Assembly (NCBI GenBank): GCA_009379895.1 | Contig: WHSW01000002.1 | Location: forward strand, 1-62,925 | From: Solirubrobacterales bacterium | Lineage (GTDB): Bacteria; Actinomycetota; Thermoleophilia; Solirubrobacterales; 70-9 | Length of the DNA stretch: 62,925 nucleotides | Direction: 5' to 3' | In this document: one piece after another, positions 1 through 62,925 of the stretch | How positions within the stretch are numbered: position 1 is the stretch's first letter | Layout: every line of letters starts with the position of its first letter | The notes under the pieces: generated by a model | The model's input: only the letters and a program-made list of their open reading frames with translations | Told to the model about the DNA's origin: nothing | Database searches by the model: none | Program-made: the position numbers and the translations under genes

Positions 1-630
1 GTGCTGGCGCTGCCGGTGCTCGCGGTGCCGTCGTTGCTGCGCGGCTCGGTCGACCGCAACCTGGTCGAGGCGACGCTGCTCGGGGTGGCCGTCTTCGTGG
101 TCCTGCTCGCGGCGGCGGTCGCTGTGCTCGCCTTCGACCGGCCGCTGGAGCTGGTCGGACGCGCGGTGCAGGGCGTGCGCAACCGGCTGCGCCGCCGCTC
201 GGCCCCACTTCGCGAGCTGCCCGCGCGGCTGACCCGCGAGCGCGACAAGCTGCTCGCCACCCTGGGGCCCAACTGGCGACTCGCAGTCCTCGCCACGGCG
301 GGGCGCTGGGCATTCGACTACGCGACCCTGCTCGCCGCGCTCGCGGCAGTCGGCGCCTCGCCGCGCCCGACCCTGGTGCTGCTCGCCTTCTGCGCGGCAC
401 AGGTGCTCGCCCAGATCCCGGTCACGCCCGGCGGGCTCGGCTTCGTCGAGGCGGGCCTGACCGCGATGCTCGCCCTGGCCGGGGTCAGCGCCGGCAACGC
501 CGTGCTGGCGACCTTCGCCTACCGGCTGTTCTCCTACTGGCTCCAGCTCCCCGCCGGTCTCGTCGGCTTCGCCCGACATCGGCACCGCTTCGCCGGGGGC
601 GGCTCCGCAGCCGGGCCGGCCCGCGAATGA
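1..630 (+). CDS. YbhN/LPG-synthase-type transmembrane protein, C-terminal part
   Basis: The reading frame is open at the left edge, so this is the last ~209 residues of a longer protein. It has several hydrophobic segments (about residues 22-45, 120-140 and 155-190) and the segment QIPVTPGGLGFVEAGL near residue 138. That pattern, a PxxPGGLGxxE-like loop before the last membrane spans, is typical of the UPF0104/YbhN family (lysylphosphatidylglycerol synthase TM region), usually 300-350 residues long. Family members are inner-membrane proteins linked to phospholipid handling; the exact substrate cannot be told. Its stop overlaps the next start (ATGA), so the two genes are probably translated together. 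Confidence 0.75.
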   Translation: MLALPVLAVPSLLRGSVDRNLVEATLLGVAVFVVLLAAAVAVLAFDRPLELVGRAVQGVRNRLRRRSAPLRELPARLTRERDKLLATLGPNWRLAVLATAGRWAFDYATLLAALAAVGASPRPTLVLLAFCAAQVLAQIPVTPGGLGFVEAGLTAMLALAGVSAGNAVLATFAYRLFSYWLQLPAGLVGFARHRHRFAGGGSAAGPARE

Positions 631-1478
631 GCGCCGATCGGATCACCTACGTCGGTCACGCGACGGCGCTGGTCGAGCTCGGCGGCGTTCGCCTGCTCAC
701 CGATCCGATGTTGCGCCGGCGGCTGCTGCACATCGCGCGCCACCCGCCCGAGCCCGACACGGGCGTCACGGAGGAGATCGACGCGGTCCTGCTCTCGCAT
801 CTGCACCCCGACCACCTCGACTTCCCCTCGCTGCGATCGATCGGCGCCGACACGCGCGTGATCGCGCCGCGCGGCGGCGCGCGGACGCTGGCGCGCCGCG
901 GCGTCCGAGCGGTGACCGAGCTCGCCCCGGGCGATTCGACGACCGTCGGCGCGCTCGAGGTCGCGGCGGTGCCCGCCAGCCACGACGCCCGCCGCTACCG
1001 GATCGGGCGCCACGTCGACGCGCTCGGGTTCGTGATCACGGGCGGGCGGCTCGCGGGCGGGCGCGGGGGCGAGGGGCTCGCGGGCCAGCAGGTCGGGGGC
1101 GAGGGGCTCGCGGGCGCACACCGCGTCTACTTCGCCGGCGACACCGACCTCTTCGACGAGATGGCGCAGATCGCCGACGGTGGGCTCGACGTCGCCATGC
1201 TGCCGATCGCCGGCTGGGGCCCGACGGTCGGTAAGGGTCATCTCGACCCGACGCGCGCCGCGGAGGCCGCGGCGATCCTGCGGCCCCGGGTGGCGATCCC
1301 GATCCACTGGGGGACCCTGTTTCGGATCGGGATCCTGCGCCGCCGACCGCACCTGGTCGAGCGGCCGGCGAGCCGCTTCACCGCCGAGCTCGCCGAGCTC
1401 GCGCCCGGGGTCGAGCCGCGGGTGCTCGCCCCCGGCGAGAGCTACGAGCTGGCGCAGCTCGACGAGCGCTCGGCGTAG
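627..1478 (+). CDS. Metallo-beta-lactamase-fold hydrolase (NAPE-PLD/UlaG-like)
   Basis: 283 residues. The opening GHATALVELGGVRLLTDP followed by the metal motif HLHPDH (H58, H60, D62, H63), a later FAGDTD and a final PIHWGT are the standard metal ligands of the UlaG/NAPE-PLD-type branch of metallo-beta-lactamase-fold hydrolases, which often act on phosphodiester bonds in lipids. It starts inside the stop of the upstream lipid-related membrane gene (ATGA), suggesting a shared membrane-lipid role; that is inference. A low-complexity insert (about residues 140-165) is encoded by a 21-nt repeat at 1065-1085 and 1095-1115. The 3' end overlaps the convergent HNH gene by 37 nt. Confidence 0.85.
   Translation: MSADRITYVGHATALVELGGVRLLTDPMLRRRLLHIARHPPEPDTGVTEEIDAVLLSHLHPDHLDFPSLRSIGADTRVIAPRGGARTLARRGVRAVTELAPGDSTTVGALEVAAVPASHDARRYRIGRHVDALGFVITGGRLAGGRGGEGLAGQQVGGEGLAGAHRVYFAGDTDLFDEMAQIADGGLDVAMLPIAGWGPTVGKGHLDPTRAAEAAAILRPRVAIPIHWGTLFRIGILRRRPHLVERPASRFTAELAELAPGVEPRVLAPGESYELAQLDERSA
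1065..1115 (+). repeat. In-frame 21-nt direct repeat, 30-nt period
   Basis: Two identical 21-nt copies (1065-1085 and 1095-1115) lie inside the metallo-hydrolase gene. The 30-nt period keeps frame and encodes the repeated GGEGLAG motif, an insertion between two beta strands. Confidence 0.9.
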
Positions 1479-2866
1479 CCGGCCGTCTCGGGAGTCCGAG
1501 GCCCCGAGCCCGCGACCAGCACCGCATCCACACACATGCCCAGGTCCACCTTCTCGCCGGTGCCAGTGAGCGTCGGCGCGCGGGCCGGCGGCAGCTCGGC
1601 CCGGTCGACGGGGGGTGGAAGGGGCGAGACGGGAATCGACGATCCGTCCGGGCGCGCGAAGCGCCGACGACCGTCGGCGTCCAGCGCCAGCGAGAAGCCG
1701 GCCTCGTGGACAAGGCGGTGGTGGTGGCGACAGAGCAGGACGAGGTTCGACAGGCCCGTCTCGCCACCGTGAGCCCAGTGGCGTATGTGGTGAGCATCGA
1801 CGAAGCGCCACCGCTCACAGCCCGGGAACTGACAGCGCCCATCTCGCGCCACGAGCGCGCGGCGGACCGAGGGCGGGATCGAGCGCCTTCGTCGACCGAC
1901 GGCGACCGGCTCGCCGTCGCGCTCTGAGATCGTGACCAGCGAGGAGTCGCACGCCAGCCTGCGCGCGGTCTCGGGCGAGATCGCGGGCCCGTCGGCGATC
2001 GCGCACGCGCCGCGCCCGGTCGCGGTGGCGCCGGGCTCGTCGGTGGCGAGCGTCTCGGCGTCGACGTGGACGAGCAACTGGTAGCGCTCGCCGCCCGGCA
2101 GACCCGTGGGCGGGCGCGCGAGCGCCGCCTCGGCGAGCGCGGCCAGCGACTCGGCGTTGGTCGGCGAGGGCACTGGGCGGGCGGCGGGAGGCTCGGGCGG
2201 TTCCGCGGAACCGCTCGGCCCAGTGGCAGCGAGCGGTCCCGCGGAACCGCCCTCGTCCTCCCGCCTCTCATAGACCGCATCGCGGGCGGACTCCAGCGCG
2301 CGCAGAAAGAGCGCCCCGTCCTCGGGCGAGAGCCTGGCGTCGAGGCGAAGGCAGCCGTCATCGTCGTCCCAGCACCAGCGCACGAAGGTTCGGCTCTGCG
2401 CCTCGTCGGCCTCGGCGGCGCTCACCCGGTGTGCGGCGCGGACCACCCGCTCGAGCTGGGCGGCGGTGGCGTGGCGGGCAAGCTCCAACAGCTCCGCCTC
2501 GCTCTCGCCGTCAGCGACCCAGGTCAGCGCCCGCACCTTCGAGTAGCTCAGCGCGCCGCTGGCAAACGCCGCACGGATCCGCGGCAGATCGGGGAGCGCC
2601 CGCGCGACGCGGACGTGCTCGCGCGCCGAGCGCGGGTTGAGCGCGCAGCGCCAGGCGATCCACTCCGAGATCGAGCGACAGCCCGTGTCGCCCCAGCCCT
2701 CGCGGCGGTCGAACTCGGCGACCAGCTCGAGCCAGCGCGCGCAGCCGGCGTTGATCTGGGCGGCCAGCGACTCGATCTCGCGCTCGATCAGCTCGAGGGG
2801 GACCGTGGACAGCGGCTCGGGAGAGTCTGCCGTCCGTTCCGTCCGTTCGGTAACGTCCCAGAACAT
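1442..2866 (-). CDS. DUF222 / HNH endonuclease domain protein (13E12-type), SOS-box controlled
   Basis: 474 residues. The N-terminal half is the helical DUF222 domain (EWIAWRCALNPRSAREHVRVARAL near residue 70). The C-terminal part carries a clear HNH motif: CQFPGCERWRFVDAHHIRHW, then GGETGLSNLVLLCRHHHRLVHE, with the paired Cys for a zinc ribbon. This is the actinobacterial 13E12-repeat family, often multicopy and in mycobacteria DNA-damage inducible. The ATG at 2866 lies inside a perfect GAAC-N4-GTTC LexA-type box (2861-2872), and a TACTAT -10 hexamer (2875-2880, minus strand) ends 8 nt before it, so the message may be leaderless. The role in the cell is not established. Its 3' end overlaps the convergent hydrolase gene. 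Confidence 0.88.
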   Translation of the reverse strand: MFWDVTERTERTADSPEPLSTVPLELIEREIESLAAQINAGCARWLELVAEFDRREGWGDTGCRSISEWIAWRCALNPRSAREHVRVARALPDLPRIRAAFASGALSYSKVRALTWVADGESEAELLELARHATAAQLERVVRAAHRVSAAEADEAQSRTFVRWCWDDDDGCLRLDARLSPEDGALFLRALESARDAVYERREDEGGSAGPLAATGPSGSAEPPEPPAARPVPSPTNAESLAALAEAALARPPTGLPGGERYQLLVHVDAETLATDEPGATATGRGACAIADGPAISPETARRLACDSSLVTISERDGEPVAVGRRRRSIPPSVRRALVARDGRCQFPGCERWRFVDAHHIRHWAHGGETGLSNLVLLCRHHHRLVHEAGFSLALDADGRRRFARPDGSSIPVSPLPPPVDRAELPPARAPTLTGTGEKVDLGMCVDAVLVAGSGPRTPETAGYAERSSSCASS

Positions 2867-2872
2867 ATGTTC
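2861..2872. promoter_or_regulatory. LexA/SOS box over the DUF222-HNH start codon
   Basis: GAACATATGTTC is a perfect 12-bp palindrome matching the Gram-positive LexA core GAAC-N4-GTTC. It covers the start codon and the expected transcription start just after the TACTAT -10 element. A bound repressor there would block transcription initiation. Confidence 0.75.
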
Positions 2873-3012
2873 GTATAGTAGATCGGCCCTCGGACGGAAA
2901 CTCCGGCGCGGCAGAGTTGCGACCCCACCTCAAACGTCGTGCTCTCGGGATCGATGAGGTTCGGCCCGAAGTCTCGACGAGAAGGGCCGGCGCCAATCCG
3001 AGACCGTGACGG

Positions 3013-5214
3013 TCAGGCTGCTGGTGGTGCGGATTCGCGCTCGGCGTAGCCGGCGTGTCCGAGGGCGGCCAGCCAGCCGGCCATGATCCTGTGCACGGCC
3101 TCGGCGCCGACCGGGTCGGTCCCGGGCCACGCCAGCCCGGCGGGAAAGCAGACGAACGGATACCCCTGGCCGCCGCCCATGCCGCCGTGTGAGCCGACCA
3201 GCTCCTCGAACGCGGCGACCTCGCCGATCGCCGGCCAGTAGGTGCTGTTGACGACCAGGTCGGGGCAGTGGGCGAAGCCGTCGGTTCGCCTGACGTGGTC
3301 GGCGGCGTGCGGCCCGAAGGGCGCCAGCGGGTCCGCGCCCTCGACCCGGTCGGCGTCCAGGTGGTTGATCCCCTCGGCGCCGATCGCGAGTGCCCCCTCG
3401 CGGTCGGAGCGCACCAACACGAAGCCGATCCCGGGGTGGTCGCGCAGCGCCGGCAGGAGCTCGGGGTAGAGCTCTGCGATCCGCTCGAGGCTCAGCCTTC
3501 CCGGCTCGCGCGGGAAGCTGATCAGCCCGAGGCAGCCCGAGGCCATGACCGAGATCTCGGGCAGTGTCGGTTCGACCGCGCCGCCCCGCTCTCCGACCTC
3601 GCCGCCCGGCCCGCCCACCTCGCCGCCCGGCCCGCCCACCTCGCCGCCCGGCTCGCCGCCCTCGTCCCCGCCCTCGCGCGTGGCCGCTCCCCCGCCGTCC
3701 TCGCGCGGCGCCGCTCCCGCGCCGGCCCCCGCCACCCCCTCGAGATCGACCACCCCGTCGTCGCTGTGGCGCCTGGTCGCGGTGCGTACCGCCCTCGCCG
3801 TCGCGGTCTCGTCGCGCGCCATCTCGGTCAGCCCGGCGCTCAGGTAGGAGAGCGCCTCGTCGCCGCTCGAGTCGGTCTGCACCCGGTGCGCCCCGCCGGC
3901 CTCGCGGACGAGCTCCTCGAGCGTCAGACCGTAGCGCTGGCGGAACGTGGCGCCCTGTGACTGGCCGTGGTCGGAGAGAACGACGAGCAGGTAGGGGCGC
4001 GGCGCGTCGGCGGCCGCGGCCTCGATTCGGGCGAGTTGGCGATCGACCTTGGCGAGCACGGCGAGAGTGTCGGCGCGCTCGATGCCGGAGTGATGGGCGA
4101 CCTCGTCGTAGGCGAGGAACGTGGTGTAGACGACCGGACGCCCGGCGAGCATGTCGGCGACCACGGAGGCGATCTGGAGATCGAGCTGGACGACCGTCGC
4201 CCAGGCGCGCACGAGCGCGTAGGTGCGCGAGCGCGCGATCCGCGGGCGCACGTCGCGACGGCGCTCGCGCGCGGCGGCCCGGCGCTCGCGCGCGTACTCG
4301 GCGATCGAGGCGATCAGGGTCTTGGCGACCGCGTACGGGGCGGCGAAGTAGGCGGCGTAGTCGCGGCCGATCGGCCGCCGGCGGCGCAGCACGGTGCTCA
4401 TCGTCAGCATCGAGTGGGGGGCGTCGCCGGAGAGGATGTTCGCCCTGCTGGCGCCGTCGGCGTGCAGGAGCCCGCGGCCGTCGGAGTGCCGCCGCTCGAG
4501 CTCCTCGGCGTCGCGGGGGTGGTTGGTGACGATCGCGCGGTCGCGGTCCTTCTCCCACCAGCGAAAGGCGGGCATGTCCTCGTTGGAGCCGTGCAGCAGG
4601 CCGGCCTGGCAGGCGCCCGTCTGCGAGGACCAGTCGGTCTCCCAGCGCTCGAGGCGGTGGCCGCCGTCGCGCACCCAGCGCGAGAGGTTGGGCATCGTCC
4701 CGTCGCGCAGCGCGCGAGCGGCGATCTCGTGGGCGAGCCCGTCGATCTCGCAGAGGACCACCCCCGGGATGTCGCTGTGGATCACCTCTCCGCGGCGCCG
4801 GGCCTGGCGGCGGACCACGTTGCGATACCAGCTCTCGTCGTCGTGGATCGCCAGCAGCGAGGCGACGAGCGCCGTGATCACGGTCATCCCGATCGTGACC
4901 AGGATGCCGTCGAACCAATTGTCGATCGAGGCGCCCGGGATGATCAGCGTCGCCGCGACGACCACCACGCCGTTCAGCGCCAGCGCGAAGCCGCCCAGCG
5001 TGAGCACGTTGAGCGGCAGGGCGACGCGCGCCACCAGCGGCCAGACGAGGGCGTTGATCAGGCCGACGATCGCCGCCATCCCGAGCGCCGCGCCCGGGCC
5101 GTCGAGCTCGAAGCCGTCGCGCAGCTGCGAGAGCGCAAGCAGGGCGACGGCGTCGAGCAGCAGCACGACCGCCGCGCGCAGCGCCACCCGCGGGCGCGAG
5201 CTCTGCGGCCTCAC
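3013..5214 (-). CDS. Membrane-anchored alkaline-phosphatase-superfamily phosphodiesterase with phage-holin-like N-terminus
   Basis: 733 residues. Residues 1-125 hold four hydrophobic segments (LRAAVVLLLDAVALLALS and on) resembling the 'phage holin family 4' membrane domain. The rest looks like a type I phosphodiesterase/nucleotide pyrophosphatase: CEIDGLAHE near residue 154, TMPNLSRW, YDEVAHHSG and LSDHGQSQG supply the usual Asp/His metal ligands. Actinomycetes commonly carry this fusion; the substrate is unknown. A Gly/Glu-rich linker (about residues 520-540) is encoded by 21-nt tandem repeats. The GTG start overlaps the stop of the upstream small gene (GTGA), so the two form an operon. Confidence 0.78.
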   Translation of the reverse strand: MRPQSSRPRVALRAAVVLLLDAVALLALSQLRDGFELDGPGAALGMAAIVGLINALVWPLVARVALPLNVLTLGGFALALNGVVVVAATLIIPGASIDNWFDGILVTIGMTVITALVASLLAIHDDESWYRNVVRRQARRRGEVIHSDIPGVVLCEIDGLAHEIAARALRDGTMPNLSRWVRDGGHRLERWETDWSSQTGACQAGLLHGSNEDMPAFRWWEKDRDRAIVTNHPRDAEELERRHSDGRGLLHADGASRANILSGDAPHSMLTMSTVLRRRRPIGRDYAAYFAAPYAVAKTLIASIAEYARERRAAARERRRDVRPRIARSRTYALVRAWATVVQLDLQIASVVADMLAGRPVVYTTFLAYDEVAHHSGIERADTLAVLAKVDRQLARIEAAAADAPRPYLLVVLSDHGQSQGATFRQRYGLTLEELVREAGGAHRVQTDSSGDEALSYLSAGLTEMARDETATARAVRTATRRHSDDGVVDLEGVAGAGAGAAPREDGGGAATREGGDEGGEPGGEVGGPGGEVGGPGGEVGERGGAVEPTLPEISVMASGCLGLISFPREPGRLSLERIAELYPELLPALRDHPGIGFVLVRSDREGALAIGAEGINHLDADRVEGADPLAPFGPHAADHVRRTDGFAHCPDLVVNSTYWPAIGEVAAFEELVGSHGGMGGGQGYPFVCFPAGLAWPGTDPVGAEAVHRIMAGWLAALGHAGYAERESAPPAA
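3595..3657. repeat. 21-nt tandem repeat, three copies, inside the phosphodiesterase gene
   Basis: On the minus strand these encode three copies of the 7-residue unit GGEVGGP (the last one changed to GGEVGER). The repeat is in frame and forms a flexible linker between conserved parts of the enzyme. Confidence 0.85.
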
Positions 5215-5618
5215 CTATTCGCCCGCTTGACCACCTGGATCCGGGCGATCGTTCGATCCGTGTCGAGGAGGCGCACCCGATAGGTGCTCGGCTCGTCGGG
5301 CAGGAGGTCGAAGGAAGCCGCCGCCGCGGGATCGACCGCGACGAGCTGCCCGAGCTCCGGGATCGCGATCTCGGATGGCCTCTTGACCCGGACCCGCAGC
5401 GCGAGCCGGTCGCCAACTCGCACGCGAATCCTCTCGACCTTGCCGCCGGCCTCGACCGTCTCCCGCACGACCTCGCCGGCGGGCGGGGGCGGCGGGGTGG
5501 TCGTGGTGGTGGTCGTATCGTCCTCGAGGCCGTTCTCGGCCACCGGGACGAGCGCGGCGGCGATGCTCGAGATCACGAGCAGGGAGATCATCACGATGAT
5601 CAGGCGCCGGGCTGCCAT
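5211..5618 (-). CDS. Small membrane-anchored hypothetical protein
   Basis: 135 residues: a single N-terminal hydrophobic segment (RRLIIVMISLLVISSIAAALV), a Thr/Pro-rich linker (seven Thr then five Pro near residues 35-47), and a C-terminal extracytoplasmic domain of about 85 residues rich in short beta-type stretches. I recognise no family. The ATG at 5618 is chosen because a TACGCT -10 element (5625-5630, minus strand) ends exactly 6 nt upstream, the leaderless arrangement, whereas the longer frame running back to 6470 is antisense to aroC. It overlaps the phosphodiesterase start by GTGA and may be a partner or regulator of it. Confidence 0.7.
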   Translation of the reverse strand: MAARRLIIVMISLLVISSIAAALVPVAENGLEDDTTTTTTTPPPPPAGEVVRETVEAGGKVERIRVRVGDRLALRVRVKRPSEIAIPELGQLVAVDPAAAASFDLLPDEPSTYRVRLLDTDRTIARIQVVKRANR

Positions 5619-5765
5619 GGGCGCAGCGTAGTCGCGCGCCGGCGCAGCTCGCCGCCGAGCGGGCGTCGCCGGCCGCGGCTGACCAGGTACGCGCCGCCCG
5701 CCTCCAAAGCCATGCCGAGCGGCCGATCGCCGACTCCGAAGGATCCGCGTGCCGGGCCGCCCGAA

Positions 5766-5771
5766 TAGCCT
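5766..5771 (+). promoter_or_regulatory. -10 element of aroC operon
   Basis: TAGCCT ends 9 nt before the aroC ATG with no Shine-Dalgarno between. This is one of at least 16 such TAnnnT elements next to start codons in the window and probably directs a leaderless or near-leaderless transcript. Confidence 0.6.
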
Positions 5772-5780
5772 TGCCGGCTG

Positions 5781-6944
5781 ATGGCGCTGCGCTTCACAAC
5801 CGCCGGCGAGTCGCACGGGCCGGGGCTCGTCGCGATCGTCGAGGGGCTGCCGGCCGGGCTCGAGCTCGACCGGGGGCGAATCGACCGCGAGATGGCCCGC
5901 CGCCAGCTCGGTCACGGCCGCGGCGGGCGGATGAAGATCGAGAGCGACTCGGTCGAGGTGCGCTCGGGCATCCGCCACGGCCGGACGCTGGGCAGCCCGA
6001 TCGCCCTCCTGGTCGCCAATCGCGACTACGCCAACTGGGAGGAGCGGATGAACCCGTGGCCGGTCGAGGCGGAGGTCGCCGAATCGCACCTGCCGCGCCC
6101 GGGCCACGCCGACCTGACCGGCGCCCAGAAGTACGGGCATCGCGACGTGCGCAACGTGCTCGAGCGCGCCAGCGCCCGCGAGACGGCCGCCCGGGTAGCC
6201 GCCGGGGCGATCGCCAAGGAGCTCCTGCGGGCCCTGGGGGTCAGCGTGCACAGCCACGTGCTGCGCATCGCCTCGGTGGCCGCGCCGGAGCGCGGTGACC
6301 TGGGGCCGGAGGACTTCGCGGCCGTCGACGAGTCGCCGGTGCGCTGCCTCGACGGCGAGGCGGCCGAGGCGATGGTCGCCGAGATCGACCGGCTGCGAAA
6401 GGAGAACGAGAGCCTCGGCGGGGTGTTCGAGGTGCGCGCCTTCGGCCTCGTCCCGGGGCTCGGCTCGCACGTCGCCTGGGACGAGCGCCTCGACGGCCGG
6501 CTCGCGGGGGCGGTGGTCTCGATCCAGGCGGTCAAGGGCGTCTCGGTCGGCGAGGCCTGGGACGTCGCGGCGGCGCGCGGCTCGGAGTCACACGACGAGA
6601 TCTTCTGGTCGCAGGAGCGCGGCTACTACCGCGAGAGCAACCGCGCCGGCGGGGTCGAGGGCGGGATGTCGAACGGCGAGCCGCTCGTCGTCCGGGGGGC
6701 GCTGAAGCCGATCTCGACCCTGACCAAGCCGCTGCGCTCGGTCGACACCGAGTCGAAGCAGCCGGCGCAGGCGATGCGCGAGCGCACCGACTCGACCGTC
6801 GTCCCGGCCGCCGGGGTGGTCGCCGAGGCGATGGTCGCGCTGGTGCTCGCGCGTTGCTATCGCGAGAAGTTCGGCGGCGATCACATCGATGACGTGCGCG
6901 CGGCGCTCGCGGCCTATCGCGAGCGGATCGACTGGCGGCGGTAG
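5781..6944 (+). CDS. aroC: Chorismate synthase
   Basis: 387 residues, the normal length. It makes chorismate from 5-enolpyruvylshikimate 3-phosphate using reduced FMN, the last step of the shikimate pathway. Family signatures are present: GESHGPG (residue 9), GRGGRMKIESD (45-55), the ERASARETAARVAAG helix near 130, and RTDSTVVPAAGVV near the C-terminus. It heads the aroC-aroKB-aroQ-peptidase run; only 4 nt separate its stop from the next start. A TAGCCT -10 lies just upstream. Confidence 0.97.
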   Translation: MALRFTTAGESHGPGLVAIVEGLPAGLELDRGRIDREMARRQLGHGRGGRMKIESDSVEVRSGIRHGRTLGSPIALLVANRDYANWEERMNPWPVEAEVAESHLPRPGHADLTGAQKYGHRDVRNVLERASARETAARVAAGAIAKELLRALGVSVHSHVLRIASVAAPERGDLGPEDFAAVDESPVRCLDGEAAEAMVAEIDRLRKENESLGGVFEVRAFGLVPGLGSHVAWDERLDGRLAGAVVSIQAVKGVSVGEAWDVAAARGSESHDEIFWSQERGYYRESNRAGGVEGGMSNGEPLVVRGALKPISTLTKPLRSVDTESKQPAQAMRERTDSTVVPAAGVVAEAMVALVLARCYREKFGGDHIDDVRAALAAYRERIDWRR

Positions 6945-6948
6945 CGGG

Positions 6949-8538
6949 GTGGCGCGATCGCCCGCGGGGCGGGCCCTCGTCTTCATCGGCTTCATGGGCG
7001 CCGGCAAGTCGACGGCGGCCGCCGCCGCGCGCGGGGCGGGGCTCGAGGTCGTCGACACCGATGCGCGGCTCGAGCGCGAGCTGGGCTGCTCGATCGCGGA
7101 GTTCTTCGATCGCCACGGCGAGCCCGAGTTCCGCCGCCGAGAGGAGGCCCTGGCGGGCGAGCTGCTCGAGCGCGCCGACGGTGGGGCGATCGCGCTCGGC
7201 GGCGGCAGCGTGCTCTCCGAGCGCGTGCGCGCGGCGCTCGAGCGCCACGTCGTCGTCTGGCTTCGCGTCGGCGCCGAGGACGCCTGGGGGCGAGTCGACG
7301 ACTCGCGACCCCTGGCCCGCGACCGGCCCGGCTTCGAGTCGCTGCTCGCCGAGCGCGAGCCGATCTACGAGGAGCTCGCCGACGCGGTCCTGCCGGCCGC
7401 CGACCTCGGGACCGTCGAGCGGGCGATGCCGGCGCTGCTCGGGCTCCGCGAGCTCGCCGCCGGCACGCGGATGGCCTGGGCCGCCAGCGCCTCGGGCGAG
7501 TACCCCGCCTACGTCGGCCGCGGGCTGCTGGAGACGAGCCCCCTGGACGGTGCGGCCCGGTACGGCGGGCTCGGGGCCGGCGGCCGGGCGTTCTGCGTCA
7601 CCGACGCGACCGTCGGCGAGCTCTACGCGAAGCGGCTCGAGCCGCTCGCCGGGCGGATCGAGGTCTCACCGGGCGAGGGGGCGAAGACGCTCGCCGAGGC
7701 CGAGCGCGTGCTGCGCGAGCTGGCCCGCCTCGGAGCGACCCGCTCCGACCACGTGCTCGCCCTCGGCGGGGGCGTGGTCGGCGACCTCGCCGGCTTCTGC
7801 GCGGCGACCTACCAGCGCGGGATCGGCGTCGTCCAGGTGCCGACGACGCTGGTCGCGCAGGTCGACTCCGCCTACGGCGGCAAGACGGGCGTCGATCTCC
7901 CGGAGGCCAAGAACTACGTCGGCGCCTACCACCTGCCGCGCGCCGTGCTCGCCGACCCGGCCACGCTCGCGACCCTGCCTGCCGGCGAGCTCGCGGCGGG
8001 CTTCGTCGAGGTGCTGAAGACGGCGCTGATCCGGGGCGGGGCGCTGTGGGAGCGGGCGCGCACGATCGAGGCGCCCCTTGATCCAACTGAGCTCGACGAC
8101 CTGATCTTCGCCTGTGTGCTGACCAAGCTCGAGGTCGTCGCCGCCGACGAGCGCGACTCGGGCGCGCGCGCGGCGCTCAACCTCGGCCACACCGTCGGCC
8201 ACGCGATCGAGGCCGCCTCGGGGTACGCGCGCTACCGCCACGGCGAGGCGATCGGCCTCGGCCTGCTGGCCGCGCTGCGGCTCTCGGGCGCCGGCGAGCT
8301 TCGCGAGGAGGTCGGGTCGATCCTCGGGCGACACGAGCTGCCGGTCGCGCTCGACCCCGGGATCGCGGTCGACGAGGTCCTGGCGCCGCTCGAGCGCGAC
8401 AAGAAGCGCACCGCGGCCGGCGTCGGCTTCGTCCTCTGCGAGCGTCCCGGTGAGGTCGTCACCGCGCGCACGCTCGACGCCGGTAGGGTGCGGGCCGCGG
8501 TGGAGGAGCTGAGGCGACCCGCGGACGGCGCACGGTGA
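6949..8538 (+). CDS. aroKB: Bifunctional shikimate kinase / 3-dehydroquinate synthase (AroK-AroB fusion)
   Basis: 529 residues in one frame. Residues ~1-170 are shikimate kinase: P-loop GFMGAGKS, DTD substrate motif, GGGS loop and the RPL-R lid. Residues ~175-525 are 3-dehydroquinate synthase: GGGVVGDLAGF for NAD, VPTTLVAQVDSAYGGKTGVD, and metal-binding LNLGHTVGHAIE and RHGEAIG. They catalyse steps 5 and 2 of the pathway. The GTG at 6949 is chosen because it follows aroC by 4 nt and immediately precedes the kinase core; an in-frame extension to 6889 lies inside aroC. The genes are usually separate neighbours in actinomycetes, so the fusion is notable. I see no stop or frameshift between domains. 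Confidence 0.95.
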   Translation: MARSPAGRALVFIGFMGAGKSTAAAAARGAGLEVVDTDARLERELGCSIAEFFDRHGEPEFRRREEALAGELLERADGGAIALGGGSVLSERVRAALERHVVVWLRVGAEDAWGRVDDSRPLARDRPGFESLLAEREPIYEELADAVLPAADLGTVERAMPALLGLRELAAGTRMAWAASASGEYPAYVGRGLLETSPLDGAARYGGLGAGGRAFCVTDATVGELYAKRLEPLAGRIEVSPGEGAKTLAEAERVLRELARLGATRSDHVLALGGGVVGDLAGFCAATYQRGIGVVQVPTTLVAQVDSAYGGKTGVDLPEAKNYVGAYHLPRAVLADPATLATLPAGELAAGFVEVLKTALIRGGALWERARTIEAPLDPTELDDLIFACVLTKLEVVAADERDSGARAALNLGHTVGHAIEAASGYARYRHGEAIGLGLLAALRLSGAGELREEVGSILGRHELPVALDPGIAVDEVLAPLERDKKRTAAGVGFVLCERPGEVVTARTLDAGRVRAAVEELRRPADGAR

Positions 8539-8987
8539 CGGTCGGTTCGCACAATCGGATCGAGGTCCTACACGGGGTCAACCTGAACGCGCTCGGCCGC
8601 CGCGACCCCGAGCACTATGGTGATCTGACCTTGGGCGAGGTGGAGACGAAGGTGAAGCGGTTCGGGCGCGAGCTCAACCTCGAGGTGACGTTCTTTCAGA
8701 CCAACCACGAGGGCGAGTTCGTCGAGCGCCTGCACCGCCTGCCCGACGCGGCGGACGGGGCGATCCTCAACGCCGGGGCCTGGACGCACTACAGCTACGC
8801 GATCCGCGACGCCCTCGAGATCACCGACCTGCCGGCGGTGGAGGTCCATCTCTCCGACGTCGACTCGCGCGAGGAGTGGCGGCGGCGCTCGGTCTTCGAC
8901 GGCCTGGTGATCGCCAAGGTCGCCGGCAAGGGAGCCGACGGCTATCGCGAGGCGCTCGAGCTGCTGCACGAGAGGCTCGCCCGATGA
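8535..8987 (+). CDS. aroQ: Type II 3-dehydroquinate dehydratase
   Basis: 150 residues, the family length. It dehydrates 3-dehydroquinate to 3-dehydroshikimate (step 3). Catalytic features visible: ALGRRDPEHYG with the reactive Arg and Tyr, NHEGEF near residue 57, NAGAWTHYS and EVHLSDVDSREEWR with the catalytic His. The usual N-terminal NGPNLN reads HGVNLN here, a first-position Asn to His change, but the second Asn is kept, so activity is expected. GTG start overlaps the aroKB stop (GTGA), implying coupled translation. Confidence 0.94.
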   Translation: MTVGSHNRIEVLHGVNLNALGRRDPEHYGDLTLGEVETKVKRFGRELNLEVTFFQTNHEGEFVERLHRLPDAADGAILNAGAWTHYSYAIRDALEITDLPAVEVHLSDVDSREEWRRRSVFDGLVIAKVAGKGADGYREALELLHERLAR

Positions 8988-9018
8988 GCCCTTCGGCGCG
9001 CAGCGCGAGCGAGGGCCT

Positions 9019-10125
9019 GTGAGCGTGTCCCTCGCCGCACGGGCGGACCGCCTGGCCGAGGTCGTCGCGGGGGAGGGCCTCGACCAGCTGATCGTCGGCG
9101 ATCTGGTCCGTCCCGGAGACTCGAGCCCCGACGCGAGCGCCAGCGCCCGCTGGCTGACCGGCTTCACCGGGACCAGCGCGCTCGCGATCGTCGGCCCGCG
9201 GGCGCGGATGTTCATCACCGACTTTCGCTACACCGAGCGCGCCGAGCGCGAGGTCGACGGCGCCTTCGAGCGCGTCACCGCGAGCTCGCGGCTGCTGCCC
9301 GAGCTGGCCTCGCACCTCGAGGGCAGGGTCGGCTTCGACGACGCGGCGACCAGCGTCGCCAGCCTGGGCAAGCTCGAGGAGAAGCTCGCCGACGGCATCG
9401 AGCTGGTCGCCACGACCGGCCTCGTCGAGCGGCTTCGCCGCCAGAAGGACGAGGGCGAGCAGGAGGCGATCGCCGAGGCCGCACGGCTCGCCGACGAGGT
9501 CTACGAGTCGGTGCTCGCACCCGGCCTGGCCGGGCGCAGCGAGCGCCAGGTCGCGCGCGCGGCGGAGGCGCGGATCCGCGAGCTCGGCGGCGAGCCGTCG
9601 TTTCCGGCGATCGTCGCGGCGGGGAGCAACGGCGCCCTGCCGCACGCCGAGCCCTCCGAGCGCGAGATCGCGTCCGGTGAGCTGGTCGTCTGGGACATGG
9701 GCGCAAAGCTCGATGGTTACTGCTCGGACTGCACGCGCACCTTCGCCGTCGGCGAGCCGGGCGGCGAGGCGCGCGACGTCTACGAGCTCGTGCGCCGCGC
9801 GCAGGCCGCGGGGCTGGACGCGGTCCGCGCCGGGGTCGGCGGCGCCGAGGCCGACGAGGTGGCCCGCGCGCTGATTCGCGACGCGGGCCATGGCGAGCGG
9901 TTCGGGCACGGGCTTGGCCACGGGGTCGGGCTCGAGATCCACGAGTCGCCGCGGCTCGGCCCGCGCTCCGAGGACGAGCTGCTGGCCGGCGACGTGGTCT
10001 CGGTCGAGCCCGGCGTCTACGTCGGGGGCAGCTTCGGGGTGCGGATCGAGGACCTCGTCGTGGTCACCGAGGACGCGTGCCGGAACCTCAGCACGCTGCC
10101 CAAGGAGCTGCGACTGGTCGACTGA
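9019..10125 (+). CDS. Xaa-Pro aminopeptidase/dipeptidase (M24 family)
   Basis: 368 residues. It has a creatinase-like N-terminal domain (1-130) and a pita-bread catalytic domain with all five metal ligands in order: the two Asp of WDMGAKLDGYCSDCTRTF, the His of GHGLGHGVGLEIHE, the Glu of SVEPGVYV and the Glu of GVRIEDLVVV. It removes N-terminal residues ahead of proline or splits X-Pro dipeptides in the cytoplasm. In actinomycetes this gene typically sits between aroQ and efp; here about 8 kb of other genes separate it from efp. A GAGGG motif precedes the GTG start. Confidence 0.92.
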   Translation: MSVSLAARADRLAEVVAGEGLDQLIVGDLVRPGDSSPDASASARWLTGFTGTSALAIVGPRARMFITDFRYTERAEREVDGAFERVTASSRLLPELASHLEGRVGFDDAATSVASLGKLEEKLADGIELVATTGLVERLRRQKDEGEQEAIAEAARLADEVYESVLAPGLAGRSERQVARAAEARIRELGGEPSFPAIVAAGSNGALPHAEPSEREIASGELVVWDMGAKLDGYCSDCTRTFAVGEPGGEARDVYELVRRAQAAGLDAVRAGVGGAEADEVARALIRDAGHGERFGHGLGHGVGLEIHESPRLGPRSEDELLAGDVVSVEPGVYVGGSFGVRIEDLVVVTEDACRNLSTLPKELRLVD

Positions 10126-10174
10126 TGTGGCCGGCGCCGGGCTAGAAGCCGCGCCGTGGGGGTAGGACTCAGCG

Positions 10175-11239
10175 ATGGCATCCGATCTCGGCCACAATCT
10201 GGCCCGCGAGCTGGCCCGGTGGCGCCCCCCGCAGGGCGTCGTCTCCGCCTACGTCCACATCGACCCGGGCGACCGGGGCGGGGGCTGGCGGATCGGGCTG
10301 CGCGACGCGCTCGCGGGGGCCGACGAGGACGCCGCGCGCCGGGTCCTGCGGCGCTTCGAGGACGACGCGCCGCCGAGCGGGCGGACGCAGATCGGCTTCG
10401 TCGAGGTCGATGGCGACCGGCGCGAGATCTGGCACGGGGTCCAGCTCGAGCTCGGCCGCACCGAGGTCGTGCAGGCGTCGCGGCCCCACCTGGCGCCGCT
10501 GATGCGGATCCTCGACCAGGGCTGGCCGGTCGGCGTCGTGGTGCTCGCGCTCGAGCGCATCCGGGTGCTCGAGTGGCGGCTCGCCGAGATCTCCGAGCTC
10601 GCCGGGTGGGAGCTCGAGCTCACCGACCTCGACTGGCGCGAGCGCAAGGCCCCGCAGCGCAACCCACAGGCGGGCGGCACCGGGGCGGGCGCCGCCGGTC
10701 GCGACCAGCATGCGCAGCGGCTCGAGCAGAACCGCGAGAGCTTCCTCAAGCACGCCGGGCACCTGCTCGTCGCGCGCTACGGCGAGCGTCCATGGCGCCG
10801 GGTGATCGTGATCGGCGCCAACGACCGCCCGAAGCTCTTCGTCGCCGGCATGGGCGGGCGGGCCGAGCTCGCGCACGAGGTCCCGCACGACCTGATCGGG
10901 GCCGGCGCCACGGCGATCGGCGAGCGGGTCGGCGAGGAGGTCGAGCACCTCAACCGCAGCCGTGAGGAGGAGCTGATCGCGCGCCTGGAGTCGGCGGTCA
11001 ACGCCAAGCGCGGCGCGGCGTTCGGGCCCGAGAAGGTCGACGAGGCGCTCGAGCAGGCCCGGGTGCGGCACCTGATCTTCGACGCGACCCGCGACTGGGC
11101 GCGCCACGACGGGGTCGCGCTCGTCGACCCGATGATCGAGCGCGCGCTCGATACCGACGCCGAGGTGACCCCGGTCGACGGCCTGGCGGCGAGCTCGCTG
11201 TCGAGCCACGGCGGGGTCGCGGCCCTGCTTCGCTACTAG
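10175..11239 (+). CDS. baeRF-type (bacterial archaeo-eukaryotic release factor-like) protein
   Basis: 354 residues. The protein resembles the bacterial eRF1-like (baeRF/VLRF-related) group: an N-terminal alpha/beta domain (residues 1-170, SAYVHIDPGDRGGGW, VGVVVLALERIRVLEW), a central domain with KHAGHLLVARYGERPWRRVIVIG (190-215), and a C-terminal alpha/beta segment with VRHLIFDATRD (290-300). Relatives are thought to act on ribosomes or peptidyl-tRNA. A near-match -10, TAGGAC at 10163-10168, ends 6 nt before the ATG. It sits between the Xaa-Pro peptidase and, further on, efp and nusB, a translation-flavoured context. Family assignment is from motif memory, not a search. Confidence 0.65.
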   Translation: MASDLGHNLARELARWRPPQGVVSAYVHIDPGDRGGGWRIGLRDALAGADEDAARRVLRRFEDDAPPSGRTQIGFVEVDGDRREIWHGVQLELGRTEVVQASRPHLAPLMRILDQGWPVGVVVLALERIRVLEWRLAEISELAGWELELTDLDWRERKAPQRNPQAGGTGAGAAGRDQHAQRLEQNRESFLKHAGHLLVARYGERPWRRVIVIGANDRPKLFVAGMGGRAELAHEVPHDLIGAGATAIGERVGEEVEHLNRSREEELIARLESAVNAKRGAAFGPEKVDEALEQARVRHLIFDATRDWARHDGVALVDPMIERALDTDAEVTPVDGLAASSLSSHGGVAALLRY

Positions 11240-11245
11240 CGCAAC

Positions 11246-11251
11246 TAGACT
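11246..11251 (+). promoter_or_regulatory. -10 element of the PEBP gene
   Basis: TAGACT lies 34 nt before the start codon. Unlike most units here this one has a leader with a good Shine-Dalgarno (AAGGAG, 11276-11281) 4 nt before the ATG. Confidence 0.55.
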
Positions 11252-11285
11252 GCCGCCCGCGCGACGGCGAGACAGAAGGAGCGGC

Positions 11286-11921
11286 ATGGCGATCACGGTC
11301 GAGAGCGAGAGCATCACCCACGGCGAGCGGGTCCCCGACGCGCACGCGTTCGGCGTCCCCGACGGCGAGGGCGGGGCCGCCCCCGCCGGCGGCAACCGCA
11401 GCCCGCACCTGCGCTGGTCGGGCGCCCCGGAGGGCACCGCGTCGTTCGCGATCCTGGTCGTCGACCCCGACGTCCCCGCCGACCCCACCGACGTCAACCA
11501 ACCCGGCACGGCGATCCCCGAGGACGCCGAGCGCGTCGACTTCGCCCACTGGCTGGTCGTCGATGTCCCCGCCGAGGTCACCGAGCTCGGTGAGGGCGCG
11601 GGCTCGGATGGGGTCGTGATCGGCGGCAAGGAGCCGGGCGAGACGTCGTTCGGCGGGGTCGCGGGCGCCAACGGCTTCACCGCCTTCCTCGCCGGCGACG
11701 AGCAGATGGGGGGGACCTACGGCCACTACGACGGCCCCTTCCCGCCCTTCAACGACGAGCGCCTGCACCACTACCACTTCCGCGTCTACGCGCTCGACAC
11801 CCCGAGCCTGGAGCTGTCGGGGGCGTTCGAGCTCGACGACCTCTACGAGGCGATCGAGGGCCGCGTCCTCGACCAGGGCGAGGTCGTCGCCACCTACAGC
11901 CTGCACCCGGATCGGTTGTAA
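11286..11921 (+). CDS. YbhB/YbcL (PEBP, Raf kinase inhibitor-like) family protein
   Basis: 211 residues, slightly longer than the 150-190 usual for the bacterial family. The ligand-pocket motifs are present: HLRWSG near residue 40, VVDPDVP (58-64), FAHWLVVDVP (85-95), the TYGHYDGPFPPFNDERLHHYHFRVYALD block near 147. The cellular role of bacterial PEBP proteins is poorly known. It has its own promoter and a strong Shine-Dalgarno, so it is probably well translated. It is followed 26 nt later by the NHL protein gene. Confidence 0.9.
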   Translation: MAITVESESITHGERVPDAHAFGVPDGEGGAAPAGGNRSPHLRWSGAPEGTASFAILVVDPDVPADPTDVNQPGTAIPEDAERVDFAHWLVVDVPAEVTELGEGAGSDGVVIGGKEPGETSFGGVAGANGFTAFLAGDEQMGGTYGHYDGPFPPFNDERLHHYHFRVYALDTPSLELSGAFELDDLYEAIEGRVLDQGEVVATYSLHPDRL

Positions 11922-11947
11922 GTGAGCACGAGCGATTGGGGCGGACG

Positions 11948-13207
11948 ATGACCGCGCCTCGGCGGCTGGCTCGCCCTCTGACCCGGCTGACTCGCCCTCT
12001 GACCCGGCTGGCTCGCCCTCTGACCTCGCTGGCGCTCGCGGCGGCCGCGCTGGTCGTGTGGGCGAGCCCGGCCGGCGCGACGCAGTTCGACTTCGAGCGC
12101 GAGTGGGGCGCGACGCTGCCCCACGGCATCGCCGTCGACCGGCAATCGAACGTCTACGTCGCCGAGACGGAGAACGACCGACTCCGCAAGTTCACCGCCG
12201 ACGGCGACCTGCTGGCGACCTGGGGTGGCCCGGGCACGGGCCCGGGCCAGTTCGACGACCCGCGGGGCATCGCGGTCGGGCCCGATGGGAGCGTCTACGT
12301 CGCCGACTACCTCAACGGGCGGATCCAGGTGTTCACCGCCGCGGGCTCCTTCGTCCGGGAGTTCGGCCTCCCGGTCGACTGGGGCCCGTTCGACCTCGGC
12401 CTCGACGCGCAGGGAAACGCCTACGTCGTCGACCTCGTCAACGACGTGGTCCACAAGTTCACCCCGACCGGGGACTACGTCGGAACCCTCGGCGGGCCCG
12501 GGGCCGGCGACGGGCAATTCGACCAGCCGGTCGCGATCGCCGTCGACCAGCAGGCCAACCTCTACGTCGCCGACCGCGGCAACCATCGGATCCAGAGGTT
12601 CACCTCCACGGGGGCCTTCCTCGGCAAGTGGGGACAGCAGGGAGCGGCCGACGGGCAGTTCGACTTCCTCTACGGGGTCGCCGTCGGGCCGCGGGGGAAC
12701 GTCTACGTCTCCGACAGCTCGGGCCTGGGCCGGGTCCAGGAGTTCACCCCCTCCGGCGCCTTCGTGGCCAGGGTGCCGGAGCGCTTCGGCGACCACGACT
12801 ACCTCAACGACCCGTGGGACCTCGACCTCGACCCACGCGGCAACCTCTACGTCGCCGACGCGAGCCAGGCCAACCGGATCGTCAAGTTCCGCCCGGTCGG
12901 CGCCTCGGCGGGCAAGGCGCGGATCCGCGGCGGATCGCTTCGCTATCGCAAGGGCAAGATCAAGGTCAAGGTCGCCTGCTCGGCGGGCGCCGAGTGCGCC
13001 GGCAAGCTTCAGGTCCGCAAGCGCAAGCTGAAGGTCGCCAAGCGTTCCTACGAGATCGGCGCCGGCAAGACCCGCAAGGTCGCCTCGAGGCCGACGAAGA
13101 AGGGCCGCCGGCTGCTCGAGCGCGTCGAGAAGGTCAAGGTCAAGGTCGAGCTGCGCCCCGAGGGCGGCGGCGAGAAGGTGACCAGGAAGCTCGAGCTGCG
13201 CGGCTGA
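11948..13207 (+). CDS. Exported NHL-repeat beta-propeller protein with basic C-terminal module
   Basis: 419 residues. A signal peptide (residues ~1-42, ending near SPAGAT) precedes six NHL-type blades; each shows a variant of GIAVDxxxNVYVADxxNxRIQxFTxxGxF, as in residues 50-300. The last ~100 residues are a Lys/Arg-rich beta module (KVKVACSAGAECAGKLQVRK and on). NHL propellers usually bind proteins or carbohydrates; no catalytic site is evident. The ATG at 11948 is preferred over the TTG at 11936. The n-region is built from three 21-nt tandem repeats (RLTRPLT-like), an unusual origin for a signal peptide. Confidence 0.87.
   Translation: MTAPRRLARPLTRLTRPLTRLARPLTSLALAAAALVVWASPAGATQFDFEREWGATLPHGIAVDRQSNVYVAETENDRLRKFTADGDLLATWGGPGTGPGQFDDPRGIAVGPDGSVYVADYLNGRIQVFTAAGSFVREFGLPVDWGPFDLGLDAQGNAYVVDLVNDVVHKFTPTGDYVGTLGGPGAGDGQFDQPVAIAVDQQANLYVADRGNHRIQRFTSTGAFLGKWGQQGAADGQFDFLYGVAVGPRGNVYVSDSSGLGRVQEFTPSGAFVARVPERFGDHDYLNDPWDLDLDPRGNLYVADASQANRIVKFRPVGASAGKARIRGGSLRYRKGKIKVKVACSAGAECAGKLQVRKRKLKVAKRSYEIGAGKTRKVASRPTKKGRRLLERVEKVKVKVELRPEGGGEKVTRKLELRG
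11963..12025 (+). repeat. 21-nt tandem repeat x3 in the signal-peptide coding region
   Basis: Copies at 11963-11983, 11984-12004 and 12005-12025 differ at one position. Each encodes a 7-residue Arg/Leu/Pro unit in the n-region of the NHL protein signal peptide, and each adds positive charge. Confidence 0.95.
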
Positions 13208-13220
13208 GCGCGCCGGATCG

Positions 13221-14270
13221 TCAGCGGCTCAGGTCGACGTCGGCGTCGACCGAGGTCGCGAAGGCGACCAGGAGCTCGATCACCGCCTCGACGTCACGCA
13301 GGTCGACCGTCTCGACCGGCGAGTGCATGTAGCGCAGCGGGATCGAGACCAGCCCGGTCGCGATCCCGGCGCGTGAAATCTGGTAGGCGTCGGCGTCGGT
13401 GCGTGTCCAGCGCCCCGAGGCCTCGACCGTGTGCTCGATCCCCTCGCGCTCGGCGGTCGCGGCGAGCAGCTCGAAGACGCGGGGCGAGAGCGTCGAGCCG
13501 CGGGCCAGCACCGGGCCGGAGCCGAGCGCGTGGCTGCCGGTCTCCTTCTCGTCGACCCCGGGCGCGTCGGTGGCGTGGGTGACGTCGACGACCACGGCGA
13601 TGTCGGGCTCGAGCGCGTAGGCCGAGGTCTTGGCGCCGTTCAGCCCGATCTCCTCCTGGGCGGCGGCGACCCCGGCGACGCTGCCCGCGAGGCCACTGCG
13701 CTCGTGCGAGCGGCGGGCGACCTCGAGCGCGACGTAGGCGCCGAGGCGGTTGTCCATCGAGCGCGAGACGAGCCGTTCGGCGGCGAGCGGCACCGGCTCG
13801 GCGGCGATCACCACCGGGTCGCCGATCCCGATCAGCCCCAGGGCCTGGTCGCGATCCGCCGCGCCGACGTCGATGTGCAGGCCGGCGAGCTCGACCGCCT
13901 TGCTGCGCTGATCCTCCTTGAGCAGGTGGATCGGCCGGCGGCCGATCACGCCGGGCACCGGCCCGTCGCGCCCCTGGATCTCGACCCGCTGGCCGACCAG
14001 GATCTGGGGGTCCCAGCCGCCGATCGGGGCGAAGTAGGCGAAGCCCTTCTCGTCGACGTGGGTGATCGCCAGGCCGATCTCGTCGATGTGGCCGACGATC
14101 GCGACCAGCGGCCGCGCCTCGCCGACGCGGGCGATCGAGGAGCCGATCCGGTCGGTCTCGAGCTCGGCGAACGACGCCGCCTCGCGCCACACCGCGCTCG
14201 CGGGCTCCTCGTAGCCGGACGGCGCGGGCGCGCGCAGCAACCGGTCGAGCAGCTCGGGCACCTCACTCAT
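13221..14270 (-). CDS. M42-family metallopeptidase (glutamyl aminopeptidase/deblocking aminopeptidase type)
   Basis: 349 residues. Dinuclear zinc ligands are visible in order: His/Asp in GHIDEIGL, Asp in SMDNRLGAY, the Glu pair in AAQEEIGLNGA, Asp in VVDVTHATD and His in RYMHSPVE. M42 enzymes are large cytoplasmic tetrahedral aminopeptidases that finish peptide breakdown. The ATG at 14270 is chosen because a TAGGGT -10 (14278-14283, minus strand) ends 7 nt upstream; the GTG at 14279 would lie inside that hexamer. It converges with the NHL gene, with 13 nt between stops. Confidence 0.92.
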   Translation of the reverse strand: MSEVPELLDRLLRAPAPSGYEEPASAVWREAASFAELETDRIGSSIARVGEARPLVAIVGHIDEIGLAITHVDEKGFAYFAPIGGWDPQILVGQRVEIQGRDGPVPGVIGRRPIHLLKEDQRSKAVELAGLHIDVGAADRDQALGLIGIGDPVVIAAEPVPLAAERLVSRSMDNRLGAYVALEVARRSHERSGLAGSVAGVAAAQEEIGLNGAKTSAYALEPDIAVVVDVTHATDAPGVDEKETGSHALGSGPVLARGSTLSPRVFELLAATAEREGIEHTVEASGRWTRTDADAYQISRAGIATGLVSIPLRYMHSPVETVDLRDVEAVIELLVAFATSVDADVDLSR

Positions 14271-14301
14271 CGGCGGCACCCTAGCGGGCGCGGCACCTCG
14301 G

Positions 14302-15297
14302 CTAACCGGCCGGGCCGTCGGCTCCGGTCAGGACGACGACCTTGCCGGCCACCCCGTCGTCCTCCATGAGCCGGTGCGCGTCGGCGATCTCGTCGAGCTC
14401 GAAGACGCGCGCGAGGCCGTCGCGATAGCGCCCCGACTCGACCGCCTCGACGATCGCCTGCAGTGGCTCGCGGTAGGCGTCGTCGCTGACCTCGATGCTG
14501 CCGAAGGTGGCGAACGAGGCTCCCGCGGCCGCGACCGCCGCGCGCGCGGAGTCGACGTCCCAGCTCTCGGCGAGGTAGCCGCTCAGGCAGACGCGGCCCC
14601 CCGAGCGCACGGCGGCGACGCTGTCGGCGATCACTCGCGGCCCGACCAGCTCGAAGAGCGCGTCGACGCCGTCGGGGGCGATCCGGCGCACCTCCTCCGC
14701 GATCGAGCCGGGGTCGATGACCACGTGATCGGCGCCCTGCTCCTCCATTGCGGCGCGCTTGGCCTCCTGCCGCGTGGTCGCGATCACCGTCGCGCCGAGC
14801 TCGGACGCGATCGTGATCGCGGCCATCCCGACCGAGGAGCTGCCGCCACGGACCAGGATCGTCTCGCCGCGCTCGAGGCGGAGCGTCTTGACCACCGAGC
14901 CCCAGGCCGTGGCGAACGTCTCGGGCAGGGCGGCGAGCCGCGACCAGGGCAGGGTGGTCGAGATCGGGATCACGTGCTCGCGCGGGAGCAGGGCGCACTC
15001 GGCGTAGCCGCCGTCGAACTCGCGGCCCATGCCGCCCATCGCGGCGACCACGGTCCGGCCCGGCTCGAGATCCGAGCCGGGCGCCTCGGCCACCTCGCCC
15101 ACGCACTCGATCCCGAGCACGCGCGGGAACCTCACCGCGTCGCCGGAGTCCCCGCGCCTGGTGCCGAGCTCCGAGCGGTTGAGGCCGAAGCCCCGAACCC
15201 GGACCAGCACCCACCCCGGCCGCGCCTCGGGGGTTGGGCGCTCCTCGACTCGCAGCACCTCGGGGCCACCGGGCTCGGAGACGACGGCCGCCCTCAT
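14302..15297 (-). CDS. Zinc-type/quinone oxidoreductase (MDR superfamily)
   Basis: 331 residues, the family length. GroES-like N-terminal domain (residues 1-120, LNRSELGTRRGD, GIECVGEV) and a Rossmann domain with ILVRGGSSSVGMAAITIASELGATVIATTR near residue 150. No structural zinc Cys cluster is seen, so it fits the quinone oxidoreductase branch: NAD(P)H-dependent reduction of quinones or enones. The ATG at 15297 starts the conserved MRAAVV sequence; the extension to 15441 is antisense-like. It follows the exported hydrolase by 10 nt on the same strand, so co-transcription is likely. Confidence 0.9.
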   Translation of the reverse strand: MRAAVVSEPGGPEVLRVEERPTPEARPGWVLVRVRGFGLNRSELGTRRGDSGDAVRFPRVLGIECVGEVAEAPGSDLEPGRTVVAAMGGMGREFDGGYAECALLPREHVIPISTTLPWSRLAALPETFATAWGSVVKTLRLERGETILVRGGSSSVGMAAITIASELGATVIATTRQEAKRAAMEEQGADHVVIDPGSIAEEVRRIAPDGVDALFELVGPRVIADSVAAVRSGGRVCLSGYLAESWDVDSARAAVAAAGASFATFGSIEVSDDAYREPLQAIVEAVESGRYRDGLARVFELDEIADAHRLMEDDGVAGKVVVLTGADGPAG

Positions 15298-15307
15298 CGC
15301 GCGCGGC

Positions 15308-18034
15308 CTACGGGCCGGTCCAGCCGTTCGCGTAACAGGGATCGTCGCCCGGGCAGGGGTTGATGAACCCGTCGACCTGCATGAAGTCCGAGGCCTGCTC
15401 GCGGGCCGCGATCGCGTCGCGCGAGTAGCTGTGCGGATCACCGCCGAATCCCCACTCGGGCCGCGGCGGCACGTTCTCGTCGGGCGCCACTCCCGAGCCC
15501 TGACAGTAATCCGGCGAATCGCCGCACTCCGGCCCGTTGTACTCCCAGCTCACCGGGCCGCCGTCCCAGTAGACGATCGCCGAGCCCGGGTACGGGAAGG
15601 AGTCGATCGGGTCGATGCCCATGAACGGGTCGACGTCCCAGTGGCGGCCGGGGTCGAGCGCCGGCTCATAGATCTTGGCGCCGGCGGTGCGCGCCGCCAC
15701 CTCGGCGGTCACGTTGGCGACCTGGTGATCGCCGACGTCGACCTGGTAGAGGACCTCGTGGGGCGGCGTGTCGGGCAGCGGGTGATCGGTGATGTGACCG
15801 GCGTAGCCGTTCGGCTCGCCGCGGTCCCAGAGCAGCTGCATGAGCGAGAAGATCACCTGGCGCTCGGCGAGGTTCGGGTAGTTGTCGTAGAGGCCGAGGC
15901 CGGGCAGCTCCGCGTACTCGTCGAAGTCGACGCTGCGCTGCAGCAGGGTCGAGTAGTTCATGCCCGGGACGTTGAGCACGGCGCGCTCGAAGTCCGGCGC
16001 GAGCGCGGTCAGCGCCCCGCCCATGATCCCGCCCTGGCTCTTGCCCTCGTAGAAGAGCCGGGTGGGGTCGATCACCGGCTCGGGCGGATGGGCGCCGGGG
16101 CCGTCGGGGTCGACCTGGAAGGCGGGGCTGGTGTTGAAGCCGTCGGCGTGGATCATCGCCCGCCCGACCATCAGGAAGTTGAGGAAGCCCTGCTGCATGC
16201 GGTCGGTGAGCTTGTTGAAGTTCGACAGGTCGGCGAGCGCCGAGACGACCGTGCCGATGTCCTCGGACGCGAAGCCGGCCCAGTTGACCGCGCAGAAGAG
16301 CATCCGGTGCTCGAACGACTGGTCGTCCTGGGAGCCGACCTGGCTCAGCGAGCCGAGCAGCCCGTGGCCGTAGAGGCCGGGCCGCAGCGGGACCACCTCG
16401 CCGCCCTCGACCACGGAGCGCGGGATGTTGCAGCGAAACGGGACCTCGGTGGTGAAGGCCGGGTCCCAGGTGATCTCACCGGCGGAGTCGAAGGCGAACT
16501 TCGACCCGGGCGGGCAGCCGTCCTGGTCGAGGTAGCAGGGCACGTTCTCGAGCGTGCCCTGCACCTGGCGCAGGATCTTCGGGTTCTCCGCCTCGGTGTA
16601 GTCGATCACCTCGTCGATGCGGAACTCGGGCGAGGCGCCCTGCACGGTCAGGTCGCCGAGGTCGGTGTCGCCGAGCCGCGCGAAGGCGTCGTCGCGGATC
16701 TCCAGGGCCCTGCCGGTGAGGCTGCGGTCGCTGGCGACCGTGAAGTCCCAGGCCATGTAGAGGCCGGCGTTGGAGATCCGGTGCGCCGCCAGCGCCGGGA
16801 AGACCTGGTCGCGCAGCTCACGGCAGCGGTAGAGGACCGCCGGGTCGGTGATCGGGGCGGAGTCGCGGCAGGCCTTGAACGCCGGAGGCGCATCGACCGG
16901 CTTGTCGGCGGCGTCCCTGAGATTGCGCAGGACGACCACATAGCGGTGGCCGGGGGTGAAGTTGCGCGCCGGCCGAATGATCAGGTTGACCGGTCCTGTG
17001 TTGGACGGGTTTGCGTTGATCCCGCCCGCGGCGATCAGGTTGCCGTCGGCGTCGTAGGTCGGCTTGACCGTCGTCGGGTTGGAGTCGAGCTCGGCCCAGA
17101 TCGGCCAGCGCTCGCCCGTCTCGGCGTCGATGATGAGGGCCGGGGCGTCGGGGTCGGCGTAGGCGTGCATGTCGCTGATCGGCACGAAGCCGGTGTTCTC
17201 GAACGCCTGCGGCGTGTCGACCGCCGGGATCTTGAGGGTGATCGGGTTGCCCGGGGAGAAGCCGTCGGCGCGGTTGATGTCGGTCGGGTCGATCGGCCTG
17301 CCGGCCACGTTCTCGGGCATCGCGTCCAGCGGCAGGTCGAGCCGCAGTCCGGTCGGGGTGACCGCCGGCTTGGTGAAGTAGTTGCTCGGCCACGGCTGCA
17401 TGCAGACGGCCGGGTCGAGCGGGTCGCAGGTGGACCGCTTCGGGACCACCGGGGACTCGGGCTGCAGGGGCGGCGGCTCGGCCGCGCACCGGGCCTTGTC
17501 GCGGCGCAGGGCCCTGCTGTCGTGGGCCCTGGCCTTCTTGCGGTGCGTGGCGCCCTTGCGGGCGACGGTCCTGCGGTAGGTGCCCTTGGCCCGCACCTCG
17601 TGGACGCCGCAGGCGCCGAGCAGGTCGACGCCCTCGGGTGTCAGGCGCAGGTTGACCTTCCTGGTGCGCTTGCCGCGCTTTCCCTCGTGGCCGGCCGCGC
17701 GCTTGATCCGCACCCTCTTGTGCTTGAAGACGCCGCGCTCGCCGTCCGCGCGCGCCGAGAGCCTGATCTTGGCCTTGGCGTTGCCGCGGACGGCCACCTT
17801 GACCCTGAGCTTGCCCTTGGCGAGCAGGCCGGCCTGGCCCCTCGTCCTCACGTTCAGGGAGACCTTTGCCCGCTTGTGCTTGCCGCCCGCGGCGCTCGCG
17901 CCGTCGTCGGCCGCGGCCGACGAATCGATCGCCCAGAGCAGCATCGCCGCCCCCAGCAGGCTGACCAGCACGAGCACCGCGAAGCCGCGATGAGCCGAAC
18001 GCGCGCGGTCCCGCTCCCCAACCTGATCCTGCAT
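15308..18034 (-). CDS. Large exported alpha/beta-hydrolase (bacterial virulence-factor lipase-like)
   Basis: 908 residues. A signal anchor/peptide (residues ~13-40) is followed by a Lys/Arg-rich beta module (45-170), then CDPLDPAVCMQPWPSNYFT, which resembles the N-terminal motif of the bacterial virulence-factor lipase family, and a C-terminal alpha/beta hydrolase region with GKSQGGIMGGAL as the likely nucleophile elbow (Ser). Many paired Cys suggest extracellular disulfides. The ATG at 18034 is preferred because GGGAGGAG lies just upstream. Substrate is unknown; esterase or lipase activity is inference. It is divergent from efp across a 173-nt spacer. Confidence 0.75.
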   Translation of the reverse strand: MQDQVGERDRARSAHRGFAVLVLVSLLGAAMLLWAIDSSAAADDGASAAGGKHKRAKVSLNVRTRGQAGLLAKGKLRVKVAVRGNAKAKIRLSARADGERGVFKHKRVRIKRAAGHEGKRGKRTRKVNLRLTPEGVDLLGACGVHEVRAKGTYRRTVARKGATHRKKARAHDSRALRRDKARCAAEPPPLQPESPVVPKRSTCDPLDPAVCMQPWPSNYFTKPAVTPTGLRLDLPLDAMPENVAGRPIDPTDINRADGFSPGNPITLKIPAVDTPQAFENTGFVPISDMHAYADPDAPALIIDAETGERWPIWAELDSNPTTVKPTYDADGNLIAAGGINANPSNTGPVNLIIRPARNFTPGHRYVVVLRNLRDAADKPVDAPPAFKACRDSAPITDPAVLYRCRELRDQVFPALAAHRISNAGLYMAWDFTVASDRSLTGRALEIRDDAFARLGDTDLGDLTVQGASPEFRIDEVIDYTEAENPKILRQVQGTLENVPCYLDQDGCPPGSKFAFDSAGEITWDPAFTTEVPFRCNIPRSVVEGGEVVPLRPGLYGHGLLGSLSQVGSQDDQSFEHRMLFCAVNWAGFASEDIGTVVSALADLSNFNKLTDRMQQGFLNFLMVGRAMIHADGFNTSPAFQVDPDGPGAHPPEPVIDPTRLFYEGKSQGGIMGGALTALAPDFERAVLNVPGMNYSTLLQRSVDFDEYAELPGLGLYDNYPNLAERQVIFSLMQLLWDRGEPNGYAGHITDHPLPDTPPHEVLYQVDVGDHQVANVTAEVAARTAGAKIYEPALDPGRHWDVDPFMGIDPIDSFPYPGSAIVYWDGGPVSWEYNGPECGDSPDYCQGSGVAPDENVPPRPEWGFGGDPHSYSRDAIAAREQASDFMQVDGFINPCPGDDPCYANGWTGP

Positions 18035-18126
18035 TCGAGTCTCCTCCCTGAAGGCGTACCTGGCGTCCGGCGGACCGGCTCCTTCCGGTTCGCGCAATCC
18101 GGGTCATACCAGTTCGACGCGTGCGA

Positions 18127-18182
18127 AGTCGGCACGCGCTGCTCACGAGTCGGCAGGCGCTGCTCGCCGATCGGCGACTCGG
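18127..18182. repeat. 21-nt tandem duplication and palindrome upstream of efp
   Basis: Two 21-22-nt copies (18127-18147 and 18148-18169, differing at a few positions) end in an inverted pair CGAGTCG/CGACTCG. The block fills the spacer between the divergent hydrolase and efp promoters. Confidence 0.7.
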
Positions 18183-18193
18183 CGGGCGGTCGC

Positions 18194-18199
18194 TAGCCT
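18194..18199 (+). promoter_or_regulatory. -10 element of efp
   Basis: TAGCCT ends 8 nt before the GTG start; there is no Shine-Dalgarno, consistent with a leaderless or very short-leader mRNA. Confidence 0.6.
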
Positions 18200-18207
18200 G
18201 GCGCGAC

Positions 18208-18768
18208 GTGATTTCAACCAACCAGTTCAAGAACGGGGCGCATATCGAGGTCGACGGGACGATCTATCGGATCATGGAGTTCCAGCACGTCAAGCCGGGC
18301 AAGGGCGGGGCGTTCGTGCGCACGAAGCTGCGACGCGCCGAGGACGGCGGCGTGATCGACAAGACCTTTCGGGCCGGCGAGAAGTTTCGCCCGGTGCGCA
18401 CCGAGACGCGCAAGATGCAGTACCTCTACGACGCCGGCGACGCGGCCGTGTTCATGGACACCCGCTCCTACGAGCAGACCGAGATCCCGGGCGAGACGGC
18501 CGGTGAGGAGATGCGCTGGGTGCTGCCCAACGACGAGGTCGAGATCCTGTTCGTCGACGAGCGGCCGACCGGCGTCCAGGTCGCGAGCGCGATCGAGATG
18601 ACCGTCTCCCAGACCGACCCGGGGCTCAAGGGCGACACCGCCTCGGGCGGCGGGACCAAGCCGGCCACGCTCGAGTCCGGGGTCGTCGTCCAGGTCCCGC
18701 TGTTCATCGAGGAGGGCGAGCGGGTCCGCGTCGACACCCGCAGCGGCGAGTACGTCTCGCGCGCCTGA
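18208..18768 (+). CDS. efp: Translation elongation factor P
   Basis: 186 residues, the standard length. EF-P binds the ribosome between P and E sites and relieves stalling at consecutive prolines. Three OB/KOW-like domains are visible: ISTNQFKNGAHIEVDG at the start, HVKPGKGGAF with the tip Lys that is modified in some bacteria, and the C-terminal KGDTASGGGTKPATLESG block. The GTG at 18208 begins the conserved (M)ISTNQFK sequence; the longer frame to 18121 runs through spacer repeats and is rejected. Downstream nusB is also part of the usual cluster but a methyltransferase gene on the other strand intervenes. Confidence 0.97.
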   Translation: MISTNQFKNGAHIEVDGTIYRIMEFQHVKPGKGGAFVRTKLRRAEDGGVIDKTFRAGEKFRPVRTETRKMQYLYDAGDAAVFMDTRSYEQTEIPGETAGEEMRWVLPNDEVEILFVDERPTGVQVASAIEMTVSQTDPGLKGDTASGGGTKPATLESGVVVQVPLFIEEGERVRVDTRSGEYVSRA

Positions 18769-18792
18769 GCGCGGAGGAGGTGGCGGGGGTGG

Positions 18793-19872
18793 TTAGGGCC
18801 GCGCCTCCAGCACCAGGTTGAACGGCGTCTCGGTGGCACGGCGGAAGCGGCTGAACCCGGCCTCGGCGGCGATTTCGCCGAGGCGCTTCTCGCCGGCCTG
18901 GGCGCCGAGCCCGAGCCCGACCTCCTGGTCGAGCGAGGAGGGCGTGCAGATCAGCGTCGACGCCGCGTAGTAGACGCGCCCGACCGGGTTCAGGTTCTCG
19001 GCCAGCGAGTCGGCCGAGAACGGCTCGACCAGCATCACGGTGCCGTCGTCGTCGATCGTCTCGCGCACGTGCTTCATCGCCCCGACCGGGTCGCCCATGT
19101 CGTGCAGGCAGTCGAAGAAGCAGACCAGGTCGTAGCCCTCGCCCGGGAAGTCCTTCGCCGTCGCGACCTCGAACCCGGTGTTCGAGCCGAGCCCCTCCGC
19201 CGCGGCGAGCTCGCGCGCGCGCTCGATCGACGCGTCGTGATAGTCGAACCCGACGAACCTGGACTCGGGGTAGGCCCCGGCCATCAGCATCGTCGAGACC
19301 CCGTGCCCGCAGCCGATGTCGGCGACCTTGCCGCCGGCGCGCAGCTTCTCATCGACTCCCTCCAGCGCCGGGATCCACTCGGCCACCAGGTGCGTCCGGT
19401 ACCCGGGCCTGAAGAACTGCTCGGTGCCCAGGAACAGCTCCGGGTCGTGCTCGTGCCAGCCGAACCCGTCGCCGGTGCGCATCCGCTCGGCGATCCTGTC
19501 GCGGTCCTTGAACGCGGAGCTGACGATGTGATAGCCGCCGAGCACGTACACGGGGCTGTCCTCGTCGGCGAGGGCCATCGCCTGCTCGGGCGGCAGCGTG
19601 AACGCGTCGGCTTCGGCGTCGTAGGTGAGATAGCCGCTCGCCGCCTGCGCGGACGCCCACTCGCGCACGTAGCGCTCCGAGACCCCGCTGCGCTCGGCGA
19701 TCTCGGCCGAGCTCAGTGGCCCGGCCCCGGCGAGCGCCTTCCAGAGGCCCAGCTTGCCGCCGATCATCACCAGGACGCCGTTCATCGCCGCCCCCATGTC
19801 GACCACGGCCTGGCCCATGAACTGCTCGAGCCGTGCCTCGTCGACCGCCTGGGGCGCGGTGTGACTCTCCAT
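18793..19872 (-). CDS. SAM-dependent methyltransferase with N-terminal winged-helix domain
   Basis: 359 residues. Residues 1-100 form a winged-helix-like domain (SSAEIAERSGVSERYVREWASAQAASGYL), and residues ~170-300 the Rossmann methyltransferase fold with VADIGCGHGVSTMLMAGAYPESRFVGFDYH as the SAM-binding motif. This architecture is common in actinomycetes, similar to O-methyltransferases; the acceptor is unknown. Start at ATG 19872 is set by an excellent Shine-Dalgarno (AAGGAGG at 19879-19885, minus strand). It sits convergent to efp and divergent from nusB, breaking the usual efp-nusB neighbourhood, so it may be a later insertion. Confidence 0.9.
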   Translation of the reverse strand: MESHTAPQAVDEARLEQFMGQAVVDMGAAMNGVLVMIGGKLGLWKALAGAGPLSSAEIAERSGVSERYVREWASAQAASGYLTYDAEADAFTLPPEQAMALADEDSPVYVLGGYHIVSSAFKDRDRIAERMRTGDGFGWHEHDPELFLGTEQFFRPGYRTHLVAEWIPALEGVDEKLRAGGKVADIGCGHGVSTMLMAGAYPESRFVGFDYHDASIERARELAAAEGLGSNTGFEVATAKDFPGEGYDLVCFFDCLHDMGDPVGAMKHVRETIDDDGTVMLVEPFSADSLAENLNPVGRVYYAASTLICTPSSLDQEVGLGLGAQAGEKRLGEIAAEAGFSRFRRATETPFNLVLEARP

Positions 19873-20020
19873 GATCCACCTCCTTCGCAGGTGCTGGCTG
19901 CCCGGGCGCCGCGCGTCCGCGCCGCCGCCTGCGGATCGATTCGTTGCGACCGTCTCATCGCGGCCGGCACGTGTCAACCCCGGCGGCGCCCGCGATCGCC
20001 TGATCTCGGACCCCAGCGCG

Positions 20021-20026
20021 TAGGCT
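20021..20026 (+). promoter_or_regulatory. -10 element of nusB
   Basis: TAGGCT lies 10 nt before the nusB ATG, with no clear Shine-Dalgarno in between. Confidence 0.5.
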
Positions 20027-20036
20027 CCAGTCACTC

Positions 20037-20423
20037 ATGCGCCGGTCCGACCAACGCCGCGACGCGGTCTTCGCCCTCTATCAGGGCGAGGTCACCGGGC
20101 GCCCGCCGCTAGAGCTGATCGATCGCGAGGCGAAGCCGTTCACGCGCGAGCTGATCGCCGGGGTCGCGGACGAGCGGGCGTCGCTCGACGAGGAGATCGG
20201 GCGCCTGTCACACGGCTGGGAGCTCGACCGGATCGCGTCCCTGGAGCGCTGCATCATGCGCGTCGCCCTGTACGAGATGCGCCACCGCGAGGACGTCCCG
20301 GTGGAGGTGGCGATCGACGAGGCTGTGAACCTGGCGAAGGAGTACTGCGGCGCCGAGGCGCCCGGGTTCGTCAACGGCATCCTCGGCTCGGCCGCGCGCG
20401 ACGTCGAGGAGGCTCCGTCGTGA
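20037..20423 (+). CDS. nusB: Transcription antitermination factor NusB
   Basis: 128 residues, all-helical. NusB binds boxA RNA with S10 and takes part in rRNA transcription antitermination. Family hallmarks: RRSDQRRDAVFALYQGEVTG at the start, FTRELIAGV near 40, LDRIASLERCIMRVALYEM near 65, and VPVEVAIDEAVNLAKEYCG with FVNGILG near the end. The arginine-rich N-terminal segment is the RNA-binding part. It overlaps the next small gene by GTGA, giving a nusB-small protein-polyprenyl synthase run. Confidence 0.95.
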   Translation: MRRSDQRRDAVFALYQGEVTGRPPLELIDREAKPFTRELIAGVADERASLDEEIGRLSHGWELDRIASLERCIMRVALYEMRHREDVPVEVAIDEAVNLAKEYCGAEAPGFVNGILGSAARDVEEAPS

Positions 20424-20629
20424 GCGGCGATGCTCCGGCCCTCGGCGATCCGGCGGGCGAGATCGACGCGATGGCGGCGCGCCTGCGCGAGCTCGCGGCG
20501 CTGCTGCGCGACCCCGAGGCCGGCGACGAGCCCGCCGCCGAGCTCGCCCGCGAGGCCGCCGAGCTGGTCAGCCGGGCGGGCAACGAGATCGATCGCGTGC
20601 TTCGCGAGGGCGATCCCGAGCCGGGCTGA
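20420..20629 (+). CDS. Small acidic helical protein, XseB-like
   Basis: 69 residues, almost entirely helical, with a heptad-like pattern (IDAMAARLRELAALLRD, then AAELAREAAELVSRAGNEIDRVLRE). Size, composition and position between nusB and a polyprenyl synthase match exodeoxyribonuclease VII small subunit (XseB), which in many bacteria sits exactly there. However, no large subunit gene (xseA) is in the window and the XseB core is only weakly recognisable. It could instead be an unrelated short coiled-coil protein. GTG start overlaps the nusB stop. Confidence 0.55.
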   Translation: MSGDAPALGDPAGEIDAMAARLRELAALLRDPEAGDEPAAELAREAAELVSRAGNEIDRVLREGDPEPG

Positions 20630-20637
20630 CGGGCGGC

Positions 20638-21543
20638 ATGAGCGACTACCCCGAGGAGCTTCGCGGGCTCGTCGAGGATTACCTGGGGGGGCTCGGGTTC
20701 TCCGAGCGCGAGGCCACGGCGGGCCTCGACGCGGCGATGCGCTACTCGCTGCTCGCCGGGGGTAAGCGGATCCGCCCGGTGCTCTGCCTCGCCGCCGCGC
20801 GCGCCGCCGGCGCCGACCCCGCGGGCGTGCTCCCGGCCGCGGCGGCGATCGAGCTGATCCACACCTACTCGCTGATCCACGACGACCTGCCCGCGATGGA
20901 CGACGACGACCTGCGCCGGGGGCGGCCGACCTCGCACGTCGTCCACGGCGACGATGTCGCGATCCTCGCCGGCGACGGGCTGTTCGCGGAGGCCATCAGG
21001 CTCTTCTGCGAGCGCCAGGAGGGCGAGCCGGCGCGGGTCCTTGCGGCGCTCGGCGAGCTCGCCAGGGCGACCGGGGTCGAGGGGATGGTCGGCGGCCAGT
21101 ACCGCGACGTGACGTTGGCAAGGCCCGGCATCTCCTCCGCTTCGCGTCCGGGGATGCCGGGGTCCGGGGCAGACCTGAGAGAGCTGCATGCGCTGAAGAC
21201 CGGCAGGCTGATCTCCGCGAGCGTGGTCGTCCCCCTGATCCTCGCCGGGCTCGACGACGAGGCGATGGCCCCCTACCGGGGCTTCGCCGACGAGCTCGGG
21301 GTCCTGTTTCAGATCGTCGACGACATCCTCGACGTCACCGGCTCCGACGAGCAGCTCGGCAAGCCGCGAGGCTCCGACGAGCGGCTCGGCAAGCTCACCT
21401 ACGTGAGCCTGTTCGGCCTCGAGCGGGCGCGCGAGCTGGCCGCCGAGTCGCACGCGAAGGCGCTCGCCGCACTCACCGAGGCCGGCGGCGAGACCGCCGA
21501 CCTCGAGCTGATCACCGACCTCATCCACACCCGCCGGCGCTAG
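20638..21543 (+). CDS. Polyprenyl (farnesyl/geranylgeranyl) diphosphate synthase
   Basis: 301 residues. It condenses isopentenyl diphosphate with allylic diphosphates. First Asp-rich motif DDLPAMDDDD (about 82-91), second DDILD (about 228), and GGKRIRP near residue 40 are all intact. The residues before the first motif do not safely tell C15 from C20 product. It is 8 nt after the XseB-like gene and 1.8 kb from dxs, so isoprenoid genes cluster here. Two oddities: an extra Pro/Gly/Ser loop near 162-180, and a 24-nt duplication (21340-21363 and 21370-21393) that repeats GSDEQLGK after the second motif. Confidence 0.93.
   Translation: MSDYPEELRGLVEDYLGGLGFSEREATAGLDAAMRYSLLAGGKRIRPVLCLAAARAAGADPAGVLPAAAAIELIHTYSLIHDDLPAMDDDDLRRGRPTSHVVHGDDVAILAGDGLFAEAIRLFCERQEGEPARVLAALGELARATGVEGMVGGQYRDVTLARPGISSASRPGMPGSGADLRELHALKTGRLISASVVVPLILAGLDDEAMAPYRGFADELGVLFQIVDDILDVTGSDEQLGKPRGSDERLGKLTYVSLFGLERARELAAESHAKALAALTEAGGETADLELITDLIHTRRR
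21340..21393 (+). repeat. 24-nt duplication with 30-nt period in the polyprenyl synthase gene
   Basis: Copies at 21340-21363 and 21370-21393 differ at one base and encode GSDEQLGK then GSDERLGK, in frame, in the loop after the second Asp-rich motif. Confidence 0.9.
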
Positions 21544-21560
21544 GTCGCAGGCGCCCGGCG

Positions 21561-21598
21561 GGGCGACTTATGGGTGCCCCAACGCCGATAAGTCGCCC
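21561..21598. terminator. Intergenic inverted repeat after the polyprenyl synthase gene
   Basis: A perfect 10-bp inverted repeat (GGGCGACTTA and its complement) flanks an 18-nt loop. It could end the upstream transcript, but no T-run follows; it may instead be a repeated palindromic element (compare 42140-42168). Confidence 0.5.
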
Positions 21599-21621
21599 AC
21601 TGGCCGCGGCTCGGCTTCTCC

Positions 21622-21627
21622 TACCCT
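21622..21627 (+). promoter_or_regulatory. -10 element of the metallophosphoesterase gene
   Basis: TACCCT ends 7 nt before the ATG with no Shine-Dalgarno between, the leaderless arrangement. Confidence 0.55.
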
Positions 21628-21634
21628 CGCTCCG

Positions 21635-22948
21635 ATGAGTGTCCGAGCGCGAGCGACCTCCGCGGCAGCGCGCCTGCGCGCGCTCCGGCCGCCGAGCCGG
21701 CTGCGAGCGATTCGGCTGCCCCGATGGGCATACCTCAGCCTGTGCGCCCTCGCGCTGACGATCGTCGGAGTGCTGCTCGGGTTGCGCCTCGCCGGGACAA
21801 GCGCCCATGACACGGCCCTCGGCCGCGTCTCGTTCGAGGTCGAGCCATCGCTGTCGGGTGGGGTGGAGGCCTATGTCCCGGTGGCCGACTGGGGCCTGCG
21901 CGCCTCGGCCTTCGACGGCCCGTTCAAGCTCCGGGTCGAGCTGCGGACGCTCGACCGCGAGGCCCTGCTCGACGCCGCGGGGGGAGATCGCTCGCAGCTC
22001 GAGCGCGCCGAGGCGGACCTCAGCGACGGCGCCACGGCGGCGACCCTGCGGGCGCTCGCTTGGGCCGCCGTGGCGACGGCGGTCCTCTGCCTGGCCGCGA
22101 TGCTGATCTGGCCCGCCGCCCGGCGCGCGAAGGCGACGCTGCCGCTGATCACCGCGGCCGCGTTCGTCCTGATCGCCGGGGGGAGCCTGCTGCTCGCGCG
22201 GGCGAGCTTCGACGCGGCGGCGCTGCACAGCCCCACCTACTACGCGCACGGCGCCGAGCTCGATCGCCTGCTCGCGGCGGCCGAGACCGAGCGGGTGCGC
22301 AGCGGGTATGGCTCCGAGCTGGAGAGCGTCCTGCGCAGCGTCAGCACGGTGCTCGCCGACCGGCCGGTCGGGACGCCCGGCGAGCGCCAGCTCTACCTCG
22401 GCTCGGACCTGCACGGAAACGCGCTCGTGATCGACCCCCTGGCGAAGTTCTTCGCCGGCGCCCCGGTGCTGCTCGCCGGCGACTTCGGTCAGCGCGGGAC
22501 CCAGCCGGAGGCGAACCTGATCGCCCCGATGGTGGCGGCGCTCGGCGAGCGCGTCGTCGCCGTCTCGGGTAACCACGACTCGGCTCTCTTCATGCGCGCG
22601 CTCGCCGATCACGGGGTGACCGTGCTCGGGGAGGGCGTCGGGGATGGCGTCGGCGAGTCCCAGGGCGACTCGGGCGCGAGCCGCGTGCTGGACGTCGAGG
22701 GCCTGAAGGTCGCGGGGTTTCCCGACCCGTTCGAGTCGCGCGACGGCGATCCCGGCGCTCCGGATCGGCCGCTGGATTACGACGACCTGGCCGACGGCGA
22801 GGCGTTCGCCGAGCGCTCGGCCGTACGGCTTCGGCGCTGGTTCGACGCCCTGCCGGAGTCGCCCGACGTGGTCATGGTGCACCAGAACGACCTCGCCCAG
22901 TCGCTCGCCGAGTCGCTGTACGAGGACGACTACCCCGACCGCTGGTGA
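21635..22948 (+). CDS. Membrane metallophosphoesterase, N-terminal part of a split gene
   Basis: 437 residues: an N-terminal membrane segment (residues ~32-55), two more near 135-190, then a calcineurin-like phosphoesterase domain with GSDLHGN, LLAGDFGQRG, SGNHDS and MVHQND. The last metal-binding motif of the family, GHxH, is missing from this frame and appears at once in the next frame (GHDHQQH, from 22945). The stop follows the residues DRW. So the active site is divided between two frames. This may be a real frameshift mutation, a sequencing error of one base, or a coupled two-chain enzyme. A TACCCT -10 lies just upstream. Confidence 0.8.
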   Translation: MSVRARATSAAARLRALRPPSRLRAIRLPRWAYLSLCALALTIVGVLLGLRLAGTSAHDTALGRVSFEVEPSLSGGVEAYVPVADWGLRASAFDGPFKLRVELRTLDREALLDAAGGDRSQLERAEADLSDGATAATLRALAWAAVATAVLCLAAMLIWPAARRAKATLPLITAAAFVLIAGGSLLLARASFDAAALHSPTYYAHGAELDRLLAAAETERVRSGYGSELESVLRSVSTVLADRPVGTPGERQLYLGSDLHGNALVIDPLAKFFAGAPVLLAGDFGQRGTQPEANLIAPMVAALGERVVAVSGNHDSALFMRALADHGVTVLGEGVGDGVGESQGDSGASRVLDVEGLKVAGFPDPFESRDGDPGAPDRPLDYDDLADGEAFAERSAVRLRRWFDALPESPDVVMVHQNDLAQSLAESLYEDDYPDRW

Positions 22949-23247
22949 TCGCGACGGGCCATGACCACCAGCAGCACGTCGACCGCTACGGTGAGATCAC
23001 CGTCGTCGACGGGGGCACGGTCGGCGCCGGCGGGGTCTTCGACGCGGGGGTCGCCTACTCCGGCCTCGCGCACCTGTACTTCGACGCCGACCGGCCGGTG
23101 CTGCGGTCGGTCGACCTGATCGCCGTCGAGCCGTTCTCGGGGCGGGCCCGGGGGTCGCGCGTCGTGATCGACTCCCTGTGCCCGGACGAGGACCGCTGCT
23201 CCTATCGCCCGGGAGACCCCGAGGTGACCGTGGTCGAGGGGCCGTGA
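22945..23247 (+). CDS. Metallophosphoesterase, C-terminal part of the split gene
   Basis: 100 residues beginning VIATGHDHQQHVDRYGEITVVDGGTVGAGG, which is the final metal-ligand motif and closing beta strands of a calcineurin-like phosphoesterase. It overlaps the upstream stop by GTGA, in the frame reached by a -1 shift at TGG. Coupled translation from the GTG is possible and would yield a separate chain. No slippery heptamer is visible at the junction. The C-terminal tail has two Cys (SLCPDEDRCS). Together the two parts make a normal-length protein. Confidence 0.75.
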   Translation: MIATGHDHQQHVDRYGEITVVDGGTVGAGGVFDAGVAYSGLAHLYFDADRPVLRSVDLIAVEPFSGRARGSRVVIDSLCPDEDRCSYRPGDPEVTVVEGP

Positions 23248-23320
23248 TCGGCCGCGCCCGGCGGTCGGCCGGGCCTGCGACTGCCACAATCCGGACTTCC
23301 GAACCCGAGCGCCGGCGCCG

Positions 23321-25360
23321 GTGAGCGAGCCCAGAGACGACAACCCAGACAGCGCGACCGAGCGCTCCGCCACCCGCCTGCTCGACTCGATCGGCGGCCC
23401 GGCGGACCTCAGCGATCGCTCCGACGCCGAGCTGGCGCAGATCGCCGACGAGGTGCGCGGGCTGGTCATCGACGTGATCGGCGAGATCGGTGGCCACTTC
23501 GGCGCCAACCTCGGCACCTGTGAGCTGGCGACCGTGCTGCATTGCCTGCTCGACTCGCCGCGCGACAAGATCCTCTGGGACGTCGGCCACCAGGCCTACC
23601 CGCACAAGGTGCTCACCGGGCGCGCCGAGCGCCTCGAGACGATCCGCCAGTACGGCGGGCTGGCGCCGTTCTGCTCGGTGTTCGAGTCCGAGCACGACAT
23701 CATGGGCGCCGGCCATGCGTCGACCTCGATCGGCTACGCGGTCGGGCTCAAGGAGGCGATGCGCCACGGTGTCGGCGAGGACGGCCGCGTCGCGGCGGTG
23801 ATCGGCGACGGCGCGCTCACCGGCGGGGTCGCCTTCGAGGCCCTGCACAACGCGGGCGGGCTGCAGACGCCGATCGTGATCGTGCTGAACGACAACGGGA
23901 TGTCGATCTCGCCCAACGTCGGCGCGATCGCCCGGTCGTTCCAGCGCCTGCGCGCCAACCGGCGCCTCTACCACGCGCGCGAGGACGTCGAGAACCGACT
24001 CACCAGGCTGCCGCTCGGGCTCGGGCGCCAGTTCGAGCGCATCGGTCCCGAGATCAAGGCGGCGATCAAGGCCTACGCGGCTCCCGGCCTCTTCTTCGAG
24101 GAGCTCGACCTCGCCTACATGGGCCCGATCGACGGCCACGACGTCGCCGCGCTGCGCCGGACGCTCGAGGCGGCGTTCGCGGCCGACCGGCCGGTGGTCG
24201 TCCACATCCACACCGTCAAGGGCAAGGGCTTCGAGCCCGCCGAGGGGGGTGGCCTCGAGGGGATGGAGAAATGGCACGCCGCCAAGCCCGGCTCGATCGT
24301 CGAGGGCAAGCCGGCGCCCAAGAAGCCGGCCGCCAAGCCGCCGCTGACCCGCGGCGAGATGGTGGAGGGCGCGCGGCCCGAGGAGACCGCCAAGCCGCCG
24401 CCCGCCTACACGGCGGTGTTCGGCGACGCGCTCGTGGTCGAGGCCAAGCGCGACCCGCGGGTGATCGGGATCACCGCCGCGATGGCCGGCGGCACGGGAC
24501 TCACGGCGCTCGAGACCGAGTGCCCCGAGCAGTGCTACGACGTCGGGATCGCCGAGCAGAGCGCCGTCCTGTTCGCGGCCGGCCTCGCGACCCAGGGCGC
24601 GAAGCCGGTCTGCGCGATCTACTCGACCTTCCTGCAGCGCGCCTACGACCAGCTCGTCCACGACGTCTGCCTGCAGCGGCTCAACGTGGTCTTCGCGATG
24701 GATCGCGCCGGGCTGGTCGGCGACGACGGTCCGACCCATCACGGCGCCTTCGACGTCTCCTACCTGCGCGCGCTGCCGAACGTCGTCGTGATGGCGCCGC
24801 GCGACGAGGCGATGCTCTGTCACATGTTGCGCACCGCGCTCGCCCACGACGACGGCCCGGTGGCGATCCGCTACCCGCGCGGCACCGCCGAAGGGGTGCC
24901 GCTCCCCGACCGCGCCCGCGAGATCGCGATCGGGACCGGGGAGGTGCTCGCCGAGGGCGAGCGGGTGGCGCTGCTCGGCTACGGCTACGGGGTGCGCGTC
25001 GCGCTCGACGCGGCCGCGATCCTCGCCGAGCACGAGCTCTCGGTCACGGTCGCCGACGGGCGCTTCGCCAAGCCGCTCGACGCCGAGCTGAGCGAGCGCC
25101 TGGCCGCCGAGCACGACCTGGTCGTGACGATCGAGGAGAACGTGCTCGCCGGCGGCTTCGGCTCGGCCGTCCTCGAGCACCTCGAGGACGCCTTCGCGGC
25201 GCGGCCGGGACAGCGCGCGCGGGTCCTGCGCGTCGGGCTGCCGGACCGCTACGTGACCCACGGCAAGCCCGCGCGGCTGCGCGAGGAGGTTGGGCTCACC
25301 GGGCCGGTCGTGGCCGAGCGCGTGAGCGCCGCCCTGCGCGAGCGCCACCCGGTCGGCTGA
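23321..25360 (+). CDS. dxs: 1-deoxy-D-xylulose-5-phosphate synthase
   Basis: 679 residues, about 40 longer than usual. It makes DXP from pyruvate and glyceraldehyde 3-phosphate, the entry step of the MEP isoprenoid pathway, with thiamine diphosphate. Visible: VGHQAYPHKVLTGR near residue 85, the ThDP motif GDGALTGG...LNDN near 162-190, YDVGIAEQSAVLFAAGLA with the catalytic Glu near 405, and DRAGLVGDDGPTHHGAFD near 463. The extra length includes a Lys/Pro/Ala-rich linker (about residues 325-345) between domains. GTG start; no Shine-Dalgarno is obvious. Its neighbour two genes upstream makes prenyl diphosphates. Confidence 0.96.
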   Translation: MSEPRDDNPDSATERSATRLLDSIGGPADLSDRSDAELAQIADEVRGLVIDVIGEIGGHFGANLGTCELATVLHCLLDSPRDKILWDVGHQAYPHKVLTGRAERLETIRQYGGLAPFCSVFESEHDIMGAGHASTSIGYAVGLKEAMRHGVGEDGRVAAVIGDGALTGGVAFEALHNAGGLQTPIVIVLNDNGMSISPNVGAIARSFQRLRANRRLYHAREDVENRLTRLPLGLGRQFERIGPEIKAAIKAYAAPGLFFEELDLAYMGPIDGHDVAALRRTLEAAFAADRPVVVHIHTVKGKGFEPAEGGGLEGMEKWHAAKPGSIVEGKPAPKKPAAKPPLTRGEMVEGARPEETAKPPPAYTAVFGDALVVEAKRDPRVIGITAAMAGGTGLTALETECPEQCYDVGIAEQSAVLFAAGLATQGAKPVCAIYSTFLQRAYDQLVHDVCLQRLNVVFAMDRAGLVGDDGPTHHGAFDVSYLRALPNVVVMAPRDEAMLCHMLRTALAHDDGPVAIRYPRGTAEGVPLPDRAREIAIGTGEVLAEGERVALLGYGYGVRVALDAAAILAEHELSVTVADGRFAKPLDAELSERLAAEHDLVVTIEENVLAGGFGSAVLEHLEDAFAARPGQRARVLRVGLPDRYVTHGKPARLREEVGLTGPVVAERVSAALRERHPVG

Positions 25361-25398
25361 TCGGCCGAGGCCCCGGCGCGGCGTCCGGGGACCGACGC

Positions 25399-25428
25399 TT
25401 GACACCCGCGGGCCGCGGGGCATAGGGT
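25399..25428 (+). promoter_or_regulatory. Sigma-70-type promoter of the M14 carboxypeptidase
   Basis: TTGACA (25399-25404) and TAGGGT (25423-25428) with an 18-bp spacer. A strong Shine-Dalgarno GGGAGGAG (25463-25470) follows 7 nt before the GTG start. Confidence 0.75.
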
Positions 25429-25477
25429 GGCCGACGATTCGCGGGGGAATCGAGCGGGGGGCGGGAGGAGTGCGTAG

Positions 25478-28400
25478 GTGAGGCAGAGCCGTCGGGGGGC
25501 TTTCGTCTGGATCTCCGTCGTCGGCGCGGCGGCGTGCTCGCTTGCGCTGGTCGCCGGCGCGGCGGCCGCCGGCACCGGGCTGAAGCCATACGAGGTGTCG
25601 ATCACGGACGAGCGGGCCCTGAGCGTGCTCGCCGAGGCGGGTTTCGACACGGTCGAGGGCAGGACCGGCAACAAGCTCGAGATCGTCGCCACGCGCGACC
25701 AGGTGAGATCGCTCGAGAAGCAGGGCCTCGATCCGCAGCTGAAGACGCTCGGCGCCCGCGCCGCCGCCCGCGCCGGGTCGCCCAAGCCCGACGGCTCCTT
25801 CGACGTCTACCGGCCGTACTGGGACGACACCTGCAACGCCGACCACTGCTACGTCGGCCGCGACGAGGACGGCGACCCGCGCCAGACCCTGTTCCAGGAG
25901 ATGATGGCCCTCGCGGATCAGAACCGCGACATCGTCAAGCCCGAGATCATCGGTCACTCGCTCGGGGGCGCGCCGATCCTCGCGTTGCGGGTCACCCGCG
26001 ACGCACGCGAGCAGTCGAACCCCGACGGCTCCAAGCCGGCGGTCCTCTACAACGCCAACAACCACGCCCGCGAGTGGATCACCCCCGAGATGGTCCGCCG
26101 CCTCGCCCATCTCTACGTGGACAACTACGACCGCAGCGGCCCCGCCCTCGGCACCGACGGCGAGCCCGTCACCGACGACCGCGGTCGCCCGATCAAGGCC
26201 GGGACCCTGACCCGCCTGGTCAACGACCGCGAGCTCTGGTTCGTGGTCAGCTCCAACCCCGACGGCTACGACTTCACCTTCACGCCCGGCAACCGGCTGT
26301 GGCGCAAGAACCTGCGCGAGGTCAACGGCCAGCCCGGAATCCAGACGGGTGACGGCGTCGACCTGAACCGCAACTTCCCGACCTACTGGAACTACGACGA
26401 CGAGGGCTCCGCCACCGACCCCAGCGACGAGACCTACCGCGGCGCCGCGCCGCGCTCTGAGCCCGAGACGCGAGCGATGGACGACTTCGCCAGGCGGCTC
26501 GGCTTCGAGTTCATGATCAACTACCACTCGGCGGCCGAGCTCTTGCTCTACGGCCACGGGTTCCAGGTGCAGACCCCGAGCCCCGACGACGTCCTCTACC
26601 AGGCGCTCTCGGGGACCGATGTCGATCCGGCGATCGGCGGCCGCGAGCCGGGGGCCCCCGATCCCTACGACCCCGACGTCTCCTCGGAGCTCTACACCAC
26701 GAACGGCGAGACGACCGAGCACATGCACTCCCGGTACGGGACCCTTGCCTGGACACCGGAGATGGACGTCGCCGACCCCGACCGTGGCGGTTGTCTGACC
26801 ACCGACGACGACTGCGACGACCCCGGCGACCTGCTCAGCGACTTCATCTTCCAGGACTCCGACGCCGACCTCGAGGACGCGTTCGAGAAGAACGTCCCGT
26901 TCGCGCTCGACCTGGCCAAGTCGGCCGACGACCCCGACGACCCCGAGTCGCACCTGGGCAGGACCGCGCCGGACTTCCAGATCCAGCCGTTCCCGATCTC
27001 CTACGGAGACCCCCAGCTCGTCTCGGTGATCGCCAAGCGCGAGCTCGGGCCGCTGACCGTGCACTGGAAGGTCAACGGGGGCCCGGAGCAGAGCGCCCCG
27101 ACCACCGAGTTCGAAGGCGGCGAGCGCTACGGCCAGAACATGGACGTCTACTACCGCGAGGTCCGCGGCGAGGTGACCGGCGCGGTGCCGGGCGACGATG
27201 TCAGGGTCTGGTTCGAGGGCGGCCGCAAGCGCTCGCAGTCGTTCGACTACACGGTCGCCTCCGACACCGGCAACCGCGTGCTCATCCTGGCCGCGGAGGA
27301 CTACTCGGGCGAGAGCGACAGCCCGGAGTATGAGAGCGCGAACGGGCCGTTCTTCGCCGATTATTACGGCGACGCGCTCGAGGCGAACGGCATCGGCTCC
27401 GACGTCTACGACATCGACGCCCGCGGGCGCGCGGCCCCCGACCCGCTCGGGGTCCTGAGCCACTACGACGCGGTCATCTACTACACCGGTAACGACGTCG
27501 TGACCCGCGGGCACGGAATGGCCGGAGCGGGCTCGGACGTGGCGCGACTCGCCAACGACACGATCCTCAGCGTCCGCGACTTCATCAACGAGGGCGGCAA
27601 GCTGCTCTACACCGGCCAGTACGCGTCCGTGGCGCAACTCAACGGCCTGCTCTTCAGCGTCGAGGGGGAACCGCCGTTCTGCCCGCCGCGCGGCGATGCC
27701 CGCGCGGGAGCCTGCATCCCGCTGTCGAACGACTTCCTGCAGTACTACCTGGGCACGTACCAGTACTTCGACTCGGCGGGAGCCGTCGGCGCGGGCGACA
27801 TGGACGCGGCCTCCGCGCTCGGCTTCCACTTCTCCGGCGGCGACTTCGGGACCACCGAGTTCTCGCTCAACGGCTCCGGGACCGCCGACAACCAGGAGCA
27901 CGTGTACTCGATGCTGACCACCTCGAGCGTGCTGCCGCCCGACGAGTACCCGCTGTTCGCGGCGGAGCAGGCGGTGGCGCTCGAGGGGCCCAGCGCCTAC
28001 GACCCGGTGACCGGCGACTTCTACGCCGTGGCCCAGTCCGACGACGAGGCCTGGCAGCGACTGCGCAAGACGGTCGACCTCACCGACTTGAGCCCCGGCC
28101 AGGCGGCCGATCTCTCATTCAAGGTCTCCTACGACACCGAGCCGACGTACGACTACCTGATCGTCGAGGCGCACACGGTCGGGCAGGATGATTGGACGAC
28201 CCTGCCGGACGAGAACGGGCACACGTCGACCGACGTCGGGCAGTCGTGTGGCATCGACTGGCGCTCGCTGCACCCGTTCCTCGACCACTACCAGACGCCC
28301 GGCTCGTGCGAGCCGCAGGGGACGACCGGCGAGTGGAACGGCGCCACCGGCAACTCCGGCGGCTATGAGGATTGGAAGCTCGATCTCTCCCAGTACGCGG

Positions 28401-29143
28401 GCGAGCAGGTCGAGGTCTCCGTCTCCTACGTCCAGGACTTCTCCGCCTCCGGACTGGGAGTCTTCCTCGACGACGTCCAGGTGAGCGAGGACGGGGCGGT
28501 GACCGACGAGACGTCGTTTGAGGACGGCCTCGGTGGCTTCGCCGCCGGTCCCCCGCCGGCCGGCTCCGAGGGCGGAACCCAGCGGGCCTGGGAGCGGACC
28601 GAGTCGCTCGGCTTCGTCCAGGGCCCCGGGGTCGCGACCGAGGACACGATCACGTTCGGATTCGGCTTCGAGGGGATCGGCGAGATCGCCGCGCGCAACG
28701 CGGCGATGGGCGACGTAATGCGCTACTTCGGCCTGCTCGGTGGGCCGCCGCCCAGCGGAGGTGGCGGCGGGACCGGCGGAGGCGACACTGGAGGTGGCGG
28801 TGGTGCCGGTGCTGCGCCCGGCGCCGCGCCCGGTGTCGCGCCCGCCGACACCAAGGCCCCGCAGACCGAGATCATCGCTCGGCCCCACAAGCGCTCCGAG
28901 AAGAACAAGGCCAAGTTCAAGTTCGGGTCCACGGAGCAGGGCGCGAGCTTCGAGTGCAAGCTCAAGGGCCCGGACGTCAAGCGCAAGCTCAGGCGCTGGC
29001 GCGAGTGCGACTCGCCGCAGAAGTACAGGCACCTGAGCAAGGGCACGTACAAGTTCAAGGTTCGCGCCACCGACGCCGCCGGCAACAAGGACGCGAGGCC
29101 GGCCAAGTGGAAGTGGAAGGTCATCGAGCGCAAGCGCAGGTAG
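25478..29143 (+). CDS. Large exported M14 zinc carboxypeptidase with accessory domains
   Basis: 1221 residues. Signal peptide (~1-30), short propeptide-like region, then the M14 catalytic domain (about 110-460): NNHAREWITPEM holds the His and Glu zinc ligands, SSNPDGYDFTF and DGVDLNRNFPTYW the substrate pocket, NYHSAAELLLYG the last zinc His. Then follow Ig-like and immune-inhibitor-A-like modules, a Gly/Ala/Pro linker (about 1090-1125), and a C-terminal basic module with the pattern FECKLKGP...CDSP...YKFKVRATDAAGNKD. It probably degrades extracellular peptides. It has its own sigma-70 promoter and a good Shine-Dalgarno, unlike most units here. Confidence 0.9.
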   Translation: MRQSRRGAFVWISVVGAAACSLALVAGAAAAGTGLKPYEVSITDERALSVLAEAGFDTVEGRTGNKLEIVATRDQVRSLEKQGLDPQLKTLGARAAARAGSPKPDGSFDVYRPYWDDTCNADHCYVGRDEDGDPRQTLFQEMMALADQNRDIVKPEIIGHSLGGAPILALRVTRDAREQSNPDGSKPAVLYNANNHAREWITPEMVRRLAHLYVDNYDRSGPALGTDGEPVTDDRGRPIKAGTLTRLVNDRELWFVVSSNPDGYDFTFTPGNRLWRKNLREVNGQPGIQTGDGVDLNRNFPTYWNYDDEGSATDPSDETYRGAAPRSEPETRAMDDFARRLGFEFMINYHSAAELLLYGHGFQVQTPSPDDVLYQALSGTDVDPAIGGREPGAPDPYDPDVSSELYTTNGETTEHMHSRYGTLAWTPEMDVADPDRGGCLTTDDDCDDPGDLLSDFIFQDSDADLEDAFEKNVPFALDLAKSADDPDDPESHLGRTAPDFQIQPFPISYGDPQLVSVIAKRELGPLTVHWKVNGGPEQSAPTTEFEGGERYGQNMDVYYREVRGEVTGAVPGDDVRVWFEGGRKRSQSFDYTVASDTGNRVLILAAEDYSGESDSPEYESANGPFFADYYGDALEANGIGSDVYDIDARGRAAPDPLGVLSHYDAVIYYTGNDVVTRGHGMAGAGSDVARLANDTILSVRDFINEGGKLLYTGQYASVAQLNGLLFSVEGEPPFCPPRGDARAGACIPLSNDFLQYYLGTYQYFDSAGAVGAGDMDAASALGFHFSGGDFGTTEFSLNGSGTADNQEHVYSMLTTSSVLPPDEYPLFAAEQAVALEGPSAYDPVTGDFYAVAQSDDEAWQRLRKTVDLTDLSPGQAADLSFKVSYDTEPTYDYLIVEAHTVGQDDWTTLPDENGHTSTDVGQSCGIDWRSLHPFLDHYQTPGSCEPQGTTGEWNGATGNSGGYEDWKLDLSQYAGEQVEVSVSYVQDFSASGLGVFLDDVQVSEDGAVTDETSFEDGLGGFAAGPPPAGSEGGTQRAWERTESLGFVQGPGVATEDTITFGFGFEGIGEIAARNAAMGDVMRYFGLLGGPPPSGGGGGTGGGDTGGGGGAGAAPGAAPGVAPADTKAPQTEIIARPHKRSEKNKAKFKFGSTEQGASFECKLKGPDVKRKLRRWRECDSPQKYRHLSKGTYKFKVRATDAAGNKDARPAKWKWKVIERKRR

Positions 29144-29167
29144 CGCCGCCTGGCCCGCCTCGGGCTC

Positions 29168-29183
29168 TGTGAGCGCGCTCACA
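29168..29183. promoter_or_regulatory. CRP/GlxR-like perfect palindrome
   Basis: TGTGA-GCGCGC-TCACA is a perfect match to the CRP-family consensus TGTGA-N6-TCACA. Its centre lies about 42 nt before the GTG start that follows a TAGCCT -10 at 29205-29210, the spacing of a class II activator site. Confidence 0.6.
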
Positions 29184-29204
29184 CACGGATCGCACATACG
29201 TTCG

Positions 29205-29210
29205 TAGCCT
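29205..29210 (+). promoter_or_regulatory. -10 element of the small membrane protein gene
   Basis: TAGCCT ends 7 nt before the GTG start. A GGAGGG stretch sits in the gap but too close to the start to act as a normal Shine-Dalgarno. Confidence 0.6.
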
Positions 29211-29217
29211 GGAGGGC

Positions 29218-29574
29218 GTGAGTTCGAGAGCCATCCCACTCTCCGCCCATGCCGCGATCGAGATGTTCGCCGCGCCGGCGATCATGGTCGCGCCGTTCGT
29301 GCTCGGCTTCGGATCGGCTGCCACCGCGATCTCCGTGGCGCTCGGCGTCGTGCTCCTCGGGCTGGCGCTGCAGGTCGAGGGCCCGCGCCGCGCGGTGCCG
29401 CTGGGCGCGCACGCCGATTTCGACTACGCGCTCGCGACCGTCGCGCTGGCGGGCGGGGTCGCCGTCGGCCTCTCGGCGGGTGAGTGGAGCGCCGCAATCT
29501 TTCTGGTCGGCGTCGGCGTCGCCCAGATCGCGTTGACCGCCAGGACGCGGTTCAGCGCGGTCCGCGTCGCCTGA
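29218..29574 (+). CDS. Small four-helix membrane protein, SPW-repeat-like
   Basis: 118 residues with four hydrophobic segments (about 10-30, 32-52, 68-85, 88-108), arranged as two similar hairpins. The pattern resembles actinobacterial SPW-repeat membrane proteins of unknown function, but the Ser-Pro-Trp signature itself is not present, so the family is uncertain. It stands alone between a carboxypeptidase gene and a strong terminator. A CRP-like palindrome centred near -42 and a TAGCCT -10 precede the GTG start, so expression may respond to a cyclic-nucleotide regulator; that is inference. Confidence 0.7.
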   Translation: MSSRAIPLSAHAAIEMFAAPAIMVAPFVLGFGSAATAISVALGVVLLGLALQVEGPRRAVPLGAHADFDYALATVALAGGVAVGLSAGEWSAAIFLVGVGVAQIALTARTRFSAVRVA

Positions 29575-29633
29575 CACGTCCGGCCTCCCTCCCATAGACA
29601 ACAAACACATACGTATCTCTCCTCCCTGTACCC

Positions 29634-29670
29634 GAGACGCCCCGCGAAGTGCGGGGCGTCTCATTTCTTG
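29634..29670 (+). terminator. Rho-independent terminator
   Basis: A 12-bp GC-rich stem (29634-29645 with 29651-29662) with a 5-nt loop is followed by ATTTCTT. The 3' arm and its tail are partly repeated right after it (29671-29696). Confidence 0.85.
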
Positions 29671-29724
29671 GGAGGTGCGCGGCGTCTCATTCTTGGCTCG
29701 TCCAGCGGATCGCGGGTTCGCTGC

Positions 29725-30126
29725 TCACCGATCTCGATCCAGCCCGGCGGCCTCGAGGGCGGCCCCGGGGTCGCTGAACCACTCGAAGCGCACGGCCCGC
29801 CCGTCCCGGATCGTCCAGACGTAGCCCTGCCGCCGCTCGATCTCGATGCCGCTTCCTCGGCCGTGCCCCCGCATGGTCCCGATCACGACGACCCGATCCC
29901 CGACGTCGATGAATCGCTCGAAGTCGACCCTCAGGTCGCCGAACGTGTCGCCGAGCGATTCGGCCACCGAGGCGAACGCCCCACGGCCGCGCCGGACACC
30001 CGTCTCGACGGCATCCTCGGGGTTGACCCACTCGATCTCGGAGTCGAGCAGGTCGCTCTCGACCGGTGAGCCGGCCACCCAGGCGGCGTAGATCCGTCGC
30101 ACGATCTCCACGTTCTCTCGCGACAT
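29725..30126 (-). CDS. NTF2/SnoaL-like domain protein
   Basis: 133 residues. The cone-shaped NTF2-like fold is indicated by SRENVEIVRRIYAAWVAG at the start, DSEIEWVNPED near 30, then alternating strands (RVVVIGTMRGHGRGSGIEIE, YVWTIRDGRAVRFEWFSDPGAALEAAGL). Members are small-molecule isomerases, ligand binders or of unknown role; no catalytic residue can be assigned. It is divergent from tlyA with only 27 nt between the two start codons, so the promoters must overlap. Confidence 0.88.
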   Translation of the reverse strand: MSRENVEIVRRIYAAWVAGSPVESDLLDSEIEWVNPEDAVETGVRRGRGAFASVAESLGDTFGDLRVDFERFIDVGDRVVVIGTMRGHGRGSGIEIERRQGYVWTIRDGRAVRFEWFSDPGAALEAAGLDRDR

Positions 30127-30141
30127 TGCGGGCAGTATCGC

Positions 30142-30147
30142 TACCTT
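30142..30147 (+). promoter_or_regulatory. -10 element of tlyA-nadK
   Basis: TACCTT ends exactly 6 nt before the tlyA ATG, the classic leaderless spacing. It sits within the 27-nt gap shared with the divergent NTF2-like gene. Confidence 0.6.
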
Positions 30148-30153
30148 GCCCGC

Positions 30154-30981
30154 ATGCCGAAGCGCCGGATCGACACCGTGCTGGCCGAGCGGGGGCTCGC
30201 CGGGTCGCGGACGACCGCGGCCGCGTCGGTGCGCGCCGGACGGGTGCGGATCGGCCGCGACGGGCCGCTGGCGAGCAAGCCGGGCCAGCTCGTCGCCGCC
30301 GACGCGGAGCTGCTCGTCAGCGACCCGCCGCGCTTCGTCTCGCGGGGTGGGATCAAGCTCGAGAACGCGCTCGAGCGGCTGGCGATCGACGCTCGCGGGC
30401 TCGATTGCCTCGACGTCGGCGCCTCGACCGGCGGCTTCACCGACTGCCTGCTCAAGCGCGGTGCCGAGCGGGTGATCGCGCTCGACGTCGCCCACGGACA
30501 GCTCGATTGGGGCCTTCGCAACGACCCCCGCGTCGTCGTGATCGAACGCCGCAACGCGCGCGAGCTGGAGCCGTGGGACCTGCCGTGGGAACCGCGGCTG
30601 ACGACCGTCGACGTGTCGTTCATCTCGCTCGCCAAGGTGCTTCCGGCCCTGGCGAGCTGCGTGGTGCCCGGGGGCGAGATGCTGGCGATGGTCAAGCCGC
30701 AGTTCGAGCTCGACAGAGCGCGGGTCGGCAAAGGCGGCGTGGTTCGCGACGCCGCCGACCGCCGGGAGGCGCTGCGCTCGGTCGCCCGCGCCGCGGTCGA
30801 CACCGGGCTCACGGTCCGCGGTCTCGCCTCCTCCGGGCTGCCCGGGCCGAAGGGCAACCGCGAGACATTCATCCACCTCGCCCGGGGGGGAGCCACGACC
30901 AACGCCGCCGCCCCCGGACGCGAAGCCGAGGAGGGGGCGGGGAGTTATCTCGAGGACGCGATCGCGGAGGTCGAGCCTTGA
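30154..30981 (+). CDS. tlyA: TlyA-family rRNA 2'-O-methyltransferase
   Basis: 275 residues. The N-terminal S4 RNA-binding domain (RIDTVLAERGLAGSRTTAAASVRAGRV, residues 5-31) is followed by an FtsJ-like methyltransferase domain with LDVGASTGGFTDCLLKRGA (near 89) for SAM and LDVAHGQLDW. In mycobacteria TlyA methylates 16S C1409 and 23S C1920 and is required for capreomycin sensitivity. The next start (TTG of nadK) overlaps its stop, and recN follows, the standard actinobacterial tlyA-nadK-recN order. Leaderless -10 TACCTT is 6 nt upstream. Confidence 0.95.
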   Translation: MPKRRIDTVLAERGLAGSRTTAAASVRAGRVRIGRDGPLASKPGQLVAADAELLVSDPPRFVSRGGIKLENALERLAIDARGLDCLDVGASTGGFTDCLLKRGAERVIALDVAHGQLDWGLRNDPRVVVIERRNARELEPWDLPWEPRLTTVDVSFISLAKVLPALASCVVPGGEMLAMVKPQFELDRARVGKGGVVRDAADRREALRSVARAAVDTGLTVRGLASSGLPGPKGNRETFIHLARGGATTNAAAPGREAEEGAGSYLEDAIAEVEP

Positions 30982-31856
30982 GCGAGCGGCCGCTCTCGGC
31001 GCCGGCCGCGATCCGCAGTGCCGTCGTCCTCACCCACATGCACCCCGAGCAGACCGCTCGCGCGCTCGAGCGCGCGCTCGAGACTTCCGCCGCCGCGGGC
31101 TGCACGCTCTACGCCCCGACCGACGAGCTCGCCAAGCACGGCGGCTCGGCGCGCGGGATCGAGCCGCTGGACTCGCTCGACGGGGCGCCGGACCTCTGCC
31201 TGGTGCTGGGCGGGGACGGCACGATCCTCAAGGGGCTGCGCGAGCACGCCGGCGCCGGGGTGGCCGTGTTCGGGATCAACTTCGGCACGGTCGGCTTCCT
31301 GGCCGCGGTCGAGCGCGACCAGCTCGAGGAGGGGCTCGAGCGCGCGTTCAGCCGCGGCTTCGAGGTCATGCCCCTGCCCGGGCTCGAGGCCACCCTCGAC
31401 GCGCGGCCGCCGGTGGCGCTCAATGACGTCTCGCTGATTCGCCGCCAGCACAGCCGGATCGCGGAGCTCTCCTACAGCCTCGGCGGGGAGGAGGTCGGCC
31501 ACGTGCGCTGCGACGGACTGGTCGCCGCCACCCCCGCCGGGTCGACCGGCTACAACCTCGCCAACCAGGGGCCGATCCTCGCCTGGGGGGTCGAGGGCTA
31601 CGTGGTCAGCTTCATCGCCCCGCACACCCTCACCGCGAGGCCGCTGGTGGTCGCCCCCAACGACGTGCTCAGCGTCCGCAACGCGCCCGGACGCGAGCCG
31701 GTCGAGATCGTGCTCGACGGCGAGCCGGTCGGCGAGCTGGTCAGCGGCGCCGAGATGGAGGTCCGCTTCCGCGACGGCGCCGCGCGCCTCGCGCAGCTTC
31801 CGGGGTCGAACTTCTACCGCCGGATCCGCGACCGCTTCGGTCGCCTCGCGCACTGA
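30978..31856 (+). CDS. nadK: NAD kinase
   Basis: 292 residues. It phosphorylates NAD to NADP. Motifs: LVLGGDGTILKGLR near residue 74 (the GGDGT nucleotide motif), ALNDVSLIRR near 150 where Asp replaces the more usual Glu of the NE motif, and CDGLVAATPAGSTGYNLA near 180. The TTG at 30978 is preferred because TTGA overlaps the tlyA stop, allowing coupled translation; the long upstream extension is out-of-frame tlyA sequence. Conserved neighbour of recN. Confidence 0.95.
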   Translation: MSERPLSAPAAIRSAVVLTHMHPEQTARALERALETSAAAGCTLYAPTDELAKHGGSARGIEPLDSLDGAPDLCLVLGGDGTILKGLREHAGAGVAVFGINFGTVGFLAAVERDQLEEGLERAFSRGFEVMPLPGLEATLDARPPVALNDVSLIRRQHSRIAELSYSLGGEEVGHVRCDGLVAATPAGSTGYNLANQGPILAWGVEGYVVSFIAPHTLTARPLVVAPNDVLSVRNAPGREPVEIVLDGEPVGELVSGAEMEVRFRDGAARLAQLPGSNFYRRIRDRFGRLAH

Positions 31857-31929
31857 CCGCCGGCGCCCGGGGGCGTCCGGCGGCGCGGGGTGGGGCGAAT
31901 CCGTCGGGGCGCCCCGCTACAACGGGGGC

Positions 31930-33627
31930 ATGCTGCTCGAGCTTCGGATCGAGAACCTGCTGCTGATCGAGCGCGCCGAGTTGCGGCTCGGCCCGGGCCT
32001 GAACGCGATCACGGGCGAGACCGGGGCGGGCAAGACCGTGCTCGCGCACTCGCTCGACCTGCTGATGGGGGGCAGGGCGCGGCCGCAGATCGTGCGGCCC
32101 GGTGCCGAGGAGGCCTGGGTCGAGGGCGTCTTCGCGCTGCCCGACGGCCTGCTCGACGATCCCGAGCTCGCCGAGCTCGCCGAGCGGCTGCCCGAGGGCA
32201 CCGACGAGGTCGTGCTCGGGCGCCGGATCGGCGCCTCCGGGAGGACCAGTGCCTTCATCGGCGGGCGGTCGGCCTCGGCGGCCGACCTGCGGGCCCTCGG
32301 ATCGCGGCTGCTCTCCTTCTACGGCCAGCACGAGCACCGGCGGCTGACCCTGGCCTCGGCGCAGCTCGAGGTCCTCGACGGCTTCGCCGGCGAGGCGCAC
32401 CTGGCGCTGCGCGAGCGCTACCGCGACTCCCACGCCGAGGCGAGCCGTCTGACCGGCGAGCTGGTCGAGCTTCGCGACCGCGAGGGCGCCCGCGAGCGCG
32501 ACCTCGACCTGCTGCGGTTCGAGCTCGCCGAGATCGAATCGGCGGCGCCCGACGCCGACGAGGAGGGTGAGCTGGAGGCAGAGCGCACCCGTCTGCGCCA
32601 CGCCGAGGGCCTCCGCGAGGCGGCGGGAAGGGCCCTGGCAGCGGTCAGTGGCGTGGCCGAGGACGGGGGAGGCGCCCGCGCCGCGCTCGCCGAGGCGGAG
32701 GCCGGGCTGACGGCGGTCGACGGGTTAGACGCCGGGCTCGACGAGCTGGGCGAGCGGCTGCGCGCGGTCGCGATCGAGCTCGACGACGCAGCCGGCGGCC
32801 TGCGCGGCTACCTGGACCGGATCGAGGCCGAGCCCGGGCGCCTGGAGGCGGTCGAGGAGCGCCTCGAGGCGGTCGAGCGACTGAAGCGAAAGCACGGCGG
32901 CTCGGTCCCCGAGGTGCTCGCCCACGCCGAGCGCTGCCGCGCCGAGGTCGAACGGCTCGAGAACGCCAGCGAGCTGCTCGGCGAGCTCGAGGCGGGGCTG
33001 GGCGAGGCCGAGGCCCGCCGCGCCCGGCTCGCCGCCGAGCTCACCGCCGGGCGCGAGCGGTCGCGCGACGAGCTCGCCGACCGTGTCGCCACCGAGCTGG
33101 CGGAGCTGGCGATGGACGGCGCGAGGCTCGAGGTCTCGCTGGCGCCGCACCCAGACGGCTTCGGCCGCGCCGGGGCCGAGACGGTCGAGCTGCTGGTGGC
33201 GACCAACCCGGGGATGCCCACCTCGCCGCTGCGCGACGCGGCTTCTGGGGGCGAGCTGTCGCGGATCATGCTCGCCCTGACCGTCCTCAGCGCCCCTGGG
33301 GAGCGCGCCGGCGGCCGGCGGCCGGCGCTGGTCTTCGACGAGGTCGACGCCGGGATCGGCGGCAACACGGCGAGGGCGGTGGGCGAGCGCCTGCGCGGGC
33401 TCGCAGCCTCGCGCCAGGTCGTCTGCATCACGCACCTGCCCCAGGTCGCGTCGCTCGCCGACGCCCACTTTCGGATCGAGAAGGAGACGGTGGGCGGCGA
33501 GGCGCGGGCCCGGGTCGAGCACGTCGCGGGCGACGACCTCGTGGCCGAGATCGTGCGCATGCTCGGCGGCGAGCGGGGCGATGCGACGGCGAGCCGTCAC
33601 GCCGAGGAGCTGCTGAAGGCCGCATAA
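31930..33627 (+). CDS. recN: DNA repair protein RecN
   Basis: 565 residues, the family length. An SMC-like ATPase acting in double-strand break repair. Walker A GETGAGKT (residues 32-39), Q-loop region FYGQHEHRR, long central coiled coil (about 150-390) rich in Glu/Arg/Leu, then the C-terminal ATPase half with LLVATNPGMP, signature SGGELSRIMLAL, and Walker B LVFDEVDAGIGG. A TACAAC -10-like hexamer (31918-31923) ends 6 nt before the ATG. No LexA-type box is seen upstream, unlike recN in some bacteria. It is followed 8 nt later by steA. Confidence 0.96.
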   Translation: MLLELRIENLLLIERAELRLGPGLNAITGETGAGKTVLAHSLDLLMGGRARPQIVRPGAEEAWVEGVFALPDGLLDDPELAELAERLPEGTDEVVLGRRIGASGRTSAFIGGRSASAADLRALGSRLLSFYGQHEHRRLTLASAQLEVLDGFAGEAHLALRERYRDSHAEASRLTGELVELRDREGARERDLDLLRFELAEIESAAPDADEEGELEAERTRLRHAEGLREAAGRALAAVSGVAEDGGGARAALAEAEAGLTAVDGLDAGLDELGERLRAVAIELDDAAGGLRGYLDRIEAEPGRLEAVEERLEAVERLKRKHGGSVPEVLAHAERCRAEVERLENASELLGELEAGLGEAEARRARLAAELTAGRERSRDELADRVATELAELAMDGARLEVSLAPHPDGFGRAGAETVELLVATNPGMPTSPLRDAASGGELSRIMLALTVLSAPGERAGGRRPALVFDEVDAGIGGNTARAVGERLRGLAASRQVVCITHLPQVASLADAHFRIEKETVGGEARARVEHVAGDDLVAEIVRMLGGERGDATASRHAEELLKAA

Positions 33628-33635
33628 TCGCCGTA

Positions 33636-34826
33636 ATGGCGCTACTGAGCCGGGCGCGCGCGCTGCTGCGCGGGCCGGAGATCGAGCTGGAGCCCACGGA
33701 GGTCCCGCCGCTGCGCGGCCGGGTGCGGCTGGGCCGCCGCACGAAGGACCTCGTCAAGCGCCTGCGCCCCGGCGAGATCGCGGTGATCGACCACGCCGAC
33801 CTCGACCGGATCGCGGCCGAGGACCTCGCCGCGAGCGGGGTGCGCGCGGTGATCAACGTGGCCCCGTCGTCGACCGGGCGCTACCCCAACCCGGGCCCGC
33901 TGGTGCTCGCTCGCGCGGGCGTGCGGCTCGTCGACGCGCCCGCGGCACCCCTGTTTGCGGAGCTCCACGACGGCGACGAGATCGTCGTCGACGAGGGCGA
34001 GGTGCGCGCCAACGGCTCGCTGCTCGCCGCCGGGCGGGTGATCGACCTCGACGCCGCGAGCGAGCAGCTCGAGCGCCAGCGCGAGCGGCTCGACGTCGCG
34101 CTGGCGCAGTTCGCCGAGAACACGATTGAGCACGTGCGCGAGGAGGGCGAGCTGCTGGCGGGCGAGATCGACCTGCCGGCGGTGCGCACCGAGTTTCGCG
34201 GCCGTCACGCGCTGATCGTGGTCCGCGGGACCACCTACCGGCGCGACCTGCGCACGCTGCGCGCCTACATCCAGGACACGCGCCCGGTCCTGGTCGGCGT
34301 CGACGGGGGGGCCGACGCGATCATCGAGGAGGGCTTCGAGCCCGACATGGTGCTCGGCGACATGGATTCCGCCACCGACGCGGCGCTCAGGGGCGGGGCC
34401 GAGCTCGTCGTCCACGCCTATCCCGACGGCCGCGCGCCGGGCGCCGAGCGGCTCGCCGGCCTGGGGCTCGAGCCGGTGGTCGCCCCGGCGATCGGCACGA
34501 GCCAGGACGTCGCGATGCTGCTCGCGCACGAGAACGGTGCGAAGCTGATCGTCTCGGTGGGCGCTCACTTCAACCTGACGGAGTTCCTCGACAAGAACCG
34601 CGCCGGGATGTCGTCGACGTTCCTGACCCGGCTTCGGATCGGCGAAACGCTGGTCGACGCCAAGGGCGTCAGCCGGCTCTACAACCCGGGCGTTCGCGGG
34701 TGGCAGATGTGGGCCTTTCTCGCCGCCTCCCTGGCGGTGATCGTGATCGTCGTGCTCAGCTCGCCGGCGCTCGACGAGTTCCTCGACCTGCTCTGGCTCA
34801 AGATCAAGGTCGCTCTGAATCTGTGA
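33636..34826 (+). CDS. steA: Cytokinetic ring protein SteA (thiamin-pyrophosphokinase-like fold)
   Basis: 396 residues. A central domain resembling thiamin pyrophosphokinase (VLVGVDGGADAIIEEGFEPDMVLGDMDS, about 222-250) is followed by a C-terminal membrane segment (MWAFLAASLAVIVIVVLSSP, about 357-376). In Corynebacterium glutamicum SteA and SteB localise to the division ring and promote activity of the cell-wall hydrolase RipA; recN-steA-steB order is the same. A CATAAT hexamer 7 nt upstream of the ATG can serve as -10. The stop is shared with a duplicated junction before steB. Confidence 0.9.
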   Translation: MALLSRARALLRGPEIELEPTEVPPLRGRVRLGRRTKDLVKRLRPGEIAVIDHADLDRIAAEDLAASGVRAVINVAPSSTGRYPNPGPLVLARAGVRLVDAPAAPLFAELHDGDEIVVDEGEVRANGSLLAAGRVIDLDAASEQLERQRERLDVALAQFAENTIEHVREEGELLAGEIDLPAVRTEFRGRHALIVVRGTTYRRDLRTLRAYIQDTRPVLVGVDGGADAIIEEGFEPDMVLGDMDSATDAALRGGAELVVHAYPDGRAPGAERLAGLGLEPVVAPAIGTSQDVAMLLAHENGAKLIVSVGAHFNLTEFLDKNRAGMSSTFLTRLRIGETLVDAKGVSRLYNPGVRGWQMWAFLAASLAVIVIVVLSSPALDEFLDLLWLKIKVALNL

Positions 34827-34855
34827 TGGTCAAGGCCGCTCTGAATCTCTGATGG
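34804..34855 (+). repeat. 26-nt tandem duplication of the steA/steB stop-start junction
   Basis: Copies 34804-34829 and 34830-34855 differ at two positions. Each contains TGATGG, so the duplication yields two stop/start junctions in a row, one for steA/mini-ORF and one for mini-ORF/steB. Confidence 0.95.
34826..34852 (+). CDS. Possible 8-codon mini-ORF (MVKAALNL)
   Basis: Its ATG shares one base with the steA stop (TGATG) and its stop shares one base with the steB start (again TGATG). It is a copy of the last codons of steA produced by the tandem duplication. A re-initiating ribosome could pass through it on the way to steB. It is too short to have a function of its own; expression is unproven. 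Confidence 0.4.
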   Translation: MVKAALNL

Positions 34856-35775
34856 GGTACTCGGCGCGCTACCACGCCGCCTCGCTGGCGGCCGTCTTCC
34901 TCGCGCTCGCGATCGGCATCCTGGTCGGGGTCGGCTTCGGCTCCGACGTGCTCACCGGCACCGCCGAGAGCCTCGAGCAGAGCCTGAGCTCCGACCTCGA
35001 CGACGCCCGCGAGCAGGTCGCCGACCTCGAGGACCAGGTCGACACCGAGCAGCGGTTCAACCGCCTCGCCTATCCGGCGCTGGTCGACGACCGCCTGCGC
35101 GGGCGCGAGGTCGCGCTCGTCGCCTTCGGCGACATCGACGACCAGATGACGGCCGACGTGCGCGGGGCGCTGCAGGCGTCGGGTGCCACGCTGCGGGAGG
35201 TCGCCGTGGTCAATGAGCCCCCCGACCCCGACGCGGTCATCGACGCGCTGGGGGGCGACCGCGCGCCGGCGCTCTCGCGTGACGATGCCCTGACGCTGGC
35301 CGGCGAGCGCGCCGGTGGCCTGCTGGTTCGCGGAGGCACGCGGTTCGACGCGCTGCGCAGCTCCCTGCTCGGCCGCTACAGCGGCGCGCCGGGGGACGTC
35401 GACGGGGTGGTGGTCGTGCGGGCGCGGCCCGACGACATGTCCCAGCGCGAGGCCGAGGACGCCGACCGGCTCGAGGAGGCGATGATCGCGGGGATGCAGC
35501 TCGCCTACGCGCGGCGCACCGAGGGCGGACAGCCCCCGCGCGTGGCGGTGGTCGGCGTGGAGCGCAGCGACGACCCCGAGAGCTCGATCGAGTTCTTCAA
35601 CGCGCGCCGGGTCGCCAGCGTCGACAACATCAACCAGCTCCCGGGCAAGGTGTCGCTCGTCTACGTGCTCGGCGGCGCCGAGGGCAGCTACGGCGTCAAG
35701 GAGACCGCCGACGGGCTGCTCCCGGACCTGCTCGAGCCGAGCGACCTCGCCTTCGGCGCCCCGCGCCAGGGGTGA
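34852..35775 (+). CDS. steB: SteB/MctB-like membrane protein
   Basis: 307 residues. One N-terminal membrane segment (ASLAAVFLALAIGILVGVGFG, about 10-30), a coiled coil (about 40-65, SLEQSLSSDLDDAREQVADLEDQV), then an extracytoplasmic alpha/beta domain (VALVAFGDIDDQM, VVVVRARPDD, RVAVVGVERSDD). This is the SteB/MctB (Rv1698) family: a division protein in corynebacteria and reported as a copper-resistance outer-membrane protein in M. tuberculosis. The start is coupled to the preceding mini-ORF by TGATG. It is followed 7 nt later by a WecA-like gene. Confidence 0.88.
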   Translation: MGYSARYHAASLAAVFLALAIGILVGVGFGSDVLTGTAESLEQSLSSDLDDAREQVADLEDQVDTEQRFNRLAYPALVDDRLRGREVALVAFGDIDDQMTADVRGALQASGATLREVAVVNEPPDPDAVIDALGGDRAPALSRDDALTLAGERAGGLLVRGGTRFDALRSSLLGRYSGAPGDVDGVVVVRARPDDMSQREAEDADRLEEAMIAGMQLAYARRTEGGQPPRVAVVGVERSDDPESSIEFFNARRVASVDNINQLPGKVSLVYVLGGAEGSYGVKETADGLLPDLLEPSDLAFGAPRQG

Positions 35776-38346
<2,571 letters not shown>

Positions 38347-38349
38347 GCC

Positions 38350-38380
38350 TTGACGGCGCCCCGGTCGGGCGCGTTAGGAT
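38350..38380 (+). promoter_or_regulatory. Promoter of the methyltransferase gene
   Basis: TTGACG (38350-38355) and TAGGAT (38375-38380) with a 19-bp spacer; the -10 ends 6 nt before the GTG start, so the mRNA should be leaderless. Confidence 0.65.
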
Positions 38381-38386
38381 CGCCGG

Positions 38387-39226
38387 GTGGACCTCGATCA
38401 GTACCGCGAGAAGTCGCTCGAGTCGTGGAACCGGTTCTCGGCGAACTGGGACGAGGAGAGCGAGTACCTGTGGTCGGTGACGGGCGCCGTCGGGGAACGA
38501 CTGGTGCAGCGGCTCGACCCGCAACCCGGCGAGACGATCCTCGAGCTGGCGGCCGGGACGGGCCGGACCGGCTTCGCCGTCGCCGAGCGGGTCGGCGACG
38601 AGGGGCGGGTGATCTCCACCGACTTCGCGCCCGGGATGGTCGAGGTCGCACGCCGGCGGGGCAAGGAGCTCGGGCTGGACAATCTCGAGCACCGGGTCCT
38701 GGACGCCGAGGCGATGGAGCTCGACGACGCGAGCGTCGACGGGGTCGTCTGCCGCTGGGGCTACATGCTGATGGCCGATCCCGCCGCGGCGCTGGCGGAG
38801 ACTCGGCGCGTGCTTCGCGATGGAGGCCGGCTCTCGTTCGCCGTCTGGGGTCCGCCGGACAAGAACATGTGGGCGTTCCTTCCGGGCTTGGTGCTGGTCG
38901 AGCTCGGTTACATGGACCCGCCGGAGCCCGGGGCGCCCGGGATCTTCGCGATGGGCGACCCGGACCGCATCCGCGGGCTGGTCACCGGCGCCGGCTTCGC
39001 CGAGCCGACGATCGAGCAGGTGGCGGTCGAGTGGGGCTACCCGGACACGGAGGAGCACTGGGAGAAGACGCTGAAGCTCGCGGCGCCGATCGCCGAAGCC
39101 GTCAACGCGCTCACGCCCGAGGAACAGGCGCGCGTGCGGGCGACCGTGCGCGAGCGCGTCGCCCCGCTGCTGGCCGGTGACGGCGCCGGGATCAACGGCC
39201 TGACCCACGTCGTCCTCGCCGAGTAG
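38387..39226 (+). CDS. Class I SAM-dependent methyltransferase
   Basis: 279 residues. Rossmann core with ILELAAGTGRTGFAVAERVGDEGRVISTDFAPGMVEVARRR (about 48-88) as SAM-binding motifs I-II, VLDAEAMELDDASVDGVVCRWGYMLMADPAAALAETRRVLRDGGRLSFAVWG as motifs IV-VI. Resembles UbiE/COQ5-type enzymes, but the substrate is not evident. It has its own promoter and lies between pyrG and the DUF1326 gene, inside a block that interrupts the common pyrG-Nudix-xerD order. GTG start set by the leaderless promoter. Confidence 0.9.
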   Translation: MDLDQYREKSLESWNRFSANWDEESEYLWSVTGAVGERLVQRLDPQPGETILELAAGTGRTGFAVAERVGDEGRVISTDFAPGMVEVARRRGKELGLDNLEHRVLDAEAMELDDASVDGVVCRWGYMLMADPAAALAETRRVLRDGGRLSFAVWGPPDKNMWAFLPGLVLVELGYMDPPEPGAPGIFAMGDPDRIRGLVTGAGFAEPTIEQVAVEWGYPDTEEHWEKTLKLAAPIAEAVNALTPEEQARVRATVRERVAPLLAGDGAGINGLTHVVLAE

Positions 39227-39245
39227 CGGCGCCGTTGCGCCGAGC

Positions 39246-39275
39246 TTGACCGGCGTGGCGGCGCGGGCGTATGGT
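39246..39275 (+). promoter_or_regulatory. Sigma-70-type promoter of the DUF1326 gene
   Basis: TTGACC (39246-39251), 18-bp spacer, TATGGT (39270-39275). The leader carries GGAGG (39310-39314) 6 nt before the ATG. Confidence 0.7.
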
Positions 39276-39320
39276 CGCGGTGCGCGTTCTGCTCAGGGAT
39301 AACCGACCTGGAGGTTCGAG

Positions 39321-39959
39321 ATGGCTGAGCGATGGCGACTCACGGGCGACTTCCTCGACTTCTGCAAGTGTGCGGTGCCCTGTCCGTGCACATTCGGGCG
39401 CCCGCCCACCGAAGGCGACTGCGAGGGCACGATCGCCTTCCGGATCCGCGAGGGGCACTTCGGGGACGTCGATCTGGGGGGCCTGAACGTGGTCGGGGTG
39501 ACCTACTTCGAGGGCAACATCTGGGATCCCGACGTGCGCGCCGATCTCGGGATGATCATCGACGAGCGGGCCGACGACGATCAGCGCCAGGCGCTGCAGA
39601 CGATCTTCGGCGGCGAGGTCGGCGGCTGGCCGCAGATGTTCGCCGAGAACGTCGTCGGCAACATGCTCGGCCTGGAGTTCGCCCCGATCGAGCTCGAGAT
39701 CGACGACGATCTCGGCTCCTGGCACCTCAGCGTGCCCGGCAAGGCGGAGGGGAGCACCGCGCTGCTCACCGGTCCGACCAGCACCCCGGGCGAGCGCCTC
39801 GCGGTGCACAACCCGCCGGGTAGCGAGGTCGGGCCGGGCCAGGGACCGGCCACGTACGGGATCGCCTCGACCGACAGGGCCAACGCCTTCGGCCGGACCT
39901 GGGATCGGTCGGGCCGGTCGAGCAAGCACATACCGTTCGATTGGTCGAACGCGGGCTGA
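39321..39959 (+). CDS. DUF1326-domain protein
   Basis: 212 residues, soluble, with the family's opening GDFLDFCKCAVPCPCTFGRPPTEGDC (residues 9-34), a dense Cys cluster (five Cys) that looks suited to metal or redox chemistry. The rest is a beta-rich domain. The function is unknown. The convergent neighbour is a DUF2182 membrane protein, the partner with which DUF1326 genes are usually found. It has a sigma-70 promoter and Shine-Dalgarno. The last codons contain a perfect inverted repeat (39934-39951). Confidence 0.88.
   Translation: MAERWRLTGDFLDFCKCAVPCPCTFGRPPTEGDCEGTIAFRIREGHFGDVDLGGLNVVGVTYFEGNIWDPDVRADLGMIIDERADDDQRQALQTIFGGEVGGWPQMFAENVVGNMLGLEFAPIELEIDDDLGSWHLSVPGKAEGSTALLTGPTSTPGERLAVHNPPGSEVGPGQGPATYGIASTDRANAFGRTWDRSGRSSKHIPFDWSNAG
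39934..39951. terminator. Inverted repeat between convergent DUF1326 and DUF2182 genes
   Basis: CGTTCGA and its exact complement are separated by a 4-nt loop, just before the DUF1326 stop. It could end transcription from either side; there is no T-run. Confidence 0.4.
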
Positions 39960-39972
39960 CGTCCCGGCCCGG

Positions 39973-40899
39973 CTAGGGCATCGCCTCGGCGTCCATCTCC
40001 CCGGCGTCCATCGCCGGGCCGTCCATCGACCGATCTTCGGCCGCGCCGGGCGGCGCGGTCGCGGGCTCGGGCATCTCCATCGCGTCCATCGCCCCGGCGG
40101 CCTCGGGGGAGCCGGGAAGGGTGAGGCCGGGCACGTCGGCGGGCGCCGCGGCGACGCCGATCGCGAGCACGATCAGGGCCAGGGCGATGCCGCGGTTGGC
40201 GGCCAACCTCCACGGCAGCAGCTTCTCGGCCGCGATGAAGGCGGCGACCAGCGCCATCCAACCGATGCTCATCACTCCGAGCGCGAACAATGCCGCCATC
40301 AGCGCCCAGCAGCAGCCCACGCACCAGGCCCCGTGCTCGACCCCCATCCGCACCGCTCCGGACCGGCCCGGCCGCCAGGCCGTGAGCAGGAACACCAACG
40401 GGTTGCGGCACTTGCGCAGGCAGGCGTCCTTGAGCGGGGTGAGCTGGTAGATCGCCGCCGCGAGCAGCACCCCGGCGGCGACGTAGCGCCCACCTCGATC
40501 CCAGCCGAGCCAGCCGACGTCGAGCGATCGCGCCGCCTCGAAGATCGCGAATGCCGCCAGCCCCGCCGCGGTCCAGGCGATCAGGTAGCCGGCGACGAAG
40601 AGCGCGGTGGCCCCGGCCCGCGCCGACTTGCCGCCATCGCGCTCGCTCGCCTGGATCCTGGCGTGCATGACCACCATCGGCGCGATCGACGGGAACATCA
40701 TCGCGGCCATCATCACCACCCAGACACCGACGAACCAGCCGGCGCCTCCGAGGTCGGTTCCCGGGCCGGCATCCATCTGTCGCATCCGGTCGCCGGTCAC
40801 CGCCCAGCCGACGGCCGCGAGGGCCAGCAACGCTCCGATCAGGGCGACCTGGATGCCCCCCAGGGCAGGAAGGCGAGGGAGCCTGGTGACTATGCGCAC
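39973..40899 (-). CDS. DUF2182 polytopic membrane protein with Met-rich tail
   Basis: 308 residues with about eight membrane segments. Typical DUF2182 motifs: WVVMMAAMMFPSIAPMVVMHARIQ (about 55-78) and CLRKCRNPLVFLLTAWRPG...GVEHGAWCVGCCWALM (about 163-200), with conserved Cys and His that could bind metal within the membrane. The last ~45 residues are a Met/Asp/Glu-rich tail (MDAMEMPEP, MDAGEMDAEAMP), a composition seen in copper-handling proteins; copper binding is inference. GTG start. Divergent from the M20 peptidase. Confidence 0.87.
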   Translation of the reverse strand: MRIVTRLPRLPALGGIQVALIGALLALAAVGWAVTGDRMRQMDAGPGTDLGGAGWFVGVWVVMMAAMMFPSIAPMVVMHARIQASERDGGKSARAGATALFVAGYLIAWTAAGLAAFAIFEAARSLDVGWLGWDRGGRYVAAGVLLAAAIYQLTPLKDACLRKCRNPLVFLLTAWRPGRSGAVRMGVEHGAWCVGCCWALMAALFALGVMSIGWMALVAAFIAAEKLLPWRLAANRGIALALIVLAIGVAAAPADVPGLTLPGSPEAAGAMDAMEMPEPATAPPGAAEDRSMDGPAMDAGEMDAEAMP

Positions 40900-40962
40900 G
40901 ACACTAGCCCCGTGGCGGGGTGGCGGTCAAGGGCCGAAAGCGCTCGCCGCATCGGCCGCGGA

Positions 40963-40968
40963 TAGCCT
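40963..40968 (+). promoter_or_regulatory. -10 element of the M20 peptidase gene
   Basis: TAGCCT ends 7 nt before the GTG start at 40976 and decides it over upstream in-frame starts, which lie in the antisense of DUF2182. Confidence 0.6.
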
Positions 40969-40975
40969 CCCGCGG

Positions 40976-42094
40976 GTGAGCGACGAGCGCCTGCGCGACC
41001 GCTTTGCGCGGTTGTGTGAGATCCCGAGCCCGACCGGCTCCGAGCGGGCGATCGCCGACGCGGTGCTCGCCGAGCTGCGCGACCTGGGCGTCGAGGCCCA
41101 CGAGGACGGCGCCGGCGGGCCGGCGCGCGCCGGGGCGGGGAACCTGATCGCGCGCATCCCCGGTGTGGGGGACGGGTGGGTGATGCTCTGCGCACACCTC
41201 GACACGGTCCCCGAGGGCGGCCCGATCGAGGTCGAGCTCGCCGACGGCGTCTTTCGCAGTCGCGGTGAGACGATCCTCGGCGCCGACGACAAGGCGGCCG
41301 TCGCGGTTTTGATCGAGCTCGCGGCGCGGGCGGTCACCCGGCCGCCGCCGGTCGGCCTCGAGCTCGTCTTCACCGTCGCCGAGGAGGAGGGGCTGCGCGG
41401 GGCGAAGGAGCTCGACCTGAGCTCCCTGCGGGCGCCCTACGGCTACGCGCTCGACCACGCGACGCCGATCGGCGAGCTGATCACGGCCGCGCCCACCCAC
41501 CAGCGGCTGGTCGCCGAGTTCGAGGGCCTCGAGGCGCACGCCGGGCTCCGCCCCGAGGACGGGCACTCGGCGATCGCGGCCGCCGCGGCGGCGATCGCGT
41601 CGATGAAACTCGGCCGTCTCGACCCCGAGACGACCGCCAACGTCGGGCTGATCTCCGGCGGCACCGCGGCCAATGTCGTCGCGGGAGCCTGCCGGATCGA
41701 GGGCGAGGCCCGCTCCCTCGACGAGGCCCGCGTCAGCGAGACGATGGCGGCGATGCTCGACGCCTGCACCTGGGCGGCGAGCGAGCACGGCTGCGACCTC
41801 GACGTCGAGGTGACCGAGGAGTTTCGCGGCTACCGCCACGCCCCGGGCGCCGCGCCGCTGCGCCTGGCGCGCTCGGCGCTCGAGCGCTGCGGCTTCGAGC
41901 CGCGCGACGTGGCGACCGGGGGCGGCAGCGACGCGAACGCGCTCGTCGCGGGGGGGTTCGAGTGCGTGCTGCTCGCCAACGGGACCGAGGCCAACCACAC
42001 GCCGGCCGAGAGCGTGGCCGCCGCGCGCCTGGGGGAGATGCTCGCCGTCTGCGAGGCGATCGCCGAGCTCGCCGCCGCGGAGGCAGACGGGTGA
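40976..42094 (+). CDS. M20-family metallopeptidase (PepT-like tripeptide aminopeptidase)
   Basis: 372 residues. Co-catalytic zinc residues in family order: MLCAHLDTVPEGG (His-x-Asp), ILGADDKAAVAVL (bridging Asp), VAEEEGLRGAKEL (the Glu pair), LDHATPIGE (Asp) and NGTEANHTPAES (final His). The dimerisation/lid domain (about 175-290) contains EGLEAHAG. Likely a cytoplasmic aminotripeptidase or dipeptidase. GTG 40976 follows a TAGCCT -10 by 7 nt. It precedes DUF3866 after a palindrome-bearing spacer. Confidence 0.92.
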   Translation: MSDERLRDRFARLCEIPSPTGSERAIADAVLAELRDLGVEAHEDGAGGPARAGAGNLIARIPGVGDGWVMLCAHLDTVPEGGPIEVELADGVFRSRGETILGADDKAAVAVLIELAARAVTRPPPVGLELVFTVAEEEGLRGAKELDLSSLRAPYGYALDHATPIGELITAAPTHQRLVAEFEGLEAHAGLRPEDGHSAIAAAAAAIASMKLGRLDPETTANVGLISGGTAANVVAGACRIEGEARSLDEARVSETMAAMLDACTWAASEHGCDLDVEVTEEFRGYRHAPGAAPLRLARSALERCGFEPRDVATGGGSDANALVAGGFECVLLANGTEANHTPAESVAAARLGEMLAVCEAIAELAAAEADG

Positions 42095-42139
42095 CCGCGT
42101 TCGTCGGGCGGCGGGCGCGCGCCGTGGGGCGCACCGGGC

Positions 42140-42168
42140 GAGTTGTCGTCGGCATGCGGCGACAACTC
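42140..42168. repeat. Intergenic inverted repeat upstream of DUF3866
   Basis: GAGTTGTCG and its exact complement flank an 11-nt loop beginning TCGGCAT. A similar arrangement with a TCGGCGT loop is present at 21561-21598. No T-run follows; it ends 20 nt before the DUF3866 GTG. Confidence 0.6.
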
Positions 42169-42188
42169 ACCCCGACCGGGCCACCGCC

Positions 42189-43319
42189 GTGCTGAAGTTG
42201 CGGCGAGGGACGGTCGTCGCGGCCGAGCCGCTTCAGGTCGAGGTCGGCGGCGAGCGGCGGGCGGCCTGGGCCGACGCGGCGCTGATCGGCCCGGTCGAGG
42301 CGGGCGACGAGGTGATCGTCAACGTCGAGGCCGCCGACCTCGGCCTCGGTTCCGGCGGCTTCGACGTCGTGCACGCAAACCTGACCCGCGGGCTGGCCGG
42401 CCCGGGCGCCGAGCGCGCGCACGTGATGAAGCTCAACTACTCCTCGTTGCAGCACCCGGTCCAGCCGGTCGAGGAGGACACGGTGAGCGGAGACCAGGAG
42501 GGCGCGAGCGGTGACGAGCCGGGCGCGGCGACCGGCGACCAGGAGGCGACCGGGCCGGTGCGGCCGGGCCCGCCGACCCCGGTGCTGGTCATCCCGCTGC
42601 ACGGCCACCTCGCCCCGGCGGTCTGGGCGGCGTCGCAGGCGCGGCCCGGGCTGCGGGTGGGCTTCTGCCAGGGCTCGGGCGGGGCGCTGCCCGGGTCGCT
42701 GTCGGGCGACGTGGTCGAGCTGCGGCGCCGGGAGCTGCTCTGCGGGCATCTGAGCGCCGGCGCCGCCTACGGCGCCGAGCGCGAGGCGATCAGCCTGCCG
42801 GGCGGGATCGACGCCGCCGGGCGGGCGCTCGCCTGGGACGCGGTCGTGGTCGGGCCCGGGCCCGGGATCCTCGGCTCGGCAACGCGCCTCGGCCACGGCG
42901 GGATGGCGGCGCTCGAGGGCGCGCACGCGGCGCTCGCCCTGCGGTTGCCGACGCTGGTCTCGCCGCGCCTCTCGAGCTCCGACGAGCGCCCGCGCCACCG
43001 CGGCCTCAGCCATCACACCGCGGCGGTGCTCGAGATGCTCCTCGCGCCCGTGCGCGTGCCGGTCCCGGAGGCCGAGCTCGAGGGGTGGCCGATGCTCGCC
43101 GCCGACGCGCCCGAGGGCGGCTCGGCCCGGGCGGCGCTCGACTCGCTGATCGAGATCTGCACCGGGCGCCACGATCTCGCCGTCGAGTCGATCGACCTCG
43201 ACGGCTACGCCGCCACCGGCCTGCCGGCGACGACCATGCGCCGCTCGATCGCCGATGACCCGCTCTTCTTCGCCGCGCCGCTCGCCGCCGGGCGGGCGCT
43301 CGCCGGGGCGGTCGCATGA
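42189..43319 (+). CDS. DUF3866 family protein
   Basis: 376 residues of a conserved actinobacterial/firmicute family of unknown function. Recognisable blocks: LKLRRGTVVAAEP at the start, GDEVIVNVEAADLGLGSGGFDVVHANLTRGL (38-70), GAERAHVMKLNYSSLQHPV, VIPLHGHLAPAVWAAS, RVGFCQGSGGALPGSLS, VVVGPGPGILGSATRLGHGGMAALEGAHAA and SDERPRHRGLSHHT. An acidic linker (about 98-130) appears inserted after the first domain. GTG start. It overlaps the Nudix gene start (ATGA), so the two are probably translated together. Confidence 0.85.
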   Translation: MLKLRRGTVVAAEPLQVEVGGERRAAWADAALIGPVEAGDEVIVNVEAADLGLGSGGFDVVHANLTRGLAGPGAERAHVMKLNYSSLQHPVQPVEEDTVSGDQEGASGDEPGAATGDQEATGPVRPGPPTPVLVIPLHGHLAPAVWAASQARPGLRVGFCQGSGGALPGSLSGDVVELRRRELLCGHLSAGAAYGAEREAISLPGGIDAAGRALAWDAVVVGPGPGILGSATRLGHGGMAALEGAHAALALRLPTLVSPRLSSSDERPRHRGLSHHTAAVLEMLLAPVRVPVPEAELEGWPMLAADAPEGGSARAALDSLIEICTGRHDLAVESIDLDGYAATGLPATTMRRSIADDPLFFAAPLAAGRALAGAVA

Positions 43320-43867
43320 ACGACGCCGATCGCGAAACGGGAGGTGGGATGCGGCGCATCGATTCGAGGGTCGTCTACGAGGGGCCGATCGCGGGGGTGC
43401 GCATCGACCGCTTCCGCTACCCCGACGGCTCGACCGCCGAACGCCAGGTGGTCACCCACCCCGGAGCGGTGACCATCGTGCCGGTCGACGACGAGTCGGT
43501 CTGGCTCGTGCGCCAGCCCCGCGAGCCGGTCGCGGAGCCGGACCTGCTCGAGCTGCCCGCCGGCAAGCTCGACGTCGAGGGCGAGACGCCGCTTGCCTGC
43601 GCGCAACGCGAGCTGGCGGAGGAGATCGGCAAGTCGGCGCGCGAGTGGAACGAGCTGAAGGGCTTCTACGTCTCCCCGGGGCTGACCGAGGAGCGGATGA
43701 CCGTGTTCCTGGCCCGCGGACTCGAGGACGCCGAGCACGACCCCGACCCCGAGGAGCGGATCGAGATCGTGCCCTGGCCGCTGGCCGACCTCGACGGCGC
43801 GATCGCCGCGTGCGAGGACTCGAAGTCGCTCGTCGGTCTGCTGCTCCTGCGCGAGTCGCTGCGGTAG
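43316..43867 (+). CDS. Nudix hydrolase (ADP-ribose pyrophosphatase type)
   Basis: 183 residues. The Nudix box reads GKLDVEGETPLACAQRELAEEIGK (about 84-107), matching GX5EX7REUXEEXGU. LPAGKLD and the SPGLTEERMTVFLARGL block after the box place it with ADP-ribose pyrophosphatases, which clear free ADP-ribose. In actinomycetes this gene normally follows pyrG and precedes xerD; here it precedes xerD by 48 nt but is 5 kb from pyrG. The start could also be the ATG at residue 12 (MRRIDSRVV). Confidence 0.92.
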   Translation: MNDADRETGGGMRRIDSRVVYEGPIAGVRIDRFRYPDGSTAERQVVTHPGAVTIVPVDDESVWLVRQPREPVAEPDLLELPAGKLDVEGETPLACAQRELAEEIGKSAREWNELKGFYVSPGLTEERMTVFLARGLEDAEHDPDPEERIEIVPWPLADLDGAIAACEDSKSLVGLLLLRESLR

Positions 43868-43915
43868 CGCGCTTGCACCGGCAGGGGGCGGCGCGCCGTC
43901 GCGGAAGCTGCGCCC

Positions 43916-44890
43916 ATGGCAATCGCGGTCCCGAAGCCCGACGAGGCGCGCACCGATGCTCGCTTCGAGGCGCTGGTGCTCGACTTCCTCGCTTACCTGG
44001 AGTTCGAGCGCGGGCTGGCGCGCAACACGCTCGACGCCTACCGGACCGATCTCCTGCAGTTCGGCGCCTTCCTGGCGCGACGCGGGCGCGACGCGCTCGA
44101 GGTCGAGCGCGCAGACGTCGCCGACTTCCTCGCCGACCTGGCGGTCGGCGTCGAGCCCGACGCGGAGGGAGACGGCGGCCGCCCGGCCTGCTCGCCGGCG
44201 ACGATCAGCCGCAAGACGGCCTGCCTGCGCTCGTTCTATCGCCACCTGCGCCGCGAGGAGTTGATCGGCGACGACCCGACCGCGACCCTGAGCCCGCCGA
44301 GCAAGAGCCGCAAGCTGCCGCAGGTGCTCAGCCACGGGGAGGTGACGAAGCTGCTCGAGAGCGCGCGCGGCTCCGAGCCGATCGAGCTTCGCGACCGCGC
44401 CCTGCTCGAGGTCATGTACGGCTGCGGCCTGCGCGCCTCGGAGGCGATCGGGCTCGAGGCGGGCGAGGTCGACCTGCGGCGCGGGTTCGTGCGCCCCAAC
44501 GGCAAGGGCTCGAAGGAGCGGATCGTGCCGCTCGGGAGCGCCGCGGCGAACGCGGTCGCGCGGTACCTGCGGACGGGCCGGCCGGAGCTCGTCGGCTCGG
44601 ACCCCGAACGGAGCCTGTTCGTCAACTTCCGCGGGCGGGCGCTCACTCGCCAGGGCCTCTACAAGATCATCCAGCGCCACGCCAAGGCCGCGGGGCTGGC
44701 GGGCAAGATGAGCCCGCACACCCTGCGCCACACCTTCGCCACCCACCTGCTCTCGGGCGGCTGTGACCTGCGCTCGGTCCAGGAGATGCTCGGCCACGCC
44801 GACGTCGCCACGACGCAGCTCTACACCCACCTCTCGCGCGAGCGGATCAAGGAGGTCTACTTCGCCGCCCACCCGCGGGCGACGGCGTAG
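43916..44890 (+). CDS. xerD: Tyrosine recombinase XerD
   Basis: 324 residues, slightly longer than usual. It resolves chromosome dimers at dif together with XerC. N-terminal SAM-like core-binding domain (FLAYLEFERGLARNTLDAYRTDL), then the catalytic domain with the Arg of CGLRASEAIGL, Lys of GKGSKERIVP, HxLR of SPHTLRHTFATHLL, His of LGHADVATTQ and nucleophile Tyr of LYTHLS. All six catalytic residues are present. A 10-15-residue insertion (EPDAEGDGGRPACS) sits between the domains. The next gene is convergent. Confidence 0.95.
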   Translation: MAIAVPKPDEARTDARFEALVLDFLAYLEFERGLARNTLDAYRTDLLQFGAFLARRGRDALEVERADVADFLADLAVGVEPDAEGDGGRPACSPATISRKTACLRSFYRHLRREELIGDDPTATLSPPSKSRKLPQVLSHGEVTKLLESARGSEPIELRDRALLEVMYGCGLRASEAIGLEAGEVDLRRGFVRPNGKGSKERIVPLGSAAANAVARYLRTGRPELVGSDPERSLFVNFRGRALTRQGLYKIIQRHAKAAGLAGKMSPHTLRHTFATHLLSGGCDLRSVQEMLGHADVATTQLYTHLSRERIKEVYFAAHPRATA

Positions 44891-44898
44891 GGCGCGCG

Positions 44899-45255
44899 CT
44901 ACCCGAGCTCGCCGATCTCGCTCTGGTAGATCCCCATCCCGCGGCCGATGCCCTCGCCGAGAGCCGCGTCGACGACGCCCTGGTTCTCGACGATCAGGTC
45001 GGCGCGGGTGACGCGCCGCTCGAACTCCTCGTCGGCGCGCAGGGCGCCCATCTGCTCGGCGCTGCCGCGCAGCAGCGCGAAGCCCGCGAGGTCACCCCCG
45101 TGCGGGGTCAGCAGGACGACCTCGAAGTCCTCGATCTTGCCGTCGGCCTGCAGGGCGCCCCAGTACTCGACGCTCTCGTTGAAGACCTCGACGGCGCGCT
45201 GCTCGCGGCCGCGCACCACCTGTCCCCATCCGATGAATAGTCCGGCGTCGGCCAT
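44899..45255 (-). CDS. Hypothetical protein (ferredoxin-like fold suspected)
   Basis: 118 residues, soluble, with no family I can name. Two beta-alpha-beta-type segments (LFIGWGQVVRGREQRAVEVFNESVEYWGAL and FEVVLLTPHGGDLAGFALLRGSAEQMGAL) suggest a dimeric alpha/beta-barrel ferredoxin-like fold as in stress-responsive or YCII-type proteins; this is a guess from pattern. ATG 45255 is favoured by GAAGGGGG just upstream. It is convergent with xerD and divergent from mutM. Confidence 0.7.
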   Translation of the reverse strand: MADAGLFIGWGQVVRGREQRAVEVFNESVEYWGALQADGKIEDFEVVLLTPHGGDLAGFALLRGSAEQMGALRADEEFERRVTRADLIVENQGVVDAALGEGIGRGMGIYQSEIGELG

Positions 45256-45338
45256 CCCGGCCCCCTTCTTCGCTTGCGGATCGACCCTAGCCCGTCCCGG
45301 GCCGTGCACCAAATCGACGCTTCGGCATGATCCCGGGC

Positions 45339-46271
45339 GTGCCCGAGCTCCCCGAGGTCGAGACGATCCGCCGCCAGCTCGAGCCCGAGGTGCGCGGGCG
45401 GGTGATCGCCCGGGTCGAGGTGCTCGACGAGCGCTGGACGCGGCCCGAGCCGCCGGCCGCGACCGAGGAGGCGCTGGCCGGGCGGCGCATCGAGGCCGTC
45501 GATCGGCGCGGCAAGTACCTGCTCGTCCGGCTCGACGACGGCGCCACGCTGGCCATGCACCTGCGGATGACCGGCAACCTGCTGCTCCGCCCGCCGGGCT
45601 CGAGCCTGGTCGCCGACCTGATGGAGAGCGAGCGCCTCGGGGCGCCGCGCCTCTACGAGTCGCACCCCGAGGCTCGCCACCTGCGGGCCCGCCTCGTCCT
45701 CGACGACGGATCGGAGCTCTGGTTCACCGACGCGCGGCGCTTCGGGCACGGGGTGGTCCTCGCCGCCGACGAGATCGACGACTACCTCTCCACGCGGCTC
45801 GGGGTCGAGCCGCTCTCCGGCGAGCTGACGCCCGACGGCCTGTGCGCGATCGCGGCCGGCCGGCGAGCCCCGCTGAAGTCGTTTCTGCTCGACCAGGCGC
45901 GGATCGCGGGGATCGGCAACATCTACGCCGACGAGGCGCTCTTTCGCGCCCGGCTGCACCCGCTCACCCAGGCCGGGTCGATGAAGCTCGAGCACTGCGA
46001 GGACCTCGTCGACGGGATCGTCGCCACGCTCGAGCTGGCCCTCGAGATGCGCGGCTCCTCGATCGACGACTACCGCGACCTGCGCGGGCAGCGCGGCGGG
46101 ATGCAGGACGAGTTCCTCGTTCATACGCGCGAGGGCGAGCACTGCGCTCGCTGCGGGGAGACGATCCGCCGGGTGGTCGTCTCGGGGCGGTCGACCTACT
46201 TCTGTCCCGGCTGTCAGCGGCGGTTGCGGGCGCGGCCGCGGCGACGACGACGGCGGGTGGCCCGCCGATGA
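45339..46271 (+). CDS. mutM: Formamidopyrimidine-DNA glycosylase (Fpg/MutM)
   Basis: 310 residues, longer than the usual ~275-290. It removes 8-oxoguanine and related oxidised purines and cuts the strand. The catalytic N-terminus must be Pro2 followed by Glu3; only the GTG at 45339 gives (M)PELPEVETIRR, so the ATG at 45327 is rejected. Also present: Lys in RRGKYLLVRLDDG, LHLRMTG-like MHLRMTGNLL, helix-two-turn-helix near GIGNIYADEALF, and a C-terminal zinc finger CARCGETIRRVVVSGRSTYFCPGCQ. Extra residues near 85-110 (SSLVADLMESERLG) lengthen a loop. Confidence 0.95.
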   Translation: MPELPEVETIRRQLEPEVRGRVIARVEVLDERWTRPEPPAATEEALAGRRIEAVDRRGKYLLVRLDDGATLAMHLRMTGNLLLRPPGSSLVADLMESERLGAPRLYESHPEARHLRARLVLDDGSELWFTDARRFGHGVVLAADEIDDYLSTRLGVEPLSGELTPDGLCAIAAGRRAPLKSFLLDQARIAGIGNIYADEALFRARLHPLTQAGSMKLEHCEDLVDGIVATLELALEMRGSSIDDYRDLRGQRGGMQDEFLVHTREGEHCARCGETIRRVVVSGRSTYFCPGCQRRLRARPRRRRRRVARR

Positions 46272-46284
46272 GCGAGAAGGGAGG

Positions 46285-47259
46285 GTGGTGAGCGAGCCCG
46301 ACGCGGTGAACGAGCCCGACGCGGTGAGCGAGCCGATCCCGCCCCCCGAGGGCTTTGCGATCGGCCACTGGACCGACGCCGAGGGGGTCACCGGCTGCAC
46401 GGCGCTGCTCGCGCCGGCCGGCGCACGCGGCGGGGTCGACGTCCGCGGTGGCGGGCCGGGCACCCGGGAGACCGACGTGATCGGCGCGCTCGCCGGCACC
46501 GAGGAGGTGACGGCGGTGATGCTCAGCGGCGGCAGCGCCTACGGCCTCGGGGTCGCCGACGGCGCGATGCGCTGGCTCGAGCGCGCCGGGCGCGGCTACG
46601 CGACCCCCGCCGGGTTGGTGCCGATCGTCCCCACCGCGGTGATCTACGACCTGGCGGTCGGCGACGCGGCGGCGCGACCCGACGCCGAGGCCGGACACGC
46701 CGCCTGCGAGGCGGCGCGCCCGGGGGTCCCGCGGCGCGGGGCGGTCGGCGCCGGCACCGGCGCGACGGTCGGCAAGATCGCCGGCCCCGAGCGGGCGACT
46801 CGAACCGGGATCGGCTACGCGGCGGCGCGCTCGGGCGCCGGCGAGACGGTCGCGGCGCTCGCCGTGGTGAACGCATTCGGCGACGTGATCGGCTCGGACG
46901 GCCGGGTGCTCGCGGGGGTGCGCGGGGAGGGGGAGGAGGTCGAGCCCACGGCGGCGGCGATCGCCGCGATGAAAGCGCCGCCCGACTGGTCGGGGGTCGA
47001 GACGCGCAACACGACGCTGGTCTGCGTGCTCACCGACGCGGCGCTCGACAAGGCGGCCTGCTCGCGGGTCGCGCGGATGGCGAGCGCCGGGGTGGCGCGC
47101 GCGGTCGACCCGGTTTACTCGGACGTCGACGGGGACGTCGCGTTCTGCGTCGCTGCGGGCGAGCCCGCCCGAGCGGACCGCTTCGGCGCCCTCGCGATCG
47201 GGACGATCGCAGCGACCGTCACCGCCGCCGCGATCCGCAACGCCGCCGGGCCGTCCTGA
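46285..47259 (+). CDS. P1-family peptidase (DmpA/L-aminopeptidase-like, self-processing)
   Basis: 324 residues. Members are made as precursors that cut themselves ahead of a Ser/Thr nucleophile; here RNTTLVCVLTDAAL (near 241) contains the expected Asn-Thr pair. Other family blocks: GFAIGHWTDAEGVTGCTALL, VMLSGGSAYGLGVADGAMRWLE, RRGAVGAGTGATVGKIAGPERATRTGIGYA. It probably splits N-terminal amino acids or beta-peptides. The start region is a tandem 18-nt repeat with several GTGs in frame (46285, 46288, 46306, 46324), so the true start is uncertain. GGGAGG lies directly before the first GTG. Confidence 0.9.
   Translation: MVSEPDAVNEPDAVSEPIPPPEGFAIGHWTDAEGVTGCTALLAPAGARGGVDVRGGGPGTRETDVIGALAGTEEVTAVMLSGGSAYGLGVADGAMRWLERAGRGYATPAGLVPIVPTAVIYDLAVGDAAARPDAEAGHAACEAARPGVPRRGAVGAGTGATVGKIAGPERATRTGIGYAAARSGAGETVAALAVVNAFGDVIGSDGRVLAGVRGEGEEVEPTAAAIAAMKAPPDWSGVETRNTTLVCVLTDAALDKAACSRVARMASAGVARAVDPVYSDVDGDVAFCVAAGEPARADRFGALAIGTIAATVTAAAIRNAAGPS
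46288..46335 (+). repeat. 18-nt tandem repeat at the P1-peptidase start
   Basis: Two full copies (46288-46305, 46306-46323) and a 12-nt partial copy (46324-46335). Each copy begins with an in-frame GTG and encodes V(S/N)EPDA. Confidence 0.9.
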
Positions 47260-47286
47260 GCCGTCCTGAGCCGTCCTGAGCCGTCC
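47251..47286 (+). repeat. 10-nt tandem repeat at the P1-peptidase stop
   Basis: CCGTCCTGAG occurs three times in a row (47251-47280) plus six bases of a fourth copy. The first copy contains the stop codon; the others place TGA in other frames. Confidence 0.95.
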
Positions 47287-47312
47287 GCACCTCCGGTCAT
47301 CCTCAGTCGGCT

Positions 47313-48056
47313 GTGCCGGGGCAGTTCAAGACCGAGGCGATCGTGCTGCGCGGCATCCGCTACGGCGAGGCCGATCGGGTGCTGCACCTCTACAGCGCGA
47401 CGCGGGGGCGAATCGGCGCGATCGCCAAGGGCGTGCGACGGCCGCGCTCGCGCTTCGGCGGGCGCCTGGAGCCGTTCTTTCGGCTCGACCTCGTCCTCTA
47501 TCAGGGGCGCGGTGACCTGGCGACGGTGACCTCCGCTCACACCGTCGCCGCGCACGCAAACCTGCGCGGCGACGGGGCCGCGCTGGGCGCCGCGGCGCGC
47601 GCCTGCGACGCGGTGCTGCGCCTGCTCGACTCAGAGCAGGCCAATCCCGCCGCCTACAACCTGCTCTGCCGTTACCTGGCGATCCTCGACGGCGCGGAGT
47701 CGACCGGCGGCGACGGGAGCGGCGACGGCGCCACCGGGCTCGCGACCGCGCTCGCCTTCCGGCTCAAGCTGGCGCTCTCGGCGGGCTTCGCGCCCGAGCT
47801 CGCCTCGTGCGCGCGCTGCGGCGAGGGCGACGGCCTGGCCGGCTTCTCGGGCGCCGCCGGCGGCGTCGTCTGCTCGGCCTGCGAGCAGGGGGGCTTTCCG
47901 CTCTCGGGCGACGCACATCGGTTCCTGGTCGAGGCGCTCGGGCGGCCGCTGGCGCAGGCGCCGAGCGCGGACGGCCGCGCGCTGCGCCAGGCCGAGCGAG
48001 CGATCTCCGACACGCTCGAGCACCACGCGCACGTGCAGTTGCGCGCCGCCGCCTGA
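47313..48056 (+). CDS. recO: DNA repair protein RecO
   Basis: 247 residues, the family length. RecO anneals single strands and loads RecA with RecR/RecF. OB-fold N-terminus FKTEAIVLRGIRYGEADRVLHLYSATRGRIGAIAKGVRRPRSRFGGRLEPF is characteristic; the C-terminal half has a zinc finger CARCGEGDGLAGFSGAAGGVVCSACEQGG (near 169-196). GTG start, 50 nt after the P1-peptidase repeats; no clear TAnnnT -10. A 7-bp hairpin without T-run (48064-48083) follows. Confidence 0.94.
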   Translation: MPGQFKTEAIVLRGIRYGEADRVLHLYSATRGRIGAIAKGVRRPRSRFGGRLEPFFRLDLVLYQGRGDLATVTSAHTVAAHANLRGDGAALGAAARACDAVLRLLDSEQANPAAYNLLCRYLAILDGAESTGGDGSGDGATGLATALAFRLKLALSAGFAPELASCARCGEGDGLAGFSGAAGGVVCSACEQGGFPLSGDAHRFLVEALGRPLAQAPSADGRALRQAERAISDTLEHHAHVQLRAAA

Positions 48057-48063
48057 GCGGGCG

Positions 48064-48083
48064 TCGCCGCCGGCTCGCGGCGA
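48064..48083. other. Small hairpin after recO
   Basis: TCGCCGC and its complement flank a 6-nt loop in the 54-nt gap between recO and the DUF3159 gene. No T-run follows, so termination here is uncertain. Confidence 0.35.
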
Positions 48084-48110
48084 GGGCGCCCCGCGATCAG
48101 CGAACATCGC

Positions 48111-48764
48111 GTGATCGAACCCCAGCCACAGAGGACGCCCGACCTGCTCAGCGCGCTCGGCGGGCCCCAGGGCATCGCCGACTCGAGCATCCCGTCGCTC
48201 GCCTTCGTGATCGTCTACACCGTGGGCGGCAACGACGTCGGCCTCGCCGCGCTCGTGGCGGTCGGGGTCGGGGCCCTGGTCGCAGCGGTGCGCCTGATCC
48301 GGCGCGAGTCGTTGCAGTTCGCGCTCGCCGGCTTCGCCGGGGTCGCGATCGCGGCGTTCATCGCCGATCGCACCGGCAGGGCGGAGGACTTCTTCCTCCC
48401 GGGGCTGCTGCTCAACATCGCCTACGCGCTCGCCTACCTGGTCTCGATCCTGATCCGCTGGCCCCTGCTCGGGGTGATCCTCGGCCCGATCACCGGCGAG
48501 GGGACGAGCTGGCGCAAGGATCCCGAGCGCGTGCGCGCCTACACGCGGGCGAGCTGGATCTGGGTCGGGGTGTTCGCGATTCGCCTCGCGGTGCAGCTGC
48601 CGCTCTACCTCGCCGGCGCGGTGCTCGCGCTGGGGATCGCCAAGACGGCGATGGGCCTACCGATCTTCCTGGTCGCGATCTGGCTCTCCTATCTCGTCCT
48701 GCGCGCCTCCGACGCCAAGCGGGGGAGTGATTCGTCCGCCCGTATGCTCAGCAAGGCAGATTGA
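48111..48764 (+). CDS. DUF3159-domain integral membrane protein
   Basis: 217 residues with about five to six membrane segments. Family features: SIPSLAFVIVYTVGGNDVGLAALVAVGVGALVAAVRLIRRES (residues 27-67), FFLPGLLLNIAYALAYLVSILIRWPLLGVILGP (97-130), then RAYTRASWIWVGVFAIRLAVQLPLYL. DUF3159 proteins are restricted largely to actinomycetes and resemble a septation-protein-A-like fold; the role is unknown. GTG start. Its stop overlaps the TTG start of dgt (TTGA). Confidence 0.88.
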   Translation: MIEPQPQRTPDLLSALGGPQGIADSSIPSLAFVIVYTVGGNDVGLAALVAVGVGALVAAVRLIRRESLQFALAGFAGVAIAAFIADRTGRAEDFFLPGLLLNIAYALAYLVSILIRWPLLGVILGPITGEGTSWRKDPERVRAYTRASWIWVGVFAIRLAVQLPLYLAGAVLALGIAKTAMGLPIFLVAIWLSYLVLRASDAKRGSDSSARMLSKAD

Positions 48765-49786
48765 GTGGAGCAAGCGAACAGGGAGCCGATGGGTTTCGAG
48801 ACCGGGTCGAACGCTGGGAGGCGGGGTTCCTGTGGGAGGCGGCGACGCCCTCGTATCCGGCGCGGCGCCGCGAGCCCGAGCCCGACAGCGCGCTGCGGAC
48901 GCCGTTTCAGCGCGACCGCGACCGGATCGTGCACTCGAAGGCGTTTCGCCGCCTGAAGCACAAGACGCAGGTCTTCATCGCCCCCGAGGGCGATCACTAC
49001 CGAACCCGGCTCACCCACACGCTCGAGACCTGCTGCATCGCCCGCACGGTCGCCCGGGCGCTGGCCCTGAACGAGGACCTGACCGAGGCGGTCGGCCTCG
49101 GCCACGACCTCGGCCATCCGCCCTTCGGCCACATCGGAGAGGAGGCGCTCGACGAGGCGCTGCGCGAGCGCGGCGCCGAGGGCTTCAAGCACAACCGCCA
49201 CTCGCTGCGGGTGGTCGAGGTGCTCGAGCGCGAGGGTCGCGGCCTCAACCTCACCGAGCCCGTCCGCGACGGGATCCTCAACCACACCGGGCCCCAGCGC
49301 CCGGCGACGCTCGAGGGGCGGATCGTGCGCCTGGTCGACCGGGTCGCCTACATCAACCACGACATCGACGACGCCGTGCGCGCGGGGATCCTCGCCGAGG
49401 CGGACCTGCCGGCGACCGAGATCGAGCTGCTCGGCCCGACCGGCTCGGCGCGGATCGACACCCTGGCGCGCGACATCGTCGCCACCTCGCGCGAGCGCGG
49501 CGACATCGCGCAGTCCGACGACGTGGGCGGCGCGATGCTGCGCCTGCGCAAGTTCATGTTCGACCGCGTCTACCTGGGCCCCGAGGCGCGCGGCGAGCAC
49601 GAACGGGTGCGCCGCACGCTGAGCGGGCTCTTCGACCATTACCTCGACGACCCCGAGCTGGTCGGCGACGGCGCGGAGGACTCCGCACGGCTGCAGGAGG
49701 TCGTCGACTACATCGCCGGGATGACCGACCGGTTCGCGATCGCGACCTTCAGGCGCCTGTCGCTGCCCGAGGAGTCGCGCCTGTGA
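48761..49786 (+). CDS. dgt: Deoxyguanosinetriphosphate triphosphohydrolase-like HD-domain protein
   Basis: 341 residues. HD superfamily enzyme splitting dNTPs into nucleoside and triphosphate. Metal motif: RTRLTHTLETCCIARTVARALALNEDLTEAVGLGHDLGHPPFGHIGEEAL (about 83-132) with the His...HD, and FKHNRHSLRVVEVLE later. YPARRREPEPDSALRTPFQRDRDRIVHSKAFRRLKHKTQVF is the family start. The TTG at 48761 fits the TTGA overlap. The gene next to dnaG is a common actinobacterial arrangement; here dgt and dnaG overlap by GTGA. Confidence 0.94.
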   Translation: MSGASEQGADGFRDRVERWEAGFLWEAATPSYPARRREPEPDSALRTPFQRDRDRIVHSKAFRRLKHKTQVFIAPEGDHYRTRLTHTLETCCIARTVARALALNEDLTEAVGLGHDLGHPPFGHIGEEALDEALRERGAEGFKHNRHSLRVVEVLEREGRGLNLTEPVRDGILNHTGPQRPATLEGRIVRLVDRVAYINHDIDDAVRAGILAEADLPATEIELLGPTGSARIDTLARDIVATSRERGDIAQSDDVGGAMLRLRKFMFDRVYLGPEARGEHERVRRTLSGLFDHYLDDPELVGDGAEDSARLQEVVDYIAGMTDRFAIATFRRLSLPEESRL

Positions 49787-51603
49787 GTCGGTTCACGGGC
49801 GACAGCGTCGAGCGGGTCAAGGGGGCGAGCGACGTGGTCGAGGTGATCTCGGCCTACACGGACCTGCGGCGCGCCGGCGCGCGGTTCACCGGGCTGTGCC
49901 CGTTTCACGACGAGCGCACGCCCTCGTTCTCGGTCGACCCCCAGGAGAAGCTCTACCACTGCTTCGGCTGCGGGGTGGGGGGCGACGTGATCAAGTTCGT
50001 CGAGGAGAAGGAGGGGCTCTCGTTCCCCGACGCGGTCGAGGCGCTCGCCGACCGCTACGGCGTCGAGCTCGAGCGCGACCAGGAGGACCCGCGCGCCGAG
50101 GAGGCGCGCCGCAAGCGCGCGCGGCTCGCCGAGCTGCTCGAGCGGACGGCGGCCTTCTACGCCGGCTTCCTGCGCGACGCGCCGCAGGCGACGAAAGCGC
50201 GCAAGTACCTGGCGGACCGCGGGTTGAGCGCCGACGCGCTGGCGGAGTTCGGGGTCGGCTGCGCCCCGGGGCCGTGGGACACGATCCTGCTCCGCGGCCA
50301 GGGGGCGGGCTACTCGGTGGCCGAGATCGAGGCCGCCGGGCTGGTGCTCCGCAGCCAGAAGGGCACGGGCCACTACGACCGCTTCCGCTCGCGGATCGTG
50401 TTTCCGATCCGCGACGCGCGCGGCCGCGTGCAGGGCTTCGGGGCGCGGGCGCTGCGCCCCGATCAGAAGCCGAAGTACGTCAACTCCCCTGAGGGCGAGC
50501 TGTATCGCAAGCGGGCGACGCTGTACGGGATCGACCGTGCGCGCGCGGCGATCGCCCGCAACGGCCGCGCGCTGGTGGTCGAGGGCTACACGGACGTGAT
50601 CGCCTGCCATCAGGCCGGAATCCGCGACGCGGTGGCGGTGATGGGGACGGCGATCACGCCCGAGCAGGTCAAGCTGCTCTCGGGCTACGCCGAGGAGGCC
50701 GTGCTGGCCCTCGACGCCGATCGCGCGGGGCGCGAGGCGATGCTGCGCGCCCAGGGCGTGGCGGGCGGCAAGCGGCTGCGTCTGCGAGTGGCGCGGATGC
50801 CGGCCGGCAAGGACCCGGCCGATCTGCTCGCCGGCGGCGACGGCGGGGCCGCGACCGGGTTTCGGGAGGCGATCGAGGCGGCCGAGGAGCTGTCGGTGTT
50901 CCACGCCCGGACCCTGCTCGACGACGCCGACCTCGCCTCGCCGGCGGGGCGCGACCGGGCGCTCGACGAGGTGGTCGAGGTGATCGCCGCGATGCCCGAC
51001 TCGATCAGCCGCGAGGAGCTCCTGCGCGAGGTCGCGGACCGCCTCGACGCGGACCCCGGGCTGGTCTCGCGCCGGGTCGCGGGCGCGGGGCGGGGGGGAA
51101 CGCGGCGCGGCGCGCCGCGGCCGGCCGACTCCGAGCCGGGGGCACCTGAGGAGGGCGAGGGCGAGGGCGCGGCGGGGGCGCCGGGCGACGGCGAGGCGCC
51201 ACCGCCGCTGAGCGCCCGCGAGGGCCGCGAGCTGGCGCTGCTCGCGATGTGCGTCGGCTCGCCGACCGACGGTCGTGACTTCCTCGATCGGCTCACCGAC
51301 GAGCACTTCCACTCGCCGACCGCGGCCCGCGCGCGCGCCTGGCTGCGCAACCATCTGGACGACCCGATGCAGGGCCTGCCGCGCGAGGACGCGGCGCTGG
51401 TCGCCTACGTGACCCAGGTGGTGATGCGCTCCGAGCGCGAGCCTGCCGGCGCCGAGGCGATGGAGCTCAACTTCCTCTGGCTCGAGCTCGGCCGCGACGA
51501 CGACCGGATCTCCGCCGCCCGGGCGGAGGGCGGCGCCCCGCCGGTAGAGCTCCAGCGCCACCGCGCCGAGCTCACCGAGCGGATCGCGCGGACTTCGTCC
51601 TGA
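49783..51603 (+). CDS. dnaG: DNA primase
   Basis: 606 residues. It makes RNA primers at the replication fork. N-terminal CHC2 zinc finger LCPFHDERTPSFSVDPQEKLYHCFGCGVGGD (residues 38-68), catalytic core with FGARALRPDQKPKYVNSPE, TOPRIM motifs LVVEGYTDVIACHQAG and VLALDADRAG (near 305). The region 420-470 is a Gly/Ala/Glu/Pro-rich linker and the C-terminal helicase-interaction domain follows. GTG start overlaps the dgt stop (GTGA). Only 3 nt separate its stop from the SOS box of the next gene. Confidence 0.96.
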   Translation: MSRFTGDSVERVKGASDVVEVISAYTDLRRAGARFTGLCPFHDERTPSFSVDPQEKLYHCFGCGVGGDVIKFVEEKEGLSFPDAVEALADRYGVELERDQEDPRAEEARRKRARLAELLERTAAFYAGFLRDAPQATKARKYLADRGLSADALAEFGVGCAPGPWDTILLRGQGAGYSVAEIEAAGLVLRSQKGTGHYDRFRSRIVFPIRDARGRVQGFGARALRPDQKPKYVNSPEGELYRKRATLYGIDRARAAIARNGRALVVEGYTDVIACHQAGIRDAVAVMGTAITPEQVKLLSGYAEEAVLALDADRAGREAMLRAQGVAGGKRLRLRVARMPAGKDPADLLAGGDGGAATGFREAIEAAEELSVFHARTLLDDADLASPAGRDRALDEVVEVIAAMPDSISREELLREVADRLDADPGLVSRRVAGAGRGGTRRGAPRPADSEPGAPEEGEGEGAAGAPGDGEAPPPLSAREGRELALLAMCVGSPTDGRDFLDRLTDEHFHSPTAARARAWLRNHLDDPMQGLPREDAALVAYVTQVVMRSEREPAGAEAMELNFLWLELGRDDDRISAARAEGGAPPVELQRHRAELTERIARTSS

Positions 51604-51606
51604 CCA

Positions 51607-51618
51607 GAACACACGTTC
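51607..51618. promoter_or_regulatory. LexA/SOS box upstream of the HTH-HNH gene
   Basis: GAACACACGTTC fits the LexA core GAAC-N4-GTTC perfectly. Its centre is about 42 nt before the ATG at 51655; a weak GAGAAT -10 (51643-51648) ends 6 nt before that ATG, so the box would cover the -35 region. Confidence 0.7.
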
Positions 51619-51654
51619 GCTTTTTCCGTCCGACGCTGGCGGGAGAATTGGGCC

Positions 51655-52332
51655 ATGGATCGTGATCAGCTCAGGGGATGGCTTGGAGACGGGCTCTCGC
51701 TAGAGCAGATCGGGGCGATCGTCGGTCGCGATCCCTCGACCGTCGCCTACTGGTTGAAGAAGCATGGCCTGGTCGCCAACGGGCACGCGAAGCACGCCGC
51801 CAAGGGGGGACTGCCGCGGGACGAGCTCGAGACGCTGGTGAGGGCCGGCGAAACGCTGGCTGTCATCGCCGAGTCATTTGACGTCAGCATGCGCACCGTC
51901 CGTTATTGGATCGAGCGCTACGAGCTGCCCCGACCGCATTCGGTCCGTCGAACCGCGATCGAACGCGCCCTGGAGGAAGGTCGGCGCACCCTGTTCCTCG
52001 ATTGCGGGATCCATGGGTGGACCGTGTTCGTGCTCGAGAACAGCGGGCGTTCCCGATGCAGGGCTTGCCGCATGGAGCGCGTCGCCGAGTGGCGCCGTAG
52101 GACAAAGGCAAAGCTCGTCGCCGAGGCCGGCGGGGAGTGTCGGCTCTGCGGCTACAAGCGCTGCCAGGCGGCGCTCCAGTTCCATCACCTCGATCCGTCG
52201 AAGAAGTCGTTCGCGCTGTCGTTGCGCGGTGTGACGAGGTCGATTAAGGAGCTGCGGGCGGAGGCTGCGAAGTGCGCGCTGCTCTGCGCAAACTGCCACG
52301 CCGAGGTGGAAGGGGGCTTCTCGCAACTCTAG
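51655..52332 (+). CDS. HTH-HNH protein (homing-endonuclease or phage-type), SOS-box controlled
   Basis: 225 residues. Two tandem helix-turn-helix segments (LSLEQIGAIVGRDPSTVAYWLKKHGL at 15-40 and ETLAVIAESFDVSMRTVRYWIERYEL at 64-89) are followed by a Cys-rich segment (CRACRMERVAEWRRR near 139) and an HNH-type zinc nuclease motif CRLCGYKRCQAALQFHHLDPSKKSF...CALLCANCHAEVE. Proteins of this build occur in actinobacterial phages and as stand-alone genes; the target is unknown. The ATG follows the LexA-type box. The gene is adjacent to an unusual tRNA-Asn on the opposite strand. Confidence 0.8.
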   Translation: MDRDQLRGWLGDGLSLEQIGAIVGRDPSTVAYWLKKHGLVANGHAKHAAKGGLPRDELETLVRAGETLAVIAESFDVSMRTVRYWIERYELPRPHSVRRTAIERALEEGRRTLFLDCGIHGWTVFVLENSGRSRCRACRMERVAEWRRRTKAKLVAEAGGECRLCGYKRCQAALQFHHLDPSKKSFALSLRGVTRSIKELRAEAAKCALLCANCHAEVEGGFSQL

Positions 52333-52355
52333 AACCGATACAGAACTGTGGAAAG

Positions 52356-52426
52356 CTCTCCCGGGCGGATTCGAACCGCCATGACTTGATTAACAGTCAA
52401 GCATCTTGCCGTTAGATGACGGGAGA
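52356..52426 (-). tRNA. tRNA-Asn (GUU), short D-loop
   Basis: On the minus strand a cloverleaf forms: 7-bp acceptor (TCTCCCG/CGGGAGA), 4-bp D-stem ATCT/AGAT with a 7-nt loop, 5-bp anticodon stem CTTGA/TCAAG with loop CTGTTAA (anticodon GTT), 4-nt variable region, and 5-bp T-stem GGCGG/CCGCC with loop TTCGAAT. The U1-A72 pair and G73 suit Asn identity. CCA is not encoded. The 71-nt length and compact D-arm (ATCTAACGGCAAGAT) look more like Gln/Glu-type bodies than the usual actinobacterial tRNA-Asn. Confidence 0.85.
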
Positions 52427-52469
52427 TCGTGCTGCCGGCCTGTCACTCAATGCGGCCGCGACGGAACGG

Positions 52470-52475
52470 ATTGTA
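52470..52475 (-). promoter_or_regulatory. Candidate -10 element of tRNA-Asn
   Basis: TACAAT on the minus strand, about 44 nt before the mature tRNA 5' end. No good -35 is visible. The remainder of 52427-52556 holds nothing else recognisable. Confidence 0.4.
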
Positions 52476-52556
52476 GGAGTCACGGCCAGGGATCGCATCG
52501 GCCAGGGTCTCCATCAGCCGCGCGCCCGGGCCTCGATCGGCCGTCGCCGCTCGCCC

Positions 52557-53177
52557 TCAGTCGACCAGCAAGCAGACGATCCGCACCGCCGTCTCGACGT
52601 CGGTGTCCATGTCGGCCATCGCGTCGTTGTAGATGAAGCCCTCGATGATCCTGGTCATCGCGTAGGCGAGGTCTGGGGATGGCGCGCGCAGCGTCAGCGA
52701 CCCGGCGGCTGACTCCTGCTCGAGCACCTCGGCGATCCGGCGGGCCACCGTCGTCTGCACGAGGCCGCCGCGGGTGGTCAGGATCCGGAACGCGAGCGGA
52801 GTCTCCTTGCGAACGAAGCGACGCAGTGGCTCGAAGTTGACGATCGCCCCGACGAACGCGCGGCAGAAGGCCTCGACCCGCGCGGGGCCCTTCAGCCCGT
52901 CGCTGGCCTCGAGGCCGATCGAAACCGCCTGCTCACCCAGGTGGTTGAGGACCTCGCTGAGCAGCTGCTCGCGCGACCCGGTCCACCGGTAGAGCGTCGC
53001 CTTGGATATCCCGAGCTCGGCGGCGAGCTCGCCCATGTCCAGCCGCGGCTCCTTGATGAACGTCCTCAGGGCGGCCCGAAACGCCTCGGCCGGCACGACG
53101 CGCACCTCGCCGAGGCCGTCCTCCTCGCGACGCAGCTCCCGATAGGCGCGCGAGGTCGTTGGGGGGACTTCGCTCAC
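52557..53177 (-). CDS. TetR-family regulator (QsdR-like)
   Basis: 206 residues. The DNA-binding helix-turn-helix is LDMGELAAELGISKATLYRWTGSREQLLSEVL (about 46-77); the C-terminal helical ligand-binding domain resembles the QsdR branch. The GTG start follows a TACGTT -10 (53184-53189, minus strand) at exactly 6 nt. It is divergent from an exported propeller gene, and the 144-nt spacer holds two inverted repeats (53213-53228, 53239-53270) that are plausible operators, so it may regulate itself and that gene. The effector is unknown. Confidence 0.9.
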   Translation of the reverse strand: MSEVPPTTSRAYRELRREEDGLGEVRVVPAEAFRAALRTFIKEPRLDMGELAAELGISKATLYRWTGSREQLLSEVLNHLGEQAVSIGLEASDGLKGPARVEAFCRAFVGAIVNFEPLRRFVRKETPLAFRILTTRGGLVQTTVARRIAEVLEQESAAGSLTLRAPSPDLAYAMTRIIEGFIYNDAMADMDTDVETAVRIVCLLVD

Positions 53178-53212
53178 GACGCAAACGTACCCGGTCCGCT
53201 GCGATCTGCCAA

Positions 53213-53270
53213 CTCATCTCGTGATGAGAAGAATCTTTGATACGGTGCAGCACGAGTCGTGTTGCGTATC
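53213..53270. promoter_or_regulatory. Candidate TetR operators between divergent genes
   Basis: CTCATC-TCGT-GATGAG (53213-53228), and GATACG...CGTATC (53239-53244 with 53265-53270) enclosing CACGA-G-TCGTG (53251-53261). Both are dyads of the size TetR dimers use. They lie in the spacer between the regulator and the exported propeller gene. Confidence 0.5.
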
Positions 53271-53321
53271 CGTACGTGTGCGCAAGAGCGGGGCGAAAGG
53301 CGATCGAATGGGAGGCGCGAC

Positions 53322-55271
53322 GTGATCGGATCGAGGACGGGCAAGCTTCTGGCGGCACTGGTCGGATCGGCGCTCGCCCTGGGCTTGACGTCGACCGCCG
53401 CCGCATCCACCCACGCTGAGCAGCCCTTCTACCCGATCGACAAGCAGAGGCTCGAGGTGCCGGCGGATGTCCAACCGTGGCTGCCGACCTGGACCCCGGA
53501 CGGCTCCCACATCATCTTCCAGAATCAGCTCGAAGGCACCACGTGGGTCGTCGGGAAGAATGGCAAGAACCCAGCCTGCATCACCTGCGGATTCGCGGAT
53601 CGACCGGACATCCACGGCGGCTTCACCTACGCGTTCCCGGGCAACCGCCGCCTCTTCGTCAGCCATGAGCTCGGGAGCCTCGGCGGCATCGACTCCGGTC
53701 CCGATGCCGACGCCTTCGTGCTCGAGTGCGCGCCCTCGATCTACGACTGCGCCACGCACTCCTACCTACCCGTCGACATGTCGGCCGACAAGCCCGGAGC
53801 GCCCCTGATCGTCCAGCGCCGGACCTGGCATCTGGCGCCCGACGGAGAGCATCTCGGCTGGACGGACCTCCGCCTCGACGGCATGGTGATGGTCGTCGGC
53901 AGGCTCGAGCGCGAGGCGGACCGCTATGTGGTCGCCGACCAGAAGGCGATCAACCCGCCCGGTCCGCGCTCGCTCACCGACACCGACCCGACCGGGTGGG
54001 CGAACAACAACCAGCTCTATGAGCTCAAAAGCTTCACCGATGGCGGCGCCGCCGCGATCGTCGTCGGTGGGCCGCACTTCAACGTGGATGCGCTCAAGAT
54101 CGACCTGAAGAGCGGGGCGGTCAAGCGCCTGACGGCCAACCACGACTGGGACGAGGATGGCGCGACCTCGCCCGATGGCGACCTCTACGCCCTGTACTCG
54201 TGGCGCACCCGCCACCGCCTCGACGCGCTTTCGTGGATTCCGAAGCTCGAGCCGTTCGTCGAGATGCCGATGTTCGCGGCCCTGGCGGCTCACTACGTGT
54301 CGACCTGGCAGGGCTTCCAATGCGACCTCTCGCCCTGGCTGCTGAGCAGCTCCGGAGACGCACGCGGCAGGCTGATCGGCCAGCCCCTGAACGTGTACCC
54401 GGCATCCAGCAACCTGACCCCCGGCAACAACCTCTCGGGCCAGCAGTTCTGGAGCCTCGACAGCCGCAAGGTCCTGCTCCAGGAGCGGCTGCGCACCCAG
54501 CCGCCGGGTGGGCTCTCCGAGCACGTCGAGCAGAAGGGGCTGACGCCGAACCGGATCCTGATCGCGCGCATCGACCGCAAGCCCGGCAAGGCCGAGAGGA
54601 TCGTCAGCTCGGAGGTCGGCTCCTGGGCACCGCCCCCCAACGAGTACGCGGGCACGACCGGCTCGGGCGCCTCGGTGACCGTCACCGGACACGGCGGTGG
54701 CACGGCCGAGATCGCCTACAGCGGCAACCTGAGCAGCGGATCGTGGTCGGCGAGCTTTCATCAGTACTCGCGCGACGGGAAGACCTTCGTCGACGGCACC
54801 TACCTGGTGACCAGCGCCAGCAGTGGCTCGTACTGGACGATCAACGCCGACCTCAGGGTCAGCGGAAAGCACACCGGATCGCTCGACGCCGCCCTGGTGG
54901 TCAACAACGGCGCCGAGCCGCTGCCCGCCAAGTCCGGGACCTTCACCGCCGCCTACGACGGCAAGACGGCTCCGCCGCTGCCCGAGCTCGGTCGGTGCTA
55001 CGGCGATCTGCCGCACAAGAGCGACCTCGCGATCGCGTCCCGGTCGAAGCCCGGTTCGGGCAGGGATCGCGTCGTCGTCCGGGTCAAGGCCAACGTCTAC
55101 GGCGACAAGCGGCCAGTCCAACGGGCGGTCGTCAGGATCGGCAGGCAGAGCGTGAAAACCAACCACCGCGGTCGTGCCGTCCTGCGCATCCGGGGCCACG
55201 GCCGCCGCGTGGTCATCGCCAAGGCCGGCGATACCTTCAATCGCGCCCGAGGGCACGTGAGGCTGAGGTAG
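53322..55271 (+). CDS. Exported TolB/WD40-like beta-propeller protein
   Basis: 649 residues. A signal peptide (residues 1-30, LLAALVGSALALGLTSTAAAS) precedes propeller-type repeats with PTWTPDGSHIIFQ, WHLAPDGEHLGWTD, ATSPDGDLYALYSW and QQFWSLDSRKVLLQ, all TolB-like blades. A beta-sandwich region (about 445-565) and a basic C-terminal module (RVVVRVKANVYGDKRPVQRAVVRIGR) follow. No enzyme motif is seen. The GTG at 53322 is chosen by GGGAGG 7 nt before it and the signal peptide; the TTG at 53259 is rejected. It is probably controlled by the divergent TetR protein. The 3' end overlaps the convergent glycosyltransferase by 35 nt. Confidence 0.82.
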   Translation: MIGSRTGKLLAALVGSALALGLTSTAAASTHAEQPFYPIDKQRLEVPADVQPWLPTWTPDGSHIIFQNQLEGTTWVVGKNGKNPACITCGFADRPDIHGGFTYAFPGNRRLFVSHELGSLGGIDSGPDADAFVLECAPSIYDCATHSYLPVDMSADKPGAPLIVQRRTWHLAPDGEHLGWTDLRLDGMVMVVGRLEREADRYVVADQKAINPPGPRSLTDTDPTGWANNNQLYELKSFTDGGAAAIVVGGPHFNVDALKIDLKSGAVKRLTANHDWDEDGATSPDGDLYALYSWRTRHRLDALSWIPKLEPFVEMPMFAALAAHYVSTWQGFQCDLSPWLLSSSGDARGRLIGQPLNVYPASSNLTPGNNLSGQQFWSLDSRKVLLQERLRTQPPGGLSEHVEQKGLTPNRILIARIDRKPGKAERIVSSEVGSWAPPPNEYAGTTGSGASVTVTGHGGGTAEIAYSGNLSSGSWSASFHQYSRDGKTFVDGTYLVTSASSGSYWTINADLRVSGKHTGSLDAALVVNNGAEPLPAKSGTFTAAYDGKTAPPLPELGRCYGDLPHKSDLAIASRSKPGSGRDRVVVRVKANVYGDKRPVQRAVVRIGRQSVKTNHRGRAVLRIRGHGRRVVIAKAGDTFNRARGHVRLR

Positions 55272-56454
55272 CCAGTTCCTCCACCAGCACCGCTGCTCGC
55301 CCCGCCCCGTCAGAGCTGCGTGCCCAGGCCGCGATCTCACCCGCCCGGGCGCGGAACGAGGCGTCGCCTAGGATCCGCCGCACCGACGCGCGCAGCGGCC
55401 TCGCTCCTAGGAGCCGCCAGGGCAGCATCTGCCCAGCGCCCGCCCAGGCGACTCGCGCGCCGTTCTCGGCCATGTCGCCGACCGCCGGACAGCAGAGGGC
55501 GGGGGCTCCCGCGCCCAGCGCCCGCGCGACGGTCCCATGCCCGCCGTGGCAGATGACCAGGTCGGCCGCCGCCATCGCCTGTGAGTAGCTGAGCCAGTCG
55601 ACGAGCACCGCGTTGGCCGGCGGCGCTGGCAGCGGGGGGTCCGGGCGATGACGGTTGGTGGTCGCCAGCACCCGCACCGGCTCGTCGGCGAGCGCCTCGA
55701 ACGCGACCCGGATCAGCCGGCAGTCGGGATCCTGGGCGGTCGACGGCGCCACCACGACCAGCGGCCCGTCCCCCGCGGGTAGCTCGACGTCCGGGTCGGG
55801 CAGCTCGAAGCCGATTGGCCCGGTGACCCGGACGCCGTGCGGCCAGCGGCGCGGGTACTCGAGCTGTGGGAAGGTCGCGACCAGCGCCAGCTCCTGACTG
55901 ATCCCGCCGTGCAAGCGATCGATCGGCGGCAGCCCGACCGCCGCCCGCGACTCGTTCATCTCCGTGCGCCCGCGCCGCAGGCCGCCGACCAGCACCGGCA
56001 ACGCGGCCCGCCACAGCCCGCGGCCGATCGGCGTGCGCGGCGGCATCGCGCCGAAGGCGAAGAACGGCATCCCGGGCTCGTGGACGGGATAGACGTGCGG
56101 GATCAGCGTCGCCCGGCGCAGGCCGGCACGCTCGGCGGCCAGCGCCGGCGCGAGGGTGAGGATGTCGCTGACGACCACGTCGAAGCGCCGCTCCTCCAGG
56201 TACGGGACCAGCGCCAGCGCCGCGTCGGCCACTGAAGCCCCGTCCTGCGAGCCGGGAACGGGCGGGGGAAACGTCACGTACTCCTCGGCCGCCGCGAACT
56301 CGATCCCCTCGGCCTCGACGGGTTCGCGCCAGCGCTCCCAGGTCTCGACGACCACCTCGTGGCCGCGCCGCGAGAGGGCTCGGGCCAACCCGATCGCCGG
56401 GAAGGCGTGCCCCGCGTCGCCGAAGGCCGCGACGATGAGCCTGAGGCCGCTCAA
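55237..56454 (-). CDS. GT1-family glycosyltransferase (UGT/CalG-like)
   Basis: 405 residues, GT-B fold. The N-terminal half carries VAAFGDAGHAFPAIGLARALSRRGHEVVVET; the C-terminal nucleotide-sugar site carries NAVLVDWLSYSQAMAAADLVICHGGHGTVARALGAGAPALCCPAVGDMAENGARV, matching the GT1 sugar-donor signature HGGxGTxxEALxxGVPxxxxPxxxDQ with Asp replaced by Met-Ala. Likely decorates a lipid, carotenoid or secondary metabolite. The TTG start is uncertain. It overlaps the convergent propeller gene at the 3' end. Confidence 0.87.
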   Translation of the reverse strand: MSGLRLIVAAFGDAGHAFPAIGLARALSRRGHEVVVETWERWREPVEAEGIEFAAAEEYVTFPPPVPGSQDGASVADAALALVPYLEERRFDVVVSDILTLAPALAAERAGLRRATLIPHVYPVHEPGMPFFAFGAMPPRTPIGRGLWRAALPVLVGGLRRGRTEMNESRAAVGLPPIDRLHGGISQELALVATFPQLEYPRRWPHGVRVTGPIGFELPDPDVELPAGDGPLVVVAPSTAQDPDCRLIRVAFEALADEPVRVLATTNRHRPDPPLPAPPANAVLVDWLSYSQAMAAADLVICHGGHGTVARALGAGAPALCCPAVGDMAENGARVAWAGAGQMLPWRLLGARPLRASVRRILGDASFRARAGEIAAWARSSDGAGRAAVLVEELATSASRALGRD

Positions 56455-56599
56455 CGCCCACCCGCGCGCCCGCGCCGCCCGTTCGGGCGCCCGCGGGCGC
56501 CGGCTGGACGATGAGTCCGCACCTCAGCGGCCTGCAAGATCCGTCCCGCCGCGCGGCGCGGTTTGACCGGGCGCTTCACGTCGCGCACCATTCTGCGCG

Positions 56600-57217
56600 A
56601 TGCGCCGTCGCGCCCGCGATCCAGCCCGCCGACTTCGCGCCGCGGTCGTTCGCCTGCCGCGTCGCACCCGCGCGGCGATGCTGCGCGGGATCGACTCGAA
56701 CCGGATCGTCGTCGGCGCCTACGTCGATCCCGGCTCGGGCGGGATCTGCCCGATGCTCGCCGCCCACCGAAACGGCGGGCGCACCAACGTCGCCAGCTTC
56801 GCGCGCGCCTGGGACGAGTACACGGGCGCCAGGCGCCCTCGCCGCGCGACCCGCCGCGAGGTGCGCACGCTGCGCTCGCTGCTGGAATCCAGCCTCGGCG
56901 TCGGCCTCGACCCCGAGCTCGAGCGCACCCCGATCGCCGAGCTCGCCGCCCAGATTCGCGCCGAGCGCGAGCAGCGGGGCGCTCGCTGCGCCCCTCACCC
57001 GGCGCCGCCCGCCGAGGCCGCGACGCCGACCGTGGCCGCGCCGCCCGTCGAGAACGCGATTCCGACCGAGAGCGCGCCGCCCACCGAGGCCGCGCGGCCG
57101 GTCGCGGACCTGACCGTCCCCGAGCCGAGCGACGCGCCGATTCGCATCCGTCGGCGCCAGCCGCAGCGCGACCTGCTCGCGGCCACCGAGCAGCAGCTCG
57201 CCGAGCCGCGTCCCTAG
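56600..57217 (+). CDS. Conserved hypothetical protein, possibly class-restricted
   Basis: 205 residues. The middle (about 27-75, LRGIDSNRIVVGAYVDPGSGGICPMLAAHRNGGRTNVASFARAWDEYTG) looks conserved and protein-like, with a Cys, His and aromatic residues. The rest is an Arg-rich N-terminus and an Ala/Pro/Glu-rich tail ending in a short basic-acidic helix. I know no function. The first ATG may be at 56678 (MLRGIDSN), trimming 26 Arg-rich residues. It lies between a divergent glycosyltransferase and a convergent SDR gene. Confidence 0.6.
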   Translation: MRRRARDPARRLRAAVVRLPRRTRAAMLRGIDSNRIVVGAYVDPGSGGICPMLAAHRNGGRTNVASFARAWDEYTGARRPRRATRREVRTLRSLLESSLGVGLDPELERTPIAELAAQIRAEREQRGARCAPHPAPPAEAATPTVAAPPVENAIPTESAPPTEAARPVADLTVPEPSDAPIRIRRRQPQRDLLAATEQQLAEPRP

Positions 57218-57235
57218 GCCGACCCGTTCGAGCGC

Positions 57236-57958
57236 CTACAGGGTCTCGCCCGGCCGCGTGAAGACGATCTCCGGGATCAGGCACGCCGGCGAGGTGCGCA
57301 GCAGGTAGCGCACAGCCTCGGAGATGTCCTCGGGCCGCAACATGTCCTCCTGGCTCACGTGCTCGCGGATGAACTCGGTCATGTCCGTGTCGACGAAGCC
57401 GGGGCAGAGCGCCGTCACCTGGATGCCGTCGTTCTCGCACTCCTTCTGGGTCGCCTGGCTGAAGCCGACGACGCCCGCCTTGGTCGCCGAGTAGACCGAG
57501 AGCCAGCCCTGGCCCTTCTTGCCGGCGATCGACGCCATGTTGGCGATCAGCGCCTTGCGGTGCTCGGCGCCCGCCTCGCGCAGCATCGGCAGGGCCTCAC
57601 GTGTGGCGACGATCAGCCCGCGCAGGTTCGCCCCGAGCTGGATGTCGAGCTTCTTGACCGTGATCTGGTCCATCGCCTCGCCGATCCCGACGCCGGCGTT
57701 GTTGACCAGCACGTCGAGGCGGCCGAAGCGCTCGCGGTGCGAGCGCACGAGCTCGACGATCTGCCCCTCCTCGCCCATCAGCGCGGGCACGAAGTGAATG
57801 TCGATCCCGTCGGCGCGCAGCCCCTCCGCCGCCGCCTCGAGCTTCTCGGGACGACGGGCCGAGATCGTCACCGCATATCCGTCCTCGCCGAGCGCCCGTG
57901 CGATCGCCAGGCCGATCCCTCCCGAGCCGCCCGTGATCAGCGCCGCCCGTTTCGCCAC
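57236..57958 (-). CDS. Short-chain dehydrogenase/reductase
   Basis: 240 residues, classical SDR. NAD(P) motif TGGSGGIGLAIARAL (9-23), NNAGVGIGEA (87-96), Ser in NMASIAGKKGQGWLSVYSATKAGVVGFSQ with the YxxxK pair, and PGFVDTDMT. The nearby Arg-Arg after the second strand (SARRPEK) suggests NADPH. Substrate unknown; the enzyme is typical of ketoacyl or steroid-type reductases. GTG start with GAGGAGGAG just upstream, one of the minority of leadered genes. Confidence 0.93.
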   Translation of the reverse strand: MAKRAALITGGSGGIGLAIARALGEDGYAVTISARRPEKLEAAAEGLRADGIDIHFVPALMGEEGQIVELVRSHRERFGRLDVLVNNAGVGIGEAMDQITVKKLDIQLGANLRGLIVATREALPMLREAGAEHRKALIANMASIAGKKGQGWLSVYSATKAGVVGFSQATQKECENDGIQVTALCPGFVDTDMTEFIREHVSQEDMLRPEDISEAVRYLLRTSPACLIPEIVFTRPGETL

Positions 57959-58065
57959 TGCTCCTCCTCGTGTCGTTGGCGGCGCGGACCCTACACGGCG
58001 ACCCCCCGCGCGCAGTCGCCTCGCCTTACTCGCCGATTAGTCGCCCTCGCTAGGGTGCGGCACTC

Positions 58066-59055
58066 GTGCTCACGGCCCCTGCCCGGAAAACGTGGCTGCT
58101 CGCGTTCGCGGCGCTGCTCCTCCTCCTGCCGGCCGCCGGCTGCGGCGGGGAGGACGACCCCTCAGCGGACGCCGCCACCGGCGAGGCACCCGCCGCGTCG
58201 TCGTTCCCCGCCGTCGACGGCGGCGCGCTCGAGGACGTGCTCGCAGACGCCAAGCAGGGCGATGATCTCGTCGTCGCGCCCGCCGGCACGGTGTTCGACG
58301 TGGGCCGCAACCGGTTCGGCTTCGCCGTCTTCACCGTCGATCGCCAGCAGGTGACCGACGCCGACGTGGCGATCTACGCCGCCCACGGCCCCACCGGGAC
58401 CGCCGAGGGCCCGTTCCCGGCCCGCGCCGAGAGCCTCGAGACCGAGCCGGCGTTCGTCGCCCAGACCACCTCCACCGACCCGGACGCCGCCAAGGCCGTC
58501 TACGTCACCGACCTCAACCTCGACCGGCCGGGCGAGTGGCGCCTCGTCGCCCTGGTCAAGCGCGGCGATGAGACGTCGGCGGTGCGGATGCCGAGCATCG
58601 TGGTCCGCAAGCGGGATTCGATCCCCGCGGTTCGCGACGCCGCGCCGAGGATCAACACCCCGACCGCCGATCAGGTCGGAAACATCCAGGAGATCGACAC
58701 CCGGGTTCCGCCCGACTCGATGCACGACGTCGACCTCGCCGACGTGATCGGCAAGAAGCCGGTGGTCCTGCTGTTCGCCACCCCGGCGCTCTGCACGAGC
58801 CGCGTCTGCGGTCCGGTGGTCGATGTCGCTGAGCAGGTCAAGCGCGAGGTCGGCGACGAGGTCGCGTTCATCCACATGGAGATCTGGGAGGACAACGACC
58901 CGAACAAGGGGCCGCGCGAGCAGGTCAGGGCCTTCAACTTGCAGACCGAGCCATGGCTGTTCGTGCTCGACCGCCAGGGGCGGGTCTCGACACGGATCGA
59001 GGGCGCCTTCAGCGTTCCCGAGCTCGAGCGCGCCGTCGACCGGGTCACGGAGTGA
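58066..59055 (+). CDS. Thioredoxin-fold lipoprotein (SCO/redoxin-like)
   Basis: 329 residues. A lipoprotein signal peptide ends with LPAAGC (lipobox) near residue 26. After an N-terminal beta-domain (about 50-185) the C-terminal part is thioredoxin-like: KKPVVLLFATPALCTSRVCGPVVDVAEQVKREVGDEVAFIHMEIW (about 225-270), where CTSRVC is a CxxxxC redox pair similar to SCO proteins. It would act outside the membrane in thiol or copper chemistry; the role is inference. A TAGGGT -10 ends 9 nt before the GTG start. Confidence 0.85.
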   Translation: MLTAPARKTWLLAFAALLLLLPAAGCGGEDDPSADAATGEAPAASSFPAVDGGALEDVLADAKQGDDLVVAPAGTVFDVGRNRFGFAVFTVDRQQVTDADVAIYAAHGPTGTAEGPFPARAESLETEPAFVAQTTSTDPDAAKAVYVTDLNLDRPGEWRLVALVKRGDETSAVRMPSIVVRKRDSIPAVRDAAPRINTPTADQVGNIQEIDTRVPPDSMHDVDLADVIGKKPVVLLFATPALCTSRVCGPVVDVAEQVKREVGDEVAFIHMEIWEDNDPNKGPREQVRAFNLQTEPWLFVLDRQGRVSTRIEGAFSVPELERAVDRVTE

Positions 59056-59066
59056 TCCACCCGGCG

Positions 59067-59072
59067 TAGGAT
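59067..59072 (+). promoter_or_regulatory. -10 element of the GMC oxidoreductase gene
   Basis: TAGGAT ends 6 nt before the ATG at 59079, the exact leaderless spacing. Confidence 0.6.
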
Positions 59073-59078
59073 CGGCCC

Positions 59079-60680
59079 ATGTCCGCGGCCGACTACGTGA
59101 TCGTGGGGGCCGGCTCGGCCGGCTGCGTACTCGCCAACCGTCTGAGCGCGGATCCGTCCGTCCATGTGCAGGTGATCGAGGCCGGCCGCCGCGACCGCCA
59201 TCCGAACATCAAGATCCCGGCCGGGTTCGCCAACCAGTTCCACACCCGGCTCGACTGGGACTACGACACCGAGCCCGAGCCGCACCTCGACGGGCGCTCG
59301 CTCTACATCCCGCGCGGGAAGGCGCTCGGTGGGTCGAGCTCGATGAACGCGATGCTCTACGTGCGGGGCCGTCCGCTCGATTACGACCTCTGGGAGCGCC
59401 AGGGAGCGGCCGGGTGGGGATGGGAGGCGGTTCTGCCCTACTTCCTGCGCTCCGAGGACAACGCGCGCGGGGCCTCGGAGTTCCACGCCGCGGGCGGCGA
59501 GCTTCGGGTCTCCGAGCAGCGCTCGCCGAGGCCGCTCGACCGGCGGCTGCTCGACGCGAGCGCCGCGGCCGGGATCCCGCTCGTCGCCGACTACAACGGG
59601 CCCGAGCAGGACGGTGCGTCGATGTTCCAGGTCACGCAGCGAAACGGCCGTCGCTGGAGCGCCGCCGACGCCTTCCTTCGGCCGGTGCTCTCGCGTTCGA
59701 ACCTCGAGCTGGTCACCGGGGCGACCGTGCTCGGGGTCGAGCTCGAGGGCGAGCGGGCGACCGGGGTGCGCTACCGGCGCCGCGTCGGCGGCGAGCGCGT
59801 CGCGACCGCGCGGCGCGAGGTGATCCTCGCGGCGGGGGCGATCGGATCGCCGCAGCTCCTGCTGCTCTCGGGCATCGGGCCTCCCGACCACCTGCGCGAG
59901 GTCGGCGTCGAGGTCCGTCGCGAGCTCCCGGGCGTGGGCGCCAACCTCCAGGACCATCCGTTCGTGAGCATGATCTGGGAGGTCACCGACGAGCGCACCC
60001 TCCACGTCGCCGACGAGCCGCGCTTCCTGGCCGAATGGCTGCTCCGCCGCTCGGGGCCGCTGACCTCGACGGTGGCCGAGGTGGCGGCCTTCGTGCGCAC
60101 CCGTGCCGGGCTGCCCGCGGCCGACATCCAGTTCCACATGGGCGCCGCCTACTACGAGGACCATGGCGCCGAGGAGTTCGACGGCCACGCGATCACGATC
60201 GCGCCGGTGCTCGTCAGCCCGCGGGCGCGGGGCCGCGTCTGGTTGCGATCGGCCGACCCTCGGGCCAAGCCGCGCATCCTGACCAACTCGCTCGCGGCGC
60301 CCGAGGACGTCGCGTCGCTGGTCGCCGGGATGGAGCTCGCGCGCGAGATCGCCGCCCAAGGGCCGCTCAGCGAGATCGTCGTCCGCGAGGTCAAGCCGGG
60401 GGAGGGGGCGGCCGACCGCGAGGCGCTCGAGGCAGACCTGCGTCGCCGGCTGATGCTGATCTACCACCCGGTCGGCACCTGCCGGATGGCCGACGAGGGC
60501 ACCGACGCGGTCGTCGACTCGCAGCTTCGCGTCCACGGGGTCGACGGCCTGCGGGTGGTCGACGCCTCGGTGATGCCGGTGATCACCGGCGGCAACACCA
60601 ACGCCCCGACGATCATGATCGCCGAGCGGGCGAGCGACCTGATCGCCGAGCGCGAGCCGCTCGGCTTAAGGGGTTCTTGA
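59079..60680 (+). CDS. GMC-family flavin oxidoreductase (choline/alcohol dehydrogenase-like)
   Basis: 533 residues. FAD-binding motif DYVIVGAGSAGCVLANRLSADPSVHVQVIEAG (residues 4-35), GMC signature 1 GKALGGSSSMNAMLYVRG (about 84-101), signature 2 GAIGSPQLLLLSGIG (about 255-269), and the C-terminal YHPVGTCRM...NTNAPTIMIAERASD with the catalytic His and Asn. The family oxidises alcohols such as choline or long-chain alcohols, passing electrons to oxygen or another acceptor. No betaine genes are beside it, so choline is not specially favoured. Confidence 0.93.
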   Translation: MSAADYVIVGAGSAGCVLANRLSADPSVHVQVIEAGRRDRHPNIKIPAGFANQFHTRLDWDYDTEPEPHLDGRSLYIPRGKALGGSSSMNAMLYVRGRPLDYDLWERQGAAGWGWEAVLPYFLRSEDNARGASEFHAAGGELRVSEQRSPRPLDRRLLDASAAAGIPLVADYNGPEQDGASMFQVTQRNGRRWSAADAFLRPVLSRSNLELVTGATVLGVELEGERATGVRYRRRVGGERVATARREVILAAGAIGSPQLLLLSGIGPPDHLREVGVEVRRELPGVGANLQDHPFVSMIWEVTDERTLHVADEPRFLAEWLLRRSGPLTSTVAEVAAFVRTRAGLPAADIQFHMGAAYYEDHGAEEFDGHAITIAPVLVSPRARGRVWLRSADPRAKPRILTNSLAAPEDVASLVAGMELAREIAAQGPLSEIVVREVKPGEGAADREALEADLRRRLMLIYHPVGTCRMADEGTDAVVDSQLRVHGVDGLRVVDASVMPVITGGNTNAPTIMIAERASDLIAEREPLGLRGS

Positions 60681-60705
60681 CCGAGGGTCTCTAGGATCAT
60701 GGGCG

Positions 60706-60942
60706 ATGGCTGACCACCGGCTCCGATGCCCGAAGTGCGGCGGCGAGATGCCGAGCCGCGTGCGAAACGGCGTCCAGATCGAGCAGTGCCTCGAGTGCCA
60801 CGGGATCTTCCTCGACCGCGGCGAGTTCGAGCGCCTGATCACCACCGAGAGCAGCTTCCTCGGGGAGCCGTCCGATCGGTCCGACGACGACGAGGACGGC
60901 GCCCCCCGACAGCGATCTCGCGACTTCGCCTTCCTCGGCTGA
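60706..60942 (+). CDS. zf-TFIIB-domain small protein
   Basis: 78 residues. Two CxxC pairs, CPKCGGEMPSR at residue 8 and QCLECHGIFLDRGEFERL near 28, form the zinc ribbon of the zf-TFIIB family, followed by an acidic tail (DRSDDDEDG). Its role is unknown; it may bind nucleic acid or protein. A TAGGAT -10 (60692-60697) ends 8 nt before the ATG. It precedes a tRNA by 69 nt. Confidence 0.88.
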   Translation: MADHRLRCPKCGGEMPSRVRNGVQIEQCLECHGIFLDRGEFERLITTESSFLGEPSDRSDDDEDGAPRQRSRDFAFLG

Positions 60943-60993
60943 CCGGCCCGTCCGCCCCTCGGGCGACGGCGGAAGCCGCGCGCGTCCAGCGAG

Positions 60994-60999
60994 TAGTCT
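60994..60999 (+). promoter_or_regulatory. -10 element of the CAU tRNA
   Basis: TAGTCT lies 12 nt before the mature tRNA 5' end. Confidence 0.55.
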
Positions 61000-61011
61000 C
61001 GGCGCCCTCGC

Positions 61012-61085
61012 GGGCCGGTAGCTCAGCTGGTCAGAGCAGCGGACTCATAATCCGCAGGACGTAGGTTCGACCCCTACCCGGCCCA
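61012..61085 (+). tRNA. tRNA with CAU anticodon (Met elongator or Ile2)
   Basis: Full cloverleaf: 7-bp acceptor GGGCCGG/CCGGCCC, D-arm with AGCTCAGCTGGTCAGAGC, anticodon stem GCGGA/TCCGC with loop CTCATAA, T-arm with GGTTCGACCCC. The anticodon CAU cannot tell elongator Met from the lysidine-modified Ile tRNA without comparison. The CCA end is not encoded (ACC then T). A strong terminator follows 10 nt later. Its 3' end is a plausible integration site for the DNA that follows. Confidence 0.92.
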
Positions 61086-61094
61086 CCTAGAAAG

Positions 61095-61114
61095 CCCCGC
61101 TCAGGCGGGGTTTT
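61095..61114 (+). terminator. Rho-independent terminator after the CAU tRNA
   Basis: CCCCGC/GCGGGG stem with a TCAG loop followed by TTTTCT. It ends the tRNA transcript. Confidence 0.85.
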
Positions 61115-61224
61115 CTCTTGTTCGGCTTCAGCGCGGCTTGTACTTTCTGTCCCCATTCTGTCCCGAGTTCCTCTCGGCGCTCCCCGTTCGGGTTGGCTCC
61201 CTGGTCACGCCTAGACTTGAAGGG

Positions 61225-61998
61225 GTGAGCGAAGAGCAGACAGAGAGCAGCGGCGGGTTCGACGCCGATTCGTGGGCAAGCGAGCACGTCGTCGCTGAGG
61301 CGCCTGATCCGCTCGCCAACATCGACTTCGGACCCGACCCTGAGCCGGCGTACGAGGCCGAGCAGCCCTACGAGCCCGAGCCCGACTACGGGGATCGCTC
61401 AACCCCTGATGTGTCTCAGGAAGCCCGAGCGTTGCGCCAGATGTTGGACGCCCCGGAGGACGAGCCGGACGGCGTAGACGCGGAGTTCGATCTCGAGGAA
61501 GAGGACGGTTACCAGGCCGACGACTTGGACGACTACGGCGATGACGAGGCCTCGTTCGATCCGGAGAGTCCCGAGTACGCCGTGCAGGCCCTCGCACTGA
61601 CCGCCCAGCAGGCGGACCAGGATCTAGACGCCCAGCGCGAGCAGCTCAGCGCCGAGCGACAGACCTTCGAGGCCCAGCAGCACGCAGACGCCCTTGGCGG
61701 TCTGGTGCAGCGCTACCCCGCGATGCAGACGCCCGCGGTCCAGCAGGCGCTCCGCGACGAGCTGGCGCCGCTCGCGGAGCAATTCGGCGACGTCCGAGCC
61801 TCGCCGCACCTCATCGAGATGGCTTTCCTCGCTACCCGCGCCCGAGAGACGATGGCCCGTGAGGTCCGCCCAGCTCAGATCCCGAAGGGTGCATTCCTCG
61901 AGACTGGCGCAGGCGCGACGACTCCTGGTTCCGAGGATCCTGATGCGCAGCTCAAACGCGACCTGCTGACTCCCAGCGGCGGAGGGGTCATAGATTGA
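61225..61998 (+). CDS. Acidic coiled-coil protein, possibly phage scaffold-like
   Basis: 257 residues. The first 120 are strongly acidic with Pro/Tyr/Asp-rich low complexity (PEPAYEAEQPYEPEPDYGD, DLDDYGDDEASFD), followed by a helical stretch (about 125-225, QQADQDLDAQREQLSAERQTFEAQQ) and a short tail. It looks like capsid scaffold or other phage accessory proteins, but I cannot confirm that. Base composition is visibly less G+C-rich than upstream. The GTG at 61225 follows a TAGACT -10 (61212-61217) by 7 nt and also an AAGGGG. The downstream palindrome and HTH gene fit a mobile element. Confidence 0.6.
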   Translation: MSEEQTESSGGFDADSWASEHVVAEAPDPLANIDFGPDPEPAYEAEQPYEPEPDYGDRSTPDVSQEARALRQMLDAPEDEPDGVDAEFDLEEEDGYQADDLDDYGDDEASFDPESPEYAVQALALTAQQADQDLDAQREQLSAERQTFEAQQHADALGGLVQRYPAMQTPAVQQALRDELAPLAEQFGDVRASPHLIEMAFLATRARETMAREVRPAQIPKGAFLETGAGATTPGSEDPDAQLKRDLLTPSGGGVID

Positions 61999-62026
61999 GG
62001 GCGCCGATCACTGACATAGAAGGCAA

Positions 62027-62046
62027 ATTCACAACGCGTTGTGAAT
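62027..62046. promoter_or_regulatory. 20-bp perfect palindrome, operator-like
   Basis: ATTCACAACG joined directly to its complement, with no spacer, between the acidic gene and the HTH gene. It is followed by a smaller dyad TGGCCA-TCGT-TGGCCA (about 62070-62085). Both could bind a dimeric repressor. Confidence 0.6.
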
Positions 62047-62102
62047 CCCGGGCGGTGGTCAATCTCCTGGCCATCGTTGGCCACTGATCTGAGAGCCGCG
62101 CC

Positions 62103-62534
62103 ATGCCCGTGATCAAGTACACGGACGAGCAGCGCGAAGCGATCTACCGACTCGCGGAGAACGGGGTCAGCTCGGTTGAGATCTCCCGTCGCCTCGCCGC
62201 CGGCGAGGGTCCAGTTCCGCCCGTCGCGATCCCCGCCCGCACCGTCCGCCGCTACGTCGCAGATCGCCGCCGCGCGCTCGAGCGAGAGCTGAGCCGCTAC
62301 GGATCTAAGGGCCGCGCCCAGGCACCCGCTACCGACCAGGCAAGCGAGCTGAGGCGCACCAAGAACTTCCTGCAGTACTGCATCTACAAGGACGCGATGC
62401 GAGCGCGCGGATGGGAGCAGCGCCGAGAGCCGCGCCCAGACGACCTCAACGACTACTTCGACGCCGCTACGGCTCTACGCCGCGCCACACGGACCGCACC
62501 TGAGAGCTGCGCCACCCCACCCATAGACGAGTAG
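62103..62534 (+). CDS. Small helix-turn-helix protein, phage/mobile-element type
   Basis: 143 residues. An N-terminal HTH-like segment (YTDEQREAIYRLAENGVSSVEISRRLAAGEG...IPARTVRRYVADRRRALERELSRYG, residues 6-66) resembles phage small-terminase or resolvase HTH domains; the rest (about 80-125) is helical and basic-acidic. The target is unknown. The ATG at 62103 lies 57 nt after the 20-bp palindrome, which could be its own operator. Base use is unlike the chromosome-type genes to the left. Confidence 0.6.
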   Translation: MPVIKYTDEQREAIYRLAENGVSSVEISRRLAAGEGPVPPVAIPARTVRRYVADRRRALERELSRYGSKGRAQAPATDQASELRRTKNFLQYCIYKDAMRARGWEQRREPRPDDLNDYFDAATALRRATRTAPESCATPPIDE

Positions 62535-62925
62535 ATCTCTACCTGCTCCTCGCTCGTCTCTCGTTCTCTTCTCGTTCACGCTTGCGAATCGACGCTTGCG
62601 AATCGCATCCTCACGCACGCTCACACGCCTGCACCCGGCCTCACGCTCGAGCACCCACCAGCCCACGCACCCAGGCACACAACAGACACAGAGTCCGTTG
62701 CACTTGGCTTGTTCAAGCCATCTGAGGTTCTCTGAAATGCGTCCGAAAGGGGGTTTTTCTGGATATGGATGGGGATACGGTTTGCTCTCCGGGCGGACCC
62801 GGTGCCCGGTCCGAGCGCGGGAACGGCGCGAGCCATCCGCGTGGTCGCAGTCAGTGTCGCTCGTCGTCTCTATGAAGAAGGGCTCCGCGTCAAGTAGCGG
62901 TTGGTAGTTCGTCGTCAGGGTCCTC
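62535..62925. other. 391-nt stretch without a convincing gene
   Basis: 62535-62680 is pyrimidine-rich on the plus strand. It contains a 14-nt tandem repeat (62579-62592 and 62593-62606), a 7-bp inverted repeat with a 2-nt loop (62705-62720), a G5T5 run near 62749-62758, and CGGACC/GGTCCG (62794-62813). The open frames here have low-complexity translations and I do not support them. Confidence 0.5.
62579..62606 (+). repeat. 14-nt tandem repeat
   Basis: CGCTTGCGAATCG with a final A or C, twice in a row, in the non-coding end of the window. Confidence 0.9.

What the first reader, a model, noticed from the sequence alone, without database searches (positions are those of the whole stretch)
2861..2872. 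DUF222/HNH gene start codon buried inside a perfect LexA-type box with a leaderless promoter
The sequence shows GAACATATGTTC, with the ATG of the DUF222-HNH gene being the ATG of the palindrome. A TACTAT -10 hexamer ends 8 nt before it. LexA would therefore sit on the transcription start and the first codon. Mycobacterial 13E12 relatives are known to be linked to the SOS response. The overlap of operator and start codon means operator evolution is constrained by the protein N-terminus.
Basis: partly seen in the sequence, partly recalled or inferred. Interest (0 to 1): 0.55.

Follow-up and report, generated by a model that had tools for sequence, protein, structure and literature searches.

The report
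LexA box over a leaderless start
In this bacterium the DNA-damage repressor's binding site sits exactly on the start of a nuclease gene, and relatives show the same fixed promoter layout on many damage-response genes, probably with a second damage-sensing control just upstream.

Summary
GAACATATGTTC (2861-2872) contains the ATG (2866-2864) of a minus-strand DUF222-HNH gene (1442-2866). A TACTAT -10 hexamer ends 8 nt upstream. That ATG is the only standard start codon from the upstream stop to residue 110.

It is very probably a working LexA operator. The genome's lexA promoter reads TACTAT-CCC-GAACATGTGTTC. 16 of 19 same-order orthologue loci keep a perfect box.

A wider rule appears. Across Solirubrobacterales, CGTCCG lies exactly 10 nt before the -10. 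The LexA box lies just after the -10 (class 1, as here) or supplies the -10 itself, with an extended TG (class 2). The start codon lies 0-2 nt from the predicted transcription start in 15 of 16 motif-bearing orthologues. The box shifts register and the N-terminus is not conserved, so the claim that the N-terminus constrains the operator is not supported.

The CGTCCG spacing equals that of the mycobacterial PafBC motif, and a fused PafBC-like protein is encoded; activation by it is inferred only. Proteobacterial DUF222-HNH genes carry E. coli-type LexA boxes instead (13 of 38 loci), independent support for SOS control.

No expression data exist. I rate this a new variant of a known kind.

The parts
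2861..2872 (-). LexA-type operator GAACATATGTTC, covering the predicted transcription start and the start codon
   Evidence: Exact match; perfect box in 16 of 19 orthologue loci; same type of box in the genome's lexA promoter
2864..2866 (-). ATG start codon inside the operator (box offset +6)
   Evidence: Only ATG/GTG/TTG in frame between the stop at -66 and residue 111
2868..2868 (-). predicted transcription start, 2 nt before the ATG (rule: 7 nt after the last T of the -10); not mapped
   Evidence: Inference from the -10; one search gives start minus TSS = 2
2875..2880 (-). -10 hexamer TACTAT
   Evidence: Sequence; part of CGTCCG-N10-TANNNT
2891..2896 (-). CGTCCG element (in TTTCCGTCCGA), exactly 10 nt upstream of the -10; candidate -26 element of a PafBC-like activator
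   Evidence: register equals tTGTCRgtg-8nt-TannnT quoted in PMC5656591
1442..2866 (-). DUF222-HNH (13E12-like) nuclease gene, 474 aa
51607..51618 (+). second LexA-type box GAACACACGTTC, upstream of an HTH protein gene; here the box lies before the CGTCCG element
51627..51632 (+). CGTCCG element, then N10, then GAGAAT (51643-51648), then ATG at 51655
51655..52332 (+). HTH protein gene, 225 aa, with an HNH-like motif seen by eye (Pfam reports only HTH-type domains)

Best explanation
The DUF222-HNH nuclease gene is read from a single damage-responsive promoter made of CGTCCG, exactly 10 nt, a -10 (TACTAT), 2 nt, and a LexA box. RNA polymerase is predicted to start about 2 nt before the ATG, so the mRNA is essentially leaderless and the start codon falls inside the operator. 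When LexA is bound it covers the start of transcription and the first codon and blocks initiation; after DNA damage RecA-driven LexA cleavage frees the promoter. The start codon is tied to the promoter, and the LexA box slides on that scaffold in two registers: after the -10, or as the -10. Shown by sequence: the box, the fixed spacing, the position of the start codons, and conservation over the order. Inferred: LexA binding, induction, leaderless transcription. Inferred and less certain (about 0.5): CGTCCG is the -26 element of the fused PafBC-like activator, so that LexA release and ssDNA-activated PafBC act on one promoter.
For: lexA has the same layout, TACTAT-CCC-GAACATGTGTTC. Perfect box in 16 of 19 orthologue loci from 17 of 151 same-order genomes. 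CGTCCG-N10-NANNNT in 15 of 19 of these loci exactly and in one more with one mismatch, against 0 of 37 control windows; start codon at 0-2 nt from the predicted start of transcription in 15 of those 16, 19 nt in the other. Class 1 pattern in 122 of 151 genomes, with no match of the reversed control; class 2 pattern in 92 of 151 genomes, at least 150 matches against 10 control matches. Extended-10 TG in 73 of 95 class 2 promoters against 3 of 57 class 1. ATG at box+6 in 32 of 37 class 1 promoters outside the lexA cluster against 4 of 20 lexA promoters, Fisher 1e-6. 13 of 38 proteobacterial DUF222 loci carry a perfect CTGT-N8-ACAG box upstream, 13 of the 14 such sites in 182 kb, P 6e-16. PafC helix-turn-helix in 40 of 41 relatives; the own genome encodes a 705-aa protein with WYL and WCX (two stretches each) and HTH_PafC; the mycobacterial PafBC motif is not enriched in the order, 4 matches against 18 control.
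Against: No transcription data. 3 of 19 orthologue loci lack a perfect box (L034, L049, L037). L038, L040 and L044 lack CGTCCG at exact spacing, and L038, L044 and L048 start well downstream of the box, so the layout is not universal. The CGTCCG-N10-TANNNT motif also precedes genes without an obvious SOS role (guaB, an 80-aa protein), so it could be a general promoter element. HTH_PafC was over Pfam's cut-off in only 27 of 41 genomes, and not in the own protein (26.3 against 32 bits). 25 of 38 proteobacterial loci had no perfect box, and most loci outside Actinobacteria and Proteobacteria showed neither box type.
Confidence: 0.8

Rival explanations
1. CGTCCG is a general core-promoter element of this order (a -35 substitute read by the housekeeping polymerase) and has nothing to do with PafBC; only LexA makes the promoter damage-responsive.
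For: The motif with TANNNT precedes guaB and an 80-aa protein gene that have no LexA box (guaB also in the own genome).
Against: In this strict form it is rare: 71 matches in 41 genomes against 4 control, too few for a housekeeping element. It is strongly tied to lexA, recA, dnaE2, imuB-like and nuclease genes. Its register equals the PafBC motif.
Confidence: 0.4
2. The box is a LexA operator, but translation runs from a longer transcript (read-through from the same-strand gene 3013-5214), so the mRNA is not leaderless.
For: The upstream gene is on the same strand 146 nt away and no terminator-like site was found in 2700-3100.
Against: The -10, the CGTCCG spacing and the start position 0-2 nt from the predicted transcription start recur in orthologues; no ribosome-binding sequence is evident before the ATG.
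Confidence: 0.12
3. The palindrome is a chance or protein-driven sequence and is not bound by LexA.
For: GAACNNNNGTTC alone is only 20 against 14 control in the genome.
Against: Conserved in 16 of 19 orthologue loci whose N-termini differ; same context as lexA; phylum-matched operators in Proteobacteria.
Confidence: 0.04

Closest known systems
13E12-family (DUF222-HNH) genes in the M. tuberculosis LexA regulon
   Same: Same protein family (that 13E12 genes are DUF222 is recalled) and SOS link; PMC4181829 (one passage) names 13E12-family HNH genes among LexA targets
   Different: Here a Solirubrobacterales gene; fixed CGTCCG-N10-(-10) layout with the box on the start codon; whether the mycobacterial genes share this was not tested
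M. tuberculosis lexA (leaderless, SOS-autoregulated)
   Same: Start codon at the transcription start (PMC2897130, passages)
   Different: In this order lexA mostly has a leader, while nuclease, polymerase and small-protein genes are the predicted leaderless ones
PafBC-dependent (RecA-NDp) promoters of mycobacteria
   Same: A GTC 12 nt before TannnT (consensus tTGTCRgtg-8nt-TannnT, PMC5656591 passage); a PafBC-like protein is encoded
   Different: Flanking letters differ (CGTCCG); the mycobacterial motif is not enriched in this order; a LexA box lies on the same promoter; activation untested
Streptomyces venezuelae LexA regulon
   Same: Actinobacterial LexA regulon
   Different: PMC9380542 (passages) says the M. 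smegmatis PafBC motif seemed not conserved there and leaves the question open

Membership tests
Actinobacterial LexA/SOS operator | GAAC-N4-GTTC palindrome | tested here: met
Actinobacterial LexA/SOS operator | Same operator at the genome's lexA | tested here: met
Actinobacterial LexA/SOS operator | Conserved before orthologues | tested here: met
   16 of 19 loci
Actinobacterial LexA/SOS operator | LexA binding and damage induction | not testable with these tools
   Needs experiment
DUF222-HNH (13E12-like) family | DUF222 and HNH domains over Pfam cut-offs | tested here: met
   95.1 against 24.4 bits and 28.7 against 21.4 bits
DUF222-HNH (13E12-like) family | HNH histidine and asparagine residues kept | tested here: met
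   H359, H360, N374, H382, H383 nearly invariant
Leaderless gene | Start codon at the transcription start, no usable start downstream | tested here: inconclusive
   Predicted only; start 2 nt after the predicted TSS, next in-frame start codon at residue 111
PafBC-dependent promoter | Mycobacterial consensus tTGTCRgtg-N8-TannnT | tested here: not met
   Window has CGTCCG; consensus not enriched in the order
PafBC-dependent promoter | Element in the -26 register and a TannnT -10 | tested here: met
PafBC-dependent promoter | PafBC encoded in the genome | tested here: met
   705-aa WYL/WCX protein with HTH_PafC E 6.9e-6, below Pfam's cut-off
PafBC-dependent promoter | PafBC-dependent activation | not testable with these tools
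   Needs experiment

The most novel reading that the evidence does not exclude
Solirubrobacterales run an integrated damage promoter in which a diverged PafBC element (CGTCCG at -26) and a LexA operator on the -10 or start site act on one leaderless promoter, as a two-key switch. A whole regulon uses it: DUF222-HNH, HTH-HNH, LAGLIDADG-like, PD-(D/E)XK and TnpB nuclease genes, dnaE2, imuB-like and recN-like genes, and a family of small proteins whose ATG is the operator's own.
Probability: 0.45. Interest if true: 0.75.

Novelty: new variant of a known kind. Interest (0 to 1): 0.6.

Why it matters
It gives a precise, testable promoter layout for the DNA-damage response in a large and little-studied actinobacterial order, offers a candidate answer to what PafBC reads outside mycobacteria (left open for Streptomyces in PMC9380542), and shows that DUF222-HNH nuclease genes carry the LexA operator type of their host phylum in both Actinobacteria and Proteobacteria. 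Why cells switch on such nuclease genes during DNA damage then becomes a concrete question.

Tried and rejected
Rejected: the protein N-terminus constrains the operator. Rejected: the mycobacterial PafBC motif as such is used in this order. Rejected: GAACNNNNGTTC alone as proof (20 against 14 control). The 146 nt upstream of the start fold no better than shuffles (z -0.23), so there is no sign of a structured leader. Plasmids: only one weak DUF222 match, so no evidence that plasmids carry it. Solved structures: only HNH-level matches to IscB, E 0.005-0.008. PADLOC matches are to stretches of under 30 residues and do not make it a defence gene.

Limits: pattern listings stop at 150 rows. The 152 promoters are the distinct ones in loci I happened to fetch, not a random sample. 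Their ORFs were chosen by length and GC3, so some are wrong. The 19 orthologue loci leave out the C-terminal-half hits. An earlier count said 14 CTGT-N8-ACAG boxes upstream; the checked number is 13. In alignment A1 the L042 row leaves the frame in its C-terminal part and holds a run of X. Control totals for (4, 10, 18) were added up by hand from the printed tables.

Full report
WHAT IS THERE. The palindrome GAACATATGTTC is at 2861-2872. The gene it starts is on the minus strand, 1442-2866, 474 aa, with DUF222 and HNH domains over the Pfam cut-offs. Reading the minus strand: TTTCCGTCCG, AGGGCCGATC, TACTAT, AC, GAACATATGTTC. The ATG is at box offset +6. There is no other ATG, GTG or TTG in frame between the upstream stop (-66) and residue 111, so the boxed ATG is the only standard start for the complete protein.

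IS IT A LEXA OPERATOR. The genome (a 610-contig assembly, 88% complete) has one strong LexA match (E 7.6e-24, with two much weaker ones); its promoter reads TCTACTATCCCGAACATGTGTTCTGG, nearly the same as here. TANNNT-N0-6-GAACNNNNGTTC occurs at only these two loci in the genome. The bare palindrome is not rare (20 against 14 control), so context and conservation carry the argument.

ORTHOLOGUES. The protein finds relatives in 17 of 151 genomes of the same order. Two of these contigs have the same lengths as named records, one of them a Conexibacter MAG, so the order is taken as Solirubrobacterales (inference). Of 19 loci holding the N-terminal part, 16 have a perfect box; L034 and L049 (one genome) have none and L037 a degenerate one. 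CGTCCG exactly 10 nt before a NANNNT hexamer is present in 15 loci, and in one more with one mismatch; 0 of 37 control windows have it. In these 16 the start codon is 0-2 nt from the predicted transcription start in 15, and 19 nt in L048. L034 and L049, which lack the box, still have element, -10 and start in register. So the scaffold is CGTCCG, -10 and start; the box is laid on it. The first 30 or so residues are not conserved, and the starts lie at +4, +6, +12 or +14 of the box in 13 of the 16 boxed loci (my reading; L038, L044 and L048 start further down).

THE RULE IN OTHER GENES. In 151 genomes, CGTCCG-N10-GAACNNNNGTTC (class 2) occurs in 92, with at least 150 matches against 10 in the reversed control; CGTCCG-N10-NANNNT-N0-4-GAACNNNNGTTC (class 1) occurs in 122, with no control match. 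Among the 150 listed rows of a looser search (mostly one family) the gap from GTCCG to GAAC peaks at 18 (32 rows), with smaller peaks at 10 (12), 13 (10) and 24-25 (21; 25 is the recA layout). In class 2 the box's GAACAT stands at the -10 and is preceded by TG in 73 of 95 promoters, against 3 of 57 in class 1, which fits an extended -10. In class 2, 65 of 95 have an in-frame start at +12 or +14, where this -10 would start transcription. In class 1, ATG at +6 occurs in 32 of 37 promoters outside the lexA cluster but in 4 of 20 lexA promoters, which mostly have a leader (Fisher 1e-6). The genes found (152 distinct promoters in fetched loci; Pfam of representatives, other names by eye) include lexA 20, a radical SAM protein 14, DUF222-HNH 13, DnaE2-like 12, ImuB-like polymerase 11, several HTH-HNH or LAGLIDADG-like groups (8, 7, 6, 2), DnaB-like 5, RecN-like 3, TnpB 2, PDDEXK_5 2, small proteins, and many singletons, some probably wrong. 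Over 296 genomes of the phylum class 2 occurs in 31; outside the order, convincing matches were seen in a few genomes of the same class and one other (G326), judged by core and TG by eye.

THE UPSTREAM ELEMENT. TTNCGTCCG-N10-TANNNT gives 71 matches in 41 family genomes against 4 control. In the 30 loci read, downstream genes include recA (3), the small protein family (4), guaB (4), an 80-aa protein (10), nuclease-like genes and others (named by eye). PMC5656591 gives the mycobacterial LexA-independent consensus as tTGTCRgtg-8nt-TannnT (passage); GTC-12 nt-TannnT is the same register as here. PMC11804915 (passages) describes PafBC joining the polymerase at a -26 motif. HTH_PafC is found in 40 of 41 relatives, 27 over the cut-off; in the own genome it lies in a 705-aa protein with two WYL and two WCX stretches. 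The mycobacterial motif itself is not enriched (4 against 18 control). I therefore propose CGTCCG as the element of the PafBC-like protein, at about 0.5; the guaB and 80-aa genes leave a general promoter element possible.

BEYOND THE ORDER. Among 80 DUF222 loci from genome contigs (the best 80 of 539), 38 are proteobacterial by title, and 13 of these have a perfect E. coli-type CTGT-N8-ACAG box (type recalled) within 250 nt upstream, 13 of the 14 such sites in 182 kb (P 6e-16). GAACNNNNGTTC lies upstream in four actinobacterial loci, one myxococcal one, and one proteobacterial locus that also has the other box. Rokubacterial and gemmatimonadete loci showed neither perfect box. The nuclease gene thus often carries the operator type of its host phylum, which supports real SOS control without relying on this genome.

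LITERATURE. 13E12-family HNH genes are named as LexA targets in M. tuberculosis (PMC4181829, passage). M. tuberculosis lexA is leaderless (PMC2897130, passages). A search for DUF222 with LexA and SOS listed no paper holding DUF222 (15 of 1,649 shown); searches on Solirubrobacter or Thermoleophilia with LexA or PafBC listed nothing on point, nor did leaderless with LexA and PafBC or HNH. These are limited to an open-licence library, so novelty is provisional.

VERDICT. Observation confirmed; LexA control and leaderless layout strongly supported by comparison; the N-terminus constraint not supported; PafBC involvement plausible and testable.

Noticed in passing
L060, L149, L157, L160, L171-L176 (class 1 loci): A family of small proteins (MF...DL.I.FATLGEYG) whose ATG is the ATG inside the LexA box in all ten; possible relatives with FATL or FALLED motifs occur in other families. 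No Pfam match for the one member scanned. Relatives at L083 and L084 have the CGTCCG promoter without a box.
   Followed up: partly
L242, L245: Two lexA promoters with ATG at box+6 open short similar frames (MFAP.D.R...EPAPWIS), possible leaderless upstream peptides.
   Followed up: no
window 51607-52332: A second LexA box and CGTCCG element before an HTH protein gene, with the box upstream of the element rather than on the start; predicted leaderless ATG.
   Followed up: partly
L024 and L356 (own genome C388, C57): TnpB-type transposon nuclease genes with this kind of promoter; one with a complete LexA box (GAACCTATGTTC), one whose box departs from the palindrome in the last base.
   Followed up: partly
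L357, L061, L063, L064, L071: guaB promoters carry CGTCCG-N10-TANNNT without a LexA box; in the own genome the ATG is 6 nt after the -10.
   Followed up: no
L132: A radical SAM protein gene with a class 2 promoter holds an intein/LAGLIDADG-like insert.
   Followed up: no
L022 1427-2152: A PD-(D/E)XK endonuclease frame in the own genome, with a box at its start, that continues into a PhdYeFM antitoxin-like domain; may be an assembly or frame artefact.
   Followed up: no

What the first reader, a model, noticed from the sequence alone, without database searches (positions are those of the whole stretch)
51607..52332. A second, unrelated HNH gene is also preceded by a LexA-type box
GAACACACGTTC lies 37 nt before an HTH-HTH-HNH gene that shares no architecture with the DUF222 gene at 1442-2866. 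In this window the only two perfect GAAC-N4-GTTC sites I found are next to the only two HNH nuclease genes; recN, recO and mutM have none visible. This suggests an SOS-linked HNH regulon, perhaps of mobile origin, separate from core repair genes.
Basis: partly seen in the sequence, partly recalled or inferred. Interest (0 to 1): 0.6.

Follow-up and report, generated by a model that had tools for sequence, protein, structure and literature searches.

The report
SOS-controlled nuclease cassettes at tRNA genes
In this actinobacterium and its relatives, several unrelated DNA-cutting enzymes each sit beside one particular tRNA gene and appear to be switched on by DNA damage, as if each were a selfish unit that replaces an essential tRNA gene together with itself.

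Summary
The box is real: GAACACACGTTC at 51607-51618, 36 nt before a 225-aa HTH-HTH-HNH gene (51655-52332). It is the genome's LexA box: lexA carries GAACATGTGTTC at its own start. The window holds three perfect sites, not two; the third is inside a coding ORF. The box recurs at the start of 20 of 37 independent homologues (background 0.005 per window) and at DUF222-HNH, a second HTH-HNH, PDDEXK_5 and HTH/LAGLIDADG-like genes. So an SOS-linked nuclease set exists, but it shares the regulon with lexA, polymerase and splB-like genes and is not restricted to HNH.

All 41 homologue loci abut tRNA-Asn(GTT). PDDEXK_5 abuts tRNA-Ala(GGC) in 24 of 31 loci, the second HTH-HNH tRNA-Gln(CTG) in 27 of 30, a fourth family tRNA-Glu(TTC) in 11 of 12. 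tRNA-Asn is nearly always single-copy and lies just after dnaG. The nuclease is absent there, or nuclease plus tRNA is present in either orientation with their mutual arrangement kept, so they behave as one cassette. Most likely these are chromosomal, damage-induced, tRNA-gene-targeted homing-type nucleases carrying their own tRNA allele. Cleavage and mobility are inferred, not shown.

The parts
51607..51618 (+). LexA box GAACACACGTTC
   Evidence: same site at lexA; conserved at 20 of 37 homologues
51624..51632 (+). second promoter element TTCCGTCCG; starts 17 nt after the start of the box
   Evidence: present at about a third to a half of the boxed nuclease genes against 0.011 per window of background, with preferred spacings to the box
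51643..51648 (+). -10-like GAGAAT, 10 nt after TTCCGTCCG; would give a leaderless mRNA
   Evidence: sequence reading; inference only
51655..52332 (+). HTH-HTH-zinc ribbon-HNH nuclease gene, 225 aa
51655..51774 (+). first helix-turn-helix (aa 1-40)
51817..51939 (+). second helix-turn-helix (aa 55-95)
51988..52074 (+). zinc-ribbon-like segment with invariant C117, H120, C135, C138
52126..52314 (+). HNH domain: C162/C165, H177-H178, C211/C214, N213, H215 (C162, H177-H178, C211, C214 invariant in 29 homologues)
52355..52426 (-). tRNA-Asn(GTT) of the divergent 'T2' type, convergent with the nuclease gene, 22 nt after its stop
   Evidence: the only tRNA-Asn pattern match in the assembly
49783..51603 (+). 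dnaG, the conserved left neighbour of tRNA-Asn in the order
2861..2872 (.). LexA box GAACATATGTTC overlapping the start of the DUF222-HNH gene
   Evidence: conserved at 13 of 16 homologues
1442..2866 (-). DUF222-HNH gene (13E12-like), same promoter type, not beside a tRNA gene
2891..2899 (-). TTCCGTCCG element of the DUF222-HNH promoter

Best explanation
The gene is a free-standing homing-type nuclease whose address is the tRNA-Asn(GTT) gene, and it travels as a cassette together with a tRNA-Asn allele. LexA sits on a box at the promoter and keeps the gene off. DNA damage, through RecA, removes LexA, and a second shared promoter element probably adds activation. The protein then binds the tRNA-Asn gene of DNA that lacks the cassette with its two HTH modules and zinc ribbon and cuts it with the HNH domain. 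Repair by homologous recombination copies the cassette, nuclease plus a working tRNA-Asn that is less well recognised, into the cut locus just after dnaG. The nuclease later decays and is lost, sometimes leaving the altered tRNA. The same plan, with unrelated nucleases, serves tRNA-Ala(GGC), tRNA-Gln(CTG) and tRNA-Glu(TTC). Shown by sequence: the LexA box and its conservation, the tRNA tie, cassette behaviour, presence/absence at one locus, decay, tRNA differences. Inferred: LexA binding, DNA cleavage, target, resistance of the linked tRNA, and mobility.
For: LexA box: same site at lexA; perfect box at the start of 20/37 Asn-HNH, 20/31 PDDEXK_5, 20/25 Gln-HNH, 5/9 Glu-HTH and 13/16 DUF222 genes against 0.0047 per window; only 1 of 98 tRNA-Asn loci without the nuclease has a box. 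tRNA tie: 41/41 tRNA-Asn(GTT), 24/31 tRNA-Ala(GGC) with 6 more at other tRNAs, 27/30 tRNA-Gln(CTG), 11/12 tRNA-Glu(TTC), DUF222 16/17 none. Cassette: tRNA-Asn follows dnaG across the order; arrangements are 29 dnaG>HNH>tRNA>, 4 dnaG> <tRNA <HNH, 2 dnaG>HNH> <tRNA(T2) (the window and one more), 2 dnaG>tRNA(T2)> <HNH, and 60 without nuclease (57 with tRNA forward, 3 reversed); the HNH-tRNA relation is fixed within each tRNA type while orientation to dnaG flips. tRNA-Asn is single-copy in nearly every genome searched. Scars: a copy of the tRNA 5' end within 70 nt upstream (<=2 of 10 mismatches) in 25/50 linked against 6/98 unlinked loci, and an altered D-stem in 18/55 linked against 6/98 unlinked. 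Broken and partial copies exist. The nuclease tree mixes host families, f4 rows no better clustered than shuffled. Conserved HNH and DNA-binding modules; phage HNH endonuclease families match.
Against: No cleavage, LexA binding, induction or transfer has been measured. About two thirds of linked tRNA-Asn genes have an ordinary D-stem, so resistance through the tRNA cannot be the whole story. The statistics on tRNA variants are not corrected for relatedness. Some related groups (genera g31, g36) carry related nucleases, compatible with partly vertical descent. Roughly 46% of usable homologues lack a perfect box. No trace of the displaced ordinary tRNA-Asn was found in the window. Many genomes are incomplete MAGs.
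Confidence: 0.62

Rival explanations
1. A domesticated host gene: an SOS-induced repair or programmed-death nuclease, vertically inherited, that happens to sit in the quiet spot between dnaG and tRNA-Asn.
For: LexA control is typical of host repair genes; related carriers within genera g31 and g36 hold related copies; M. tuberculosis 13E12 HNH genes have been proposed as part of a repair system (PMC4181829).
Against: Patchy (68 of 232 genomes) with broken copies; four nuclease families are each tied to a different tRNA; the cassette flips as a unit; DUF222 genes with the same promoter are not near tRNAs.
Confidence: 0.17
2. An SOS-induced nuclease that cuts the tRNA itself (RNA), as a translation brake or abortive-infection device, with the linked variant tRNA as a protected supply.
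For: One isoacceptor per nuclease family; variant linked tRNAs.
Against: HNH and PD-(D/E)XK folds are mainly DNases (established knowledge); an RNA-cutting enzyme would not need to abut the gene; HTH modules point to DNA.
Confidence: 0.1
3. Remnants of prophages or islands integrated at tRNA genes, the nuclease being the last surviving gene.
For: tRNA genes are common integration sites; phages carry related HNH genes, mostly at 27-46% identity; the T2 tRNA resembles phage tRNA-Asn and tRNA-Gln.
Against: The whole insert is one gene in dozens of loci, with dnaG and the tRNA close on either side; I saw no integrase; nuclease and tRNA are kept in a fixed relation.
Confidence: 0.07
4. The box is a chance match and the neighbours are coincidental.
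For: In the window alone the excess is small.
Against: Conservation at positions -48 to 0 in 20 of 37 homologues, against 0.0047 per window.
Confidence: 0.02

Closest known systems
Free-standing homing endonucleases of T4-like phages, such as SegB in the phage tRNA region (cited in PMC6582537; PMC2988022; PMC13096335)
   Same: Stand-alone nuclease gene beside tRNA genes, thought to drive inheritance of the linked tRNA region by cut-and-copy repair.
   Different: Here in bacterial chromosomes, one nuclease family per single native tRNA gene, several unrelated folds, with LexA boxes.
13E12 (DUF222-HNH) genes of Mycobacterium tuberculosis in the LexA regulon (PMC4181829, PMC5005354)
   Same: HNH nuclease genes with a GAAC-N4-GTTC SOS box, described as having features of mobile elements. 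The DUF222 gene at 1442-2866 is of this kind.
   Different: The 51655 gene has no DUF222 domain and is tied to tRNA-Asn; DUF222 genes here are not next to tRNAs.
I-Ssp6803I-type PD-(D/E)XK homing endonucleases of group I introns in tRNA genes (own knowledge; Pfam PDDEXK_5)
   Same: Thought to be the same fold family as the tRNA-Ala-linked genes; target is a tRNA gene.
   Different: Here no intron was seen: the ORF abuts an ARAGORN-callable tRNA gene.
Synthetic cleave-and-rescue gene drives (PMC7951863)
   Same: Nuclease against an essential gene, carried with a functional version of that gene.
   Different: Those are engineered in animals; here the parallel is inferred from gene order and tRNA differences only.
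HNH genes inside horizontally acquired tRNA clusters of mycobacteria (PMC6582537)
   Same: HNH gene among tRNA genes in actinobacterial chromosomes.
   Different: Those are multi-tRNA, phage-like clusters with extra tRNAs; here the single native tRNA is involved.

Membership tests
LexA (SOS) regulon | SOS box identical in form to the one at lexA of the same genome | tested here: met
LexA (SOS) regulon | Box conserved at the promoter in orthologues | tested here: met
   20 of 37 distinct loci, background 0.0047 per window
LexA (SOS) regulon | LexA binding and induction by DNA damage | not testable with these tools
   needs EMSA and expression data
Free-standing homing endonuclease | Nuclease domain of a homing-endonuclease type with DNA-binding modules and conserved catalytic motif | tested here: met
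   HTH models over Pfam cut-offs; PF01844 below its cut-off (16.3 of 21.4 bits), but HNH motif conserved in 29 homologues and PHROG HNH families match
Free-standing homing endonuclease | Gene lies at or next to its presumed target, always the same one | tested here: met
   41 of 41 loci at tRNA-Asn(GTT)
Free-standing homing endonuclease | Presence/absence at a conserved locus, with decay and loss | tested here: met
   empty and occupied dnaG-tRNA-Asn loci, partial and broken copies
Free-standing homing endonuclease | Horizontal spread: gene tree discordant with host tree | tested here: inconclusive
   f4 rows scattered, f1 and f3 partly clustered, weak support
Free-standing homing endonuclease | Cleaves the cassette-free allele and is copied into it | not testable with these tools
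   needs cleavage and transfer assays
13E12 / DUF222-HNH family | DUF222 domain before HNH | tested here: not met
   absent from the 51655 protein, present in the 1442-2866 protein
Intron- or intein-borne homing endonuclease | ORF inside a group I intron or intein | tested here: not met
   ORF outside an ARAGORN-called tRNA gene; no Rfam intron search was run

The most novel reading that the evidence does not exclude
A natural cleave-and-rescue system: damage-induced nucleases, each aimed at one essential single-copy tRNA gene, spread with a recoded, cut-resistant copy of that tRNA (D-arm swaps, a tRNA-Asn with a long variable arm, a Gln-like or phage-like tRNA-Asn), so that cells with the old tRNA are converted or lose it.
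Probability: 0.35. Interest if true: 0.92.

Novelty: new variant of a known kind. Interest (0 to 1): 0.8.

Why it matters
Homing endonucleases beside tRNA genes are known from phages, and LexA-boxed HNH genes from mycobacteria. A bacterial lineage in which several unrelated nuclease families each own one tRNA gene, share one damage-responsive promoter plan and move as a unit with the tRNA would join the two. It would offer a natural parallel to synthetic cleave-and-rescue drives, a reason why some tRNA genes have odd D-arms or a long variable arm, and a direct test of why selfish nucleases would be put under SOS control.

Tried and rejected
The site at 27668 was set aside as coding-region chance. 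Foldseek against the PDB gave no significant match (best E 0.2; the model has pTM 0.55), so it is not used; sequence search of the PDB found mainly HTH parts and no HNH relative. Plasmids hold one weak match. No remnant of an ordinary tRNA-Asn was found around the window cassette. Acceptor-stem preference of linked tRNAs is weak (p 0.03, uncorrected) and is not relied on. Anticodon-stem variation also occurs in genera without the nuclease, so it is not used as evidence of resistance. Whether TTCCGTCCG is a PafBC site could not be settled: the passages read give no motif letters to compare. Literature searches found no description of tRNA-tied, LexA-boxed chromosomal nucleases, but the library lacks most subscription journals. 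My first dnaG comparison used a wrong reading frame and was redone.

Full report
1. The observation. The window is contig C222 of a fragmented MAG (4.09 Mb, 610 contigs, 88% complete) whose relatives with this gene are Solirubrobacterales. GAACACACGTTC lies at 51607-51618 and the HTH-HTH-HNH ORF runs from ATG 51655 to 52332. There are three perfect GAAC-N4-GTTC sites in the window, not two; the third (27668) lies within a long coding ORF. Three sites against 0.46 expected is weak evidence by itself.

2. It is the LexA box. The lexA gene of the same genome has GAACATGTGTTC just upstream. Of the 20 perfect sites in the genome (14 for the reversed control pattern), nine sit at gene starts: lexA, a Y-family polymerase, an SplB-like radical SAM gene, DUF222-HNH, this gene, a second HTH-HNH gene, a PDDEXK_5 nuclease, an HTH/LAGLIDADG-like ORF (frameshifted here) and a TnpB. 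The LAGLIDADG-like label rests on a motif-like stretch (MLYWAEG) that I read by eye; Pfam sees only the HTH part. In the complete relative G025 the box precedes, by sequence reading, lexA, recA, two Y-family polymerase genes, an splB-like gene, an HD-domain gene, the Asn-HNH orthologue and another HNH gene that lies beside tRNA-Gln(TTG). So core repair genes and nucleases share the box.

3. The box is conserved at the nuclease genes. Within -200 to +60 of the estimated start, a perfect box is found in 20 of 37 distinct Asn-HNH loci, 20 of 31 PDDEXK_5, 20 of 25 Gln-HNH, 5 of 9 Glu-HTH and 13 of 16 DUF222 loci, against 0.0047 per window elsewhere in the same loci. A second element, [CT]TCC[GA]TCCG, occurs at 18/37, 11/31, 9/25, 1/9 and 8/16 of these promoters against 0.011 per window, at preferred distances from the box (15, 19, 26-27 or about -17). 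In the window all three copies of TTCCGTCCG lie next to the two boxes. At 51643-51648 a -10-like GAGAAT ends six bases before the ATG, which suggests a leaderless mRNA (inference).

4. The tRNA tie. ARAGORN finds tRNA-Asn(GTT) beside every one of 41 distinct homologue loci. PDDEXK_5 genes of the L003 type run into tRNA-Ala(GGC) (24 loci); other PDDEXK_5 genes lie at tRNA-Ala(TGC), tRNA-Thr(TGT) or tRNA-Arg(CCG); L002-type HTH-HNH genes lie at tRNA-Gln(CTG) (27 of 30, the other three being on short or cut stretches); L011-type genes at tRNA-Glu(TTC) (11 of 12). DUF222-HNH genes are not tRNA neighbours (16 of 17).

5. Nuclease and tRNA form a cassette. tRNA-Asn is single-copy in nearly all of the 193 genomes in which the pattern was found and lies right after dnaG across the order. 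The nuclease is found in 68 of 232 genomes. Where dnaG is in the fetched stretch, the arrangements are: 29 dnaG> HNH> tRNA>; 4 dnaG> <tRNA <HNH; 2 dnaG> HNH> <tRNA (the window and L079); 2 dnaG> tRNA> <HNH (L043, L062); and 60 without nuclease, 57 with the tRNA forward. The two convergent types are exactly those with a divergent 'T2' tRNA-Asn; all others are codirectional. Since nuclease and tRNA keep their mutual arrangement while flipping relative to dnaG, the tRNA goes with the nuclease.

6. Marks on the tRNA. A copy of the tRNA's own first ten bases, with at most two mismatches, lies within 70 nt upstream in 25 of 50 linked and 6 of 98 unlinked loci; often it supplies the nuclease's stop codon (TCCGGGGTAG). 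D-stem variants are found in 18 of 55 linked and 6 of 98 unlinked tRNA-Asn genes (p 3e-5, not corrected for relatedness). One linked tRNA-Asn (L042) and one unlinked relative (L162) have a long variable arm. The T2 type resembles phage tRNA-Asn and tRNA-Gln, and the window's copy matches an ordinary tRNA-Asn of the order at only 46 of 72 positions. Broken or partial nuclease copies remain at several loci.

7. The protein. Two HTH modules, a zinc-ribbon-like segment (invariant C117, H120, C135, C138) and an HNH domain with conserved CxxC pairs, HH, N and H, in 29 sequences; the homologues are 44-55% identical to the window protein. The PF01844 match alone is below Pfam's cut-off, but phage HNH families match strongly (PHROG 2255, 9e-28). 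AlphaFold2 gives confident separate domains (mean pLDDT 88, pTM 0.55). The tree mixes host families with weak support. At class level nearly all matches lie in this order, with three partial matches in another family.

8. Reading. The simplest account is a damage-induced homing-type nuclease aimed at the tRNA-Asn gene and carrying its own tRNA-Asn. Chromosomal location, one family per isoacceptor and the LexA box set it apart from phage homing endonucleases; lack of DUF222 and the tRNA tie set it apart from the known LexA-controlled 13E12 genes (PMC4181829, PMC5005354). Cleavage, resistance of linked tRNAs and mobility remain to be tested.

Noticed in passing
L012 (contig C388 of the same genome), box at 1501-1512, gene 265-1500 on the minus strand: A TnpB (RNA-guided nuclease) gene begins right at a perfect LexA box with a CGTCCGA-type element upstream, suggesting SOS control of a TnpB. 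Conservation was not tested.
   Followed up: partly
L003 and L080-L109: PDDEXK_5 nuclease ORFs run straight into tRNA-Ala(GGC) with 0-20 nt between the domain and the tRNA in most loci; others sit at tRNA-Thr(TGT), tRNA-Ala(TGC) or tRNA-Arg(CCG).
   Followed up: partly
L334 1140-2207 (relative G025): Another HTH-HNH gene with a LexA box at its start, beside tRNA-Gln(TTG).
   Followed up: partly
L042 / L161 (G025) and L162 / L175 (G026): tRNA-Asn(GTT) genes with a long, class-II-like variable arm.
   Followed up: no
window 2837-2845, 2891-2899, 51624-51632: TTCCGTCCG occurs only beside the two LexA-boxed nuclease genes in the window; CCGTCC-type forms also stand near the boxes of lexA, recA and an splB-like gene in G025. 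It may be the site of a second damage-responsive activator such as PafBC.
   Followed up: partly
L304 (G025): An HD-domain protein gene with GAACATGCGTTC and CCGTCCGA at its start, a possible further SOS gene.
   Followed up: no
L002 729-1499 and L011 870-1500: The second HTH-HNH gene and the Glu-linked gene of the window's own genome look frameshifted, either decayed or assembly errors.
   Followed up: no
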